A stretch of 43,087 nucleotides of DNA from a virus, in IMG/VR virus record IMGVR_UViG_3300033153_003299, positions 1 through 43,087 of that record; one strand, written 5' to 3'. How positions within the stretch are numbered: the stretch's first letter is position 1; each line of letters opens with the position of its first letter. Below, piece by piece: positions 1-43,087 of this stretch. A model generated the notes under the pieces. The model was not told the DNA's origin. It made no database searches and saw nothing but the letters and a program-made list of their open reading frames with translations. A program made the position numbers and the translations under genes.

Positions 1-3
1 CAT
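1..3 (-). CDS. start codon of a gene cut by the window edge
   Basis: The first three bases are the complement of an ATG. It is preceded on the minus strand by AGGAG at 11-15, seven bases away, so this is a well-formed translation start 24 bases after the stop of the unknown gene at 28-591. Only the start codon is in the window. If the sequence is circular, the next codon is the last codon of the window and the product is the 46-residue protein described at 42950-43087. If the window is linear, this is probably the next head gene, for example the capsid protein that is otherwise missing. Confidence 0.45.
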
Positions 4-27
4 TTTTTAACTCCTGTAAGTTCTATT

Positions 28-591
28 TTAGTCCATTTCGAAACCCTCACCTTCATCAGTATCGCCGGTATCAGGCTGATAGAACCCCTTCTCTTCCTGC
101 TTCGCTAAGTCTTCCGTGTAGTGTTTTACCAAAGCAGCGCTCTTTTGAGCCGGTGCTTCCTCACGGACTTTACCCGTGTCTTCTGCACAGAATGCTAGCA
201 GCATTCCAGATTGTTCTACCGCGCCGTGTGATTTGAACCGACGTTCCTTAATGTAGGGAGAATTATCCCGTGTGCACAGTGCCCATATGCTACTGCGCAG
301 AGTCGCTTCCAGGTTTTTATTTTTCGCTAACCATCTGTAGCGATACTTTACTCTGTGAAGCTCCTCACATTCTTCTGGCAACGCAAGAATATCACGCATC
401 TTCAGGTCATTCAGCGAGCGTAATTCTGATACTGTCTTTGGCTGCTCTTTTACTAAGTCAGACACATAAGTATCTTGCTGCGATAAAACCTGAGCTGGCT
501 GAGGGCTTGCCGAAGGCACCTCTTTAACTTCTTGGACAACTTCAGAAACCTTTTCAGGTTCCGAGATCTTTTTAGTATTAGCTTTGTTCAT
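28..591 (-). CDS. unknown protein of the head gene cluster
   Basis: A 187-residue protein that I do not recognise. The N-terminal 50 residues are rich in Glu, Val, Pro and Gln and look disordered. The middle (about 60-130) is a charged helical region with several Trp, Tyr and Arg residues. The C-terminus is strongly acidic (DTGDTDEGEGFEMD). It follows the scaffold-like gene, where a capsid or decoration gene is often found, so a head-assembly role is an inference from position only. Its start codon lies in the second half of a 29-base tandem duplication, so translation is probably coupled through a ten-codon mini-ORF (588-620) whose TGA overlaps this ATG; the immediate upstream sequence is only a weak ribosome binding site. 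Confidence 0.7.
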   Translation of the reverse strand: MNKANTKKISEPEKVSEVVQEVKEVPSASPQPAQVLSQQDTYVSDLVKEQPKTVSELRSLNDLKMRDILALPEECEELHRVKYRYRWLAKNKNLEATLRSSIWALCTRDNSPYIKERRFKSHGAVEQSGMLLAFCAEDTGKVREEAPAQKSAALVKHYTEDLAKQEEKGFYQPDTGDTDEGEGFEMD

Positions 592-624
592 AATTTCTTT
601 TTAGTATTAGCTCTGTTCATAATT
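568..624. repeat. 29-base tandem duplication of a stop/start junction
   Basis: Two 28-base copies (568-595 and 597-624) differ at one base and are separated by one base. Each carries the same ATGA overlap on the minus strand. The outer copy joins the scaffold stop (TGA, 617-619) to a ten-codon mini-ORF at 588-620, and the inner copy joins the mini-ORF stop to the ATG of the next gene. The duplication therefore keeps translational coupling intact. Confidence 0.9.
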
Positions 625-1492
625 GCACGCCTCCTTTACCTGCTGACTCCAACTTCTTTTTGTTGGTCGCATACACTTTAGGGTCAATTCCTTGAAGTTT
701 ACAAAATTCCATCTCGTCCTTCGAAATGATAATCTTGTTTCCTTCCCTTAAATTGTGCCCCGTGGTAGAGGTCAACTGAACTCTGCTATGTCGGGCTGAC
801 TCATCTGCGCGGGCATTTAACTCCGCTTTGATGATGTCCTCTCGCTTATACCCCATGTTCTTTTCCATGTAATCTTCCATCTCATACATGGCGCTAAGAG
901 GTCCCTTCTTTTGATTCGTGTAATCTGGATTAGCTGTAACTATGTTTCGGTACACTTTAGCTTTTTCGCTATTCGGATCATTTAACTCTGGGTGACGTTT
1001 GAGTACAGACGTCTTGGATTCCTCCATGACTCTGTTGAACTCTGTCGTACTTGCTGACTGATGTATCTGGTCTTCAGCCTGCATCTTCGACCGCATGTCA
1101 ACAGCTTTCTTCCAATCTGTCTTCGCAAGTGAGTCCCATTGTGCTTCGGTCCACTTCCTCGGATCATTCGGATCAGCTGCAATCGGTGCTACGACTGGAG
1201 CTGCTGCCTGAGCTGGTGTCTTAAGATCGTCCACAGACTGCTTTAATGATTCTACTGTCTGCTTCAACTCTTTGTTCTCAACCCGCATGGCTGCGAACGC
1301 TTTATTGCCTGGCTTACTATCTTCTTCGTCCTCATCTTCGTCTTCATCCAGGTCAATCTCTATATCGTCCTCGTCGTCATCTACATCATCATCGTCTCCG
1401 ATAATAACATCATCTTCGTCATCGTCAGTAGGACCGGCGAACCCGTCCTCGTTTGATAACATACGTACACATCTGTCAAAGAACCATTTCAT
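617..1492 (-). CDS. scaffold-like capsid assembly protein
   Basis: About 291 residues if translation starts at the ATG at 1492, which has GGAGG seven bases upstream; an in-frame GTG four codons earlier lies inside that site and is less likely. The N-terminal third is extremely acidic (runs of Asp and Glu, about residues 20-60). It is followed by a predicted coiled coil (RVENKELKQTVESLKQ), an Ala/Pro linker and a long charged helical half with a basic end (NKKKLESAGKGG). Acidic, coiled-coil, helix-rich proteins placed after the portal are typical phage scaffolds, which organise coat protein inside the procapsid and then leave. The family assignment rests on composition and position, not on a recognised domain. 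No protease gene is visible beside it. Confidence 0.6.
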   Translation of the reverse strand: MKWFFDRCVRMLSNEDGFAGPTDDDEDDVIIGDDDDVDDDEDDIEIDLDEDEDEDEEDSKPGNKAFAAMRVENKELKQTVESLKQSVDDLKTPAQAAAPVVAPIAADPNDPRKWTEAQWDSLAKTDWKKAVDMRSKMQAEDQIHQSASTTEFNRVMEESKTSVLKRHPELNDPNSEKAKVYRNIVTANPDYTNQKKGPLSAMYEMEDYMEKNMGYKREDIIKAELNARADESARHSRVQLTSTTGHNLREGNKIIISKDEMEFCKLQGIDPKVYATNKKKLESAGKGGVQL

Positions 1493-1510
1493 TTTTACCT
1501 CCACCTTTGT

Positions 1511-1798
1511 TTAGTACTTGAAGACCGTGGGCGAGCCTTCAGTTAGTTTGTCCACCTGCTTACACTGTCCATCGTACACTTTAAAAATTTCTTCAATGCC
1601 ACTTATCTCTGCTTCCAATCGGAACACTGTATTTCTATCCGACTTTAGGAGTGCCGAGCGTTGTTCCTTGCGTTTTGTTTTGCATAGCTGAATCAGCTGG
1701 GTTTGCAGACCCCTGAACACCTGATTGCCCTGAAGCTGGACTAGCTGCTCCACCCTCTTCTGCTGGTCTTCCGCCAAGTCCCCCCTCTTCTTCTCCAC
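1511..1798 (-). CDS. small coiled-coil protein overlapping the portal 3' end
   Basis: A 95-residue, highly charged, helix-forming protein (QQKRVEQLVQLQGNQVF, then RLEAEISGIEEIFKVY). It starts with GTG, and an excellent ribosome site, AAAGGAGG, lies five bases upstream inside the portal gene. It overlaps the portal by 164 bases in another frame and fills the gap between portal and scaffold that would otherwise be empty. The portal end that it overlaps is a low-complexity Gly/Ala/Ser-rich tail, which could tolerate dual coding. Function unknown; a head-completion or assembly role is only suggested by position. Confidence 0.6.
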   Translation of the reverse strand: MEKKRGDLAEDQQKRVEQLVQLQGNQVFRGLQTQLIQLCKTKRKEQRSALLKSDRNTVFRLEAEISGIEEIFKVYDGQCKQVDKLTEGSPTVFKY

Positions 1799-3905
1799 CG
1801 ACTCCTCCTTTACTCTGCCCCGCTTGGAACTGCATAATCATAGTCATCAACTGCTGATGTTCCTCCATATGAGCTCTAAGAATTTCTATCATATTCTTAT
1901 CCCATAAAAGAATATCAGGACTGTTCAATAACTGGTTATGCACCATTAAATGTTCTAGATGATTTTCTTGCGGCTCAGCATGAATGACCATACCTTCTCT
2001 TATCATAGTATGTTCGTCTAACGGATCGTCCGTCGGTTTCTCCGTTGGCGCTTTCCCCAACCATTCTGCCGGGTCTTCACCAAACGCTTTGAATATATTT
2101 GCTGTAGCCTTCCATAGTTTAGCCGGGTTCCCGACGACAAACGGGTTACCGCCAACGACAAACTTGTCGTACAACATAACCGCAAGCTCTCGCTCAGTTG
2201 AAGCATCACCAAAGGATGCGTTAGGCAACAAATAACCATCCATTTCTTGAAGGAAGGCGTCTCGTACCTGTTCAGACGTTTCAAAGATTGGCTCATTGTT
2301 TTCTCCTAAGATTCTCTTCTCTAATCCTGCAGGCATATTAAGGAAGCATAAATCAAAAATGTCCGTCAAGACTAACCCAAGTCCTCTTCGCATATTAGTG
2401 GTGGGTAAATTAAATCGCTGTTCTGCAGAACTAACGATAGCAGCCGTCTTTGTAGCGGTCCCAGAACCTCCTGAGAAGTTTCCCTCTTTTCCCATAACAA
2501 ATGATGATGCCGCAGTAAGCCGTTCGACAAACTCAAGTACGAGACGTATAGCATTCAACAGCCTTTCTGTTTGTACTGTCATGTCCGGGAAAAATACATT
2601 CTGCGATGGATTTGTGACTGGATACATAGCCCTTGGTTTAGCGATGTGCTCGTCGGGAGAGTAATCAGAATTAGGATCATAAAATCCCCACTTAAGGATT
2701 GACAACGTATTAGCATCCTGTATCTGTCTGAATACCGCATCTATTTCCTCCGCGAGTGGCTTGACCTGCTCAAGTACGCCAATTCCAAGAAGCTTATGAA
2801 TACGATTAATAAAATTAATTTGACGAATGGGTCGCTCACCTTTTCTGTTTACCTTTGCTATCTTAAATGCTCTTAAAAATAATTCTTCCTTTAATGCCAC
2901 CATGCAACAAATCTCTTCCGCGAACCCGTCTCCATCCGCGTCATAATTTCCGTACCATATCAATGTCTCTACAATATGCGCTCTTCGTTTTGCATCTACA
3001 TCCGCAATCTTTTCTGCCTGTTCTAGAACATCTCCCAGCTTCGAGCGTAACGTCTTGTCAACAGAATTCTTAAGTTTGTCTGTTACGTTTTCCATCAGAC
3101 CTTGTTCGGATAATGCTACCAGTTCGTGATAATAAAAGTCTTCCTGCTTAATGATCGGCTCTTTCTGAATGTCTACGCAACCTGGCTGCGTCAAGAGTTT
3201 TGTAATCTGTATGATGCGTACCGCTGGCTTCTCCTGTATCTTTAACAGCTTCTGCTCGACGAGCATAGGAGCTCCTGTTGATTCGTCGACGAGAGGTTGC
3301 CCTAACTCGTCTACAACCGGAGTTTGTTCAACCTGGTCTAAATCTTTTTTCTTGACATCCCAATGACTCTCGACGAAGGTAGTTCCCATCATAATGCAGG
3401 AACGTACTATCTTAACGACGTCTTCTTCTATCTTCATCCATACGTCAAACACCCACGGCATAAGTTTGTTGACCGACTCCACGCGTGTCTTGTCTGTTGT
3501 CTCGACGGGACGCCACCGCACTAAATCAGTATTCCATACGGCAGGCATAAGACGTGCCACCAACATCTCGACGATAGCTTGCGCAATCTTAAGAGACCTA
3601 CCACACATCCATCTCTCTGGACGAAGTGAATCTTCTCCTTCATAGAGAGCAATCAAACTTGCAAACTTAGTATCGAAATCAACCCCGTCTCCGAAGTCGT
3701 TCGTTCCCCAGTTTGTTTTCTGACGTGCTTCTAAAGCGTTAGTGTAGTCTTCCTTAATAATAGCGACGAGACGTGCCTGTCCGTCTTCGCCCATCTTAAG
3801 AAGGTTCGGATTAAAAAAGTTTGCTTCATCCGTTGCTCCTACATCTGTCTCTAGGTCATCTGGATTGTCCGGACGTATCTCGTTTTTAATCTCTCGATTA
3901 GCCAT
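1635..3905 (-). CDS. portal protein
   Basis: A 756-residue protein directly after the large terminase. The size is in the range of the large portals of P22-like and N4-like short-tailed phages. Visible features include an N-terminal helical segment ending in WMCGRSLKIAQAIVEMLVARLMP, a middle part typical of portal clip and stem regions (residues about 330-420, with INRIHKLLGIGVLEQVKPLAEEIDAVFRQ-like helices), and a Gly/Ala/Ser-rich low-complexity C-terminus. Portals form a ring of twelve subunits at one capsid vertex, serve as the docking point for terminase and carry the tail. Translation is coupled to an upstream 18-residue ORF by a TAATG overlap. Assignment is by size, order and general sequence character. 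Confidence 0.85.
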   Translation of the reverse strand: MANREIKNEIRPDNPDDLETDVGATDEANFFNPNLLKMGEDGQARLVAIIKEDYTNALEARQKTNWGTNDFGDGVDFDTKFASLIALYEGEDSLRPERWMCGRSLKIAQAIVEMLVARLMPAVWNTDLVRWRPVETTDKTRVESVNKLMPWVFDVWMKIEEDVVKIVRSCIMMGTTFVESHWDVKKKDLDQVEQTPVVDELGQPLVDESTGAPMLVEQKLLKIQEKPAVRIIQITKLLTQPGCVDIQKEPIIKQEDFYYHELVALSEQGLMENVTDKLKNSVDKTLRSKLGDVLEQAEKIADVDAKRRAHIVETLIWYGNYDADGDGFAEEICCMVALKEELFLRAFKIAKVNRKGERPIRQINFINRIHKLLGIGVLEQVKPLAEEIDAVFRQIQDANTLSILKWGFYDPNSDYSPDEHIAKPRAMYPVTNPSQNVFFPDMTVQTERLLNAIRLVLEFVERLTAASSFVMGKEGNFSGGSGTATKTAAIVSSAEQRFNLPTTNMRRGLGLVLTDIFDLCFLNMPAGLEKRILGENNEPIFETSEQVRDAFLQEMDGYLLPNASFGDASTERELAVMLYDKFVVGGNPFVVGNPAKLWKATANIFKAFGEDPAEWLGKAPTEKPTDDPLDEHTMIREGMVIHAEPQENHLEHLMVHNQLLNSPDILLWDKNMIEILRAHMEEHQQLMTMIMQFQAGQSKGGVGGEEEGGLGGRPAEEGGAASPASGQSGVQGSANPADSAMQNKTQGTTLGTPKVG

Positions 3906-3961
3906 TATTTTTTCTTTCCGCCTTTACCGCGCATTCCTTTTCTGACTTTAATTACGCTCAT
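3905..3961 (-). CDS. 18-residue basic microprotein
   Basis: A tiny ORF encoding MSVIKVRKGMRGKGGKKK, between large terminase and portal. It has a strong GGAG ribosome site at the proper distance, and its TAA overlaps the portal ATG (TAATG). The product is almost entirely Lys, Arg and Gly, so it could bind DNA or simply act as a leader that delivers ribosomes to the portal start. A similar arrangement, with a basic small ORF and TAATG, precedes the large terminase. Function unknown. Confidence 0.55.
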   Translation of the reverse strand: MSVIKVRKGMRGKGGKKK

Positions 3962-3971
3962 TGTTTTCTCC

Positions 3972-5396
3972 TTAATAGTATGCCATGTCGTGATACTGGC
4001 TAGCTCTCGACGCTGGTACACGTTTCCTAAATGTTATTGATCCCACATGTCTCCGTGCCCCGTATACTGCAATCGCTAAACTGTCCGCCTCGTCGGGGCT
4101 CTCCACCCCACGCTTCCTCATATCGTCCTTGCTCTCAATCTCCATCTTACCGCTGCGTGCATTGACCTTATATTTTATAGCTGATAACTGTGCAATCAAA
4201 TCTTCATTAGGTGGTATCTCTATCTCACCTGAGCGGAACATCTCTCTAAGGTACCAATATATCTCGTCCCTGATACTACGAAAGTGCATTGGGTCTGCGG
4301 GCTTTTGTGAGAAGTTGATAGGAACGACTGGGTACTTCAAATCCCTAAGCCTGTCCGTTACGCCTCCACCAACTCCAGTATCGTCAACCGTAACTTGCTG
4401 AAGTTTAGCGCCAGCACTTATGCCCGCCTGGATAACTAAGTTCACTGCCTCCGTCGTGGATTTCTTCTGTATCTTGTTTATCTCACGTACCCGTGGTGGC
4501 ACGTAATCCGTCAACACAGTTTTGTTTGTCCCGTATCGTGCTACGTCTAACCCTAGAAACACGTGAGTGTTTAAGCGCTTCAGGTCACGGTTCTTGTGCC
4601 ACCGTGTTACGCTTTTCTCACACCAGTTAAGCGGTATGAGCGTGTCTTCGCCTTCCAGTGGAAACTCACCTAGAACACGAGACTGAAAGATTGGACTGGT
4701 TGCGCCCCATGCCTCTTTACGCTCGTCTATCCATTTCTGGGTCGTCAGCGTCGGGAAACCTTCAGGGTCACGTATCGCGGGTGAATCGTAACAGCTTATG
4801 TGAAACGTTGTCCACAACTTGTTTTTGAAACAATCAAAGAACGGTCCCGACGATGCTGTCGGGTTGCCAATAAGTAACGCTCTACTGTGAGCTTGAGTAA
4901 GAATCCCCTGAGCGGCTTCGTAAATCTTAGGGTCGACCCCTGGAGCTTCATCCATAACAAGCAGTAAATCTTTAGCGTGATGTCCAACAAACCTATCCGG
5001 ATCGTCAGTAGATAACCCAAGCGCAAACCATTTCTCCTCCATATTAAGGGAAGTCTTGAGCAACCTCCCTCCGAGTGGGACTCGTGCATTCTTATATAAA
5101 TTCCATATCTCAGCCCACAGTATGCTCTCTACCTGCCGGTTCGTCGGCGCTGTGGTAATCACCCTGCTTTGGTAATGACAACAGAGGAACCACAACGTAG
5201 TACATGCTGATATGAACGTCTTGCCTACCCCGTGACCTGATGCCACTGCGGTGTTGGGATTGTCCTTAACACTCTCAATGATCTCTGCCTGCTTCTCCCA
5301 GAGCTTGACGCCTAGAAGTTCCTCACAAAAGTATACCGGGTTGTCCCGGCAATAGTCTATGAGTGTCTTAGCGTCGTCTGGAGAAAGTTCATCCAT
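3972..5396 (-). CDS. terL: terminase large subunit (packaging ATPase and nuclease)
   Basis: A 474-residue DNA packaging motor protein. The ATPase half has a Walker A motif GHGVGKT (54-60) and a Walker B motif LLLVMDE (144-150). The C-terminal nuclease half has the RNase H-like acidic residues in GLDVARYG (D284), VTVDDTG (D338/D339) and PDEADSLAIA (D438). The enzyme cuts concatemeric phage DNA and drives it through the portal. It follows the candidate small subunit and the 48-residue basic ORF (TAATG overlap at 5396) and precedes the portal, the usual head order. All key motifs are present, so it should be active. Confidence 0.96.
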   Translation of the reverse strand: MDELSPDDAKTLIDYCRDNPVYFCEELLGVKLWEKQAEIIESVKDNPNTAVASGHGVGKTFISACTTLWFLCCHYQSRVITTAPTNRQVESILWAEIWNLYKNARVPLGGRLLKTSLNMEEKWFALGLSTDDPDRFVGHHAKDLLLVMDEAPGVDPKIYEAAQGILTQAHSRALLIGNPTASSGPFFDCFKNKLWTTFHISCYDSPAIRDPEGFPTLTTQKWIDERKEAWGATSPIFQSRVLGEFPLEGEDTLIPLNWCEKSVTRWHKNRDLKRLNTHVFLGLDVARYGTNKTVLTDYVPPRVREINKIQKKSTTEAVNLVIQAGISAGAKLQQVTVDDTGVGGGVTDRLRDLKYPVVPINFSQKPADPMHFRSIRDEIYWYLREMFRSGEIEIPPNEDLIAQLSAIKYKVNARSGKMEIESKDDMRKRGVESPDEADSLAIAVYGARRHVGSITFRKRVPASRASQYHDMAYY

Positions 5397-5542
5397 TATT
5401 TCTTTCCGAACAACTTCTCTACAGGTCCTCCTGTAGTATACCCTTTGTTATCCCTACGCTTCGTAATCTTTTTGTCCTTCATGGGCTTAACCTTTTTGAA
5501 CTTTACTTTCTCAAGCTTCTTAAGCTTACTCAGTTTTGGCAT
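5396..5542 (-). CDS. 48-residue very basic protein between terminase subunits
   Basis: The ORF encodes 48 residues, starts at an ATG that overlaps the stop of the preceding gene (TAATG at 5542) and ends by overlapping the large terminase ATG in the same way. About a third of the residues are Lys or Arg (KLKKLEKVKFKKVKP), and the C-terminus is GGPVEKLFGKK. A GGGAG-type ribosome site precedes it. It lies where terminase accessory genes occur. I do not recognise the family; nucleic-acid binding is a guess from charge. Confidence 0.6.
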   Translation of the reverse strand: MPKLSKLKKLEKVKFKKVKPMKDKKITKRRDNKGYTTGGPVEKLFGKK

Positions 5543-5907
5543 TACAGCTCCCTCTTGATTATCTGCGCCTTCTTAACACCCTTGACCATATCGGCGAAGT
5601 TATAATAGTTGTTTGTCTCTTCGACGATCTTCGGGTTCCACCCGTCAAAACGTCTATATAATAAATCAGCGGCTTTGCAATCACCTTGCTCAGCCGCTCT
5701 AAATAGCGCTTGGTCTATCTTCGCCATGCGTTTTGAATACGTGTCACGTCTCGCGTGTAAAATGTCTTTTGCTAACTTTGCATCACCCGCCTTCATTTCG
5801 TGTACGTCACCTAGGGCTACATTATTGGACGTACAAAAGTAAGCGTCTGACCTATCGTCATTGTCCGGGTTAATCCTGAAGTGTATATACTTGTCCCGGA
5901 CTGTCAT
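5542..5907 (-). CDS. probable terminase small subunit
   Basis: About 121 residues from the ATG at 5907. The frame is open to an ATG at 5937, but that one would lie upstream of the -10 box at 5926-5931, so starts at 5919 or 5907 fit the promoter better; none has a good ribosome site, and the leader would be very short. The central helical segment (AKIDQALFRAAEQGDCKAADLLYRR) followed by FDGWNPK and an Asn/Tyr-rich stretch resembles the end of phage small terminase proteins, which recognise packaging sites and load the large subunit. The position as first gene of the packaging operon, just ahead of the large subunit, agrees. No DNA-binding HTH is obvious. Confidence 0.6.
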   Translation of the reverse strand: MTVRDKYIHFRINPDNDDRSDAYFCTSNNVALGDVHEMKAGDAKLAKDILHARRDTYSKRMAKIDQALFRAAEQGDCKAADLLYRRFDGWNPKIVEETNNYYNFADMVKGVKKAQIIKREL

Positions 5908-5925
5908 AGACTGACCCATAGTTTG

Positions 5926-5955
5926 AGTATATATCATAAACTATGGTGGTGTCAA
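5926..5955 (-). promoter_or_regulatory. sigma-70-like promoter of the packaging operon
   Basis: On the minus strand TTGACA (5950-5955) is followed after 18 bases by TATACT (5926-5931). It lies directly upstream of the small terminase and reads into the head genes. The hexamers match those of the promoters at 8301-8328 and 14945-14972. Confidence 0.7.
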
Positions 5956-5972
5956 GGGGTTACGCGTTATTT

Positions 5973-6233
5973 TTAACCGAACGCGAAGTGAAACCATAAA
6001 CAGACCATTCCAGCTGTCATAAGCGCCCCTAGGACATGTCTAACCCATATGGGCTTCGCCCAGACGTGTTGGCTGAGTGTCCGCCCTGTGTTTCTCTTTA
6101 ACAGCCACTCTGTAAGCCCAAAGAAGACGAGCCATACTGTGAGAAATGCCCCTTGCCATACTAGCCCTACGCTGAAACAGAAAATTGGTGCTGCAAGTTG
6201 TAAAATTAAAAGCCAAAGTTCATTCATTTTCAT
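5973..6233 (-). CDS. small integral membrane protein
   Basis: An 86-residue hydrophobic protein with two adjacent membrane segments (about residues 5-45) and a third near the C-terminus (66-84), joined by a basic loop (KRNTGRTLSQHVWAKP). Trp and Phe are frequent. Its ATG lies inside the last codons of the upstream HNH gene, so the two are translationally coupled; a second ATG two codons on is an alternative start. A holin-like role would fit the size and topology but no lysis gene is adjacent here; superinfection or host-membrane functions are equally possible. Confidence 0.65.
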   Translation of the reverse strand: MKMNELWLLILQLAAPIFCFSVGLVWQGAFLTVWLVFFGLTEWLLKRNTGRTLSQHVWAKPIWVRHVLGALMTAGMVCLWFHFAFG

Positions 6234-6777
6234 AAAGTTTCCCCAATCTTTCCCAATACATTATTAATCTATTTCTATCTTTATCAGCAGCTTTTTGGTA
6301 GGTGACCATTGTACATCTTATCTGCTGCCTGGGTACACCTACAGAGTCTCCTATCTTCTGAAATGACCACCCACACCCACGCAAAAATATGTAATTATAA
6401 GGCGATATTCTATTTCTTTTTAGTTTCCTAGGCTTCATCTTATACCTAACTTCTCGCTCATATTTTATAGCGCAAATAGGGCATTTACCTTTTCTTGGGA
6501 GATTGTGCCCATATTTACACAATTCTTTTCTGTCATATAATTTATGACAAGTTACACAAAGCTCTCTGTAATGAGCTATATCCCTTGCGTGCTCTTTCCC
6601 TTTAAGCAAAGCAAATTCTGTCCTCCCAATACTTCCACACTCAGCACACTTCTTAGACTTTATGTAATTCTTCGCTAACCACTTATGTACTGTTGAATAA
6701 CTAGGTGTGCTGGTCCAACTACCGTTGTCTGCTCCATAACGCCCAAGACTTTTCAATACCATTTCGTTTGGTTTCAT
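6220..6777 (-). CDS. HNH-type (homing) endonuclease
   Basis: A 185-residue protein with a zinc-binding HNH core: CAECG near residue 44, DIAHYRELCVTCHKLYD (about 66-82) and a second Cys pair in CKYGHNLPRKGKCPIC. The C-terminal part (GWSFQKIGDSVGVPRQQIRCTM) looks like a helix-turn-helix that would confer site recognition. Such proteins are free-standing homing endonucleases that spread among phage genomes by cutting uninterrupted alleles. It interrupts the run between the co-chaperonin gene and the membrane protein and overlaps the latter by 14 bases. The DNA here is noticeably more AT-rich than the neighbouring genes, consistent with recent insertion. Confidence 0.8.
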   Translation of the reverse strand: MKPNEMVLKSLGRYGADNGSWTSTPSYSTVHKWLAKNYIKSKKCAECGSIGRTEFALLKGKEHARDIAHYRELCVTCHKLYDRKELCKYGHNLPRKGKCPICAIKYEREVRYKMKPRKLKRNRISPYNYIFLRGCGWSFQKIGDSVGVPRQQIRCTMVTYQKAADKDRNRLIMYWERLGKLYENE

Positions 6778-6792
6778 GTGTCATTCCTTTCG

Positions 6793-7074
6793 TTATGCGC
6801 CCCATGCAGCACCGTACCCACCTTTGTCCGGTCTCTCTACACATAGTATCTCGCCTTCCTCTATTATTATCTGGTCTACCCCAGCCACTGAGTGGTCGAA
6901 CTGCTCGAAGTGCACCGTGTCACCAGGGCTCACCTCTGTGACCTGCGGTCCTACAGCTACGACCCTGCCTATGGTCTGTGCTTTAGCTGTGCTGTTATCT
7001 GGTAACACTATGATGTCGCTGATCTTAGGTGCAGGTTCTACCTGAATTAGTACGTTATTGCGCGTTAGTCTCAC
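6793..7074 (-). CDS. GroES-like co-chaperonin
   Basis: A 93-residue protein with the Cpn10 pattern: an N-terminal strand (RNNVLIQVEP), a mobile-loop position ending in IVLPDNS, the conserved TIGRVVAVGP strand, then SPGDTVHFEQFD and EEGEILCVE. Phage co-chaperonins such as T4 gp31 replace host GroES on GroEL so that phage proteins, often the capsid protein, fold. Here the hydrophobic IVL tripeptide that contacts GroEL is kept. An unusual Gly/Trp-rich C-terminus (DKGGYGAAWGA) follows the barrel. It overlaps the upstream 88-residue gene by four bases (ATGA). Confidence 0.88.
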   Translation of the reverse strand: MRLTRNNVLIQVEPAPKISDIIVLPDNSTAKAQTIGRVVAVGPQVTEVSPGDTVHFEQFDHSVAGVDQIIIEEGEILCVERPDKGGYGAAWGA

Positions 7075-7337
7075 AACACACCCCCCATGTCAAGTGTCAC
7101 GTGCCCCGTGTTCTGTGCTGACATGCTATTGTCACACATGATTGTGCCACCGTTCCACACTGGATCCGTGTAATATGGTCTGTTTGGGTACCAGTCGTAG
7201 TGGTGTTCGTGCTTCACGACTACATCTGTGGTCCCGCCAAACAGCTTGTTAAGCATGGCATGGAGCCTCTCTGCCTCTTTCATGCTCATTTCGACCTTCT
7301 TTTCACCCATTTTCACTGTCAGTCTCACTATTTCCAT
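7071..7337 (-). CDS. unknown 88-residue protein
   Basis: I do not recognise this protein. The first half (VRLTVKMGEKKVEMSMKEAE then RLHAMLNKLFG) reads as a beta hairpin followed by a helix. The second half is rich in His, Tyr, Trp and Asn (KHEHHYDWYPNRPYY), which may be a metal-binding or aromatic surface. Its end overlaps the GroES-like gene (ATGA), and its start lies inside the 3' end of a 49-residue ORF, so the three are likely translated as a coupled set. Confidence 0.65.
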   Translation of the reverse strand: MEIVRLTVKMGEKKVEMSMKEAERLHAMLNKLFGGTTDVVVKHEHHYDWYPNRPYYTDPVWNGGTIMCDNSMSAQNTGHVTLDMGGVL

Positions 7338-7452
7338 CGGTTAGCTCCTCTTTTAGGATAAATCCTATATTATTGCTATCTTCAGTTGGCAATATTACAG
7401 CGGCTATGTTGTCCGCCCCTAGCTTACCTACGAATTGATGTCGTCTGCCCAT
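7303..7452 (-). CDS. small unknown protein (49 residues)
   Basis: An ORF with start at 7452 and stop at 7303 encodes 49 residues beginning MGRRHQFVGKLGADN and ending in an acidic Ser/Asn-rich tail. It fills the gap between the 202-residue and 88-residue genes, starting 12 bases after the former and overlapping the latter by 35 bases. The ribosome site is weak. Contiguity and the lack of another explanation for the gap support it; no family is recognised. Confidence 0.45.
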   Translation of the reverse strand: MGRRHQFVGKLGADNIAAVILPTEDSNNIGFILKEELTDGNSETDSENG

Positions 7453-7464
7453 AATATCTTCGTG

Positions 7465-8073
7465 TCACTCATATTCTGCTGCCTCCTTTTGTTTTTGCCT
7501 CATCTCTGAAATCTCTGCTAGAGTCATAGCGTCTTTCGGTTGACCTGGTACCTTCGTCCATACCGCTTCGCCAGGCTTAATTAGGCACCGCTCCTCTGCG
7601 ACCTCTTTTATCATAAGCTCTCTATAGTCGTCTATGGCACGTGCCGCTATGCGTATGTCTACCATCTCTTCTTCGGTAGGCTCGTAGGTCTGTGGAAAGC
7701 TTACACTCGCATGGAGACCTGATACCTCAGGGTACCTGAGCTCTAGCTTCCTTACCAAATTATAAAAAAATGGTATCTCTACGCTACCTGGCTCTATCCA
7801 CTGATACCCTTGCCCCTTGCCCAATAAACGAATGAACAATCGCCTTCTCTTATAATAATCAATCTCTTCTTCTACTTCTTGTTTTTTTATTTTTATTTTT
7901 TCTTTAGGTTGGGTTTTAGCTGGTTTTTGGGTGGTTCTGACTCCTCCATATACTCCAGTACGTAGGTATTCTCTAGCTAATCCTGTTGAAGTAGACCCGG
8001 CAATATCGCCAGATGCTGTAACTATAAGCTCCCAAAGAGCTTCTGGAACATGTAACACGTGGTATTTAGCCAT
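7465..8073 (-). CDS. unknown early protein (202 residues)
   Basis: The N-terminal part (about 1-45) contains HVPEALWELIVTA and GLAREYLRTGVYGG, possibly a small helical DNA-binding or oligomerisation unit. A Lys/Glu-rich linker (KEKIKIKKQEVEEEID) leads to a second globular region (about 75-190) ending in a charged helix (SEMRQKQKEAAEYE). I see no enzyme motif. It overlaps the RHH-like regulator gene by TAATG, so the two are co-translated from the promoter at 8301-8328. Confidence 0.65.
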   Translation of the reverse strand: MAKYHVLHVPEALWELIVTASGDIAGSTSTGLAREYLRTGVYGGVRTTQKPAKTQPKEKIKIKKQEVEEEIDYYKRRRLFIRLLGKGQGYQWIEPGSVEIPFFYNLVRKLELRYPEVSGLHASVSFPQTYEPTEEEMVDIRIAARAIDDYRELMIKEVAEERCLIKPGEAVWTKVPGQPKDAMTLAEISEMRQKQKEAAEYE

Positions 8074-8264
8074 TATCCCTCCGTTTTTCTGTGATAATTA
8101 GACTTTAGTACGATACCCGCCTGTTTGAGCCTATAAAGCCCTTCCTTAATAAGGATGTTTGCTAGGATAGATGGGGTAACCCCTATCTCGTCCATGCCGT
8201 AAACTTCTAAGGATTGCTTTACTTCGTCTGACAAATTTACCTCTGGAACTGTTCTTTTACCCAT
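8073..8264 (-). CDS. small RHH-like DNA-binding regulator
   Basis: A 63-residue protein with a short strand-like N-terminus (RTVPEVNLSDEV), then two helices (VKQSLEVYGM and PSILANILIKEGLYRLKQ). This is the general layout of ribbon-helix-helix regulators, which bind DNA as dimers through an N-terminal beta ribbon. It is the first gene after a promoter whose -10 box is covered by an 11-base inverted repeat, so autoregulation is a reasonable inference. A strong AAAGGAGG site precedes the ATG. The fold is inferred; no exact family is recognised. Confidence 0.55.
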   Translation of the reverse strand: MGKRTVPEVNLSDEVKQSLEVYGMDEIGVTPSILANILIKEGLYRLKQAGIVLKSNYHRKTEG

Positions 8265-8285
8265 GATACCTCCTTTTTAAGTGTT

Positions 8286-8328
8286 ATAGTGTGTACACAT
8301 AGTATACACTATATATATAATTTGTCAA
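8286..8328 (-). promoter_or_regulatory. promoter with overlapping operator-like palindrome
   Basis: On the minus strand TTGACA (8323-8328), a 16-base spacer and TATACT (8301-8306) form a strong promoter. Two 11-base arms, ATAGTGTGTAC (8286-8296) and GTATACACTAT (8302-8312), are inverted with one mismatch and cover the -10 region and start point. That is the expected place for a repressor site. It drives the gene set 8264 down to about 5973. Confidence 0.7.
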
Positions 8329-8700
8329 GTAAAAGTGACCACTTTTTTATAAAAAAATATATTATATATGTATATAAAAAACAGGTCAAAACACCTACTT
8401 TACTGACTATACGTAGGTGAGGGCGTCGAAAACGGTCTAACAGGGGGGGGGTGTGGCATGTGTCCCGTGTCCCGTGCCACGGCTGAAATCCCCCAACCGC
8501 CTACGCCCCTAGGAGATACCACAATTCCAAGAAAAAGAAGAAATAAAAAAAAAAAAGAATTAATTAATCTGTTAATAATAAAAAAAAGTTTTTTTGTTTT
8601 TTACTCTTTACTGCTTTTCTAAAAAAGATTAGGCACGCGCACGCACGAGGCTTAGTAATCTATATCGTTTTTTTTTTTTTTCTTACAATTGTATAAGAAA

Positions 8701-8729
8701 TTGTTGCAAAGTGGCACGGGGCATATAGT
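8701..8729 (+). promoter_or_regulatory. possible rightward early promoter
   Basis: TTGTTG (8701-8706), a 17-base spacer and TATAGT (8724-8729) form a weak sigma-70-like pair pointing toward the early operon. The spacer contains the 15-mer GTGGCACGGGGCATA, which recurs exactly at 9651-9665. No better rightward promoter is visible before 9067. Confidence 0.3.
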
Positions 8730-8774
8730 TAAGTCCAAAAACTTTATAAGCATATGCTCATAATACAATACAAC

Positions 8775-8826
8775 CCCGGACAACCTATGACATACCCGGA
8801 CAACCTATGACATACCCGGACAACCT
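8775..8826. repeat. 20-base direct repeats (two and a half copies)
   Basis: A 20-base unit starting CCCGGACAACCT is present at 8775-8794 and 8795-8814, and its first 12 bases again at 8815-8826. The period of 20 bases is exact. Such iterons are typical binding sites for an initiator or regulator. Confidence 0.85.
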
Positions 8827-8853
8827 GTCGAAAAATCGGGCAGTTCCAAAACG

Positions 8854-8905
8854 TGTTCACATTTCGCATCATTTCGACACGGCATGTTCACATTTCGCAT
8901 CATTT
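8854..8905. repeat. 21-base direct repeats, 31-base spacing
   Basis: Two identical 21-base copies occur at 8854-8874 and 8885-8905 (core CACATTTCGCATCATTT). Their 31-base spacing is close to three helical turns, so proteins bound to both would lie on the same face. They follow the 20-base iterons and precede a short GAC-rich stretch (8909-8938). Confidence 0.85.
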
Positions 8906-9066
8906 TGCTGACCTAGACAGACCCGGACAGACCTGGACTCTCGGCGGTAAAAAAAGTTTTTGGAATGTTGGCACGGTTCATGCTTTAGAATCAGCGACGC
9001 TCAAAAATCTCAATTTGGCAAGCGTGCCACGGGGAGCAAGTGCTGAGCGGACGAAAGGGGCAAATC

Positions 9067-9366
9067 ATGGCTCAGGACAAACTTTATACAGGCGGAAAAA
9101 TCGAAGAAGGTCACTACATACAGCCAAAGCTGTATCTAGTACCAGAAACAGTAGCAACTAAGACAGACGATGGTAACCGTGAACATATACAGTTACATAG
9201 ACGCTGGAAAGGTGCTGGACGGTTCAAGCATGGCACGATGTACGCTCCTGGCGGCAAAGTGGCATTGACAGACGAGAAATTGCCTATAACATTCATGGCT
9301 GATATACGCATAGGCAAAGCTCCAAAGCCAGCCCAGAGCGATACGCTAACTAAATCAGTCGACTAA
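9067..9366 (+). CDS. first gene of the early operon, unknown function
   Basis: A 99-residue protein starting at the ATG at 9067, which has AAAGGGG six bases upstream; an in-frame upstream codon at 9040 lacks a site. It is basic, with repeated Gly/Lys turns (YTGGKIEEGHYIQ, HRRWKGAGRFKHG, YAPGGKVALTDE) that suggest a small beta-rich fold. I do not recognise it. As the first product behind the control region it may be an early host-takeover or regulatory protein. Confidence 0.7.
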   Translation: MAQDKLYTGGKIEEGHYIQPKLYLVPETVATKTDDGNREHIQLHRRWKGAGRFKHGTMYAPGGKVALTDEKLPITFMADIRIGKAPKPAQSDTLTKSVD

Positions 9367-9375
9367 CAGTAACAT

Positions 9376-9405
9376 ATATGCCCCGTGCCACGGCACGGGG
9401 CATAT
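9376..9405. promoter_or_regulatory. GC-rich perfect hairpin upstream of a gene start
   Basis: A 14-base perfect inverted repeat: ATATGCCCCGTGCC (9376-9389) and its complement at 9392-9405 with two central bases. It ends 17 bases before the next ATG and just before the AAAGGA ribosome site. There is no T-run, so it is not a classic terminator. It belongs to the family built on GGCACGGGGCA described in the findings. Confidence 0.8.
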
Positions 9406-9421
9406 CACGAAAGGATACAGT

Positions 9422-9610
9422 ATGACGTTTATCAACGACAGTAACTATCCACGGTTTAAGCGACAGTATACAGCGGCTGTATCCAGTAACAGTGCAACAT
9501 TTACGTTTAACGGTAACTTGGTACTCACGGCATATGCTAAGTATGTATGTGAGTACTACGACAACTTCAAAGGGGGCAGTGATGGTGAGTGTGAGAGTGA
9601 TAATAAGTAA
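9422..9610 (+). CDS. small unknown early protein
   Basis: A 62-residue protein with a good AAAGGA ribosome site following the hairpin at 9376-9405. It contains YPRFKRQYTAAVSSNSATFTFNGN, suggesting beta strands, then YAKYVCEYYDNF and an acidic Gly/Ser/Glu end. It overlaps the next gene by 29 bases. No family is recognised. Confidence 0.6.
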   Translation: MTFINDSNYPRFKRQYTAAVSSNSATFTFNGNLVLTAYAKYVCEYYDNFKGGSDGECESDNK

Positions 9611-9746
9611 CTACCTGGAGGCATTGGGCTTACCAGATAACGACGAACATGTGGCACGGGGCATAGAGCAGAGCATAATGCGTGATAGTGTTGGTATGTA
9701 CCGGCTTGTGAGAGATGAGGCAGAGGAGGAGGTGGCACAATGTTAG
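9582..9746 (+). CDS. small unknown early protein
   Basis: A 54-residue protein whose best start is the ATG at 9582, seven bases after AGGGGG; the open frame extends upstream but has no site there. It is acidic and mostly helical (SNYLEALGLPDNDEHVARGIEQSIM, RLVRDEAEEEVAQC). The 15-mer GTGGCACGGGGCATA lies inside it at 9651-9665. Its end overlaps the SpoVG-like gene by seven bases. Function unknown. Confidence 0.55.
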   Translation: MVSVRVIISNYLEALGLPDNDEHVARGIEQSIMRDSVGMYRLVRDEAEEEVAQC

Positions 9747-10000
9747 ACATACAGGTACAGCGTATGTACAGGTTCGATACAGACAGACCGCTTAAGGCGT
9801 TCTGTGACATAGTGATAGGCGACTGCATACTGATTAAAGGTGTGCGTGTTATGACTATGGTTAGCAAGCCTAACGAGACGTTTGTGAGTATGCCTCGTGA
9901 ACAAGGTCAAGACAGTAAGTGGTATGACGTAGTGAGGTGCCTCACACAAGAGGTGCGTGACCAGATAACGAAGGTAGTACTGGAGGCTTACAATGAGTAA
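9740..10000 (+). CDS. SpoVG-like nucleic-acid-binding protein
   Basis: An 86-residue protein that matches the SpoVG pattern: an N-terminal strand (IQVQRMYRF), LKAFCDIVIGDCILIKGVRV in the position of the conserved core hairpin, FVSMPREQ, a DVV segment, and a C-terminal helix (EVRDQITKVVLEAYNE). Bacterial SpoVG proteins bind DNA and RNA and act as global regulators. A phage copy in an early operon could alter host or phage gene expression. It is translationally coupled to both neighbours by short overlaps. The assignment is from the order of conserved segments. Confidence 0.75.
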   Translation: MLDIQVQRMYRFDTDRPLKAFCDIVIGDCILIKGVRVMTMVSKPNETFVSMPREQGQDSKWYDVVRCLTQEVRDQITKVVLEAYNE

Positions 10001-10283
10001 GCCGACAGTACAGATTGACGCACATGCACACCTATCTTGGCTATGGTCGGACATAGATGGTGCTGAGCTGGTAGACAGGATTATAGAGCTGGAGACAGAC
10101 GGCTGTGAGCCTATAGCTAAGACCATAGTAGACACGGACGACTGGCAGGACGGCTGTTACAGAAACTACACACACATAAAGAACCTGGAGGAAGTGCTAC
10201 CGTACTTCAGGTATGCACCAGACAGTGAGGACTATGACGACTGTAACATCTTCAGAGAGACATTGGCAGTACGGTGGGTATAG
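9993..10283 (+). CDS. unknown acidic early protein
   Basis: A 96-residue acidic protein (VDTDDWQDGCYRNY, PDSEDYDDCNIF). It begins inside the last codons of the SpoVG-like gene and has several Trp, Tyr and Cys residues. The N-terminal QIDAHAHLSWLW resembles the start of a metal-dependent hydrolase by chance only; the protein is far too short for that family. Not recognised. Confidence 0.6.
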   Translation: MSKPTVQIDAHAHLSWLWSDIDGAELVDRIIELETDGCEPIAKTIVDTDDWQDGCYRNYTHIKNLEEVLPYFRYAPDSEDYDDCNIFRETLAVRWV

Positions 10284-10289
10284 ATATAG

Positions 10290-10313
10290 CGTCACAGCAA
10301 CAGTGCTGTGACG
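10290..10313. promoter_or_regulatory. perfect 10-base-pair hairpin between early genes
   Basis: CGTCACAGCA (10290-10299) and TGCTGTGACG (10304-10313) flank a four-base ACAG loop. It lies in the 74-base gap after the acidic early gene and has no following T-run. Its sequence is unlike the GGCACGGGGCA hairpins. Confidence 0.7.
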
Positions 10314-10357
10314 TAACACGGGTGACCAGATACAGGCAGTAGTGCTGGAGGCATACC

Positions 10358-10543
10358 ATGATGAGTAAGTGCGGCTGGTGTGGGCTATACCACACACATT
10401 TGTACACAAAGAGACGCTGGTGTCCAGATTGCATGGACAAGTGGCACGCAACACTTTCCTACACAGTAGAGCACTTCTGCAGAGAGCAGATGAAGTGGCT
10501 TAGGACAACTAAATATCGTGAGTGCAACAGTGCACGCATGTAA
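10358..10543 (+). CDS. small zinc-ribbon-like protein next to the Ubl cassette
   Basis: A 61-residue protein with two Cys pairs, CGWC (residues 5-8) and CPDC (22-25), separated by 13 residues. This is a spacing suited to one zinc ion in a ribbon or treble-clef knuckle. A basic helical tail with many His, Trp and Arg residues follows (VEHFCREQMKWLRTTKYR). The start is one of two tandem ATGs after GGAGG. It immediately precedes the ubiquitin-like modifier gene and could be an accessory or adaptor for it; that is inference from position. Confidence 0.6.
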   Translation: MMSKCGWCGLYHTHLYTKRRWCPDCMDKWHATLSYTVEHFCREQMKWLRTTKYRECNSARM

Positions 10544-10546
10544 CAC

Positions 10547-10560
10547 GGGGCATGTGCCCC
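10547..10560. promoter_or_regulatory. short GC hairpin before the Ubl gene
   Basis: GGGGCA and TGCCCC (10547-10560) form a six-base-pair stem with a two-base centre, 18 bases before the ATG of the ubiquitin-like gene and just upstream of its AAAGGA site. It shares the GGGGCA core of the neighbouring hairpins. Confidence 0.6.
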
Positions 10561-10578
10561 ACAACAGAAAGGACTAAC

Positions 10579-10788
10579 ATGTTAGTTAAAGTCGCACCCA
10601 TGGGAGAACAAGTTGTAGAGGTAAACGTGGAACAGGGGTCAACAGTAGACCAGATTCTTAACGTAGCAGAAGTGAGCGAAAACGGACGTAGTATTACCGT
10701 GAACAACGCTCCGGCTGACCTAAGCACGACTGTAACAGACGAGAACGCTGTTATCAGCCTGGCTAACAAGAGCAAGGGTGGTTGCTAA
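10579..10788 (+). CDS. ubiquitin-like beta-grasp modifier (ThiS/MoaD/PRTRC-C type)
   Basis: A 69-residue protein from the ATG at 10579, which has a clear AAAGGA site; the open frame upstream overlaps the previous gene and is not needed. The order of elements fits a beta-grasp fold: MLVKVAPMGEQVVEVNVEQG (hairpin), STVDQILNVAEV (helix), RSITVNNAPADLSTTV (strands, as in ThiS/MoaD VNG...), DENAVISLANKSKGGC. The tail is Gly-Gly followed by one Cys, so removal of the last residue would expose the Gly-Gly that E1 enzymes adenylate. The stop codon directly abuts the next reading frame. The three genes that follow encode E2-like, JAB and E1-like proteins, which strongly supports the assignment. Its targets are unknown. 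Confidence 0.85.
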   Translation: MLVKVAPMGEQVVEVNVEQGSTVDQILNVAEVSENGRSITVNNAPADLSTTVTDENAVISLANKSKGGC

Positions 10789-10794
10789 ATGATT

Positions 10795-10848
10795 ACGGGG
10801 CACGATATACACTGGTTGTTAGACGACGCATTGTATACCGTGCCCCGT
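10795..10848. promoter_or_regulatory. long GC-rich hairpin between Ubl and E2-like genes
   Basis: ACGGGGCACG (10795-10804) pairs with CGTGCCCCGT (10839-10848); with one mismatch the stem extends by TATA/TATA to 15 pairs around a 24-base loop. It sits 24 bases before the ATG at 10873, the same layout as the hairpins at 9376, 10547 and 13486, which argues that this stretch is untranslated. Confidence 0.75.
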
Positions 10849-10854
10849 GTCACT

Positions 10855-10865
10855 AAAGAAAGGGG
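10855..10865 (+). promoter_or_regulatory. ribosome binding site that sets the E2-like start
   Basis: AAAGAAAGGGG lies seven bases before the ATG at 10873. The alternative ATG at 10789 has only GGTGG upstream and would place the hairpin inside the coding region. Confidence 0.65.
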
Positions 10866-10872
10866 TAAAGAT

Positions 10873-11937
10873 ATGGACAGTACAGATATGAACGTAGGAG
10901 ACCATGTAACCATCAACAACGAAAGCTACGGCTGGGGTGCAGTACGCCAGGGTCACATTGGCATTGTTAGAGAGATATTGAACAGTACCGTCCTGTTCCT
11001 AGACATACCTGGCGTGTTCTCTCACTGGCAATGTACGAAGAGTGACGTGACACTGGTGTCTGGGTCGTCAAACATGTCACTAAACAACTACATACAGAGA
11101 TGTACAGAGACACTACAGGACAAGAAGGCAGAGACACAGAGGTGCATAAACAGTTACGAATGTAGCTTGAAGGCGTGTACAGAATCAATTGACGGCATAG
11201 TCAAGCCCAATGGTAAGGCGTTCGAGCAGATTGCAGACAGTGTGCGAGAGATACGCATGACATACCCTAAGTTTAGCTTCATCACTAATCCTATCGTAAT
11301 ACCGTACTACATGCACGCACTACACAGGACGCTACATATAGAGATGGGAGCGTACAAAGTGGCATGCAACATGCGTGATGGCAGACACAGTACAGTCATA
11401 GAGCCGTGGGACGGTACCAACCGTACCAGAGACGGCTACCCACACCCACATGTGAACGGTGGCTATGACCCTTGCTGGGGGACGTACATGAAAGACATAA
11501 ACGAATGTTACAAGACCATAGACGTAGTACGTTATGTGAGCATAGTGCTGGACTTCCTTAGCAGCTGCGACAAAGAAGGCTGGTACATATCTGTACTGAA
11601 GTGGGCTGACCCAGACGACCTGGTAGACCTATGCTCAAGTTGTGCGTGCCATGTAGACAGCTGTGAATGTGACGAGAACAGATGCTCTGGCTGTGGTAAC
11701 GACGAAGACGACTGCGAGTGTACACGTTGCCCGGACAGTAACGATAGGCTGGACGACAACAGCTTTCCAGACATAGGCTGTGTCACATGCCCAAACCTAT
11801 GTAAGAACATACCAGCAGAGAGATGGGAATGTAACTACAACAACAGCGACGGCTACCCGTACTTCTACATACCACTATCACACTTCACACCAACAGGTAA
11901 CGAGAGCAACCACGAGTACGAAACAATAACAGACTAA
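10873..11937 (+). CDS. E2-like conjugating protein with SH3-like N-terminus and Cys-rich tail
   Basis: A 354-residue protein. Residues 6-62 (NVGDHVTINNESYGWG, VRQGHIGIVREI, a Trp/Cys pair, SDVTLV) look like a small SH3/KOW-type barrel. Residues 66-125 are helical. Residues about 130-245 have the E2 arrangement: a strand region, then HPHVNGGYDPCWG (191-203), comparable to the HPN...CL motif of E2 enzymes with C201 as candidate catalytic cysteine, then two helices (VVRYVSIVLDFLSS) and WYISVLKW. Residues 254-320 hold 14 Cys in repeats of the form CxxC...CxCx4C (CSSCACHVDSCEC, CSGCGNDEDDCEC, CVTCPNLC), likely binding two or more zinc ions. The position between modifier and JAB genes matches the E2-like PRTRC-B slot as I recall it. 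The E2 call is from motif and context; the zinc tail as a ligase-like domain is inference. Confidence 0.7.
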   Translation: MDSTDMNVGDHVTINNESYGWGAVRQGHIGIVREILNSTVLFLDIPGVFSHWQCTKSDVTLVSGSSNMSLNNYIQRCTETLQDKKAETQRCINSYECSLKACTESIDGIVKPNGKAFEQIADSVREIRMTYPKFSFITNPIVIPYYMHALHRTLHIEMGAYKVACNMRDGRHSTVIEPWDGTNRTRDGYPHPHVNGGYDPCWGTYMKDINECYKTIDVVRYVSIVLDFLSSCDKEGWYISVLKWADPDDLVDLCSSCACHVDSCECDENRCSGCGNDEDDCECTRCPDSNDRLDDNSFPDIGCVTCPNLCKNIPAERWECNYNNSDGYPYFYIPLSHFTPTGNESNHEYETITD

Positions 11938-11951
11938 GAAAGGGGCTACAC

Positions 11952-12818
11952 ATGAGCAAGAGACAGTATTTCACACCAGCAGTACCAAAGCCGAAGCCAC
12001 CAGAGACGTACAAGGTGGGTCACAAGGTATCACTAAAGATTGACGTGCAACCATACATAGAGATGAGAGAGTACGCTAAACGATTCACACCAGACGAATG
12101 TAGTGGCATGGGGCTCGTGGAACGTACCGACTACACCGACGGCAGTGTAGAGTTCACGATTACAGAAGTGTTCCTGCCTAACCAATACAACAGCGGCGGG
12201 GCTACAGACATACCTGACGACGAGATGAACAAGCTCAACACTGAGCTTGTTGTAACTGGTAAGGACACAAGTAAGCTTAAGTTCCACTGGCACAGCCATG
12301 TAGACTTCAGCGTGTTTCACAGTGGCACGGACGACGAGAACTATGACGACCTACAGTCAGGCGACTTCCTAGTGTCGCTTGTAGTAAACAACAAAGGCGA
12401 CATGCTCGGCAGCGTACACCTGTACAAACCACTACGCATTGACGTATGTAACATAGAAGTAGAAGCACCGTCCAAATGGGAGCTGGACGAGGTCACAGAC
12501 ACTAAGGTCACGGGCAACGTGGCACGGGTCAAGGAGAACGAGCCTGCACTACGCAAGAAACACGCACCAGTGTACACAGGATATGGTGGATATGGTGGCG
12601 GTGGCTACGAAGTAGGTGGTTCCTGGTCGTACAAAGAGGGCTTAGCGTACGACCCAGACTTTGAGCAGTTACTCAAAGCTGGAGAGGAAGAGGGCATAAT
12701 AACACTGTTCCTAGACGACGCTGGCACGATATACGGCTACATGAACAACAACACAGGAGAGAGCTACGAGCTCATAAGCGAGATAGACATGACACTACAC
12801 GGAGGTAAAAAGGTATGA
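11952..12818 (+). CDS. JAB/JAMM metallopeptidase (deconjugating or modifier-processing)
   Basis: A 288-residue protein with a complete JAMM zinc site: E49 in DECSGMG as the upstream glutamate, H114 and H116 in HWHSH, then S124 and D127, exactly HxH-x7-S-x2-D. JAMM enzymes cut isopeptide or peptide bonds after the Gly-Gly of ubiquitin-like proteins. Here the partner modifier ends GGC, so trimming one residue and reversing conjugation are both plausible. The first 150 residues hold the catalytic domain. A Gly/Tyr-rich linker (about 208-222) leads to a C-terminal region of about 60 residues ending LHGGKKV, itself a Gly-Gly plus three residues. A strong AAAGGGG site precedes the ATG. It ends with an ATGA overlap with the E1-like gene. 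Confidence 0.9.
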   Translation: MSKRQYFTPAVPKPKPPETYKVGHKVSLKIDVQPYIEMREYAKRFTPDECSGMGLVERTDYTDGSVEFTITEVFLPNQYNSGGATDIPDDEMNKLNTELVVTGKDTSKLKFHWHSHVDFSVFHSGTDDENYDDLQSGDFLVSLVVNNKGDMLGSVHLYKPLRIDVCNIEVEAPSKWELDEVTDTKVTGNVARVKENEPALRKKHAPVYTGYGGYGGGGYEVGGSWSYKEGLAYDPDFEQLLKAGEEEGIITLFLDDAGTIYGYMNNNTGESYELISEIDMTLHGGKKV

Positions 12819-13477
12819 CAGAACTAAGACGTTCACGACAAGCAGACCTAGTGAACCCTGATATATTTAAGAACCCCATAACCGTAATAGGTTGTGGGGC
12901 TATTGGGTCGTTCACGACACTAACACTAGCAAAGATGGGCTTTCACGACATTACTGTATACGACCACGACAGCGTCGGGGAAGAGAACATAAGCAATCAG
13001 TTTTACAGATACTTAGACATAGGTAACAACAAAGCTCAAGCACTGCAAGATATGATACAAGAGTTTGAGAACATAGACATAACGTCTAACAGCTGTAAAT
13101 GGGAACGACAGCCACTATCAGGTCACATCGTCATGGCTGTAGACAGCATGACCGTACGCAAGAACATCTTCGACGCTATACGTCGTAATGCTAACGTCAC
13201 CGGTTTCATAGACGGTCGTATGGGCGGGCAACAGGCAGAAGTGTTTACCGTAGACCTTATGCAGTCGGAACACAAACGCATATACCTGCAGTACCTATGG
13301 AGCGACGTAGAGGCGTCCGAACTACCATGCACACAGAAAGCGGTTATGTACAACGTGCTTTGGATAGCCTCACAGATAGCAAACAACACACGACTTCTTA
13401 TGGAGGGCAAGCCCATACACAACGTAATGCGTATGGACTTTGAGAACGTCAACCACATCAACGTAGTACACAAATAG
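12815..13477 (+). CDS. E1/ThiF-like ubiquitin-activating enzyme
   Basis: A 220-residue Rossmann-fold adenylating enzyme. It shows GCGAIG (26-31, GxGxxG), the acidic residue closing strand two (VYDHD, D50/D52), the E1 hallmark EENISNQFYR (N58, N61, R65), K73 in NNKAQAL, MAVDSMTVR (D110, R115) and a candidate catalytic cysteine C172 in LPCTQKAVMYNV, at the position of the ThiF/MoeB and E1 cysteine. No CxxC zinc knuckles are seen. The family adenylates the C-terminal glycine of a ubiquitin-like protein and captures it as a thioester. It is translationally coupled to the JAB gene (ATGA). The protein is small, about the size of single-domain ThiF-like E1 enzymes in bacterial and PRTRC cassettes. 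Confidence 0.9.
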   Translation: MTELRRSRQADLVNPDIFKNPITVIGCGAIGSFTTLTLAKMGFHDITVYDHDSVGEENISNQFYRYLDIGNNKAQALQDMIQEFENIDITSNSCKWERQPLSGHIVMAVDSMTVRKNIFDAIRRNANVTGFIDGRMGGQQAEVFTVDLMQSEHKRIYLQYLWSDVEASELPCTQKAVMYNVLWIASQIANNTRLLMEGKPIHNVMRMDFENVNHINVVHK

Positions 13478-13485
13478 TGGCACAT

Positions 13486-13524
13486 GGCACGGTGCACTTT
13501 AGTGCCCCTTTCGTGTACCGTGCC
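13486..13524. promoter_or_regulatory. GC-rich hairpin after the E1-like gene
   Basis: GGCACGGTGCAC (13486-13497) and GTGTACCGTGCC (13513-13524) pair over 12 bases with one mismatch; an outer AGTGG/CCACT pair adds five. It ends 23 bases before the ATG of the HTH gene and just upstream of an AAAGGA site. It closes the cassette but has no T-run. Confidence 0.75.
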
Positions 13525-13547
13525 CCCACTATAAGAAAGGATAACGT

Positions 13548-13964
13548 ATGAACAGCATAAAGAAGTACATGAACGACAACAAGGTCACGGCAGAGACACT
13601 AGCCAAACAGCTAGGTGTGTCACAAGGTAGCATCTACGCATGGCGTAAAGGCTTGCGGGTAGGTAAACAGAAGGACGTGGACGCACTCAGAAAGCTGGGC
13701 ATAGAGGCACAAGACCCACGAACAAAAGAAGAGCGACGACAGACAACACTCAAGAGCATACTTGAGAGGCAGGACAACAAGAACAAACCAAAACGTGTTT
13801 ATCGTAAACACATAAACGTACCAGAGATACTAGCTCAACAAGTGAGAAGCGTCTTAGATGGGTACGTCAAACAACTAGGTGAGCAGAAGACGTGGAGTGA
13901 GTTTCAAGAGGTGAGAGACCAAACTACACAGCAACTCGTTTACCTATGCAAACAAGGAGCGTAA
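13548..13964 (+). CDS. HTH (Cro/C1-type) transcription regulator
   Basis: A 138-residue protein with an N-terminal helix-turn-helix (TAETLAKQLGVSQGSIYAWRKG, residues 14-35) of the XRE type. A basic region (KNKPKRVYRKH) and a C-terminal helical domain (PEILAQQVRSVLDGYVKQL) that may dimerise follow. It would bind operators in the early region. It stands directly after the ubiquitin-like cassette behind a hairpin and an AAAGGA site, and the next gene begins one base after its stop. Target sites are not identified. Confidence 0.75.
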   Translation: MNSIKKYMNDNKVTAETLAKQLGVSQGSIYAWRKGLRVGKQKDVDALRKLGIEAQDPRTKEERRQTTLKSILERQDNKNKPKRVYRKHINVPEILAQQVRSVLDGYVKQLGEQKTWSEFQEVRDQTTQQLVYLCKQGA

Positions 13965-13965
13965 C

Positions 13966-14496
13966 ATGGTTAAAGTAAAAGAAGAGAAACCACTATTCCA
14001 GTGGTGCATTGTAGAGAACAGAGTACAGGAGGTCTTAGCTATTGACAAAGACCTGACAATCGAAGAGCTGACCTTTAGGGTTGGTATAACATTCCGTACT
14101 ATGGCAACACGCATACCGCCAACACTGGCAGCGTTAGGTGTGACATCACTTCGTGAACCGTCTACGACCTTAGAGGCATCCGGTATGCTATCAGGGGCAC
14201 GTTCCGCAATAGCCCGTGACGCTCGTGAGATATGTAAAGAGTTATCTCTGGACATACGCCACATGAGGGTGCAACGCTTACGCCTGGAATACAAGGGCTC
14301 AGTAGTGTCGTTTACACGCACCACGAAGAAGATGGACATAGGTGATGGTAAGACGGAACAGATCAAGGTACTAGGCGTTGTTGTCACCGACGGTACTAAG
14401 AACGCTATCGAGACAATTATGAAGAAACTCAACGCTAACAAAGTACACTGCAAGTATTCCGTACAGACAATCAAATCAGTGATATGTAGCAAATAG
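13966..14496 (+). CDS. unknown early protein (176 residues)
   Basis: A 176-residue protein I do not recognise. The N-terminal third (AIDKDLTIEELTFRVGITFRTMATRIP) may be a degenerate HTH. The middle is helical (SAIARDAREICKELSLDIRHMRVQRLRLEYKG). The C-terminal third has strands and a final basic helix (AIETIMKKLNANKVHCKYSVQTIK). It begins just after the HTH regulator stop, so co-translation and a regulatory partnership are plausible but unproven. Confidence 0.65.
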   Translation: MVKVKEEKPLFQWCIVENRVQEVLAIDKDLTIEELTFRVGITFRTMATRIPPTLAALGVTSLREPSTTLEASGMLSGARSAIARDAREICKELSLDIRHMRVQRLRLEYKGSVVSFTRTTKKMDIGDGKTEQIKVLGVVVTDGTKNAIETIMKKLNANKVHCKYSVQTIKSVICSK

Positions 14497-14506
14497 AGAG
14501 GTGCGT

Positions 14507-14731
14507 ATGATATACAATGTAACACTGTATTACCGAGGAACTACAACTGTCTCTGTTGAGGCTAAGGACGAAGAGGCAGCAGAGGAACGTGCCATTGAAC
14601 AACTGCATGACAGTGACATGGACGAAGACATAGAGGTGAACGACGTTGTTGTGATTAAGTCGGACAACCAAACAACAGACCAGATGGAGCTCTTTAGCAG
14701 AGAGGAGTTAGACGATGGAGACCGAAGATGA
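14507..14731 (+). CDS. small acidic protein
   Basis: A 74-residue protein starting at the ATG at 14507 with GAGAGG upstream; an in-frame GTG two codons earlier overlaps that site. It begins with a two-strand hairpin (MIYNVTLYYRGTTTVSVEA), then an acidic helix (KDEEAAEERAIEQL) and a very acidic second half. The hairpin-helix start superficially resembles a beta-grasp protein, but there is no terminal Gly-Gly. The gene overlaps the next by 17 bases. Function unknown. Confidence 0.6.
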   Translation: MIYNVTLYYRGTTTVSVEAKDEEAAEERAIEQLHDSDMDEDIEVNDVVVIKSDNQTTDQMELFSREELDDGDRR

Positions 14732-14882
14732 TGTACTAGCTAAAGAAGTGTACGACAGGACATCACTCCATGCGTGCATATGCTTCGATACACCAGGTGA
14801 GATAAACAAGGCTATGAGCTTTGTCTGTCTCTTGATGAAGAGAGGTGTGATTACGTTTAAGGGTAAACATGACAAGGCGTAA
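14715..14882 (+). CDS. last small gene of the early operon
   Basis: A 55-residue ORF with GAGGAG nine bases before its ATG at 14715. It includes acidic and basic segments and a central CICFDTPGEINKAMSF. It overlaps the previous gene by 17 bases and ends just before a perfect 15-base-pair hairpin, which fits the end of the operon. Function unknown. Confidence 0.5.
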   Translation: METEDDVLAKEVYDRTSLHACICFDTPGEINKAMSFVCLLMKRGVITFKGKHDKA

Positions 14883-14885
14883 CCT

Positions 14886-14922
14886 AATGGCACTGTTCAC
14901 ATACAACGTGAACAGTGCCATT
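14886..14922. terminator. perfect 15-base-pair hairpin closing the early operon
   Basis: AATGGCACTGTTCAC (14886-14900) and its exact complement (14908-14922) flank a seven-base loop. It separates the last early gene from the next promoter at 14945. There is no U-run after the stem, so intrinsic termination is uncertain; it could instead protect the 3' end of the transcript. Confidence 0.5.
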
Positions 14923-14944
14923 CCTCGTCGAGAGAATAAATTTC

Positions 14945-14972
14945 TTGACAACGAACATAACTCCGCTATACT
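14945..14972 (+). promoter_or_regulatory. sigma-70-like promoter of the replication operon
   Basis: TTGACA (14945-14950), a 16-base spacer and TATACT (14967-14972) lie 48 bases before the first gene of the replication block, in a 138-base gap. The hexamers are identical to those at 8301-8328 and 5926-5955. Confidence 0.75.
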
Positions 14973-15020
14973 AACTGCATTAACTAACCGCACCGAAACA
15001 TAACACCCTACGGAGTACAG

Positions 15021-15221
15021 ATGGAATACTACATAGAAATACTCAAGTCCAAGAAAGGGCACTTCTGGTCACGCATCAAATCAGGCAATCGCAAGATTGT
15101 GTGGGTGAGTGAGACGTACACGACCAAGCAAAACGCCCAAATTCCAGTCAATAACTTAATTAAATGTATAGGGAAACGAAAATGCTCGCTGACCTTCATT
15201 GACGAATCGAAAGGAAAATAA
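15021..15221 (+). CDS. YegP/DUF1508-like small protein
   Basis: A 66-residue protein with the single-repeat DUF1508 pattern: YYIEILKSKKGHFWSRIKSGN (strands), KIVWVSETYTTKQNAQIPVNNLIK (strand and helix), where bacterial family members have a similar ..F.LK..NG.ii..SEgY.sk..A..gI..v. The family is structurally known but functionally vague. It is the first gene after the promoter at 14945. Its end overlaps the next start by one base (TAATG). The basic Cys-containing end (KCIGKRKCSLTF) is unusual. Confidence 0.6.
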   Translation: MEYYIEILKSKKGHFWSRIKSGNRKIVWVSETYTTKQNAQIPVNNLIKCIGKRKCSLTFIDESKGK

Positions 15222-15511
15222 TGCTGAACTTGAACGCCCCCGCTTTGCTCAAAATCCGTGGTGACATCACCATCAACCTCGCTCTTAGTGTGAGCCAGTC
15301 CATAGAACGTGACAAGGTTTGTTTCCGCTTGAAAGACGGGATTAAGAAAGGTGAGAAGCGTGATGACTATGACGAATACAAAGCAGACACCGTGAGTTTC
15401 TGGTTCTTAGGAGATCAGAGCCTGTCGTATCGTGTGGGTGAGGAGATCACCAAAGAAGACTTTAACCGCATTGAGTTACAATTAGAAAACCTCCAGTACA
15501 GACCTAAATAA
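15221..15511 (+). CDS. unknown protein of the replication operon
   Basis: A 96-residue protein, overlapping both neighbours by one base (TAATG junctions). It has strand-rich ends (LLKIRGDITINLALSVSQS, ADTVSFWFLGDQSLSYRVG) around a charged loop (KKGEKRDDYDEYK) and a final acidic helix (KEDFNRIELQLENL). Not recognised. Its tight coupling to the VRR-NUC gene suggests it acts with recombination or repair genes. Confidence 0.6.
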   Translation: MLNLNAPALLKIRGDITINLALSVSQSIERDKVCFRLKDGIKKGEKRDDYDEYKADTVSFWFLGDQSLSYRVGEEITKEDFNRIELQLENLQYRPK

Positions 15512-15849
15512 TGAATGAGACCACAGCGACAACCAAGATGGTAGGAGCCCTGCAGAAACAAGGGCATTTCTGGAAAGCCAGTGACAAGTTTCGTGCGGGC
15601 ATACCGGACATAGTCGGGTGCTATCGTGGGAGGTTCGTTGGTGTAGAAATGAAGGTCGACTACAACCATCCATCACAAATCCAGGTCTACACCCTTCTGC
15701 AGATAATCAACAACGGCGGGTATGCTGGTGTGGTGACGTACAACAACCGGAACAAGAAATGGTGGATACGTGGCACGGGTTACGATTTCAGCGGTGTGGT
15801 TGACCATATACTAGAGAAGGCAGCAACTGGAGGGAATGACATCGAATGA
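15511..15849 (+). CDS. VRR-NUC family nuclease
   Basis: A 112-residue PD-(D/E)xK-type nuclease. The active-site residues are visible as GIPDIVG (D33), VGVEMKVD (E46, K48) and the trailing Q56/Q58 in SQIQVY. Family members resolve branched DNA such as Holliday junctions, and in phages they sit beside helicases as here. The protein is about the size of a minimal VRR-NUC domain. It overlaps the SNF2-like helicase gene by four bases (ATGA), which supports joint function in recombination-dependent replication or packaging. Confidence 0.88.
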   Translation: MNETTATTKMVGALQKQGHFWKASDKFRAGIPDIVGCYRGRFVGVEMKVDYNHPSQIQVYTLLQIINNGGYAGVVTYNNRNKKWWIRGTGYDFSGVVDHILEKAATGGNDIE

Positions 15850-17195
15850 TTAAGACTGCACTGTTTGACCATCAGACCGAGGTATTGGAAGAGCTGAAGA
15901 AGAACGACTTCTACGGGCTGTTTCTAGAGCAGGGGTTGGGTAAGACGCTCACCATGTTGGCGTACTTAGATTGGCTAAAGGGTAGGAGAGGTAAGATACA
16001 AGCTCTTGTGGTCTGCCCTAACACGTTGACGGAGAATTGGTTAGAAGAAGTGTTGCTCCACTCTGACCTTAGCTGCATCGTGCTGTCTGGTAGCACAGGG
16101 AAACGTATCAAACGTCTAACGCACGAGGCGGACATATTTGTCATTAACTATGAGAGTACACGGATCATGTACAAAGCACTGAAGGAGAAGAAGTTTGACG
16201 TGCTTGTGTTGGACGAGTCCCAGTGTGTTAAGAACTTCAAGAGCCAGCAGTCGCGCGCCTGTTATGACATAAGCATGGTCGTTCCAAAACGATACCTACT
16301 GACTGGTATGCCAGTGAGCCAGTCACCTCTAGATGTGTTCGCACAATACAGGATCCTCGATCCGACCATATTCGGTATCAGTTTCTACAGATTTAGAAAC
16401 CGTTATGCTATCCTTGGCGGATTCATGGGCAAGGTTCCCATACAGTGGAGGAACATTGACGATCTTAAACGTAAGGTGTTCTCCTGTGCTGTGAGAAAGA
16501 CAAAGGAAGAGTGCTTAGACCTACCAGACAAACTGTACCAGGTGGTGCACCTAGATTTACCGGTTGAGCAGAGAAACTTATACAATACACTTAAAAAGGA
16601 ATTCATCTTCGAGTTTAGTGGGGCTGTAGTGACAGCACCTATCGTGCTTACACGACTGATGAGGTTCTCACAGATAACTTCAGGGTTCACCAAAGACACG
16701 GAGGGTACGGAGCATGAGTTTGCGCAAAATCCCAAGATTAATTATGTTGTTAATTTTATTAGTGAACTCGATGATACAAGCAAGGTTGTTATATTCTGTC
16801 GTTTCAGAAAAGAGATTAAAATGCTTGAAGCTGCGTTTCGTCTACATGACATTTCAAGTGTTACGGTACACGGGGATGTTAGAGACAGAATTGAGCGGAT
16901 TAAAAAGTTCAATAAAGATAAGAATATAAAGGTATTCATAGGACAAATATCTACGGCGGGTGTCGGTGTGAACCTAACAGCAGCGTCGTACTGTATCTTC
17001 TTCAGCAACACGTATTCTTATGCCGACCGGTCTCAAGCTGAAGCACGACTGCACAGGATTGGGCAGGTGGCTAATGTGACTTACGTGGATTTGCTCATGC
17101 GTAACACTATTGATACGCGCGTACACTCCATATTAAGGAAGAAAGAGTCACTAGCAGCCCTTATCACTGGTGACACTGTATCAAAGTTTGTATAA
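15846..17195 (+). CDS. SNF2-family DNA helicase/translocase
   Basis: A 449-residue superfamily 2 ATPase. Motif I is EQGLGKT (28-34), motif II is DESQ (123-126), motif III is LLTGMP (151-156) and motif VI is QAEARLHRIGQ near residue 395. The N-terminal Gln motif is represented by LFDHQTEVLEEL. SNF2-like enzymes translocate on double-stranded DNA and remodel protein-DNA complexes. The set-up with a VRR-NUC nuclease immediately upstream is common in phages and prophages, where the pair is thought to process branched DNA. All ATPase motifs are intact. Confidence 0.93.
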   Translation: MIKTALFDHQTEVLEELKKNDFYGLFLEQGLGKTLTMLAYLDWLKGRRGKIQALVVCPNTLTENWLEEVLLHSDLSCIVLSGSTGKRIKRLTHEADIFVINYESTRIMYKALKEKKFDVLVLDESQCVKNFKSQQSRACYDISMVVPKRYLLTGMPVSQSPLDVFAQYRILDPTIFGISFYRFRNRYAILGGFMGKVPIQWRNIDDLKRKVFSCAVRKTKEECLDLPDKLYQVVHLDLPVEQRNLYNTLKKEFIFEFSGAVVTAPIVLTRLMRFSQITSGFTKDTEGTEHEFAQNPKINYVVNFISELDDTSKVVIFCRFRKEIKMLEAAFRLHDISSVTVHGDVRDRIERIKKFNKDKNIKVFIGQISTAGVGVNLTAASYCIFFSNTYSYADRSQAEARLHRIGQVANVTYVDLLMRNTIDTRVHSILRKKESLAALITGDTVSKFV

Positions 17196-17277
17196 CCTGT
17201 TCCGTTGACCGCTGCTGGGCGTTATGTCCTTTCTTCCAGTACGTCACGGACGGGTAACAACAACGAAAGGAGAAACA

Positions 17278-17514
17278 ATGGACAACAGATTCGCAAACCT
17301 AAGGAAAGAGAAACGAAGAAGGCACGTGGCACTGGCAGAGGTCGCACTGAAGGTGTGTGATTTGCTGGAAGCCGAAGGTGTCAGTATGGACGAAGGGTGT
17401 ACTGTGCGACGTATTGCAGAAGACATGTGGAACAGTAGCCGATGCTTCGATCAGCCTTGTGCTCCTGATACTAGTAATGACATGTGCGTCGGGAGGGAAC
17501 CAGGACCATGCTAG
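17278..17514 (+). CDS. unknown small protein
   Basis: A 78-residue protein whose start is the ATG at 17278 with AAAGGAG upstream; the open frame before it lacks a site. The first half is basic and helical (RFANLRKEKRRRHVALAEVALKVCDLLEAEG), the second Cys-rich (GCTVRR, CFDQPC, MCVGREPGPC) without a clear zinc spacing. It overlaps the next gene by seven bases. Not recognised. Confidence 0.55.
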   Translation: MDNRFANLRKEKRRRHVALAEVALKVCDLLEAEGVSMDEGCTVRRIAEDMWNSSRCFDQPCAPDTSNDMCVGREPGPC

Positions 17515-17897
17515 CACATAAAGAGTTCGTCCTAGAGTTGGAACACTTAAAGGAGTTACGGACTAAGAAGTCCGGGCTTGAAGCAGAGGTGAAAGAGGTA
17601 AACGGACAGATAGCAGAGAAGGTATTTGAGATGGTCGATTATATGCAGGACAACGACCATCTGTCTGTGAAGATAGTTGGACTTGGCACGTGCTCCTTGA
17701 CCTCCACAAAGAAGTATTCCATCGAAGATCCGGTGGCATTCGAGCAGTGGATGGTTGGGCACGGGGAAATGGGCAACGTAATGGCTGTACACGCACAGAA
17801 AGTGAGCAGCTATTATAAAGAGAAGTTAGAGCTCAACGAAGAGTTGCCCCCAGGGATTAAAACATTCATAAAAAACAACATAACCATAAGAGGCTAA
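17508..17897 (+). CDS. coiled-coil protein of the replication operon
   Basis: A 129-residue protein from the ATG at 17508, which has GGGAGGG upstream. The first 45 residues form a coiled coil (EHLKELRTKKSGLEAEVKEV). The second half contains SLTSTKKYSIEDPVAFEQW and ends in a conserved-looking EELPPGIKTFIKNNITIRG. I have a sense of similar proteins beside phage single-stranded DNA-binding genes but cannot name the family. It is followed after five bases by the SSB-like gene. Confidence 0.6.
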   Translation: MLAHKEFVLELEHLKELRTKKSGLEAEVKEVNGQIAEKVFEMVDYMQDNDHLSVKIVGLGTCSLTSTKKYSIEDPVAFEQWMVGHGEMGNVMAVHAQKVSSYYKEKLELNEELPPGIKTFIKNNITIRG

Positions 17898-17902
17898 AGA
17901 AA

Positions 17903-18607
17903 ATGACAGCTAAAAAAGACGTAGTGAAGAAGGCAAAACAGGAAGTGGCAAAGGTTAACAAAGCACCACGTGGTCTGGAAGACGCAGACGCAAGCGAATT
18001 ACTCATCCCTAGAATTGAGCTGCTGCAAGCCATGAGCCCAACGGTTCAGCAGGGGCTAGGTCAGGCAGGAACGCTGGTCAACCAGATCAGCAAATCACCG
18101 CTGACTACAGACATCTTCATCCCGATCGCTCTCCACAAAAAGTATATAAAGTGGATCCCACGTGCAGAAGGAGGCGGCGTAGAATATCAGACGTCCGACT
18201 CACAAGACCCACGTGTGCTCAAAGACAGTAAGTGGGGCGCCGGTGGACAAAAGCCGTCGTGTACTGCCTACTTGAATTTCCTCGTACTCCTAGAGGGCAG
18301 CACGTTGCCGATTATGTTGAGCTTTTCTATGACATCCTACCAAGCAGGGCGCAAGCTACTGACCATGGCTAAGATGACGGGTAAAGACATATGGGCAAAC
18401 AAGTACAAGCTGCACTCTGTCAACAAGACCAACCAGTTTGGTACCTTCTTCATATTCGATGTGAAAGAGGCAGGTATTACAGAAGAACGAGAGCAGAAAA
18501 TCTGCGAACAGTTGTACGACACGTTCGCTAAACGAGACCTCAACTTCGAAGTGGAAGGCGCTCAAGACAAGCCAGCATCTAAACCGATGGACGGAGAGGA
18601 CTTCTAG
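17903..18607 (+). CDS. probable single-stranded DNA-binding protein
   Basis: A 234-residue protein with a Lys-rich N-terminus (KKDVVKKAKQEVAKVNK), a central strand-rich domain (about 55-180, with YIKWIPRAEGGG and LNFLVLLEGSTLPIMLSFSM) and an acidic C-terminus ending in an aromatic residue (MDGEDF). The last feature is the signature of replication SSBs such as T7 gp2.5 and bacterial SSB, which use the tail to recruit partners. It lies just ahead of the primase and helicase genes. The fold itself is not recognised from sequence, so the call rests on tail and context. Confidence 0.6.
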   Translation: MTAKKDVVKKAKQEVAKVNKAPRGLEDADASELLIPRIELLQAMSPTVQQGLGQAGTLVNQISKSPLTTDIFIPIALHKKYIKWIPRAEGGGVEYQTSDSQDPRVLKDSKWGAGGQKPSCTAYLNFLVLLEGSTLPIMLSFSMTSYQAGRKLLTMAKMTGKDIWANKYKLHSVNKTNQFGTFFIFDVKEAGITEEREQKICEQLYDTFAKRDLNFEVEGAQDKPASKPMDGEDF

Positions 18608-18609
18608 GA

Positions 18610-20196
18610 GTGACTGCAGATTACATAAAAAAGTTCTATGGAAGACACATAAACTTGGACGAGGCACGTGGCACGGAGGACGAGGTAAGCGCTTGTTGTC
18701 CGTGCCACGCTGACGAGACCGCGTCGTTCAACTTTAACACAACTTCAGGTCTGTACATATGCTTCAACACGAGCTGTAAGTTGGGTAGTGGTGGTAATAT
18801 GGCTAAGTTTCTATCTATCATTGAGGACATACCCGTGATAGAGGCGTCAGATAGGATTAAAAAAGAGACGAAGGCTCTAGAGCCTCCACCACCGAAGAAG
18901 AGGAAGGTTCCAAAGACGACAAAGGCGTTCCCCTACACTCAAGAGGACGTAGACCAGCGGATAGCCGGTCTTATAAACCATCCAGAGCGCATACAATATC
19001 TCATGGACAATACGTTTTGGACGTTGGACATTATGAAGAAGTATGAGATCGGGTATGACGCGCAGACCAAACGCTACTGGATTCCTATAAAAGAACATGG
19101 CGTGCTTGTGAACATACGCAAGTATGCTCCGAATGGCGACCCGAAGATGATACAGGTCACGGGGCACAGCGAGATAAGGCTCTATCCATATGAGAACCTT
19201 GAAGAGCGAGAGATCGTTATTATGGAAGGGGAGAAGGACTGTATCCTAGCCAATCAGCACGGGTTTAATGCCGTAACGATCACGGGAGGCGCCGGCACAT
19301 TCAAGCCAGAGTGGAAGGACATATTCAGAGACAAAGACATTGTCATATGTTATGACATTGACGAAGCAGGAAAGGTCGGTGCACGTAAGATAGAGCAGAT
19401 ACTGTTAGGTGTATCTAGGAGCATTCGTGTCGTTGACCTACCAATAGAAGAGCCAGACAACGCGGATTACACAGACTGGATTATGCAAGGGGCTACCCCG
19501 ATTGACTTCAGAGCGCTCATCGGAATTACGGAGTTGGGCAAACCAGAATCGACCGGTCCGATAGACATACCTGACGAAGTCTTTGACGTATCGTTGGACA
19601 AAGTGTCCCAGGAACGGCTGTTCTACAAGCGCGCGCGAATGAAAGTCCGTGTCATAGCCAAAGACTCAGCACCATCCATCATACCGAAATCTATCACGGT
19701 AGCATGTAACAGGGACAATGGTAAAATGTGCTACGTCTGCCCTCTGGCAGAGGAGTCAAACCGCACTCAGTATAAAGAGATAACCGAGTCGACACCTGAA
19801 ATCTTACAGCTTATAGAGTGTACTACCCGTGATCGACGGAACATTATTAGAGACCTGTTCAACATAGCTCCATGTAGGAAATTCACTATCAAAGAAACAG
19901 ACCATCAAGGCATCACACGTTGTTCCGTTATACCCTCTATTGATGACGTTACGTTTGACACCTCCGACTACAACCAGAAGTACGTGGAACGGGACATGTA
20001 CGTCCTGTCATATCAGATAGAGGCTAATATGGATTACGAATTGAAATCCATAGCTATGCCGGATCCTAAAAATCAAACATTAGTGCACCTAGTGTACGAG
20101 GTAAACCCCTCAGACTCGTCCATAGAAGAATTCAAAATGACGCCTGACCTTAAAAAAGAATTGGAAATCTTTCAATGCTCATCGGAGACAAGTTAA
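18610..20196 (+). CDS. TOPRIM DNA primase with a C-terminal MCM-N-like region
   Basis: A 528-residue protein starting at a GTG after TAGGAG. The N-terminal zinc domain has CPCH (C30/H33) with C51 and C56, as in CHC2 primases. The TOPRIM domain has IVIMEGEKD (E206/E208) and VICYDIDEAG (D249, D251). The C-terminal half (about 330-528) has no primase motif; it includes KSITVACNRDNGKMCYVCPL, which may be an OB-fold with a zinc knuckle like the N-terminal part of MCM helicases. The next gene is an MCM-like ATPase that lacks such an N-terminal domain, so the two polypeptides may together correspond to a primase-MCM fusion. They overlap by 22 bases. Confidence 0.88.
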   Translation: MTADYIKKFYGRHINLDEARGTEDEVSACCPCHADETASFNFNTTSGLYICFNTSCKLGSGGNMAKFLSIIEDIPVIEASDRIKKETKALEPPPPKKRKVPKTTKAFPYTQEDVDQRIAGLINHPERIQYLMDNTFWTLDIMKKYEIGYDAQTKRYWIPIKEHGVLVNIRKYAPNGDPKMIQVTGHSEIRLYPYENLEEREIVIMEGEKDCILANQHGFNAVTITGGAGTFKPEWKDIFRDKDIVICYDIDEAGKVGARKIEQILLGVSRSIRVVDLPIEEPDNADYTDWIMQGATPIDFRALIGITELGKPESTGPIDIPDEVFDVSLDKVSQERLFYKRARMKVRVIAKDSAPSIIPKSITVACNRDNGKMCYVCPLAEESNRTQYKEITESTPEILQLIECTTRDRRNIIRDLFNIAPCRKFTIKETDHQGITRCSVIPSIDDVTFDTSDYNQKYVERDMYVLSYQIEANMDYELKSIAMPDPKNQTLVHLVYEVNPSDSSIEEFKMTPDLKKELEIFQCSSETS

Positions 20197-21452
20197 ATGA
20201 GATATACGCTGACCTTAGTACTAATGTTACAGGAATCTACAACAGGCAAAACCTTCACCTAGCCATAGACCTCGTATACCATAGCCCGATGAGTTTTTAC
20301 TTCGGGAAGAAGCTTGTCGAGAAAGGTTATCCAGAGGGACTAATAATAGGAGATACACGCTGTGGCAAATCAGAAACTTCGAAGCAACTTATTAACCACT
20401 ACAATCTCGGAGCTAGGTCGTCAGGCGAGAACACTACACCGGCGGGTCTTATCGGGGGGCTTCACCAAGTTCGTAATGGTTGGCGCATTTCGTGGGGACG
20501 TATACCGCTTAACGACAAACGACTTCTCTTTATTGATGAGGTATCTGGAATTCTTGAAGAAGAGATCGCTAAAATGTCCGACCTTCGCAGTTCCGGTATC
20601 GCTGAAGTTACTAAAATCCAGACTGAGCGAACCTTTGCTCGGACACGTATGGTTTGGCTTAGCAACCCAAGGTCAGCAGATAGTATTAATAATTTCGGAT
20701 CGGGAACGGAAATAATAACAAGATTAATCGGCAAGCCAGAGGACATTGCTCGGTTTGATTTTGTAGTTATCCTAGATAAAGATGAGATTGACGAGGAGGA
20801 CGCGGACGAACGGAAACAACCGGACGTCCCGCATATCTTCACGAAAAGTCTCTGTCACGATTTAGTGTTGTGGGCTTGGAGCAGAAAAGCCGAGCAGGTA
20901 CGTCTAGACGCTGCCACGATCGACGCGTGCCATACGTACGGAAAGTTGATGAGTACAAAATATTCGTCAGACTGCCCCATCGTGAACTCTATGGAACAGA
21001 AAATCAAACTCGCACGATTGTCAGTATCCCTGGCTTGTCGATTATTCAGCACGGACGACACAGGGCAACTTGTCATAGTGACACCGAAACACGTAGAATA
21101 CATATACGAGTTCTTGAACAGGCAGTACGACCTACCTCACTTTGGTTATGACCTGTTCTCTCACAAGAAGATACACGAGGAACACATTAAAGATACAAAC
21201 ACTGTCGAAGACCTACTGGCTAAATGGGGTACAGAGACGTGTTGGCAAGTGTTGGACAACTATCAAATGACAGTAAAATATATAGAAGAGTCCACCGGTT
21301 CGCAGTACGACGATGCCAAATCACAAATATCAACGCTTCTTCGTAATCGTTGCTTGAAGAAACGGCACGGGTTCTATATAAAGACGCCGGCGTTCATAAA
21401 GATTCTTAAAAAGAACATTGTCACTACGAAGCAACTGCAGGAGGAGTTTTGA
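20175..21452 (+). CDS. MCM-like AAA+ replicative helicase
   Basis: A 425-residue ATPase. Walker A is GDTRCGKS (59-66), Walker B is LLFIDEVSG (117-125), sensor 1 is WLSNPRS (161-167) and the arginine-finger segment is ARFDFVVIL (192-200), all in MCM order and wording (compare SRFDLIFVL). The C-terminus (about 340-420) resembles a winged helix (SQISTLLRNRCLKKRHGFYIK). MCM proteins unwind DNA at forks in archaea and eukaryotes and occur in some bacterial phages and integrated elements. The gene starts inside the primase 3' end with only a weak GGA site, so translation probably depends on primase translation. Confidence 0.85.
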   Translation: MLIGDKLNEIYADLSTNVTGIYNRQNLHLAIDLVYHSPMSFYFGKKLVEKGYPEGLIIGDTRCGKSETSKQLINHYNLGARSSGENTTPAGLIGGLHQVRNGWRISWGRIPLNDKRLLFIDEVSGILEEEIAKMSDLRSSGIAEVTKIQTERTFARTRMVWLSNPRSADSINNFGSGTEIITRLIGKPEDIARFDFVVILDKDEIDEEDADERKQPDVPHIFTKSLCHDLVLWAWSRKAEQVRLDAATIDACHTYGKLMSTKYSSDCPIVNSMEQKIKLARLSVSLACRLFSTDDTGQLVIVTPKHVEYIYEFLNRQYDLPHFGYDLFSHKKIHEEHIKDTNTVEDLLAKWGTETCWQVLDNYQMTVKYIEESTGSQYDDAKSQISTLLRNRCLKKRHGFYIKTPAFIKILKKNIVTTKQLQEEF

Positions 21453-21604
21453 TGTTCCCAACGACACATATATTTCCAGTTGTTATCATAGCATTAAGTA
21501 TAGGTGCTGCAGTTGTGTATGGTTTCAACAGAATGCCAGTACACGCTGTGTACTGGATGGCTGCAGCGACACTTAACGTATCAGTACTTTTCATGGGGGA
21601 ATGA
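21452..21604 (+). CDS. 50-residue membrane protein
   Basis: An ORF with an excellent GGAGGAG site; its ATG overlaps the helicase stop (TGATG). The product has two membrane spans (about residues 8-25 and 31-48) joined by a short loop (NRMPVHA). The short length and two spans resemble small holin-like or host-membrane effectors. Function unknown. Confidence 0.6.
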   Translation: MFPTTHIFPVVIIALSIGAAVVYGFNRMPVHAVYWMAAATLNVSVLFMGE

Positions 21605-21605
21605 C

Positions 21606-21809
21606 ATGGCACTACCTACTTACGCACATTACACATGGACAACCTCAGACGACGACATGACTTGGTTTGGAGAGACTACCCAACCAGAGATACTTGACTG
21701 GTCTACAACACCATGGCAACCTTTGTATCACGAAGAAGATTACCAGGGCATAGCAGATCAGTTAAAAGCAGAGGACTTAGGATACGCGGGGTATATCAGT
21801 GGTAGATAG
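21606..21809 (+). CDS. small acidic aromatic-rich protein
   Basis: A 67-residue protein starting at the ATG at 21606, with GGGGGA seven bases upstream and one base after the preceding stop. It is rich in Trp, Tyr, Asp and Glu (HYTWTTSDDDMTWFG, SWTT-like turns). Its last 25 bases lie inside the tRNA gene at 21785-21857, an unusual overlap, which suggests that either the reading frame was extended when the tRNA arrived or the RNA is a remnant. Not recognised. Confidence 0.5.
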   Translation: MALPTYAHYTWTTSDDDMTWFGETTQPEILDWSTTPWQPLYHEEDYQGIADQLKAEDLGYAGYISGR

Positions 21810-21857
21810 CTAGGCTCATAACCTAGAAGTCGGGAGTTCAATTCTTCCCCCCCGCAA
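21785..21857 (+). tRNA. tRNA with CAU anticodon (Met, or Ile decoding AUA)
   Basis: The sequence folds as a tRNA: acceptor bases 86-91 pair with 50-55 (counting from 21700 and 21800), D stem TATC/GATA around AGTGGTA, anticodon stem CTAGG/CCTAG with loop CTCATAA (anticodon CAT at 21817-21819), five-base variable loop, and T arm GGGAG-TTCAATT-CTTCC. One extra C sits between the T arm and the acceptor strand inside a run of seven C. The first acceptor pair is C-A, as in initiator tRNAs, but the three G-C pairs of initiators are absent from the anticodon stem. CCA is not encoded. AUA-rich early genes make a lysidine-modified tRNA-Ile an attractive alternative to tRNA-Met. Confidence 0.7.
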
Positions 21858-21865
21858 TTATTTTT

Positions 21866-22282
21866 ATGAGGGACGTAAAAAAACAAAGAGAGTTTCAAAG
21901 GAAATGGGCAGCAAGGCGTCGCCATGAGTTTTTCTATGGGAAGAAGTGCATGTGGTGTAGCGCTACTGAGAGATTAGAGTTGCACCATAGAAACCCCGAA
22001 GATAAGGAACATCATGCGATATGGTCATGGAAAAAAGAGCGAATGGAAAATGAAATAAAAAAATGTGATATTCTGTGCCATGATTGCCACTCAACGTTTC
22101 ATTATGAGCAAATGAGGACTGATCCTCCACATGGAATTAGCAGATATAAAGGTCGTCATGCTTGTAGGTGTGATGTGTGTAGGATGGCTGTTAGAGACCT
22201 TGAAAGAAATCGTAGGCTTAGCGTTGGGAAGTACAACCAGCAGGCTAAGTCGTCCAGAGTCGATGATGATAAGGGTGAATGA
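21866..22282 (+). CDS. HNH endonuclease downstream of the tRNA
   Basis: A 138-residue protein with CMWC (residues 29-32), LELHHRNPEDKEHH as the HH/N core and ILCHDCHSTFH as the final zinc/His element. A basic tail with HACRCDVCRMA is common in free-standing phage HNH enzymes. No ribosome site is visible before the ATG at 21866. The DNA is AT-richer than its surroundings. It sits nine bases after a tRNA gene, and about 110 bases after its end there is an isolated tRNA T-arm sequence, which suggests homing into or next to a tRNA cluster. Confidence 0.82.
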   Translation: MRDVKKQREFQRKWAARRRHEFFYGKKCMWCSATERLELHHRNPEDKEHHAIWSWKKERMENEIKKCDILCHDCHSTFHYEQMRTDPPHGISRYKGRHACRCDVCRMAVRDLERNRRLSVGKYNQQAKSSRVDDDKGE

Positions 22283-22397
22283 ATAACCTAAATGGTGTAA
22301 GACCTTAGGAAGTGATGCTAAGGCATAAACAGGGTGGCAAGCGTAAAACCTACCATCTGACCTTGTGTAGCACAGCGATGAACAATAGTCGCTGTAT

Positions 22398-22414
22398 GTG
22401 GGTTCGAATCCCAC
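22398..22414 (+). other. isolated tRNA T-arm-like sequence
   Basis: GTGGG-TTCGAAT-CCCAC is a perfect T arm with the universal TTCGA loop. The following bases TCGGCTC would be an acceptor 3' strand, but I find no matching 5' strand (GAGCCGA) and no proper anticodon arm in the 115 bases between the HNH gene and this point. It is probably the remnant of a tRNA disrupted by the HNH insertion, or an interrupted tRNA I cannot assemble. Confidence 0.5.
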
Positions 22415-22443
22415 TCGGCTCTGGGCATAACTTTGGAGGAACG

Positions 22444-22623
22444 ATGAAACTAAAAGAACTACCAAAACACATGAGTACAAAAATATGGATTGACTCAGAG
22501 ATAAGGTACGAGAAAGCAGATGGGGTTCACACCTACCATAACTGTAAATGTGGTAGAGATTCTTGTCGCTCTGTGATGTGTGCCGAATGTTGGAGAGAGG
22601 CGGGGGCGGAGTTAAATGGATAA
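22444..22623 (+). CDS. small zinc-binding-like protein
   Basis: A 59-residue protein starting at the ATG at 22444, with TTGGAGGA upstream. It has Cys residues spaced CKCGRDSC and CAEC, which could hold one zinc ion; the first part is basic and helical. The open frame upstream covers the tRNA remnant and is not used. It overlaps the next gene by eight bases. Not recognised. Confidence 0.55.
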   Translation: MKLKELPKHMSTKIWIDSEIRYEKADGVHTYHNCKCGRDSCRSVMCAECWREAGAELNG

Positions 22624-22885
22624 ACAAAAGATAAACTCAATGGGAGTACCGCTAACCACAGCACAGTGGAGGGAGATTGATAAGGCAGGAGTTTTTCAAT
22701 CAGACAAAGGGGTTGTCTTGGTAGAAGAAACTATGAAGAGAATTAAATCCCACCTGATGGAGATTGTTCCGAAGGAGAAGAAGTATGAAGGAATGGGAAA
22801 TACTGGTAGAGCAATACATAATTTAAAATGGAGTGGCTACAACCAAGCCATTAAAGAAATCAAGGAGAATATAAATAACCTATGA
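22616..22885 (+). CDS. unknown small protein (89 residues)
   Basis: A basic, mostly helical protein: VPLTTAQWREIDKAGVF, then VVLVEETMKRIKSHLMEIVPKEKK and a C-terminal helix (YNQAIKEIKENINNL). It starts inside the previous gene's last codons and ends four bases into the next. It is part of a dense run of five tiny genes leading to the polymerase. Function unknown. Confidence 0.55.
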   Translation: MDKQKINSMGVPLTTAQWREIDKAGVFQSDKGVVLVEETMKRIKSHLMEIVPKEKKYEGMGNTGRAIHNLKWSGYNQAIKEIKENINNL

Positions 22886-22989
22886 TTACGAAAGAAAAGC
22901 GGAGAGAATATAGTAAAAAATGTCACGAAGACCTACATCATAAACCACAAGCCCGCCAGGAAATGATCGAAAGGATAAATGAGTTATGA
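22882..22989 (+). CDS. 35-residue basic peptide
   Basis: An ORF between two coupled genes: its ATG overlaps the upstream stop (CTATGA) and its TGA overlaps the next ATG (ATGA). The product is charged and helical (KEKRREYSKKCHEDLHHK). Contiguity supports translation; there is no recognisable function. Confidence 0.4.
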   Translation: MITKEKRREYSKKCHEDLHHKPQARQEMIERINEL

Positions 22990-23147
22990 AAATCCAAGAC
23001 GTTACAGAAGAAGATGTTTATGATATGGCGGTCTGGATGAGTATGTCAGGTCTATTCGTGCCTCTTATAGCTGATGAGATTAGAAACATGGCGTGTCAAC
23101 TAACTGCCGACGCTGTTGGTGTAGGAACAAACGAGGAGGTAGTGTGA
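22986..23147 (+). CDS. 53-residue small protein
   Basis: An ORF coupled by ATGA to the previous one and overlapping the GTG of the next. The sequence (VTEEDVYDMAVWMSMSGLFVPLIADEIRNMA) forms one amphipathic or weakly hydrophobic helix followed by an acidic end. Not recognised. Confidence 0.4.
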   Translation: MKIQDVTEEDVYDMAVWMSMSGLFVPLIADEIRNMACQLTADAVGVGTNEEVV

Positions 23148-23350
23148 GTAAAATAATTCAATTCTTCAAAGACCTTACCCTTGAACAAGCCTTAGACATC
23201 CTAGCCATTACCATATTATTTCTAATCGCTATAGCTGCCATAATCACAGGAATTATCTTAGTTACAAAATCATCAGAAACCGCAGTAATGATAATTTCCC
23301 TATCTGTCGTAATATGGGCAATGCACAGAGGGATAACCAGAAGTTTATAG
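23144..23350 (+). CDS. small two-span membrane protein
   Basis: A 68-residue protein starting at a GTG at 23144 with GAGGAGG upstream. Membrane spans lie at about residues 19-42 (ITILFLIAIAAIITGIILV) and 46-62, with a basic C-terminus (HRGITRSL). It directly precedes the polymerase gene. A holin-like or membrane-tethering role is possible; no homologue is recognised. Confidence 0.55.
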   Translation: MSKIIQFFKDLTLEQALDILAITILFLIAIAAIITGIILVTKSSETAVMIISLSVVIWAMHRGITRSL

Positions 23351-23359
23351 GAGAATACT

Positions 23360-25024
23360 ATGTTACTAAGCGTAGATACTGAAACGACAGGGCTGGACCC
23401 ATTCAAGGGCGATAGACCATTTGCCATAACGACATCTGACATAGGTGGGAACACGACCTATATTGCCATTGGAGAAGACAACCTCATACCCATTGACACG
23501 TTGCTCATGTGCAGTTCAGTTACGACTATATTTCATAACGCCAAGTTCGACATCCTCATGCTTAACCAACTTGGTATGGAGGTCAAAGGGAAGATACACG
23601 ACACGATGATCGCCGCGGCGATCTACAACAGCGACGAGAACACAGTCAAGTTAAAGGACTTAGCCAAGAAATATTTAGGGGAAGATAATGACGAAGAAAC
23701 AACGATCAAAGATTATATGCGGAAGCATAAACTCACTAGCTATGCAGACCTACCTAGAGAGCTCCTCGAACCTTACGCCAGAAAAGATGCTCGAATCACC
23801 ATGGAACTCTTTAAGTTCTATCGTAAAGAAGGCGTTACGGGAGACCCCATCTATATCAAAGAAATGCAGCTCCTCAACTGTTTGGTTGATATGCAACGAC
23901 TCGGAGTCCTTGTCGACACAAAATTTTGTAAAGAGAACTCTGACAAAGTTGCCGGACGGATTGAAATACTCCGCGAATCCATAAAGCGAGACCACAAAGA
24001 CATAAACATACGAAGCCCTAAGCAACTTGCCTCGTACCTCTTTGACGACCAAGGTCTGACCTGCGACTATCTGACAGATAAGGGGCGTCCTGCCTTCGAC
24101 GAGTTCCACTTAAGCAAATACGACCACCCACTTATACCAATCATTGTCGAGTTACGTAGCCTGGAGAAAATAAAGACGACATACCTCGACGCATTACAGG
24201 AGAAGGCTGATGCGAATAAAATCATTCACTGCGACTTTTTTCAAGTTGGAGCCAGAACAGGGCGTTTCTCTTGCCGTTCTCCTAATCTACAAAACATTCC
24301 AAGATCTGGCGTCGTCGATGTTCGCCGCGCTTTTATTTGTCGTCCTGATTATTCCAATTACTACTTTGATTATTCTCAAATTGAGCTTCGCATTTTGGCG
24401 CATTATTCTCAAGAGCCTAAGATGGTCGCAGAGTATAACAAAACCGACAACGACCTCCACTCCAGAACCTGCGAAGCCGTCTTCGGAGAAGTAACGAAAG
24501 AGAAAAGGACGCTCGCCAAGAATATCAACTTCGGAATAATTTATGGGATGGGTCCAAAGAAGTTCTGCACAATGTGTAACGAGAAGTACCCAGAAATGGA
24601 AGTGTCCTACACGCAGGCACGTGACTTTATCAATAAATATTACAAGAATTACTGGAAGGTCAGAGAGTTCACGTGGCGCGTGCCACAGAAGATACTCGAT
24701 AAAGGATACGTTAAAGATGTGTTCGGGAAGAAATACACTACGCCACGGGACGAGTCATACAAAGGGGTCAACTACCTCATCCAAGGTTGTGCTGCTGGTG
24801 TGTTGAAGAAGGCAATGATAGAGTGTCACGATTTACTGGAAGATAAGAAAAGCAACATGATTCTCTGCGTTCACGACGAAATCATATTTGAAATACACAA
24901 AGATGAAGAGCACTTAGTACCGAAGATAAAAGACATCATGGAAGACTACGAAACGTTCCGTGTGCCTCTTAAGGTCAATATAGAGAAGACGTCTACTTCT
25001 TGGGCTGAAAAAAGTAATTGTTAA
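23360..25024 (+). CDS. family A DNA polymerase with 3'-5' exonuclease
   Basis: A 554-residue replicative polymerase starting at the ATG at 23360 after TAGGAG. The proofreading domain has VDTE (D6, E8), FHNAKFD (D64) and YARKD (Y139, D143), a complete DEDDy set. The polymerase domain has motif A FDYSQIE (D337), motif B RTLAKNINFGIIYG (R383, K387, F391, Y395) and motif C VHDE (D506). Phe at the position of E. coli F762 suggests discrimination against dideoxynucleotides. It lacks a 5' nuclease domain, as usual for phage enzymes. Its last 32 bases overlap the end of the giant virion gene on the other strand. Confidence 0.97.
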   Translation: MLLSVDTETTGLDPFKGDRPFAITTSDIGGNTTYIAIGEDNLIPIDTLLMCSSVTTIFHNAKFDILMLNQLGMEVKGKIHDTMIAAAIYNSDENTVKLKDLAKKYLGEDNDEETTIKDYMRKHKLTSYADLPRELLEPYARKDARITMELFKFYRKEGVTGDPIYIKEMQLLNCLVDMQRLGVLVDTKFCKENSDKVAGRIEILRESIKRDHKDINIRSPKQLASYLFDDQGLTCDYLTDKGRPAFDEFHLSKYDHPLIPIIVELRSLEKIKTTYLDALQEKADANKIIHCDFFQVGARTGRFSCRSPNLQNIPRSGVVDVRRAFICRPDYSNYYFDYSQIELRILAHYSQEPKMVAEYNKTDNDLHSRTCEAVFGEVTKEKRTLAKNINFGIIYGMGPKKFCTMCNEKYPEMEVSYTQARDFINKYYKNYWKVREFTWRVPQKILDKGYVKDVFGKKYTTPRDESYKGVNYLIQGCAAGVLKKAMIECHDLLEDKKSNMILCVHDEIIFEIHKDEEHLVPKIKDIMEDYETFRVPLKVNIEKTSTSWAEKSNC

Positions 25025-28000
25025 ATCCCTTGAACGTATCAAAGTCTAACTGTTTCCTACCTTCTGGGCTCAACAGTTGTCGTTTGAATGCTTTGATACC
25101 CTCAACAGTTCCCTGTATATTACGTATGAAATTTATAATCTTACGTACGTACTGTTCCTTAAGCTCATCAGGAGTATCACGATATTTTTCAGATTCCATG
25201 AATCTACCCAGAGCGGTCATTATCTTAGGACCAGCATCTATGTTAAACTGACGCTGTTGCTCTGCGGTAAGACGTGTCTTGATACTTGCTTTCGATCCCA
25301 CAGGTATTGGAACAGCCTTAGTTTGTGGAGCATCGCCAGGGAATATCTTGAGTCTTTGCAACTCCTCTAAGATAGCATCTTTCTTTGGCTTTCTACCACC
25401 ACCCATTATCTCCGTCATAGTCACACGACGAGAACGCTTAGCGATCTCACCAGTAAAGTCCACACGACGCACTAAACCTTTGTCGGATAGAAACGGGTAC
25501 GTCTCTTGAAGCTTTCCTATAGGTCCTTTGAACTTAGGTAAACCGGAGCGAATCTCTTCTCCAACTGCTTTTGGAGTCGGCAACCCTGTCGGTATTCCGA
25601 ATACGTTTAGAGACTCCCCAGAGGTCTCGAATATAGACCTGTCTTCTTCAGCTATATCAATACCGAACATCTTCCCTGTACGTTTTATCTCTCTTAGCTG
25701 AGCCGGTATAGCCCGACCCGCAAGCAATCTCTTGAAATACCGTTGCAGACCGGAACGCATAGAGGCTTGGTCAGCGCTTCCGTCCGCATTAACCGCTACC
25801 TTCTCATCTAGCAGACTGCCCGTGGCACGGTTTATTTCGTTAAGATTGTTGTACACACTCTGTTGGAGCATACTCTTAACAAATGCGTTAGTCTCACTAG
25901 CGTACACGTCTTCCGCAGGTTCGTTGTTTAATATACGTTTGTTCTTCTGCGTAATAGCCGCTAGAGCGGACACGAACGGCGTTGCTGGTAGAAGGTTATT
26001 CATTGGAAGTGTTCCTTTGATATTACCGTCCTTATCCAACCACTCAATACGGATTTCTTCCAAATCCCTCATCCGCACAATGTTACGTTCCTCTTTAGTC
26101 TTAGCGACTCCTACAAACCTACCGTTATTCTTCCATACGTATGCTGCGAGAGCTGTGGTCACAGCCATCCCATTGATAGCTTTTCCGACTTCCTTGGCGT
26201 CCAGCCCTCTAAAAACAAACTCGACATTACCAGCTTTTGTCCTGGTACCAACCATCCTAGCGGCTTCTTCTATTAACTTAAGCACGCTTCTGTTCCATAC
26301 GAATCGTCCTAGCTTCACAGTAGTCTTGAAGAATGGTACCAGAGCTTTCCCGACAGGAACTCCTAATGGGCGTATACCTCCTATGAACTCCGACGCTTTT
26401 GTCATAGTTTTACTGAGCTTGTCACGGAACACGTATTCCATAGCAGATTCCACAAGGTCTTCTTTTTCCTTCCGTGTAAACCGTGTTTGCTTGATAACCT
26501 TTCGCCAATTCTTTGGGTCGGTACGCATTGCTTTCTGCACCTTAGCTGCCGCGGTCACACCACCTTTAGCAATTTCTCCGAAGAACTTGTCGGTCCCCAC
26601 GAGTATTCTGGATCCGGTATTGGTTATTGCCCCCGTCGTATCGAACACAGACGTAAATACAGGATGCTTACGTTCAAACTCACTCCCGAACTGTCTCCGT
26701 GTAGAAAAAGACTGCCCACGTCCTGCACGTACCTCAGACATTCGTGTCACGTCTCTCTCACGTAATTCAAACCTAGCTTCTTCCATTAGCTTACGAACCT
26801 TTGTGCGTTGCTTCGCCGTGGCTGGACCTTTCTTCAAACGTTGTTTCCTAATTTTCTTAGTAATGTTTCTAAGGATGTTCTCAGTGTCCCCAAATCTAAG
26901 GAACTTCATACCTCGGCTAACAGCTCGTGGGAGAGCAGCAATCTGCCCAACAATGAGAGCTGGTAGCTCTGCAAAGGACGCCTTGTTACGTGTTCCAGGA
27001 ATGAGCGATACTATTGCTTGCCCAAGTTTATCTCCTGGCTGTAGCGCAACTCCTATTGTGTTACCGACGAGATTCCTCTTTATAGTCACGGCACTGAACA
27101 ACATATTATTTACGCCTACTTCGTGTATTAAGTCCCACAAATTAGCCCGTTCACTATGTGTCTCAAGTCGTGTTATGATGGCTCCAATCTCTTTGCGTTG
27201 TGCTGGAGAGAGCTGTGCGTCGTCTAACAACTGGCGTAATTTAGTCAGATACGCTTTCGTTCGACGAGGTTTTCCAGAAGCGCGTAGCATACCCCCAAAG
27301 GCGTTCCTTAATGTTATCCAATCATGCGCAGCTTCAATAGCCAAATCTGCCTTAGTGATTGGGTCTAACTTAGGATTATCTAAGATATTCAGCCCGATGT
27401 TTACGGGTACGTCCGCCATAGCGAAGCGCTCTTCCGGGGCTAGGTTTATGAAGTCTCTGAATACCCTCATCATCTTCTTAGTTATTGGGGTCCCTTTCCT
27501 AAGGGCGTCAGAGATAGTTGGGAACTTATCTAAAATTGTTCGGTCCATCTTAGAACCGCGTACGATCAGTTCGGCGAGCTCTTTGGAAATCTCACCTTTT
27601 GCTAAGAGCTTTCCTACTGGGATATTGTTTATCTGTGTACCCCCGACCCACCCCATCTTACCGGTAGCCGGATTTAATTTATATACAGCAAGGTCTATCT
27701 CCGGTGTTTTCATAGCCTCTTTTTCAAAATCAAGTAAAACCTTAGATTTCTTAACCGTTTTAGGTTTGCCATCTGGAGTAACGGATCCGGGGACTGTCTT
27801 CGTCGGAGACGGTGCTTTAGGGATTATTTGTTCCTGCAGTTTTATAGATTTCAGAATACTTTTGACCTGCTTATCACCAAGCCCAAGGTCTTCTTTCAGA
27901 TACCGTCCGACACCTTTATTGACTTTCTCCGCGCTCTTCAGTAAACGCTTCATTGCATCTTTACCAGCATCATCCATCCCTATACTACCTAACCCCATAC

Positions 28001-31000
28001 CTATGCGTCCGCGGATTGGCTTGATGCCCTTGAGAACGGTCAATATATCGTTCTTCTTCGATTGTAACGTACGCTTTTGTAGCTTAGCCGATTTGAATAT
28101 CCCCTTAAGCTGCCCTATGTCCACAGATATATCGTCAAGGGCTGCTAAACGCCGGTTAGCGTCCTGCGCTGTTATCTCACCCTCTCTGTACAATTCGTTA
28201 TACAGTCCACGTTTGTTCTTTATAACCGCGTCCACAGAAACTTTGTCCATCTTCGCTTCGTTTACTATGGACGTACGGAGAGAGGGCATAGTAGGGTGCG
28301 CTTTTCTACGTGCTATCAATTCGCTAAGGTTAATTTCTTTCTTAGCTAACTTATCTTCTAGTTGACGTATCACTGTTTTGAATGCTCTAGCTATATCGAC
28401 ATTACCTTCAATTTCTGCTTTCGCTAAATCTGTTACGTGGTCTGCTAAATCTGCCTGAATATTACCTATCTCGGAATGTAAGTCTTCTACTTTTTGACGG
28501 TCTTTGGCACGTGCATCGTCTACAAAGGATCTAGGACGACGATCTTCTAGGGACTCCAATTTACGCAATTCTTTGAATCTCTGTTCCCGTAGACGTCTTA
28601 TATCGCTTATTTTTTGGTCAATAGGAGGGTCGGCAGTTATGTCTGTTGTCTTGCTTTTTATTAACTCACGAATCCTTTCATTAATGGCATCACTCTCGAA
28701 ATTCCTTTGCTTATCCGCACTCCTGCCAGCTCCTTCCTTATGCAGATCAGGAACGAGGTCCTCTAACTCCTTAGTGAGCTTGTCCGCCTGCTGTTTAGAA
28801 GCAACGATCTCTTTGGACTGCTTTGATAAAGGGTTGAGAGCGACTTTCTTCTCAAAGTGTTCTATATCAGTGGCAGCTTTCTTTTGCGCCTTAATATCAC
28901 CACGTCTTTTTGCTGCCCGCTTATTTACTTTCGCCACGTTTAGGCTTTTCGTATCCTTCGCAAGTTGCACGGATGTATCAGTAAGGGAAGGGTGTGCTTC
29001 TTCTAGTATCGCTGCTTTGTCACCACGTATAGTCTTCTTACCTTTTGGGAAGAAATCTGTATCAATGCTCTCCTGTATGAATGTGTCCATGTCCTTCGAC
29101 TTACGCGCCACCTCACGCAGATTCTCCGTGCGCACGGTGTAAAAGTCACGTTCGCTGCGTACGATCTTGTCTACGTCTTTGTCGGTAAGATTAAATCTAG
29201 CTTTGTTCTTCACTACGTACTGTTTGAAGTTCTTGAAGGAAGAACGTTTGAAGTCTTGCAACAATCGTGCAAGGGCTTTCTTAGACTTCTCACTTGGTTT
29301 TAGTCCACCGAACTGAAGCTCTTTCCCAGGAGTAAGAACGTCACCAATATCTTTTACCTGATCCTTAAGAGTACGTCTTGTCGCTTTGGCTTGCTTCTTC
29401 AAGTTCTTGAATAGTTTGGACAACGGGGAACGTGTCCCTATCATCTTGCTATGTACGTTTGCTATATCCTCCATGATGTCAAGTTGAAGGGGTTTTAGTT
29501 TCTTACCGGACTTCAAATTCTTAGCGATAGCCGCTATGCGTTTATAAGAATACCCACTCAATTCCTCAGGGAATCCCCCAGGGATATTCGTAAAGCCTCC
29601 TTCTGGCTTGCGTACCTTTATAGATGGCTCTGCATCTCCGAGCATATTTACTACATCATCCAATGCCTCAGAGATTTTTGGGTGCTGCTTGAATTTAACC
29701 TTATCTGGTTTTGACGTCGCCGCGCTAAATTTTTTAATCAGAGCTTTTGTAGGTTTAAACGCTTTTATATCTGCTTTTGATAACCCGCCAGGAAATGTAG
29801 TTACTACTACTGCCCCATCCCTACCTTCCGCGATAGCTTTTGCAGATTGCTCTTTTATAAATTTTTGGGCTTTTTCAAAACTGTTGAATTCTGTTTTACG
29901 ACCCTCAATAATTACCTCTAGCCCACTCCCTTTATCCTTTGGCTTAAAAGTCACCTTTAATAACTTATCTTTAGCCGCTGCCTTAGAACCTTTCTTAAAA
30001 ACCACTTCCTCAACCTTTTCTGGTTTTATCTTAACCTTTACGAGACCTTTTGTTTTCTTAACGACTTTCTTAGCAATCTTTTTCTTCGCAGCTTTCGCGG
30101 CACGTGCCGCTTTCTCCTTAATAAACGGAAACTCTACCTGCTCTCCCTTAGACGCACGAAGTTCTGACGGAGTCAATTTCCCCTTACCCTGCTTCAACGC
30201 AGCCTCTGCCGCTTTACCTTCTCCCACTTCAAACGGAGTGAAAGGTTTGTCCGTCGGTAGACCTGGTCTGTGTTCTGCCTGTCCTTTGAACGGCTCAAGT
30301 TTCTTTTCCAACCCTTTCGACGCCTGCTTCTTCTCAATAGCAGCTCTGCTCAATCTTTCCTGCGCTACCTTACCTGACTCTTTATTAAAAGGAGTGAACG
30401 GGACTTCTTTCACCCTGCCTCGTCCTACATCTGCACCCTTCCCACCTCCCAGAGATTCTTGCAACCGATCTTGCTCAGCCTGAGCGGCACGTTCTATAAT
30501 GTTCTGCTTCTCAACCTTCGATATTTTTGACTTCTTTAATTTCTTCTGACGTTCTAAGCGATTTCTCTCCGCTATCTCACGTTGTTGGCGCTCATACGTA
30601 ACTTGCCCTTTACCCTTATCTCCTGGAGTAAATGGTCTATCTTTGCGTGTACCTCGACCAGCTTCCTGTTCTGCAGATGATTCCAACGATTCTTGCAACC
30701 GTGCCTTCTCAGCAGCTTCTGCTTCCGCTATAATCCTTTTCTTTTCAGCCTTTGGTATTGCAGACTTTTTCAACGGTTTCTGTCGTTGCTCTAGCGCCCT
30801 GCGCTGCAAATCTGCTTGTCTTGCAGCATCCGCCGCTTGCCCTTCCTCTTTCCCGAAAGGAGAGAACGGTCTATCTTTACGTGTCCCTCTTCCAACCTCT
30901 TGTCCCTTAAATGGTCGAAGAGCCTCGTCTAACTTACCCTGATCCTGTATCCTTCTTTGTTCCAGTAGCTTTCCCTTCTGTGCCTTGGAGAGAGCTGACT

Positions 31001-31781
31001 TCGTCTGCCGTGCCCCTTCTTTCACTTCAGATAACTTTAACAATTCCTGTGCTGCCTGCTGACCTTTCTTGAATCTTCTCGACTTCATAAAGGCATGCGC
31101 TGCCTTAAACGGAACCCCTATGGATCTGAATATCGCTTCAGCTGACGCAACATCTCCCGCTATTCCCGTCGCAACCTGCGGTAATACCAAGCTATCCCTT
31201 ATCTCATCGTGCGAAATTCCGGCTTTTACAGCCGCATCAATATCCGGCTGCATACGGTTAGTGAACTCTTTAATCAAACGATTACCAAGAAATCTATCTT
31301 CTTTCAAAGCACGTTTCCCGCGCTCTCCGGCTGTGAGTTCAGGGTCTTCCCCGAACAGTCCAGCAACTGCGTCAGTCACTAGGCGCTCAGCGATAACAAC
31401 CGTGTCTATAATAGGAGCGGCACCCGCTAACGGAGGAGCCAATAATGTGGCAGGCGGAACTTTCCCTGTGTCAAGCCCGAAAGCCATTGACGTAAGAGGG
31501 AATGCTTCCTCTCTGGAAACTTCTCCGAGATTCTTAGTAATATCAAGCCCTACTTTCCCTATGGCTTGTCCTGATTTGAACTCTGGAGATATAGCTGGAG
31601 GGGTAATCCCGAATGGTCCCATCGCAGATGGGTCTGGTGGAGTGGGTAATTCTCTCTTAATAGCTGGGTTTGGGATATTAACATCAATAACCTCTCTCGC
31701 AGGAGCGGAGGCAGGGACGTTAAATACTTCGCGCTTATCTAAGAAAGGATTTGGAATATCTACATCAATGATCTCTGGCAT
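24993..31781 (-). CDS. giant internal virion (ejection) protein
   Basis: A 2,262-residue protein from the ATG at 31781, with AGGAGAGG upstream. The N-terminus holds two copies of a short motif (IIDVDIPNPF, VIDVNIPNPA). Residues about 280-530 are very charged and contain four copies of GRGxxKDxPFxPxxKxxGQ near residues 298, 377, 454 and 506, embedded in Arg/Glu/Gln-rich helices. A Lys/Ala-rich stretch follows (AARAAKAAKKKIAKKVVKK). The rest is mostly predicted helix with basic patches and several hydrophobic segments. No RNA polymerase, lytic transglycosylase or peptidase motif was recognised. Very large helical proteins at the end of podovirus structural operons are typically packed in the capsid and ejected into the host; the role here is inferred. 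Confidence 0.8.
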   Translation of the reverse strand: MPEIIDVDIPNPFLDKREVFNVPASAPAREVIDVNIPNPAIKRELPTPPDPSAMGPFGITPPAISPEFKSGQAIGKVGLDITKNLGEVSREEAFPLTSMAFGLDTGKVPPATLLAPPLAGAAPIIDTVVIAERLVTDAVAGLFGEDPELTAGERGKRALKEDRFLGNRLIKEFTNRMQPDIDAAVKAGISHDEIRDSLVLPQVATGIAGDVASAEAIFRSIGVPFKAAHAFMKSRRFKKGQQAAQELLKLSEVKEGARQTKSALSKAQKGKLLEQRRIQDQGKLDEALRPFKGQEVGRGTRKDRPFSPFGKEEGQAADAARQADLQRRALEQRQKPLKKSAIPKAEKKRIIAEAEAAEKARLQESLESSAEQEAGRGTRKDRPFTPGDKGKGQVTYERQQREIAERNRLERQKKLKKSKISKVEKQNIIERAAQAEQDRLQESLGGGKGADVGRGRVKEVPFTPFNKESGKVAQERLSRAAIEKKQASKGLEKKLEPFKGQAEHRPGLPTDKPFTPFEVGEGKAAEAALKQGKGKLTPSELRASKGEQVEFPFIKEKAARAAKAAKKKIAKKVVKKTKGLVKVKIKPEKVEEVVFKKGSKAAAKDKLLKVTFKPKDKGSGLEVIIEGRKTEFNSFEKAQKFIKEQSAKAIAEGRDGAVVVTTFPGGLSKADIKAFKPTKALIKKFSAATSKPDKVKFKQHPKISEALDDVVNMLGDAEPSIKVRKPEGGFTNIPGGFPEELSGYSYKRIAAIAKNLKSGKKLKPLQLDIMEDIANVHSKMIGTRSPLSKLFKNLKKQAKATRRTLKDQVKDIGDVLTPGKELQFGGLKPSEKSKKALARLLQDFKRSSFKNFKQYVVKNKARFNLTDKDVDKIVRSERDFYTVRTENLREVARKSKDMDTFIQESIDTDFFPKGKKTIRGDKAAILEEAHPSLTDTSVQLAKDTKSLNVAKVNKRAAKRRGDIKAQKKAATDIEHFEKKVALNPLSKQSKEIVASKQQADKLTKELEDLVPDLHKEGAGRSADKQRNFESDAINERIRELIKSKTTDITADPPIDQKISDIRRLREQRFKELRKLESLEDRRPRSFVDDARAKDRQKVEDLHSEIGNIQADLADHVTDLAKAEIEGNVDIARAFKTVIRQLEDKLAKKEINLSELIARRKAHPTMPSLRTSIVNEAKMDKVSVDAVIKNKRGLYNELYREGEITAQDANRRLAALDDISVDIGQLKGIFKSAKLQKRTLQSKKNDILTVLKGIKPIRGRIGMGLGSIGMDDAGKDAMKRLLKSAEKVNKGVGRYLKEDLGLGDKQVKSILKSIKLQEQIIPKAPSPTKTVPGSVTPDGKPKTVKKSKVLLDFEKEAMKTPEIDLAVYKLNPATGKMGWVGGTQINNIPVGKLLAKGEISKELAELIVRGSKMDRTILDKFPTISDALRKGTPITKKMMRVFRDFINLAPEERFAMADVPVNIGLNILDNPKLDPITKADLAIEAAHDWITLRNAFGGMLRASGKPRRTKAYLTKLRQLLDDAQLSPAQRKEIGAIITRLETHSERANLWDLIHEVGVNNMLFSAVTIKRNLVGNTIGVALQPGDKLGQAIVSLIPGTRNKASFAELPALIVGQIAALPRAVSRGMKFLRFGDTENILRNITKKIRKQRLKKGPATAKQRTKVRKLMEEARFELRERDVTRMSEVRAGRGQSFSTRRQFGSEFERKHPVFTSVFDTTGAITNTGSRILVGTDKFFGEIAKGGVTAAAKVQKAMRTDPKNWRKVIKQTRFTRKEKEDLVESAMEYVFRDKLSKTMTKASEFIGGIRPLGVPVGKALVPFFKTTVKLGRFVWNRSVLKLIEEAARMVGTRTKAGNVEFVFRGLDAKEVGKAINGMAVTTALAAYVWKNNGRFVGVAKTKEERNIVRMRDLEEIRIEWLDKDGNIKGTLPMNNLLPATPFVSALAAITQKNKRILNNEPAEDVYASETNAFVKSMLQQSVYNNLNEINRATGSLLDEKVAVNADGSADQASMRSGLQRYFKRLLAGRAIPAQLREIKRTGKMFGIDIAEEDRSIFETSGESLNVFGIPTGLPTPKAVGEEIRSGLPKFKGPIGKLQETYPFLSDKGLVRRVDFTGEIAKRSRRVTMTEIMGGGRKPKKDAILEELQRLKIFPGDAPQTKAVPIPVGSKASIKTRLTAEQQRQFNIDAGPKIMTALGRFMESEKYRDTPDELKEQYVRKIINFIRNIQGTVEGIKAFKRQLLSPEGRKQLDFDTFKGFNNYFFQPKK

Positions 31782-31789
31782 CACCTCTC

Positions 31790-32338
31790 CTAATTCTTGA
31801 TGAATCCTTTGCTAATAGCTTCAGACCTCGGCATGTCTGCCGTAGTCCCATCAGAAAATCTTATAGTAACAACATCGGTGGTTTCAGCGGGAGGAGGCGT
31901 AGCGCCATCTTTTGGAAGAAGCGTGTTCGCCATAAATGCCTTAAACGGATCAACGGCAGGAGCTAATTTCACGTCTCCTCCTTGTGTGCCCTCGACAGTA
32001 TTTATAACTTGTCCAGTAGACGGGTCTACAATTTGCGTGCTCTTAGGTGTTTTTAGCTCCTCTTGCCCTCGGTCATACTTCTCTAAGGCGGTCTTTCGCG
32101 ACTGCGCCCCTTGGGATTCTGATTGTGCTTCTGCTGCCGCTATCTTGAATGGCTGCGTTGTCTGTGCCACGTCTATCGCGCCCTGTGTCTTAACGTCCTG
32201 CTCCATCTGAAGAAGTCCGCGCTTACGTGCATCCTCGACGATATTCGTAATGGCTTGTCCTAAACCTGATACGGGGCTATTTGCTTTCCCTATACTCTGT
32301 CCGATTTGAAATGATTGCATTGGGTCTGGTGCTAACAT
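31790..32338 (-). CDS. probable internal virion protein
   Basis: A 182-residue protein with a helical N-terminal half rich in Ala, Gln and Lys (LGQAITNIVEDARKRGLLQMEQDV, FKIAAAEAQSESQGAQSRK), a Pro/Thr linker and a small C-terminal strand-rich domain (VVTIRFSDGTTADMPRSEA) ending ISKGFIKN. It lies between the zincin-like protein and the giant protein. Helix-rich Ala/Gln proteins here are commonly ejection or core components. No family recognised. Confidence 0.6.
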   Translation of the reverse strand: MLAPDPMQSFQIGQSIGKANSPVSGLGQAITNIVEDARKRGLLQMEQDVKTQGAIDVAQTTQPFKIAAAEAQSESQGAQSRKTALEKYDRGQEELKTPKSTQIVDPSTGQVINTVEGTQGGDVKLAPAVDPFKAFMANTLLPKDGATPPPAETTDVVTIRFSDGTTADMPRSEAISKGFIKN

Positions 32339-32347
32339 GGCTTACTC

Positions 32348-33679
32348 CTATGCTGTTGCGGTTTGCGGGTTGAGTGCTCCTTGTATCATCGACTCCCCAA
32401 TACCGCTGAATAATTGTTTGAATTCGGTTGCCGTCTGTACGTCAACACCAGTTTGCATCATAAGTTCGGACACGTCTAGCTCAGCAAGTTTTGCGTACTG
32501 CGTGAACTGTGATTGGTCTAAGCGAAGCAACTCTTGCATTGTCACGATCTTATTCGCTTGTTGCTGCTGCTTGTACTGGAACTCTAACTGCGCCTTTTCT
32601 TTCTCAGCCTGGTCGACGAGCTGTGCTCGTAAACGCCCGAATTGACTGGTGTCAGACTCGCTCAGCGCACCACCACCTTGTCCATCTCGGAACCTGTTCT
32701 CCAAAGCAGTTATGTTTTCTTTAAGCCTCAAATCAATCGGGTCGAACATCTCCTGTGGCACTGTTCCAAATGGATCGTCGATAATTCTCTTCGCTTCACC
32801 AAATCCTAAGTCGTACGCTGGGCTTCCGCCCTCTGCTCCGATACGTCCTTTCAAGTCGTCACGGATTCCACTGAAGTCCGGTGTCTGTGTTTTTGGAGCC
32901 ATAAGCCCGCCAAGAAGAGACACCGCTGCTCCTGGGAGAGACTTTTGGAAAGTGTCCATAACACCGCCACCCTCTTTTCCTCCTCCTGAAAATATATTCT
33001 TTATAAAATTTCCGGCTCCACCAGATTCAGGTGCTGTTGGCTGAGAGAATTTGAATCCTGGATACGGTTGGGTTGGCGAAGGCATACGATCCGTACCGAT
33101 AGACCCCGTAGGAGCTCCTGACGATTTGAACAACTGGTCGAAGACATTAGGAGCAGCGTTGGCTGCGGATACCCCACCGAACTTATTCCCAATAGGTAAC
33201 ATTTGTGCTCCGCCAGTCTTCTGAAATCCCGGCATCCCTGCTCCTAATATATTTCCGAAACCTTGGTCTGCTGCACCAGATCCGCTCATAGGTGTAGCTC
33301 CTGTCAGCCCTAAGTTCTTTAGACTAAATCCTGATGTTGGCGCTGCTGGTCCCGGAGTGAACACATTCTTTACACCACGTCCAAGCGCGCTAACGCCGGA
33401 GCCGACCGCTCCCATAGCAGACTTTCCAAAATCTCCTATCCCGCTGAACATACTTCCCATATCTTTATACCGGATACCATCAACCTCATGCGGCGACGTC
33501 CCCTGCATTAGCTCGTCGAGCTCATGGGATATTGTCCCTTTGGTTATATCGTTGTACCCTGTGTCACGGATGTATGCGACACCCTTCTTTGCATCCGCTG
33601 CACCGAGGGAAGTCTTCGCCCGCTCGAATGGCAGCTTGTCGAAGTTTTCAGAACTTAAGATTTTTACAGTGTATGACAT
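32348..33679 (-). CDS. virion protein with zincin-like N-terminal domain
   Basis: A 443-residue protein. Residues 1-72 form a domain shared with the protein at 34034-34768: a VAYIR strand, then TISHELDELMQGTSPHEVDGIR (H52, E53, E56, H64, E65), which looks like a zinc-peptidase helix of the form HExxE with a further SPHE. The middle (80-250) is Gly/Ala/Pro-rich and partly hydrophobic. The C-terminal third is a Gln-rich coiled coil (QAEKEKAQLEFQYKQQQQ). The make-up suggests an ejection or tail-core protein that could act on membranes or proteins. The peptidase idea is an inference; the third zinc ligand is uncertain. It overlaps the upstream gene by 32 bases. Confidence 0.65.
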   Translation of the reverse strand: MSYTVKILSSENFDKLPFERAKTSLGAADAKKGVAYIRDTGYNDITKGTISHELDELMQGTSPHEVDGIRYKDMGSMFSGIGDFGKSAMGAVGSGVSALGRGVKNVFTPGPAAPTSGFSLKNLGLTGATPMSGSGAADQGFGNILGAGMPGFQKTGGAQMLPIGNKFGGVSAANAAPNVFDQLFKSSGAPTGSIGTDRMPSPTQPYPGFKFSQPTAPESGGAGNFIKNIFSGGGKEGGGVMDTFQKSLPGAAVSLLGGLMAPKTQTPDFSGIRDDLKGRIGAEGGSPAYDLGFGEAKRIIDDPFGTVPQEMFDPIDLRLKENITALENRFRDGQGGGALSESDTSQFGRLRAQLVDQAEKEKAQLEFQYKQQQQANKIVTMQELLRLDQSQFTQYAKLAELDVSELMMQTGVDVQTATEFKQLFSGIGESMIQGALNPQTATA

Positions 33680-34034
33680 TTGTAACTCCCTCGGTTATTT
33701 TATTCTTCCTGAACTGAGCTCCTACTCGCACCCACTTCACTTTGTTTATATTTTTGAACCTCTTCTTCAAATCTTTCAGACCGCTGTTAAATTCCCGGTG
33801 TATCTGAGCACCCATCGACCGGCTCTTGTATGCTAAGAACTGGTCGATGTAAAGTGTCGCCCCATCGACGTTGTCCTCGGCAAGCGTCCACGGAACATGG
33901 TGCGTCAGAAACTTCTCGTCGTCATCTCCTACAAAGAACGTTACTACTCCCGCCACGTGACCATCCCGTAGGATGAGTACCGCCCTGCCACGTGCTAACA
34001 TATCGTAATAATACTGTTGCTGTGCTTCGTCCAT
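33648..34034 (-). CDS. GNAT-like acetyltransferase fold protein
   Basis: A 128-residue protein with strand and helix order reminiscent of GNAT enzymes: AVLILRDGHVAGVVTFFVGD (two strands with the typical turn), TLYIDQFLAYKSRSMG (strand into the acetyl-CoA-binding position, though without a clean Q/RxxGxG/A), then a long basic helix (QIHREFNSGLKDLKKRFK) and KWVRVGAQF. Similar small acetyltransferase-like genes occur within structural operons of environmental short-tailed phages. Activity is doubtful because the CoA loop is not canonical. It lies between two proteins that share the zincin-like domain and overlaps both. Confidence 0.5.
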   Translation of the reverse strand: MDEAQQQYYYDMLARGRAVLILRDGHVAGVVTFFVGDDDEKFLTHHVPWTLAEDNVDGATLYIDQFLAYKSRSMGAQIHREFNSGLKDLKKRFKNINKVKWVRVGAQFRKNKITEGVTNVIHCKNLKF

Positions 34035-34768
34035 TAGGTAAAGGTCGATCCTAATTTCTTTTGGTCTTGCAGGAACTGTTTACGTGCTAAGTCAGAACTC
34101 GATCTAGCAGAGCTCAGTGCTCCTGAGAAAGCTGTGTTCCCCTCAGTTCCACCAAGTCCACGAAAGCGTTCGAACACACTCTTCTGTTGCGCGTCAGCAT
34201 TTCTAGTTAAGTTAGATAGGCTCTTATCGAACTCCGTCCTTCCGAGTGGCTGCTGAGTCTGTGGAGCGAATGCTGAGGTTGTTCCCGTCGGTTGAAATCC
34301 CGGTAATGCCGTCTGTTGCGGCTGTTTCGTCTTACCAAATACGTTTCCAGTAGCTATAAGATTTTTACCACCAGATATAGCCGCAGAGGTAGCTGCTGCT
34401 CCAGCAATCGGAGCCGCTATCGAGCCAAGCCCAGATGCAAATGCAGACCCTAATGTTGCTGGACCTGCCGCTCCTCCTAACCCTGCCGCAGGAGCTCCCA
34501 TACTTGCAATCCAACTAATTAACGGTCCTATAAATGGAAGCTTATAGCGTACCCCATTGATTTCATGGGGCGACGTCTGCTGCATAAGCTCGTCGAACTC
34601 ATGGTTGATGGTGCTCATATCTAACTCTTTCACACCAGTCTTCCGAATGTAGGCGGTCTTCTCCTTCACTATTGTCATACCTAGCGCTTCGTTTGCCTTA
34701 TCATATGGAAGCACGTTGAAATCTTTGTCATCTAAAATGTGTATCGTAAACTCTTCACTTGGTTTCAT
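34034..34768 (-). CDS. virion protein with zincin-like domain and hydrophobic Gly/Ala core
   Basis: A 244-residue protein. Residues 8-76 match the N-terminal domain of the protein at 32348-33679, including STINHEFDELMQQTSPHEI (H56, E57, E60, H68, E69) and NGVRYK. Residues 80-135 are Gly/Ala-rich and hydrophobic (APAAGLGGAAGPATLGSAFA), able to insert in a membrane. The rest is polar, with a basic helical end (RSSSDLARKQFLQDQKKLG). Together with its paralogue it probably forms part of the ejected core. Its stop overlaps the next ATG (TAATG at 34034). Confidence 0.65.
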   Translation of the reverse strand: MKPSEEFTIHILDDKDFNVLPYDKANEALGMTIVKEKTAYIRKTGVKELDMSTINHEFDELMQQTSPHEINGVRYKLPFIGPLISWIASMGAPAAGLGGAAGPATLGSAFASGLGSIAAPIAGAAATSAAISGGKNLIATGNVFGKTKQPQQTALPGFQPTGTTSAFAPQTQQPLGRTEFDKSLSNLTRNADAQQKSVFERFRGLGGTEGNTAFSGALSSARSSSDLARKQFLQDQKKLGSTFT

Positions 34769-34795
34769 AATCTCTCCTTTACCCTTTCACAGCTA

Positions 34796-36226
34796 TCACC
34801 ACCAGACGATAACAAGACCGTCCCCTGGGTTAGACCCATTACTATCCCCGTCTGCAGACCCTCCACCACCAGCTCCTGAGTTCTCGTCCGCGTCATATCC
34901 TTTGGTACCAACACCATCTTGACCACCTTGACCGCCTCTTCCAAAAACAGATCCTCCACCGCCTGCTCCATGTGCGTTTATCCCACCTCCTCCTGCTCCC
35001 ATAGAAAAGAAAGCACGTGTTCCACCAGCACGGCTTCCATCGCTCGGTGCGTCCCAGTCCTCTCCGATAGGCGCCCCGCCTACAGCAGCAGCTCCACCAT
35101 TCCCTCCTCTTGCTGTTAGTCCCGTCCCACCTGTGTCAAATATTGTATCTTCACCAGCATTACTAGACCCAGCACTAGCTTTGACTCCGACCTGAATAGT
35201 ATATGTGGTGGAAGGAGTTACAGTATATGGGACGCCAACGCAGTGTTCTCCAGCTCCGCCCCCTCCACCACCAGATCCACCAACAGTAGCCCCCGCTCCC
35301 CCTGCACCAATCATTGTCAGGTAAACTTTTGTTATGCCTTCTGGAGACGACCATGTTCCGTCGGACGTGAATACTTCCTTCCCAATGACGCCCCCATTTG
35401 TAAGCTGTATCTCTGTTCCTGTAGACTCTCCTCGGTAAAATAGTTCTGTTGTTCCATTAACCTCTTTAGTATAAATAGCTCCTTCATTAGCAATCGTAGA
35501 AGGTCCCGACGCCCTCTCTGTAATCTTTAGAACATCAAATGTAGACGTATCAACAGATTCCAACGGAGAGCGTGCGAACTGCCACGTAGACTTTCCGTGG
35601 TTCAATCTCACTGCATCAAATATCCCTTCCTGAGCGTTACCGTCAACCATCAGCACCACGTCAAGCTTCGTAGCTGTTGCAGAAAGAGTATGTGTTATGG
35701 TCAGAAGCTCCCACCCAGTTGTACCAGTATGGTAGTTAGATTCTGATGTCGTCACTCCGTCGTCAAGCTGAATCCGTGCATTGCTCGCGTCGGTTGCGTA
35801 CACCAATGCAGCCAGTGTCACATCTTTACCACGCCAATAGCTATTCTCTGATCCGTCAATCGTTGCGAAGATCGTCTGACGCGATGCGCTTCCGTCAGCG
35901 TCGGAGGTAATAGAGTAAGCGTTCTCTCCCACACGAACGTCTGCCGTCTCCTGTGCCTCTGTACCACCACCTTCTACAGTCCAGTTGTCCGGTTTGGGAG
36001 TGGCGGAAAATAAGTCGAATGCCCCGTTCTCAACAAGGTTCAACGTACTGACATTCTCAGGAGAACTAAGGTTGTCTAAATCCTCATCATACGCCTGGAC
36101 AGTAACGCCAATGGCAGACACGTCTGTAACGTTCGCCAGATCGTCCTGGATGTTTCGTAGGTCAATACCTTTTAACGTAGTCCCGTCGTCCGTACCGCCC
36201 CAATAATGTGTCCATACAATAGCCAT
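34796..36226 (-). CDS. tail fibre / adhesin with glycine-rich tip
   Basis: A 476-residue protein. The first 35 residues (MAIVWTHYWGGTDDGT, KGIDLRNIQDD) match the start of the tail-collar protein at 39971-40669 and are probably the virion attachment module. Residues about 62-210 look like a jelly-roll carbohydrate-binding domain (NLVENGAFDLF, DNWTVEGGGTE, then DVRVGENAYSITSD). Residues 320-476 are extremely rich in Gly (GAGGAGATVGGSGGGGGG, ending GDGLVIVWW), like the polyglycine receptor-binding tips of T-even adhesins and other glycine-rich phage tips. It should bind a host surface sugar or protein. Confidence 0.8.
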   Translation of the reverse strand: MAIVWTHYWGGTDDGTTLKGIDLRNIQDDLANVTDVSAIGVTVQAYDEDLDNLSSPENVSTLNLVENGAFDLFSATPKPDNWTVEGGGTEAQETADVRVGENAYSITSDADGSASRQTIFATIDGSENSYWRGKDVTLAALVYATDASNARIQLDDGVTTSESNYHTGTTGWELLTITHTLSATATKLDVVLMVDGNAQEGIFDAVRLNHGKSTWQFARSPLESVDTSTFDVLKITERASGPSTIANEGAIYTKEVNGTTELFYRGESTGTEIQLTNGGVIGKEVFTSDGTWSSPEGITKVYLTMIGAGGAGATVGGSGGGGGGAGEHCVGVPYTVTPSTTYTIQVGVKASAGSSNAGEDTIFDTGGTGLTARGGNGGAAAVGGAPIGEDWDAPSDGSRAGGTRAFFSMGAGGGGINAHGAGGGGSVFGRGGQGGQDGVGTKGYDADENSGAGGGGSADGDSNGSNPGDGLVIVWW

Positions 36227-36234
36227 TGTTACTC

Positions 36235-36474
36235 CTATAGTTTAGTCAACGTTGTATGATACCAGTCTCCAAGATAACTGATGTACAACCGATATTGTGC
36301 TCCGAAGATAGATAGGACAACCTTTGTCTCCTGTGGCGCGTCAAACGCCGGCGAAGCAGCAGCCGTCACATCAAACTCTATGTTACCGTTATTTATTATG
36401 GAGCGCACTTCGTCAGAGAAGTCCTGAAGGTCTAAGCGCTCTTTAGATAAGTCGAAGTCCTGTACCTTAGCCAT
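36235..36474 (-). CDS. small tail-associated protein
   Basis: A 79-residue protein: an acidic N-terminal half (DFDLSKERLDLQDFSDEVRSII) and a strand-rich C-terminal half with many aromatics (VVLSIFGAQYRLYISYLGDWYH). It shares one base with the nozzle gene (TAATG-type junction) and lies just ahead of the fibre gene, so it may connect fibre and tail. Not recognised. Confidence 0.6.
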   Translation of the reverse strand: MAKVQDFDLSKERLDLQDFSDEVRSIINNGNIEFDVTAAASPAFDAPQETKVVLSIFGAQYRLYISYLGDWYHTTLTKL

Positions 36475-38300
36475 TATCTTATCTTTGTCCCTTTACCTAT
36501 GCTCATTGCCTTTACGTTGTAGTCTATCTTTAGCAGCTCCCAACGCTTTGCACACGCAGCATCGCCAGTCTTGTACACCTCGTAACTCGCTCCTGTGAAG
36601 TCGTCCGCTGGGGATGTTCCCGTCATAGTGCCCACAGTCGCCGACGTCGCGGAGACGTACGTGAAATCGTAAACAAAGTTTTTGTGTTCCCCGTCTTCTA
36701 TCCATATCTTCCACCCGTTTGCTGCTGTCATATCTGTCGTCCAGACAGTGCTGGTTCCCGTGACACTCGTACCACCACCAGACCCGGCTATCGTTCCGGT
36801 AGAATACCTACAGATTTCGCCAGGCACTCCATTTGTATGTAGGCGGAACCTATACATATTTGAGGTAACTGGTATATTGACATGGTGTCCTAGCACAGCA
36901 ACGTCACTCCCTAACATTGCCGACGTTCCCAATACTGTGTTCTCACCAAGAAACCGGTCACGCGTGTTATACATCGCTACCTGCGTTCGAGCGTGCCACG
37001 TCTTGTCAAAGTCCGTCCGGTCTTCATAATACAGTTTGTACCCACCGACCGGTGTGAAATGTAAGTCGACTGTCTCAGCCTTCTTAAACCTCTCCAACGA
37101 CTGTCCCAACGGAGGGCTTTCATATTCCTCAACTATCACCTCACCATCATCGTCGTTCACATCAGTAAACATTTTGTGCAACTTTCCTGTGTAATCCGCG
37201 CCGACAAGGAACAAACGCCCTATACCATCCTGCGCGATTGTTGCAGATGCGAAGCGCATATTCTGATATGGATAATAGCTGAACGTACGTACGTCTACAT
37301 TCAGACAAAACTCGTTGGTATCGTCGCCCTTCTTCGTTACGAACAACCGGTAGATTCTACGGATTGTATCGTACACAGCTAGGCTGTTTCCTATCTTCCC
37401 TCGGTCCACGTACCCCAATGCAATCTTCGTATCGTTGTTCGGCTTTCTATATTTGTCAGAGATAATCTGCAACGTACTCGTTCCGTTATACGCATAAATG
37501 TTTAGGTCATACCCCATGAACAGTACGACCTCTCCGAACTCATCCGTTGCCACTGTCTGTGCTGTGCGTGGAACAACTCCAGAGGTATCAATAACCTTTT
37601 TGAACTCCCATACCACTACACCACCAACGAAACTAAGCAGGAACACTCCGGTCTTTGTGGACGCGTACGGCTTACCATTGTACTCAAAGAATCCAGTAAT
37701 CTCATCATCCCGTCCGCCGGACAGCGTAAAGAACTCTGTGTACGTACCGCCAATCATGCTGTTGGTATCTTCGTAGTAAATACGTAGCGGCTCACCACTC
37801 ACGTTACCACCTAGAAGGAAACCAGCGGATTCTGTCACGTGCTTAAATCCCGGTGCGCTTGCGCTAAGGATAGACATAGTCCCAGCAGTGCCATCCCAGT
37901 AATACGGGGCGCCATGATCTTCAAACGTATGTATCAAATATTTATTGACCAACCCGAAGTACGACTGTACTCGTGTCACACCTGCACGGATTGTCGTCTG
38001 CGTGCCTTCTAAATCGTCGAGCGTCCTCACAGCATTCCCCTGATGGGTCACGAGCTTCTGCACTCCCGCGTCATTCCCAAAGTTCACACTCGCATACCCT
38101 TGGTCAGTTGAACCAGTTGCATCGGTTATGGAAACATATCCAGGGCGCTTGCGGATTACGGTATCGTCGAACTCTATGTCAATAGCGTTAGGAGACTCAG
38201 TGTCTTTAAGGGACGTAATATCTTCGTCATAGTTTACCCCCATGCCACCGAGGTCTTCTAAGTTAACTGTGCTCGTTCTGTTTTGCGGTCCTATCGCCAT
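36474..38300 (-). CDS. tail nozzle / packaged-DNA stabilisation-like protein
   Basis: A 608-residue beta-rich protein. It opens with VNLEDLGGMGVNYDEDITSLKDTE-like text and RKRPGYVSIT, typical of podovirus nozzle or P22 gp10-like proteins, whose repeated sheets form a propeller around the DNA exit channel. Many Gly/Tyr/Trp-rich strand repeats follow. Residues about 497-585 (YSTGTIAGSGGGTSVTGTST...) are an inserted beta domain that also occurs twice in the adaptor encoded next door. It lies right after the adaptor gene, the usual adaptor-nozzle order. Assignment is by size, order and sequence style. Confidence 0.72.
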   Translation of the reverse strand: MAIGPQNRTSTVNLEDLGGMGVNYDEDITSLKDTESPNAIDIEFDDTVIRKRPGYVSITDATGSTDQGYASVNFGNDAGVQKLVTHQGNAVRTLDDLEGTQTTIRAGVTRVQSYFGLVNKYLIHTFEDHGAPYYWDGTAGTMSILSASAPGFKHVTESAGFLLGGNVSGEPLRIYYEDTNSMIGGTYTEFFTLSGGRDDEITGFFEYNGKPYASTKTGVFLLSFVGGVVVWEFKKVIDTSGVVPRTAQTVATDEFGEVVLFMGYDLNIYAYNGTSTLQIISDKYRKPNNDTKIALGYVDRGKIGNSLAVYDTIRRIYRLFVTKKGDDTNEFCLNVDVRTFSYYPYQNMRFASATIAQDGIGRLFLVGADYTGKLHKMFTDVNDDDGEVIVEEYESPPLGQSLERFKKAETVDLHFTPVGGYKLYYEDRTDFDKTWHARTQVAMYNTRDRFLGENTVLGTSAMLGSDVAVLGHHVNIPVTSNMYRFRLHTNGVPGEICRYSTGTIAGSGGGTSVTGTSTVWTTDMTAANGWKIWIEDGEHKNFVYDFTYVSATSATVGTMTGTSPADDFTGASYEVYKTGDAACAKRWELLKIDYNVKAMSIGKGTKIR

Positions 38301-38301
38301 G

Positions 38302-39480
38302 CTATCTCCTGTAGCTCACGTCATCGTCACGGTCATATCTACCGCTTCTGATTCCGTCGTCACCTACTCTAAATTGAGAGTTTGTCCTGCGTGATTTATA
38401 ATTCTTCTTCAAATCTGTCAGTATCTCTTCTTTACGAACACTGAACCCAGTAGCGTTCGGATCGCCCTGCTCTCCTCCTACAATAACTAATCCGTCATAT
38501 AGAATGAACTCGTGGAACTCCGACGGGAATGCTTTCGGTGAACCCGACGCTGTGTAATCTAGGGAAGCCTCTGAGCTCTCCCCATACACAGACTCTAAAG
38601 TCAGTTGGGTGTTACTGTCCACAGACGCGACCTTATACCAAATGGACGATTCTGCTATGCCATTACCATCTACACGGAAATAATCTCCAGCAGACGTATT
38701 GGAAGAGAAGAAAGTATCCGTACCTGTTACCGTCGTGGAGGCGTTGGTAACCTCAACTGTGCCAGTACGGTACTCACTCATAGGAGCAAGCTTCTTAATA
38801 TATTCGTATGGATAGTTGTAAATCGTATTTGGGTATGGATTCACACGAAGCATTTTACTTCCTGTGTTTGCATTAACCCTAGTCTGAATGACGCGTCGTA
38901 TTGGGTCTTGCCTGCTTGCTACGAAATCTTCGCGAAACATGTCCCGTGGCACTTCCTTAATAACGTCCTGCACACGCCCGTCTGAATACACATAGACAGA
39001 GCCGTTCTTAAGGAACCGATCATGGTTCGCTGCTAGATCATATTCGTCTTTGAATATCTCAAAGTTCCTGCCCGTCAAATCATTCGGACCGGAGAGAGCG
39101 GGGGAAATTGTCCCAGACGTTGCGCCAACATATTCAAACGTGTAAATGTCCCTGTTACCACTGAACTTTATTCGATACCCGTTCTCCGCTGTCATTGCAG
39201 ATGTAAAGGTTGTGCCTGTTCCTGCCACTGTCGTCGAACCCACTGTTACAGCAACCGTTCCAGTTTTATATGTAGCGACCGTTGTCAAGGTTGACTCCGT
39301 TATAATAGCGTCCCAATCTTCTACCCGTGGCAGAGTGCGTGTATAGGAATCGTTAACGATACCTTTTGCGTAATCGGAATTATTCGGAGAGTCAATGCGA
39401 CCGAGATTGAGTAATCGTTCGTAGAGCTCAGTGAACGGAATTACTCCTATAAATGTTGATGTTCCTTTAATGACTCCCAT
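38302..39480 (-). CDS. head-tail adaptor protein with inserted beta domains
   Basis: A 392-residue protein. Residues 10-60 (VIPFTELYERLLNLGRIDS, AKGIVNDSYTRTLPRVEDWD) resemble the helical start of adaptor proteins (P22 gp4 / T7 gp11 type) that connect the portal to the nozzle. Two copies of a beta domain begin YKTGTVAVTVGSTTVAGTGT (about residue 71) and YRTGTVEVTNASTTVTGTDT (about 237), the same domain that occurs in the nozzle. The C-terminal 50 residues return to charged helix (LKKNYKSRRTNSQFRVGD). Adaptor length without the insertions would be about 220 residues, the usual size. Confidence 0.68.
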   Translation of the reverse strand: MGVIKGTSTFIGVIPFTELYERLLNLGRIDSPNNSDYAKGIVNDSYTRTLPRVEDWDAIITESTLTTVATYKTGTVAVTVGSTTVAGTGTTFTSAMTAENGYRIKFSGNRDIYTFEYVGATSGTISPALSGPNDLTGRNFEIFKDEYDLAANHDRFLKNGSVYVYSDGRVQDVIKEVPRDMFREDFVASRQDPIRRVIQTRVNANTGSKMLRVNPYPNTIYNYPYEYIKKLAPMSEYRTGTVEVTNASTTVTGTDTFFSSNTSAGDYFRVDGNGIAESSIWYKVASVDSNTQLTLESVYGESSEASLDYTASGSPKAFPSEFHEFILYDGLVIVGGEQGDPNATGFSVRKEEILTDLKKNYKSRRTNSQFRVGDDGIRSGRYDRDDDVSYRR

Positions 39481-39497
39481 ATCTGTCTCCTAGTAAA

Positions 39498-39571
39498 GGC
39501 GACGCAAACTCAAGACTCATTAGGCAATGCCCTAGGGCTTGGGTTGGTTATGTTTGACCTTGGTTTGCGCC
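39498..39571 (-). promoter_or_regulatory. structured intergenic element before the adaptor gene
   Basis: In the 100-base gap between the 73-residue gene and the adaptor, GGCGACGCAAACTCAAG (39498-39514) pairs with CTTGGTTTGCGCC (39559-39571) over 13 pairs if a three-base and a one-base bulge are allowed. A perfect GCCCTAGGGC palindrome lies inside at 39529-39538. It could be an attenuator or a processing site. No T-run is seen on the minus strand. Confidence 0.4.
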
Positions 39572-39580
39572 ACCTATATC

Positions 39581-39802
39581 TTAATTATTGTGCTTAAAAA
39601 ACTTTCTTTGATAGAATGCTAACTTCTTCTTCTGTTGATCGTCGCTGAGATAGTCGAACTCACCTTCCTTCTCATTGACTTGGATATACTTTTCAGCGTA
39701 GTCGATAGCCTTACGCATCTTACGTATTACAGACGTTTCTCTTATCTGACGTACGAGCTTAAAGCCCTCAGATATTGCCTTCGCTATTGCGTTTACTGCC
39801 AC
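39581..39802 (-). CDS. small helical protein
   Basis: A 73-residue basic, helical protein (AIAKAISEGFKLVRQIRETSVIRKMRKA, then EKYIQVNEKEGEF and QQKKKLAFYQRKFFKHNN). It starts at a GTG that overlaps the stop of the upstream membrane protein (TAGTG), so the two are coupled. In many phages a holin-like gene is followed by such a small basic protein. Function unknown. Confidence 0.55.
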   Translation of the reverse strand: MAVNAIAKAISEGFKLVRQIRETSVIRKMRKAIDYAEKYIQVNEKEGEFDYLSDDQQKKKLAFYQRKFFKHNN

Positions 39803-39960
39803 TATTTAGTCACTCCAGCTCGTAGAGCCCCCATGCCTAAAAACCCAAGAATAGCATTGGCGTATCCTATATACTCTGCTGGAATATACCCCATAGCAAA
39901 TGCCCCGTTTATAAGGACACCGACGATCATAATAAAATATGTTTTGTACCCTTTTAACAT
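39802..39960 (-). CDS. 52-residue holin-like membrane protein
   Basis: An ORF with an AAGGAGG site, encoding a short N-terminal basic stretch (MLKGYKTY), one membrane span (FIMIVGVLINGAFAM) and a second hydrophobic segment (YANAILGFLGMGALRAG). The pattern resembles small holins and similar phage proteins with a central AFAMGYIPAEY-like region. Holins form the membrane lesion that ends the infection cycle. The neighbouring small membrane genes at 40673-41922 support a lysis-like neighbourhood, but no endolysin was found. Confidence 0.5.
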   Translation of the reverse strand: MLKGYKTYFIMIVGVLINGAFAMGYIPAEYIGYANAILGFLGMGALRAGVTK

Positions 39961-39970
39961 AATAACCTCC

Positions 39971-40669
39971 TTATGTTTTTATAATGTAATTCCCAGTTTG
40001 GGAAGGCTGCAAATTGTTATGCGCTGTCCCACCACCGGTAGATTCTGTTGGAGGATTAGACCCAGGATCGCCAGCATTATCTGACCCCGATATGTATGTC
40101 CCAGGAGTTAGCCCATTTCCTTTTATGTCCACTGGATGGTCATGTGCCGGGATTTCAGACACTGACAATGTATGGTCTTCTGCACCAAGCGTTCCACCGA
40201 TACTGTCTGCCGCGGCGTCCGTTACTCTGTTGGCAGACGCTCCTCCCATATCATCCTTACCGAGAGGTACACGCCCACGTATGTCCGGGACGTTAAACGT
40301 AGTAGCCCCATCTCCGACGCCGAACCCTGTGCTTATTGCAGTAAACAAATCAGCGTACGTTGTACGTGAAACAGCCTGACCATAACACAACAGCCAGCCA
40401 GCAGGGGCAGCCGCTCCGCCGTATGGAACGTACATCCCTGCTGGTATGCCTGAAAGACTTGCGTATATGAACTTAGCGTTGGAGTGATCGTAGACGAGTG
40501 CCTTACCATCATCCGAAGCAGTTGGGGCATCTACTGGAAATCCCTGAATCTTATCTGCGTCAGCGAGACCAGTGGTATTGATGTCGTCCTGAATGTTCTT
40601 CAGGTCAATCCCTTTTATGATTGTCCCATCATCCGAAGGACCCCAATTTTTAGTCCATACGATAGCCAT
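39971..40669 (-). CDS. tail-collar domain receptor-binding protein
   Basis: A 232-residue protein with the same attachment module as the glycine-rich fibre (MAIVWTKNWG, SDDGT, KGIDLKNIQDD). Residues about 78-135 show the phage tail-collar domain: IPAGMYVPYGGAAAPAGWLLCYGQAVSRTTYADLF and FGVGDGATTFNVPDIRGRVPLG. The C-terminal part (AEDHTLSVSEIPAHDHPV, then Gly/Ser/Asn turns, HNNLQPSQTGNYIIKT) is typical of MTD-like or collar-domain tips that bind host surfaces. It is a second, shorter fibre-tip protein made from the same virion-anchoring base. Confidence 0.85.
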   Translation of the reverse strand: MAIVWTKNWGPSDDGTIIKGIDLKNIQDDINTTGLADADKIQGFPVDAPTASDDGKALVYDHSNAKFIYASLSGIPAGMYVPYGGAAAPAGWLLCYGQAVSRTTYADLFTAISTGFGVGDGATTFNVPDIRGRVPLGKDDMGGASANRVTDAAADSIGGTLGAEDHTLSVSEIPAHDHPVDIKGNGLTPGTYISGSDNAGDPGSNPPTESTGGGTAHNNLQPSQTGNYIIKT

Positions 40670-40672
40670 ACA

Positions 40673-41029
40673 TTACTCCCTGTTGAATAATTTAGCGAAA
40701 AAGTTCCCTACAATCTGGAACAATCCCTTTTCCATCTGAGGTTTGAACACTGTGAATGTGGAGATCCCATCTTTATTGACACCATTGTTCAACTCCAAAC
40801 GTGTCTCTTGGTCGACGACAACCTCATCCGACTTCCATAGAGGAACGTCTACCCCAACACCATACTTCATGCTGTTCTTTTCCGTCGGGTGTCCTACACA
40901 TTCATTCAACACACTCCCAAGAAATGATTCACATGGGTCTCCCCTATGATTCCTGGAACTCGCTTCTGCTGGCTGGGAACAACCGATAAATACTGCGCAC
41001 ACTATTGCTAACAAAATAAGCTTCTTCAT
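40673..41029 (-). CDS. probable lipoprotein
   Basis: A 118-residue protein with a clear lipoprotein signal (KKLILLAIVCAVFIGC, lipobox FIGC) followed by a soluble 100-residue part rich in Asn, Lys and Val. In a phage, a lipoprotein in a cluster of small membrane proteins suggests an outer-membrane spanin component or a superinfection-exclusion lipoprotein; at 118 residues it is longer than typical Rz1-like spanins. The lipobox implies that the host handles lipoproteins and, in this setting, favours a Gram-negative host. Confidence 0.7.
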   Translation of the reverse strand: MKKLILLAIVCAVFIGCSQPAEASSRNHRGDPCESFLGSVLNECVGHPTEKNSMKYGVGVDVPLWKSDEVVVDQETRLELNNGVNKDGISTFTVFKPQMEKGLFQIVGNFFAKLFNRE

Positions 41030-41038
41030 GTCTTCTCC

Positions 41039-41503
41039 TTATACTGTAAATATTGGTATTAAAACGATTGCTGCCCCAACCATTGTTTCCTCGGCGCGCG
41101 CCGAAGATGTTTGATTCCAAACGCCTGCCACGACCGACGTAGATACACAAATCAATATATGTAAAATCCACAAGGTCCAAGCCTGCTGCACTGCGAAAAT
41201 AGGCAGTGTTGCGAACGCGCACGCTAAACCATAAATGAACCGTTTTTTAATCTTCTCTACTGTAGTGCTTGCCCCGTATCCTAAACTCAATGCCCCAAAG
41301 AACAAGGGCGCACAAAGCAAGTACCAAACATTGAAGGATCCTGTCCATAAGCTAAACCCACATATGCCGGTCACATAAATAACCGGGGCGATAAATCGCC
41401 GTTTCCATTTGCCCGAGATTCCGCCCATTCCGTATAACATGGCAAATGCCCCCACGAGGAGGATTTTAAGACCGCTTATTAACTGCAATAAATTTTCACT
41501 CAT
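41039..41503 (-). CDS. polytopic membrane protein
   Basis: A 154-residue protein with about five membrane spans (near residues 9-25, 37-55, 59-77, 88-127 and 138-154), separated by basic loops (GKWKRRF, KIKKRF). It overlaps the upstream small gene (ATGAGTGA). Its role could be holin-like pore formation or modification of the host membrane; not recognised at the family level. Confidence 0.6.
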   Translation of the reverse strand: MSENLLQLISGLKILLVGAFAMLYGMGGISGKWKRRFIAPVIYVTGICGFSLWTGSFNVWYLLCAPLFFGALSLGYGASTTVEKIKKRFIYGLACAFATLPIFAVQQAWTLWILHILICVSTSVVAGVWNQTSSARAEETMVGAAIVLIPIFTV

Positions 41504-41651
41504 CCGTTACTCTTTCTTTGCAACCAAGTTTCATACACGTATGCGGCTTGCACCTGTCCGGGTCTGCCGCTGCCTTATCCATCGCACCTTGCAGTTCGTC
41601 GTGAGCTTCTTTCAGAGAGGTCATGAGGTGCATAAGAGTCTGGTAGTTCAT
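41496..41651 (-). CDS. 51-residue protein of the lysis-like cluster
   Basis: An ORF with AAGGA upstream, ending by overlap with the polytopic membrane protein gene. The product is a short charged helix (MTSLKEAHDELQGAMDKAAAD) followed by a Cys-rich basic end (CKPHTCMKLGC). Not recognised; it is located between two membrane-protein genes. Confidence 0.45.
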   Translation of the reverse strand: MNYQTLMHLMTSLKEAHDELQGAMDKAAADPDRCKPHTCMKLGCKERVTDE

Positions 41652-41664
41652 CCTTATCCAAAGC

Positions 41665-41922
41665 TCACCCACCCGAACCTCTATTCAATAGTTCTTTAAC
41701 GTCATCCTTGATTTCATCCATCGTCTCTTTCATTTGATCGTACTTCAAATCATGCACCTCTCTACTCACATGAGTACCTTCCATATGAGTTTTGTGTTCA
41801 TCAAACCGAGCGTACATTCTCCTAATTTTTTCATCACAGGACTTCTTCATCTCGTATACCATCTTCCAGCAAAGCCCAACAACAGCCACTATTGTCCCTA
41901 GTGCAAGGACGTAGTCGCTCAT
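41665..41922 (-). CDS. membrane-anchored coiled-coil protein (XhlA/Rz-like)
   Basis: An 85-residue protein with one N-terminal membrane span (VLALGTIVAVVGLCWKMVY) and a long charged coiled coil (MKKSCDEKIRRMYARFDEHK, QMKETMDEIKDDVKELL). This is the layout of inner-membrane spanins (Rz) and of XhlA-type holin accessories, which complete lysis. Paired with the lipoprotein at 40673 it could form a two-component spanin; the pairing is inferred from topology alone. Confidence 0.55.
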   Translation of the reverse strand: MSDYVLALGTIVAVVGLCWKMVYEMKKSCDEKIRRMYARFDEHKTHMEGTHVSREVHDLKYDQMKETMDEIKDDVKELLNRGSGG

Positions 41923-41938
41923 TCTGTTTCCCGTATCA

Positions 41939-42073
41939 TCACAGCTCTATTGTCCGTACCCTCTCGGTAGAATCAAGAGCCGCTTTAACTTGCGGACGTG
42001 TCATTCCGTCAATGTCAATAATCTTACTGTACCTCTTTACAACTGAAGAACTCGTAGCGTCTAAGGTTCCCAT
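41939..42073 (-). CDS. 44-residue small protein
   Basis: The best start is the ATG at 42073, which overlaps the stop of the upstream gene (TAATG); a longer frame extends into that gene but has no ribosome site. The product (SSSVVKRYSKIIDIDGMTRP, QVKAALDSTERVRTIEL) is a small mixed strand-helix peptide. Not recognised. Confidence 0.45.
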   Translation of the reverse strand: MGTLDATSSSVVKRYSKIIDIDGMTRPQVKAALDSTERVRTIEL

Positions 42074-42405
42074 TATGTCTGTACCCCCAGTATGTGAACA
42101 GTCATATCTCCCGACGACGGAGAAGAAGAACACGAGGCAACCAATCTCCAATATGGGAAATAACTGTCGCAAGTTTGATAATCATTTGTATTGGCTGCAA
42201 TGCCCCATGTTGCTCCGACATTGAAGCTGTTAGAGAAGTCTGCGTGCATAGAAGCCTGACATTGAAAGGTAACTGTTTGGTTCAACTCGTTCTCAATGAT
42301 GATGGTCTTAACCACAAACGAACCATTGAAGACAGTGTTGCCTGTATGGTCATTCGTGTCTCTGATCTCCAACGCATCAAAGGTCTTTTCTGTTAATATG
42401 CTCAT
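42073..42405 (-). CDS. beta-rich virion or adhesin protein
   Basis: A 110-residue protein that appears entirely strand-rich (FDALEIRDTNDHTGNTVFNG, VVKTIIIENELNQTVTFQCQ, then WGIAANTNDYQT and DMTVHILGVQT), the style of small jelly-roll decoration or fibre-associated proteins. Its start codon lies in a 25-base perfect tandem repeat. It is coupled to the downstream 44-residue gene by TAATG. Confidence 0.6.
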   Translation of the reverse strand: MSILTEKTFDALEIRDTNDHTGNTVFNGSFVVKTIIIENELNQTVTFQCQASMHADFSNSFNVGATWGIAANTNDYQTCDSYFPYWRLVASCSSSPSSGDMTVHILGVQT

Positions 42406-42440
42406 TAAGTTACCCTGTTAATATGCTCATTAAGTTACCC
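42391..42440. repeat. 25-base perfect tandem duplication at a gene start
   Basis: Two identical 25-base copies, 42391-42415 and 42416-42440, each with a start-like ATG in the context TTAATGAGC on the minus strand. The outer copy lies at the stop of the 175-residue gene (TAATG) and opens a six-codon mini-ORF; the inner copy carries the real ATG of the 110-residue gene. This mirrors the duplication at 568-624. Confidence 0.95.
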
Positions 42441-42957
42441 TTTCTCTGTATAACGTCAGATGTTTTACAGTAGGAAGTGGTGTTCCTGAAGCCTTCGCTA
42501 ATATACGGAAGCTCGTTGTATAACCAACTGGGATGTTAGGACTGTACCGAAAGTTCTTGTTAGCCGTCTCAGCCCAGAACGGAACATTGGTAGCGTTAGA
42601 CAGCCCAATAGCCGCTAACTCTCCCATCGTAATTCTTATTCTCTCTGTTCCATCAACCTCAATGGTTATCTCAAAGTTGGCGTTAGAACCAGTAACAGCA
42701 ACGAAGTCCAAGGTCCCTGTTCCTGTAACGCTATGCAGGACAGTATCGGTTGTTACGTTAAGAAGGTCCCCGACAGCGTCGAAGTCCGTCTTCATCTGAT
42801 ACTTGGTAGCAGATTCACTATCACTAATGATAATCTCAGAACCGTCCATGTTACAGTCGAGACGTTCCTTAGCCCCGTCGGTCGTTATTGTAACCGCCCT
42901 GTCTCCTGGCTCGTCCCAGATGGACGCGTTGTCTGTTACGTTGTTATCGTCAGCCAT
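42430..42957 (-). CDS. beta-rich virion protein
   Basis: A 175-residue protein with an acidic N-terminus (DDNNVTDNASIWDEPGDRAV) and repeated strands (SESATKYQMKTD, ATNVPFWAETANKNFRYSP, VGYTTSFRILAKASG). It resembles small structural or baseplate-like proteins of environmental phages but is not assignable. It overlaps the preceding small gene at 42957. Together with the 110-residue protein it may form decoration or fibre accessory units. Confidence 0.55.
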   Translation of the reverse strand: MADDNNVTDNASIWDEPGDRAVTITTDGAKERLDCNMDGSEIIISDSESATKYQMKTDFDAVGDLLNVTTDTVLHSVTGTGTLDFVAVTGSNANFEITIEVDGTERIRITMGELAAIGLSNATNVPFWAETANKNFRYSPNIPVGYTTSFRILAKASGTPLPTVKHLTLYRERVT

Positions 42958-43087
42958 CGTTTAGCTTCTCCAATGCCTCCATGAACATATCGTTCTGGGC
43001 TACAATGTTAGCGTCGATGTTATCAAGTTTCCGTGCAATCTTATCGAGAAGAGCGATCTGTATGCGCAGACCGTTCCCCTCGACAAG
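42950..43087 (-). CDS. small coiled-coil protein, cut by the window end
   Basis: The frame is open to the window edge and encodes 45 residues up to the stop at 42950. The text (GLRIQIALLDKIARKLDNID) has a heptad pattern of Leu/Ile, so a short coiled coil is likely. The first codon at the edge is in frame with the ATG at bases 1-3 if the ends are joined, giving a complete 46-residue protein with an AGGAG site. It overlaps the start of the next gene by eight bases. Function unknown. Confidence 0.55.
   Translation of the reverse strand, partial: LVEGNGLRIQIALLDKIARKLDNIDANIVAQNDMFMEALEKLNDG

Follow-up and report, generated by a model that had tools for sequence, protein, structure and literature searches.

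Bacterial ubiquitin-like cascades are mostly regarded as antiphage defences or plasmid modules. The 43,087-nt viral sequence analysed here (referred to as the window) raises the question of whether a phage may encode such a cascade for its own use. A tight cluster of four genes in its early/replication region codes for a ubiquitin-like modifier (Ubl), an E2-like protein, a JAMM metalloprotease and a ThiF/E1-like enzyme. The evidence presented below makes it very probable that with this cassette the phage expresses a ubiquitin-like conjugation pathway that is both self-sufficient and reversible.

Organisation of the cassette

All four open reading frames listed for positions 10579-13477 in a first-pass annotation of this DNA are present, on the + strand. 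The Ubl precursor (69 aa, 10579-10788) is followed by the E2-like gene (354 aa, 10873-11937), the JAMM gene (288 aa, 11952-12818) and the E1-like gene (220 aa, 12815-13477). Their starts had been described as abutting or overlapping. This holds for the JAMM and E1 genes, joined by an ATGA overlap, whereas an 84-nt gap precedes the start at 10873. An alternative in-frame ATG of the E2-like gene lies upstream, at 10789, abutting the Ubl stop codon; the start at 10873 has a AGAAAGGGG-type ribosome site, common to the JAMM start at 11952. Promoter and terminator scans gave nothing above shuffled controls.

Modifier, peptidase and E1-like enzyme

The modifier terminates in KGGC, and its AlphaFold model (pLDDT 85) is a beta-grasp, as had been proposed from the letters alone, with Foldseek matches of probability 1.0 to ubiquitin and NEDD8 and a VIA Z of 9.2 to SAMP1. 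SAMP2 was found both in a family scan (E = 0.0017) and by profile search (0.018). The two glycines are the sole invariant positions in an alignment of nine Ubls, and from zero to two residues follow them among the relatives (C, RG, N, R, K, IH, SK or none). One relative, L010, encodes a tandem di-Ubl with the junction KGG-QK. These short tails and the tandem precursor imply that a processing peptidase is needed. Some Ubls (those of L016, L017 and L048) end without GG. In the Xanthomonas phage PhiXhv-12, GG are the very last residues of a Ubl-like ORF, and a JAMM was not detectable anywhere in the record of this phage.

The peptidase carries E49 and the exact JAMM motif (H114-S-H116-x7-S124-x2-D127); the catalytic E, HxH, S and D are invariant across 15 relatives. 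Profile search retrieved Rpn11-type chains (best E = 5.5e-12), while the match to Prok-JAB (E = 6e-5) falls just under the curated cut-off. Since several relatives have Ubls that already end in GG yet keep the JAMM, trimming is not its only role.

The E1-like enzyme is a single adenylation domain of the ThiF/MoeB type (ThiF, E = 7e-16), and it scores best with ThiF/MoeB models; PADLOC E1-E2 models match at 2e-13 and 6A-MBL at 7e-13. The residues originally picked out, GCGAIG (G26/G28/G31), D50, N58, K73, D110, R115 and C172, are all in place, and an alignment of 21 E1s shows no variation at C172 or at the adenylation residues. Having neither a separate Cys domain nor a UFD, this E1 must recruit its E2 differently from eukaryotic enzymes.

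The E2-like protein

Formerly the weakest call, the E2 assignment is now solid, resting on a sequence profile and on the structural matches of the model. The protein is composed of a small N-terminal domain, a coiled coil, an E2 core (about residues 112-249, positions 11206-11619; pLDDT mostly 74-92) and a Cys-rich tail (11632-11835). The HPHV...PCWG stretch that had first suggested an E2 lies in the core as H191-P192-H193-x7-C201-W-G203, with Cys201 as the predicted catalytic residue; H, P, C and G are the only residues invariant across 21 E2 cores. Searched against the PDB, the core profile matched E2s almost exclusively, human ones included, and aligned with UBE2L3 (E = 5e-4) so that HPH lies over HPN and Cys over the catalytic Cys. 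At the structural level, the 354-residue model contains an E2-type fold: the first 50 VIA matches listed are all E2s, with Z values up to 6.9 (103 residues at 3.1 A), a Z within the range that a common arrangement can also give. Foldseek alone, with the full model against the PDB, gave nothing significant (best E 0.55); bacterial E1-E2-Ubl chains are in its list at a non-significant E of 1.4.

The window E2 has no Pfam match, and the Prok-E2 Pfam models gave none at E<=1 for it or for nine relatives, in searches where HMMER filters drop weak matches. The E2 of L009 has the eukaryotic-type HPN, and its match to UQ_con (0.014) is below the cut-off. When 2,007 ORFs of at least 150 aa from the examined loci were scanned for HP[HN]-x(5-9)-C-[WLFYM]-G, the motif occurred in 36, every one of them a cassette E2 (that of L052 being identified by position and motif, without a profile match). 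The E2 profile also recovered proteins outside its training set, in L039 (5e-21), L040 (2e-20) and the bacterial locus L049 (4e-26). The tail has 12 invariant Cys columns in seven aligned relatives and is probably zinc-binding. It had no match in the PDB, and not every relative has it: L007 lacks it, as do the bacterial L049 and L050, among others.

Recurrence in phages and bacteria

The cassette is also found in other IMG/VR phages and in some bacterial genomes, so it is not exclusive to phages. The four genes do occur together in related phages: among 24 viral loci with more than 4 kb of sequence upstream of the E1 gene, a set that includes a few near-duplicates, a JAMM lies within 3 kb in 23, an E2 in 21 and a recognisable Ubl in 12. 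Bacterial MAGs contain several cassette copies per genome, one of them adjoining primase and Replic_Relax genes, neighbours that suggest a mobile element. A gene for a ClpA/C-type unfoldase lies near the cassette in L007; none like it was found in the other loci examined. Searches of the phage collection with P0002 and P0003 (tblastn) or with 24 kb of window DNA gave no matches, and a scan of viral contigs with P0002 alone found no relative.

A divergent form of the cassette is present in crAss001, DAC15, Flavobacterium phages and a Xanthomonas jumbo phage. Comparison of the crAss and window E2s by hhalign (probability 41%, E = 3e-4, over the HxH..C.G stretch) is suggestive of a relationship at the sequence level. 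The crAss and window Ubl profiles did not match, so the N-terminal beta-grasp in crAss is read by position and eye only. The homologous genes of crAss001, a phage of B. intestinalis, are gp76-gp79, and DAC15, whose host is B. thetaiotaomicron, has counterparts of them. In cultured crAss-like phages the related genes carry no annotation beyond 'thiamine biosynthesis protein', 'metalloprotease' or 'hypothetical protein', and these phages make the idea testable now.

Proposed pathway and alternative roles

All the components are found in the cassette: an E2 fold, by prediction, with an HPN-type His and a Cys, an E1 with its adenylation residues and Cys, and a predicted beta-grasp modifier with GG. 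The genes are kept together and in order, and the catalytic residues of the three enzymes, like the GG, are intact and among the invariant columns in divergent relatives. We infer each biochemical step, and the targets, as follows. The JAMM would cut Cys69, the residue after Gly-Gly, off the Ubl; the E1 would adenylate the carboxylate of Gly68 and then hold it on Cys172 as a thioester; the E2-like protein would receive the Ubl at Cys201 and join it to target proteins through their amino groups. The E2-like protein may choose its substrates itself, by means of its N-terminal domain and Cys-rich tail, replacing a separate E3, and the JAMM might also remove the tag. The likeliest targets would be host or phage proteins of early infection or genome replication.

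Could the Ubl instead be a ThiS/MoaD-like thiocarboxylate carrier, served by ThiF and JAMM for cofactor, cysteine or tRNA thiolation? The affinities of the E1 for ThiF/MoeB models and of the Ubl for SAMP2 and MoaD-type folds would fit. However, sulfur transfer is not known to involve an E2-like enzyme such as the one conserved here with an invariant HP..C.G, thiamine, molybdopterin or rhodanese matches were absent among the window proteins scanned, and rhodanese domains are reported never to occur on the E1s of E2/JAB operons (Iyer 2006, PMC1779556), all of which makes a sulfur carrier highly improbable. Modification of a structural protein, as an elaboration of the lambda TAPI-JAB pair, has a precedent in the JAB and Ubl pairs of lambda/T1 tail operons (PMC1779556), yet the genomic setting renders it quite improbable. 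The cassette shares the + strand with the early genes, whereas the - strand encodes the portal, the terminase and the tail fibre. Its neighbours are replication genes, in the window (helicase, primase, polymerase) as in distant phages: primase-helicase in L022 and L027, exonuclease and ssDNA-annealing protein in L015, topoisomerases in PhiXhv-12, primase and uracil-DNA glycosylase in crAss001. Because the cassette is located in the replication module, early infection is favoured over virion assembly, in line with the early, non-structural location first assigned to it. In addition, where the crAss001 paper describes virion mass spectrometry, the proteins it lists are structural ones and subunits of RNA polymerase, with no mention of gp76-gp78.

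Within a conjugation pathway, the purpose may vary. The tag could be directed at the proteins of competing phages, in the way that Bil acts against phages, resulting in superinfection exclusion. This we consider unlikely: bacterial MAGs with several copies, once beside primase and Replic_Relax, would suit such competition, but siting in a core replication operon, as in crAss001, suits a role in the phage's own cycle better. Control of the phage's own replication proteins, as SUMO acts on replication factors, is likewise rather unlikely; across distant phages the cassette repeatedly adjoins genes for primase, helicase, polymerase, exonuclease or topoisomerase, but this is an argument from position, and takeover and replication genes are mixed in phage early regions. 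Returning to phage-encoded conjugation, motifs, profiles, predicted structure and recurrence all lend strong support to the complete Ubl-E2-JAMM-E1 set claimed by the first-pass annotation. Host takeover or blocking of defence, the purpose it proposed, may apply; a tag that regulates the replication proteins of the phage, or one that keeps rival phages out, would fit as well. A broader possibility, which we advance tentatively, is that these genes belong to a distinct family of complete conjugation systems, widespread in tailed phages including the cultured gut phages crAss001 and DAC15, which would re-programme proteins of the host or the phage early in infection; an unfoldase of the L007 type could couple the tag to unfolding or degradation.

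Comparison with known systems

Should phage replication modules indeed harbour a full cascade, the usual picture would be reversed, with bacterial viruses bringing their own ubiquitin-type tagging. The recurrence of the gene set in many phages suggests that such tagging is used during infection. The HP(H/N) E2 family, the single-domain E1 and the di-Ubl precursor also bear on the origin of eukaryotic ubiquitination. A literature search, incomplete in coverage so that prior mention is possible, turned up no account of an E1-E2-JAMM-Ubl set carried by a phage, and the passages of the crAss literature examined do not mention ubiquitin or ThiF.

Bil (BilABCD) has the same four genes in the same named order, with a Ubl trimmed by a JAMM prior to activation, as proposed here. 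However, BilB has a CEHH motif, with His after Cys, and BilD comprises inactive and active adenylation domains plus a Cys domain (PMC11354881), whereas the cassette E2s have HP(H/N) before the Cys and no invariant downstream His, and the window E1 consists of just one ThiF domain, 220 aa in length. Moreover, Bil is a bacterial defence, whereas the cassette sits in phage genomes. PRTRC, here taken as type 6d of Iyer 2006, also resides on mobile DNA and has its Ubl, E2-like protein, JAB and ThiF-type E1 each encoded by a gene of its own. Its E2 lacks the upstream His that is invariant in cassette E2s, and an extra N-terminal domain on the JAB and an extra helical protein in the operon are particular to it (Iyer 2006); the NCBIfam scores of the window proteins are below the cut-offs (PRTRC_ThiF 45.5 bits against 144.75, PRTRC_A 12.9 against 101.8).

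CBASS type II (Cap2/Cap3) and 6A-MBL share the E1, E2 and JAB chemistry, but their E1 and E2 are fused, whereas the cassette has separate genes and a dedicated Ubl; neither a nucleotidyltransferase nor a metallo-beta-lactamase was seen with it. The TAPI and JAB of lambda/T1 tails are likewise a phage-encoded Ubl and JAMM peptidase, but they belong to a structural operon without E1 or E2 (PMC1779556), while the cassette has both and lies outside the tail operon. Archaeal SAMP/UbaA with JAMM1 resembles it in the single-domain E1-like enzyme, small Ubl and JAMM; SAMP conjugation, however, is independent of E2 (PMC11354881), and the cassette includes an E2-like gene. By the features that set these systems apart, the cassette fits neither PRTRC, Bil nor CBASS.

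Organization of the cassette

Genes for a portal protein and a large terminase occupy the − strand of the window, a virus record of 43,087 bases, as do tail-fibre-like genes at 34–41 kb; the + strand encodes a helicase, a primase and a DNA polymerase. Upstream of the replication genes, on the + strand, lie the genes for a ubiquitin-like protein (Ubl, 10579–10788), an E2-like protein (10873–11937), a JAMM peptidase (11952–12818) and a ThiF/E1-like enzyme (E1, 12815–13477), with the same coordinates and motifs as in the first-pass annotation. Starts of the E2-like gene are possible at 10789 and 10873, the ribosome site of the latter resembling that of the JAMM gene. A perfect palindrome, GGGGCATGTGCCCC, is located at 10546–10559, directly 5′ of the Ubl start, and a GC-rich, stem-forming stretch (∼13491–13506) follows the E1 stop. 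On the − strand, a 2,263-aa ORF (24993–31784), for which neither PHROG nor Pfam gave a match at the thresholds applied, is perhaps a giant virion protein.

Pfam searches assigned the fourth gene to ThiF (7e-16) and the third to Prok-JAB (6e-5, slightly below its cut-off); the first produced a weak SAMP2 match (0.0017) and the second none. PADLOC and NCBIfam matches were to the E1 parts of E1–E2 defence proteins, below the cut-offs where such exist.

The modifier and its probable processing

The predicted Ubl structure (pLDDT 85) has its elements in beta-grasp order and matches ubiquitin and NEDD8 at probability 1.0 (Foldseek), as well as SAMP1 (Z 9.2), MoaD-type proteins and ubiquitin (VIA), bearing out the beta-grasp modifier that had been proposed from sequence alone. 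Ubl C-termini carry 0–2 variable residues after GG, and a phage contig (L010, 9940–10353) encodes a tandem di-Ubl with a KGG-QK junction and a KGGK end, resembling a polyubiquitin precursor. Both observations suggest a need for a processing peptidase, which the JAMM would supply. In PhiXhv-12 the Ubl-like ORF ends exactly in GG and no JAMM was detected in the whole record; this is a single case, and other exact-GG Ubls retain the JAMM.

Identity of the E2-like protein

The AlphaFold model of the E2-like protein, built from a 13-row alignment, is good in the core (∼residues 121–250) and poor in the rest (mean pLDDT 66). Its 50 structural matches listed are all E2 enzymes (VIA-align, Z up to 6.9), including UBE2S (103 residues at 3.1 Å). 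Because this Z is below 8, where matches can reflect a common arrangement, a profile of 21 phage and bacterial E2 cores was searched against PDB sequences. Human UBE2L3 chains were the top matches (5e-4), E2s made up nearly all of the best 60 listed, and the alignment placed HPH over HPN and the Cys over the catalytic Cys; the E2 of one relative, L009, carries HPN itself. The pattern HP[HN]-x(5-9)-C-[WLFYM]-G was present in 36 of the 2,007 ORFs of 150 aa or more in the loci examined, all 36 being cassette E2s. The model's E2 matches and the UBE2L3 profile match thus support the E2-type fold suggested earlier for the second gene.

The protein also has a Cys-rich tail, with 12 Cys columns invariant among seven relatives, and an N-terminal domain (10885–11064) whose best PDB sequence match, to the E3 ligase HERC2, is weak (E 0.0044 for the whole sequence, only 0.11 for the best domain) and is treated as a lead only. 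No E3 was identified, and these two regions may take that role.

Conservation among phages and bacteria

Scans of viral contigs yielded more phages with cassette relatives, and the order Ubl-E2-JAMM-E1 recurs in loci L002, L003, L004, L007, L008, L009, L012 and L015. Invariant columns include G26, G28, G31, D50, N58, K73, D110, R115 and C172 in E1 (n=21) and E49, H114, S115, H116, S124 and D127 in the JAMM (n=15); H191, P192, C201 and G203 are the sole ones in the E2-like protein (n=13), as are two glycines in the Ubl (n=9). Among 24 viral loci with >4 kb upstream of E1, a JAMM lay ≤3 kb from E1 in 23, an E2 was present in 21 and a recognisable Ubl in 12, figures that are indicative, given a number of near-duplicate rows and the use of part of the E2 and Ubl loci in training the profiles. 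The match is also strong for E2s that were not used in training, such as those of L039 (5e-21), L040 (2e-20) and bacterial L049 (4e-26). L011 (2–5913) carries an array of six successive E2-like ORFs, with E2-profile matches of 1e-6 to 3e-78, ahead of JAMM and E1.

E1 relatives were found in crAss-like phages (crAss001, DAC15), Flavobacterium phages (Fpv) and Xanthomonas jumbo phages. In crAss001, gp76 (ThiF domain), gp77 (JAMM motif) and gp78 (MHSH...CTG) adjoin primase and uracil-DNA glycosylase genes. The stretch gp79–gp76 (L044, 1271–5681), annotated as hypothetical, hypothetical, metalloprotease and thiamine biosynthesis protein, looks like a diverged version of the window cassette. Alignment of the crAss E2-like family with that of the window was confined to the HxH..C.G stretch (E=3e-4, hhalign probability 41%), and the proposed Ubl, gp79, had no profile match to the window Ubl. 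Kinship is supported for the crAss E1 and JAMM, and likely but unproven for the other two genes.

A genome scan detected the same cassette in MAGs of Myxococcales and others, where binning errors are possible, though several copies are on contigs >200 kb. Each of the three Myxococcales genomes searched contains three or four E2 copies; one copy has genes for a DnaG-like primase and a Replic_Relax protein nearby. Cassette E1s from phages and bacteria are intermixed in the E1 tree, where the other ThiF proteins form one separate group (support 85/85).

Proposed mechanism and role

Conserved active sites and established family chemistry point to a probable tagging scheme: the JAMM would trim the Ubl, E1 would activate it via C172, E2 would accept it on C201 and conjugate it, and the JAMM would reverse the conjugation.

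The recurrent placement with replication genes favours a function in early infection, in line with that part of the first-pass annotation. The host takeover it had advanced is one of three candidate outcomes of tagging, alongside control of phage replication and the exclusion of rival phages; roles in virion assembly or sulfur transfer appear less likely. In L007, a ClpA/ClpC-type AAA+ unfoldase (8962–11481) lies directly 3′ of the cassette on the same strand, a hint that tagging is linked with unfolding or degradation; no such unfoldase was found in the other loci examined.

Comparison with known systems

No description of a phage-borne E1–E2 set was found in the literature, whose coverage was incomplete; phage Ubl plus JAB is described in tail operons only (Iyer et al. 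2006, PMC1779556). The same study reports type 6d operons, taken here to be PRTRC, with E2s lacking the upstream histidine, and PRTRC models scored far under cut-off for the window proteins. Bil comprises the same four functions, but the window cassette has neither the CEHH motif of BilB nor the layout of BilD, with its two adenylation domains and Cys domain (PMC11354881).
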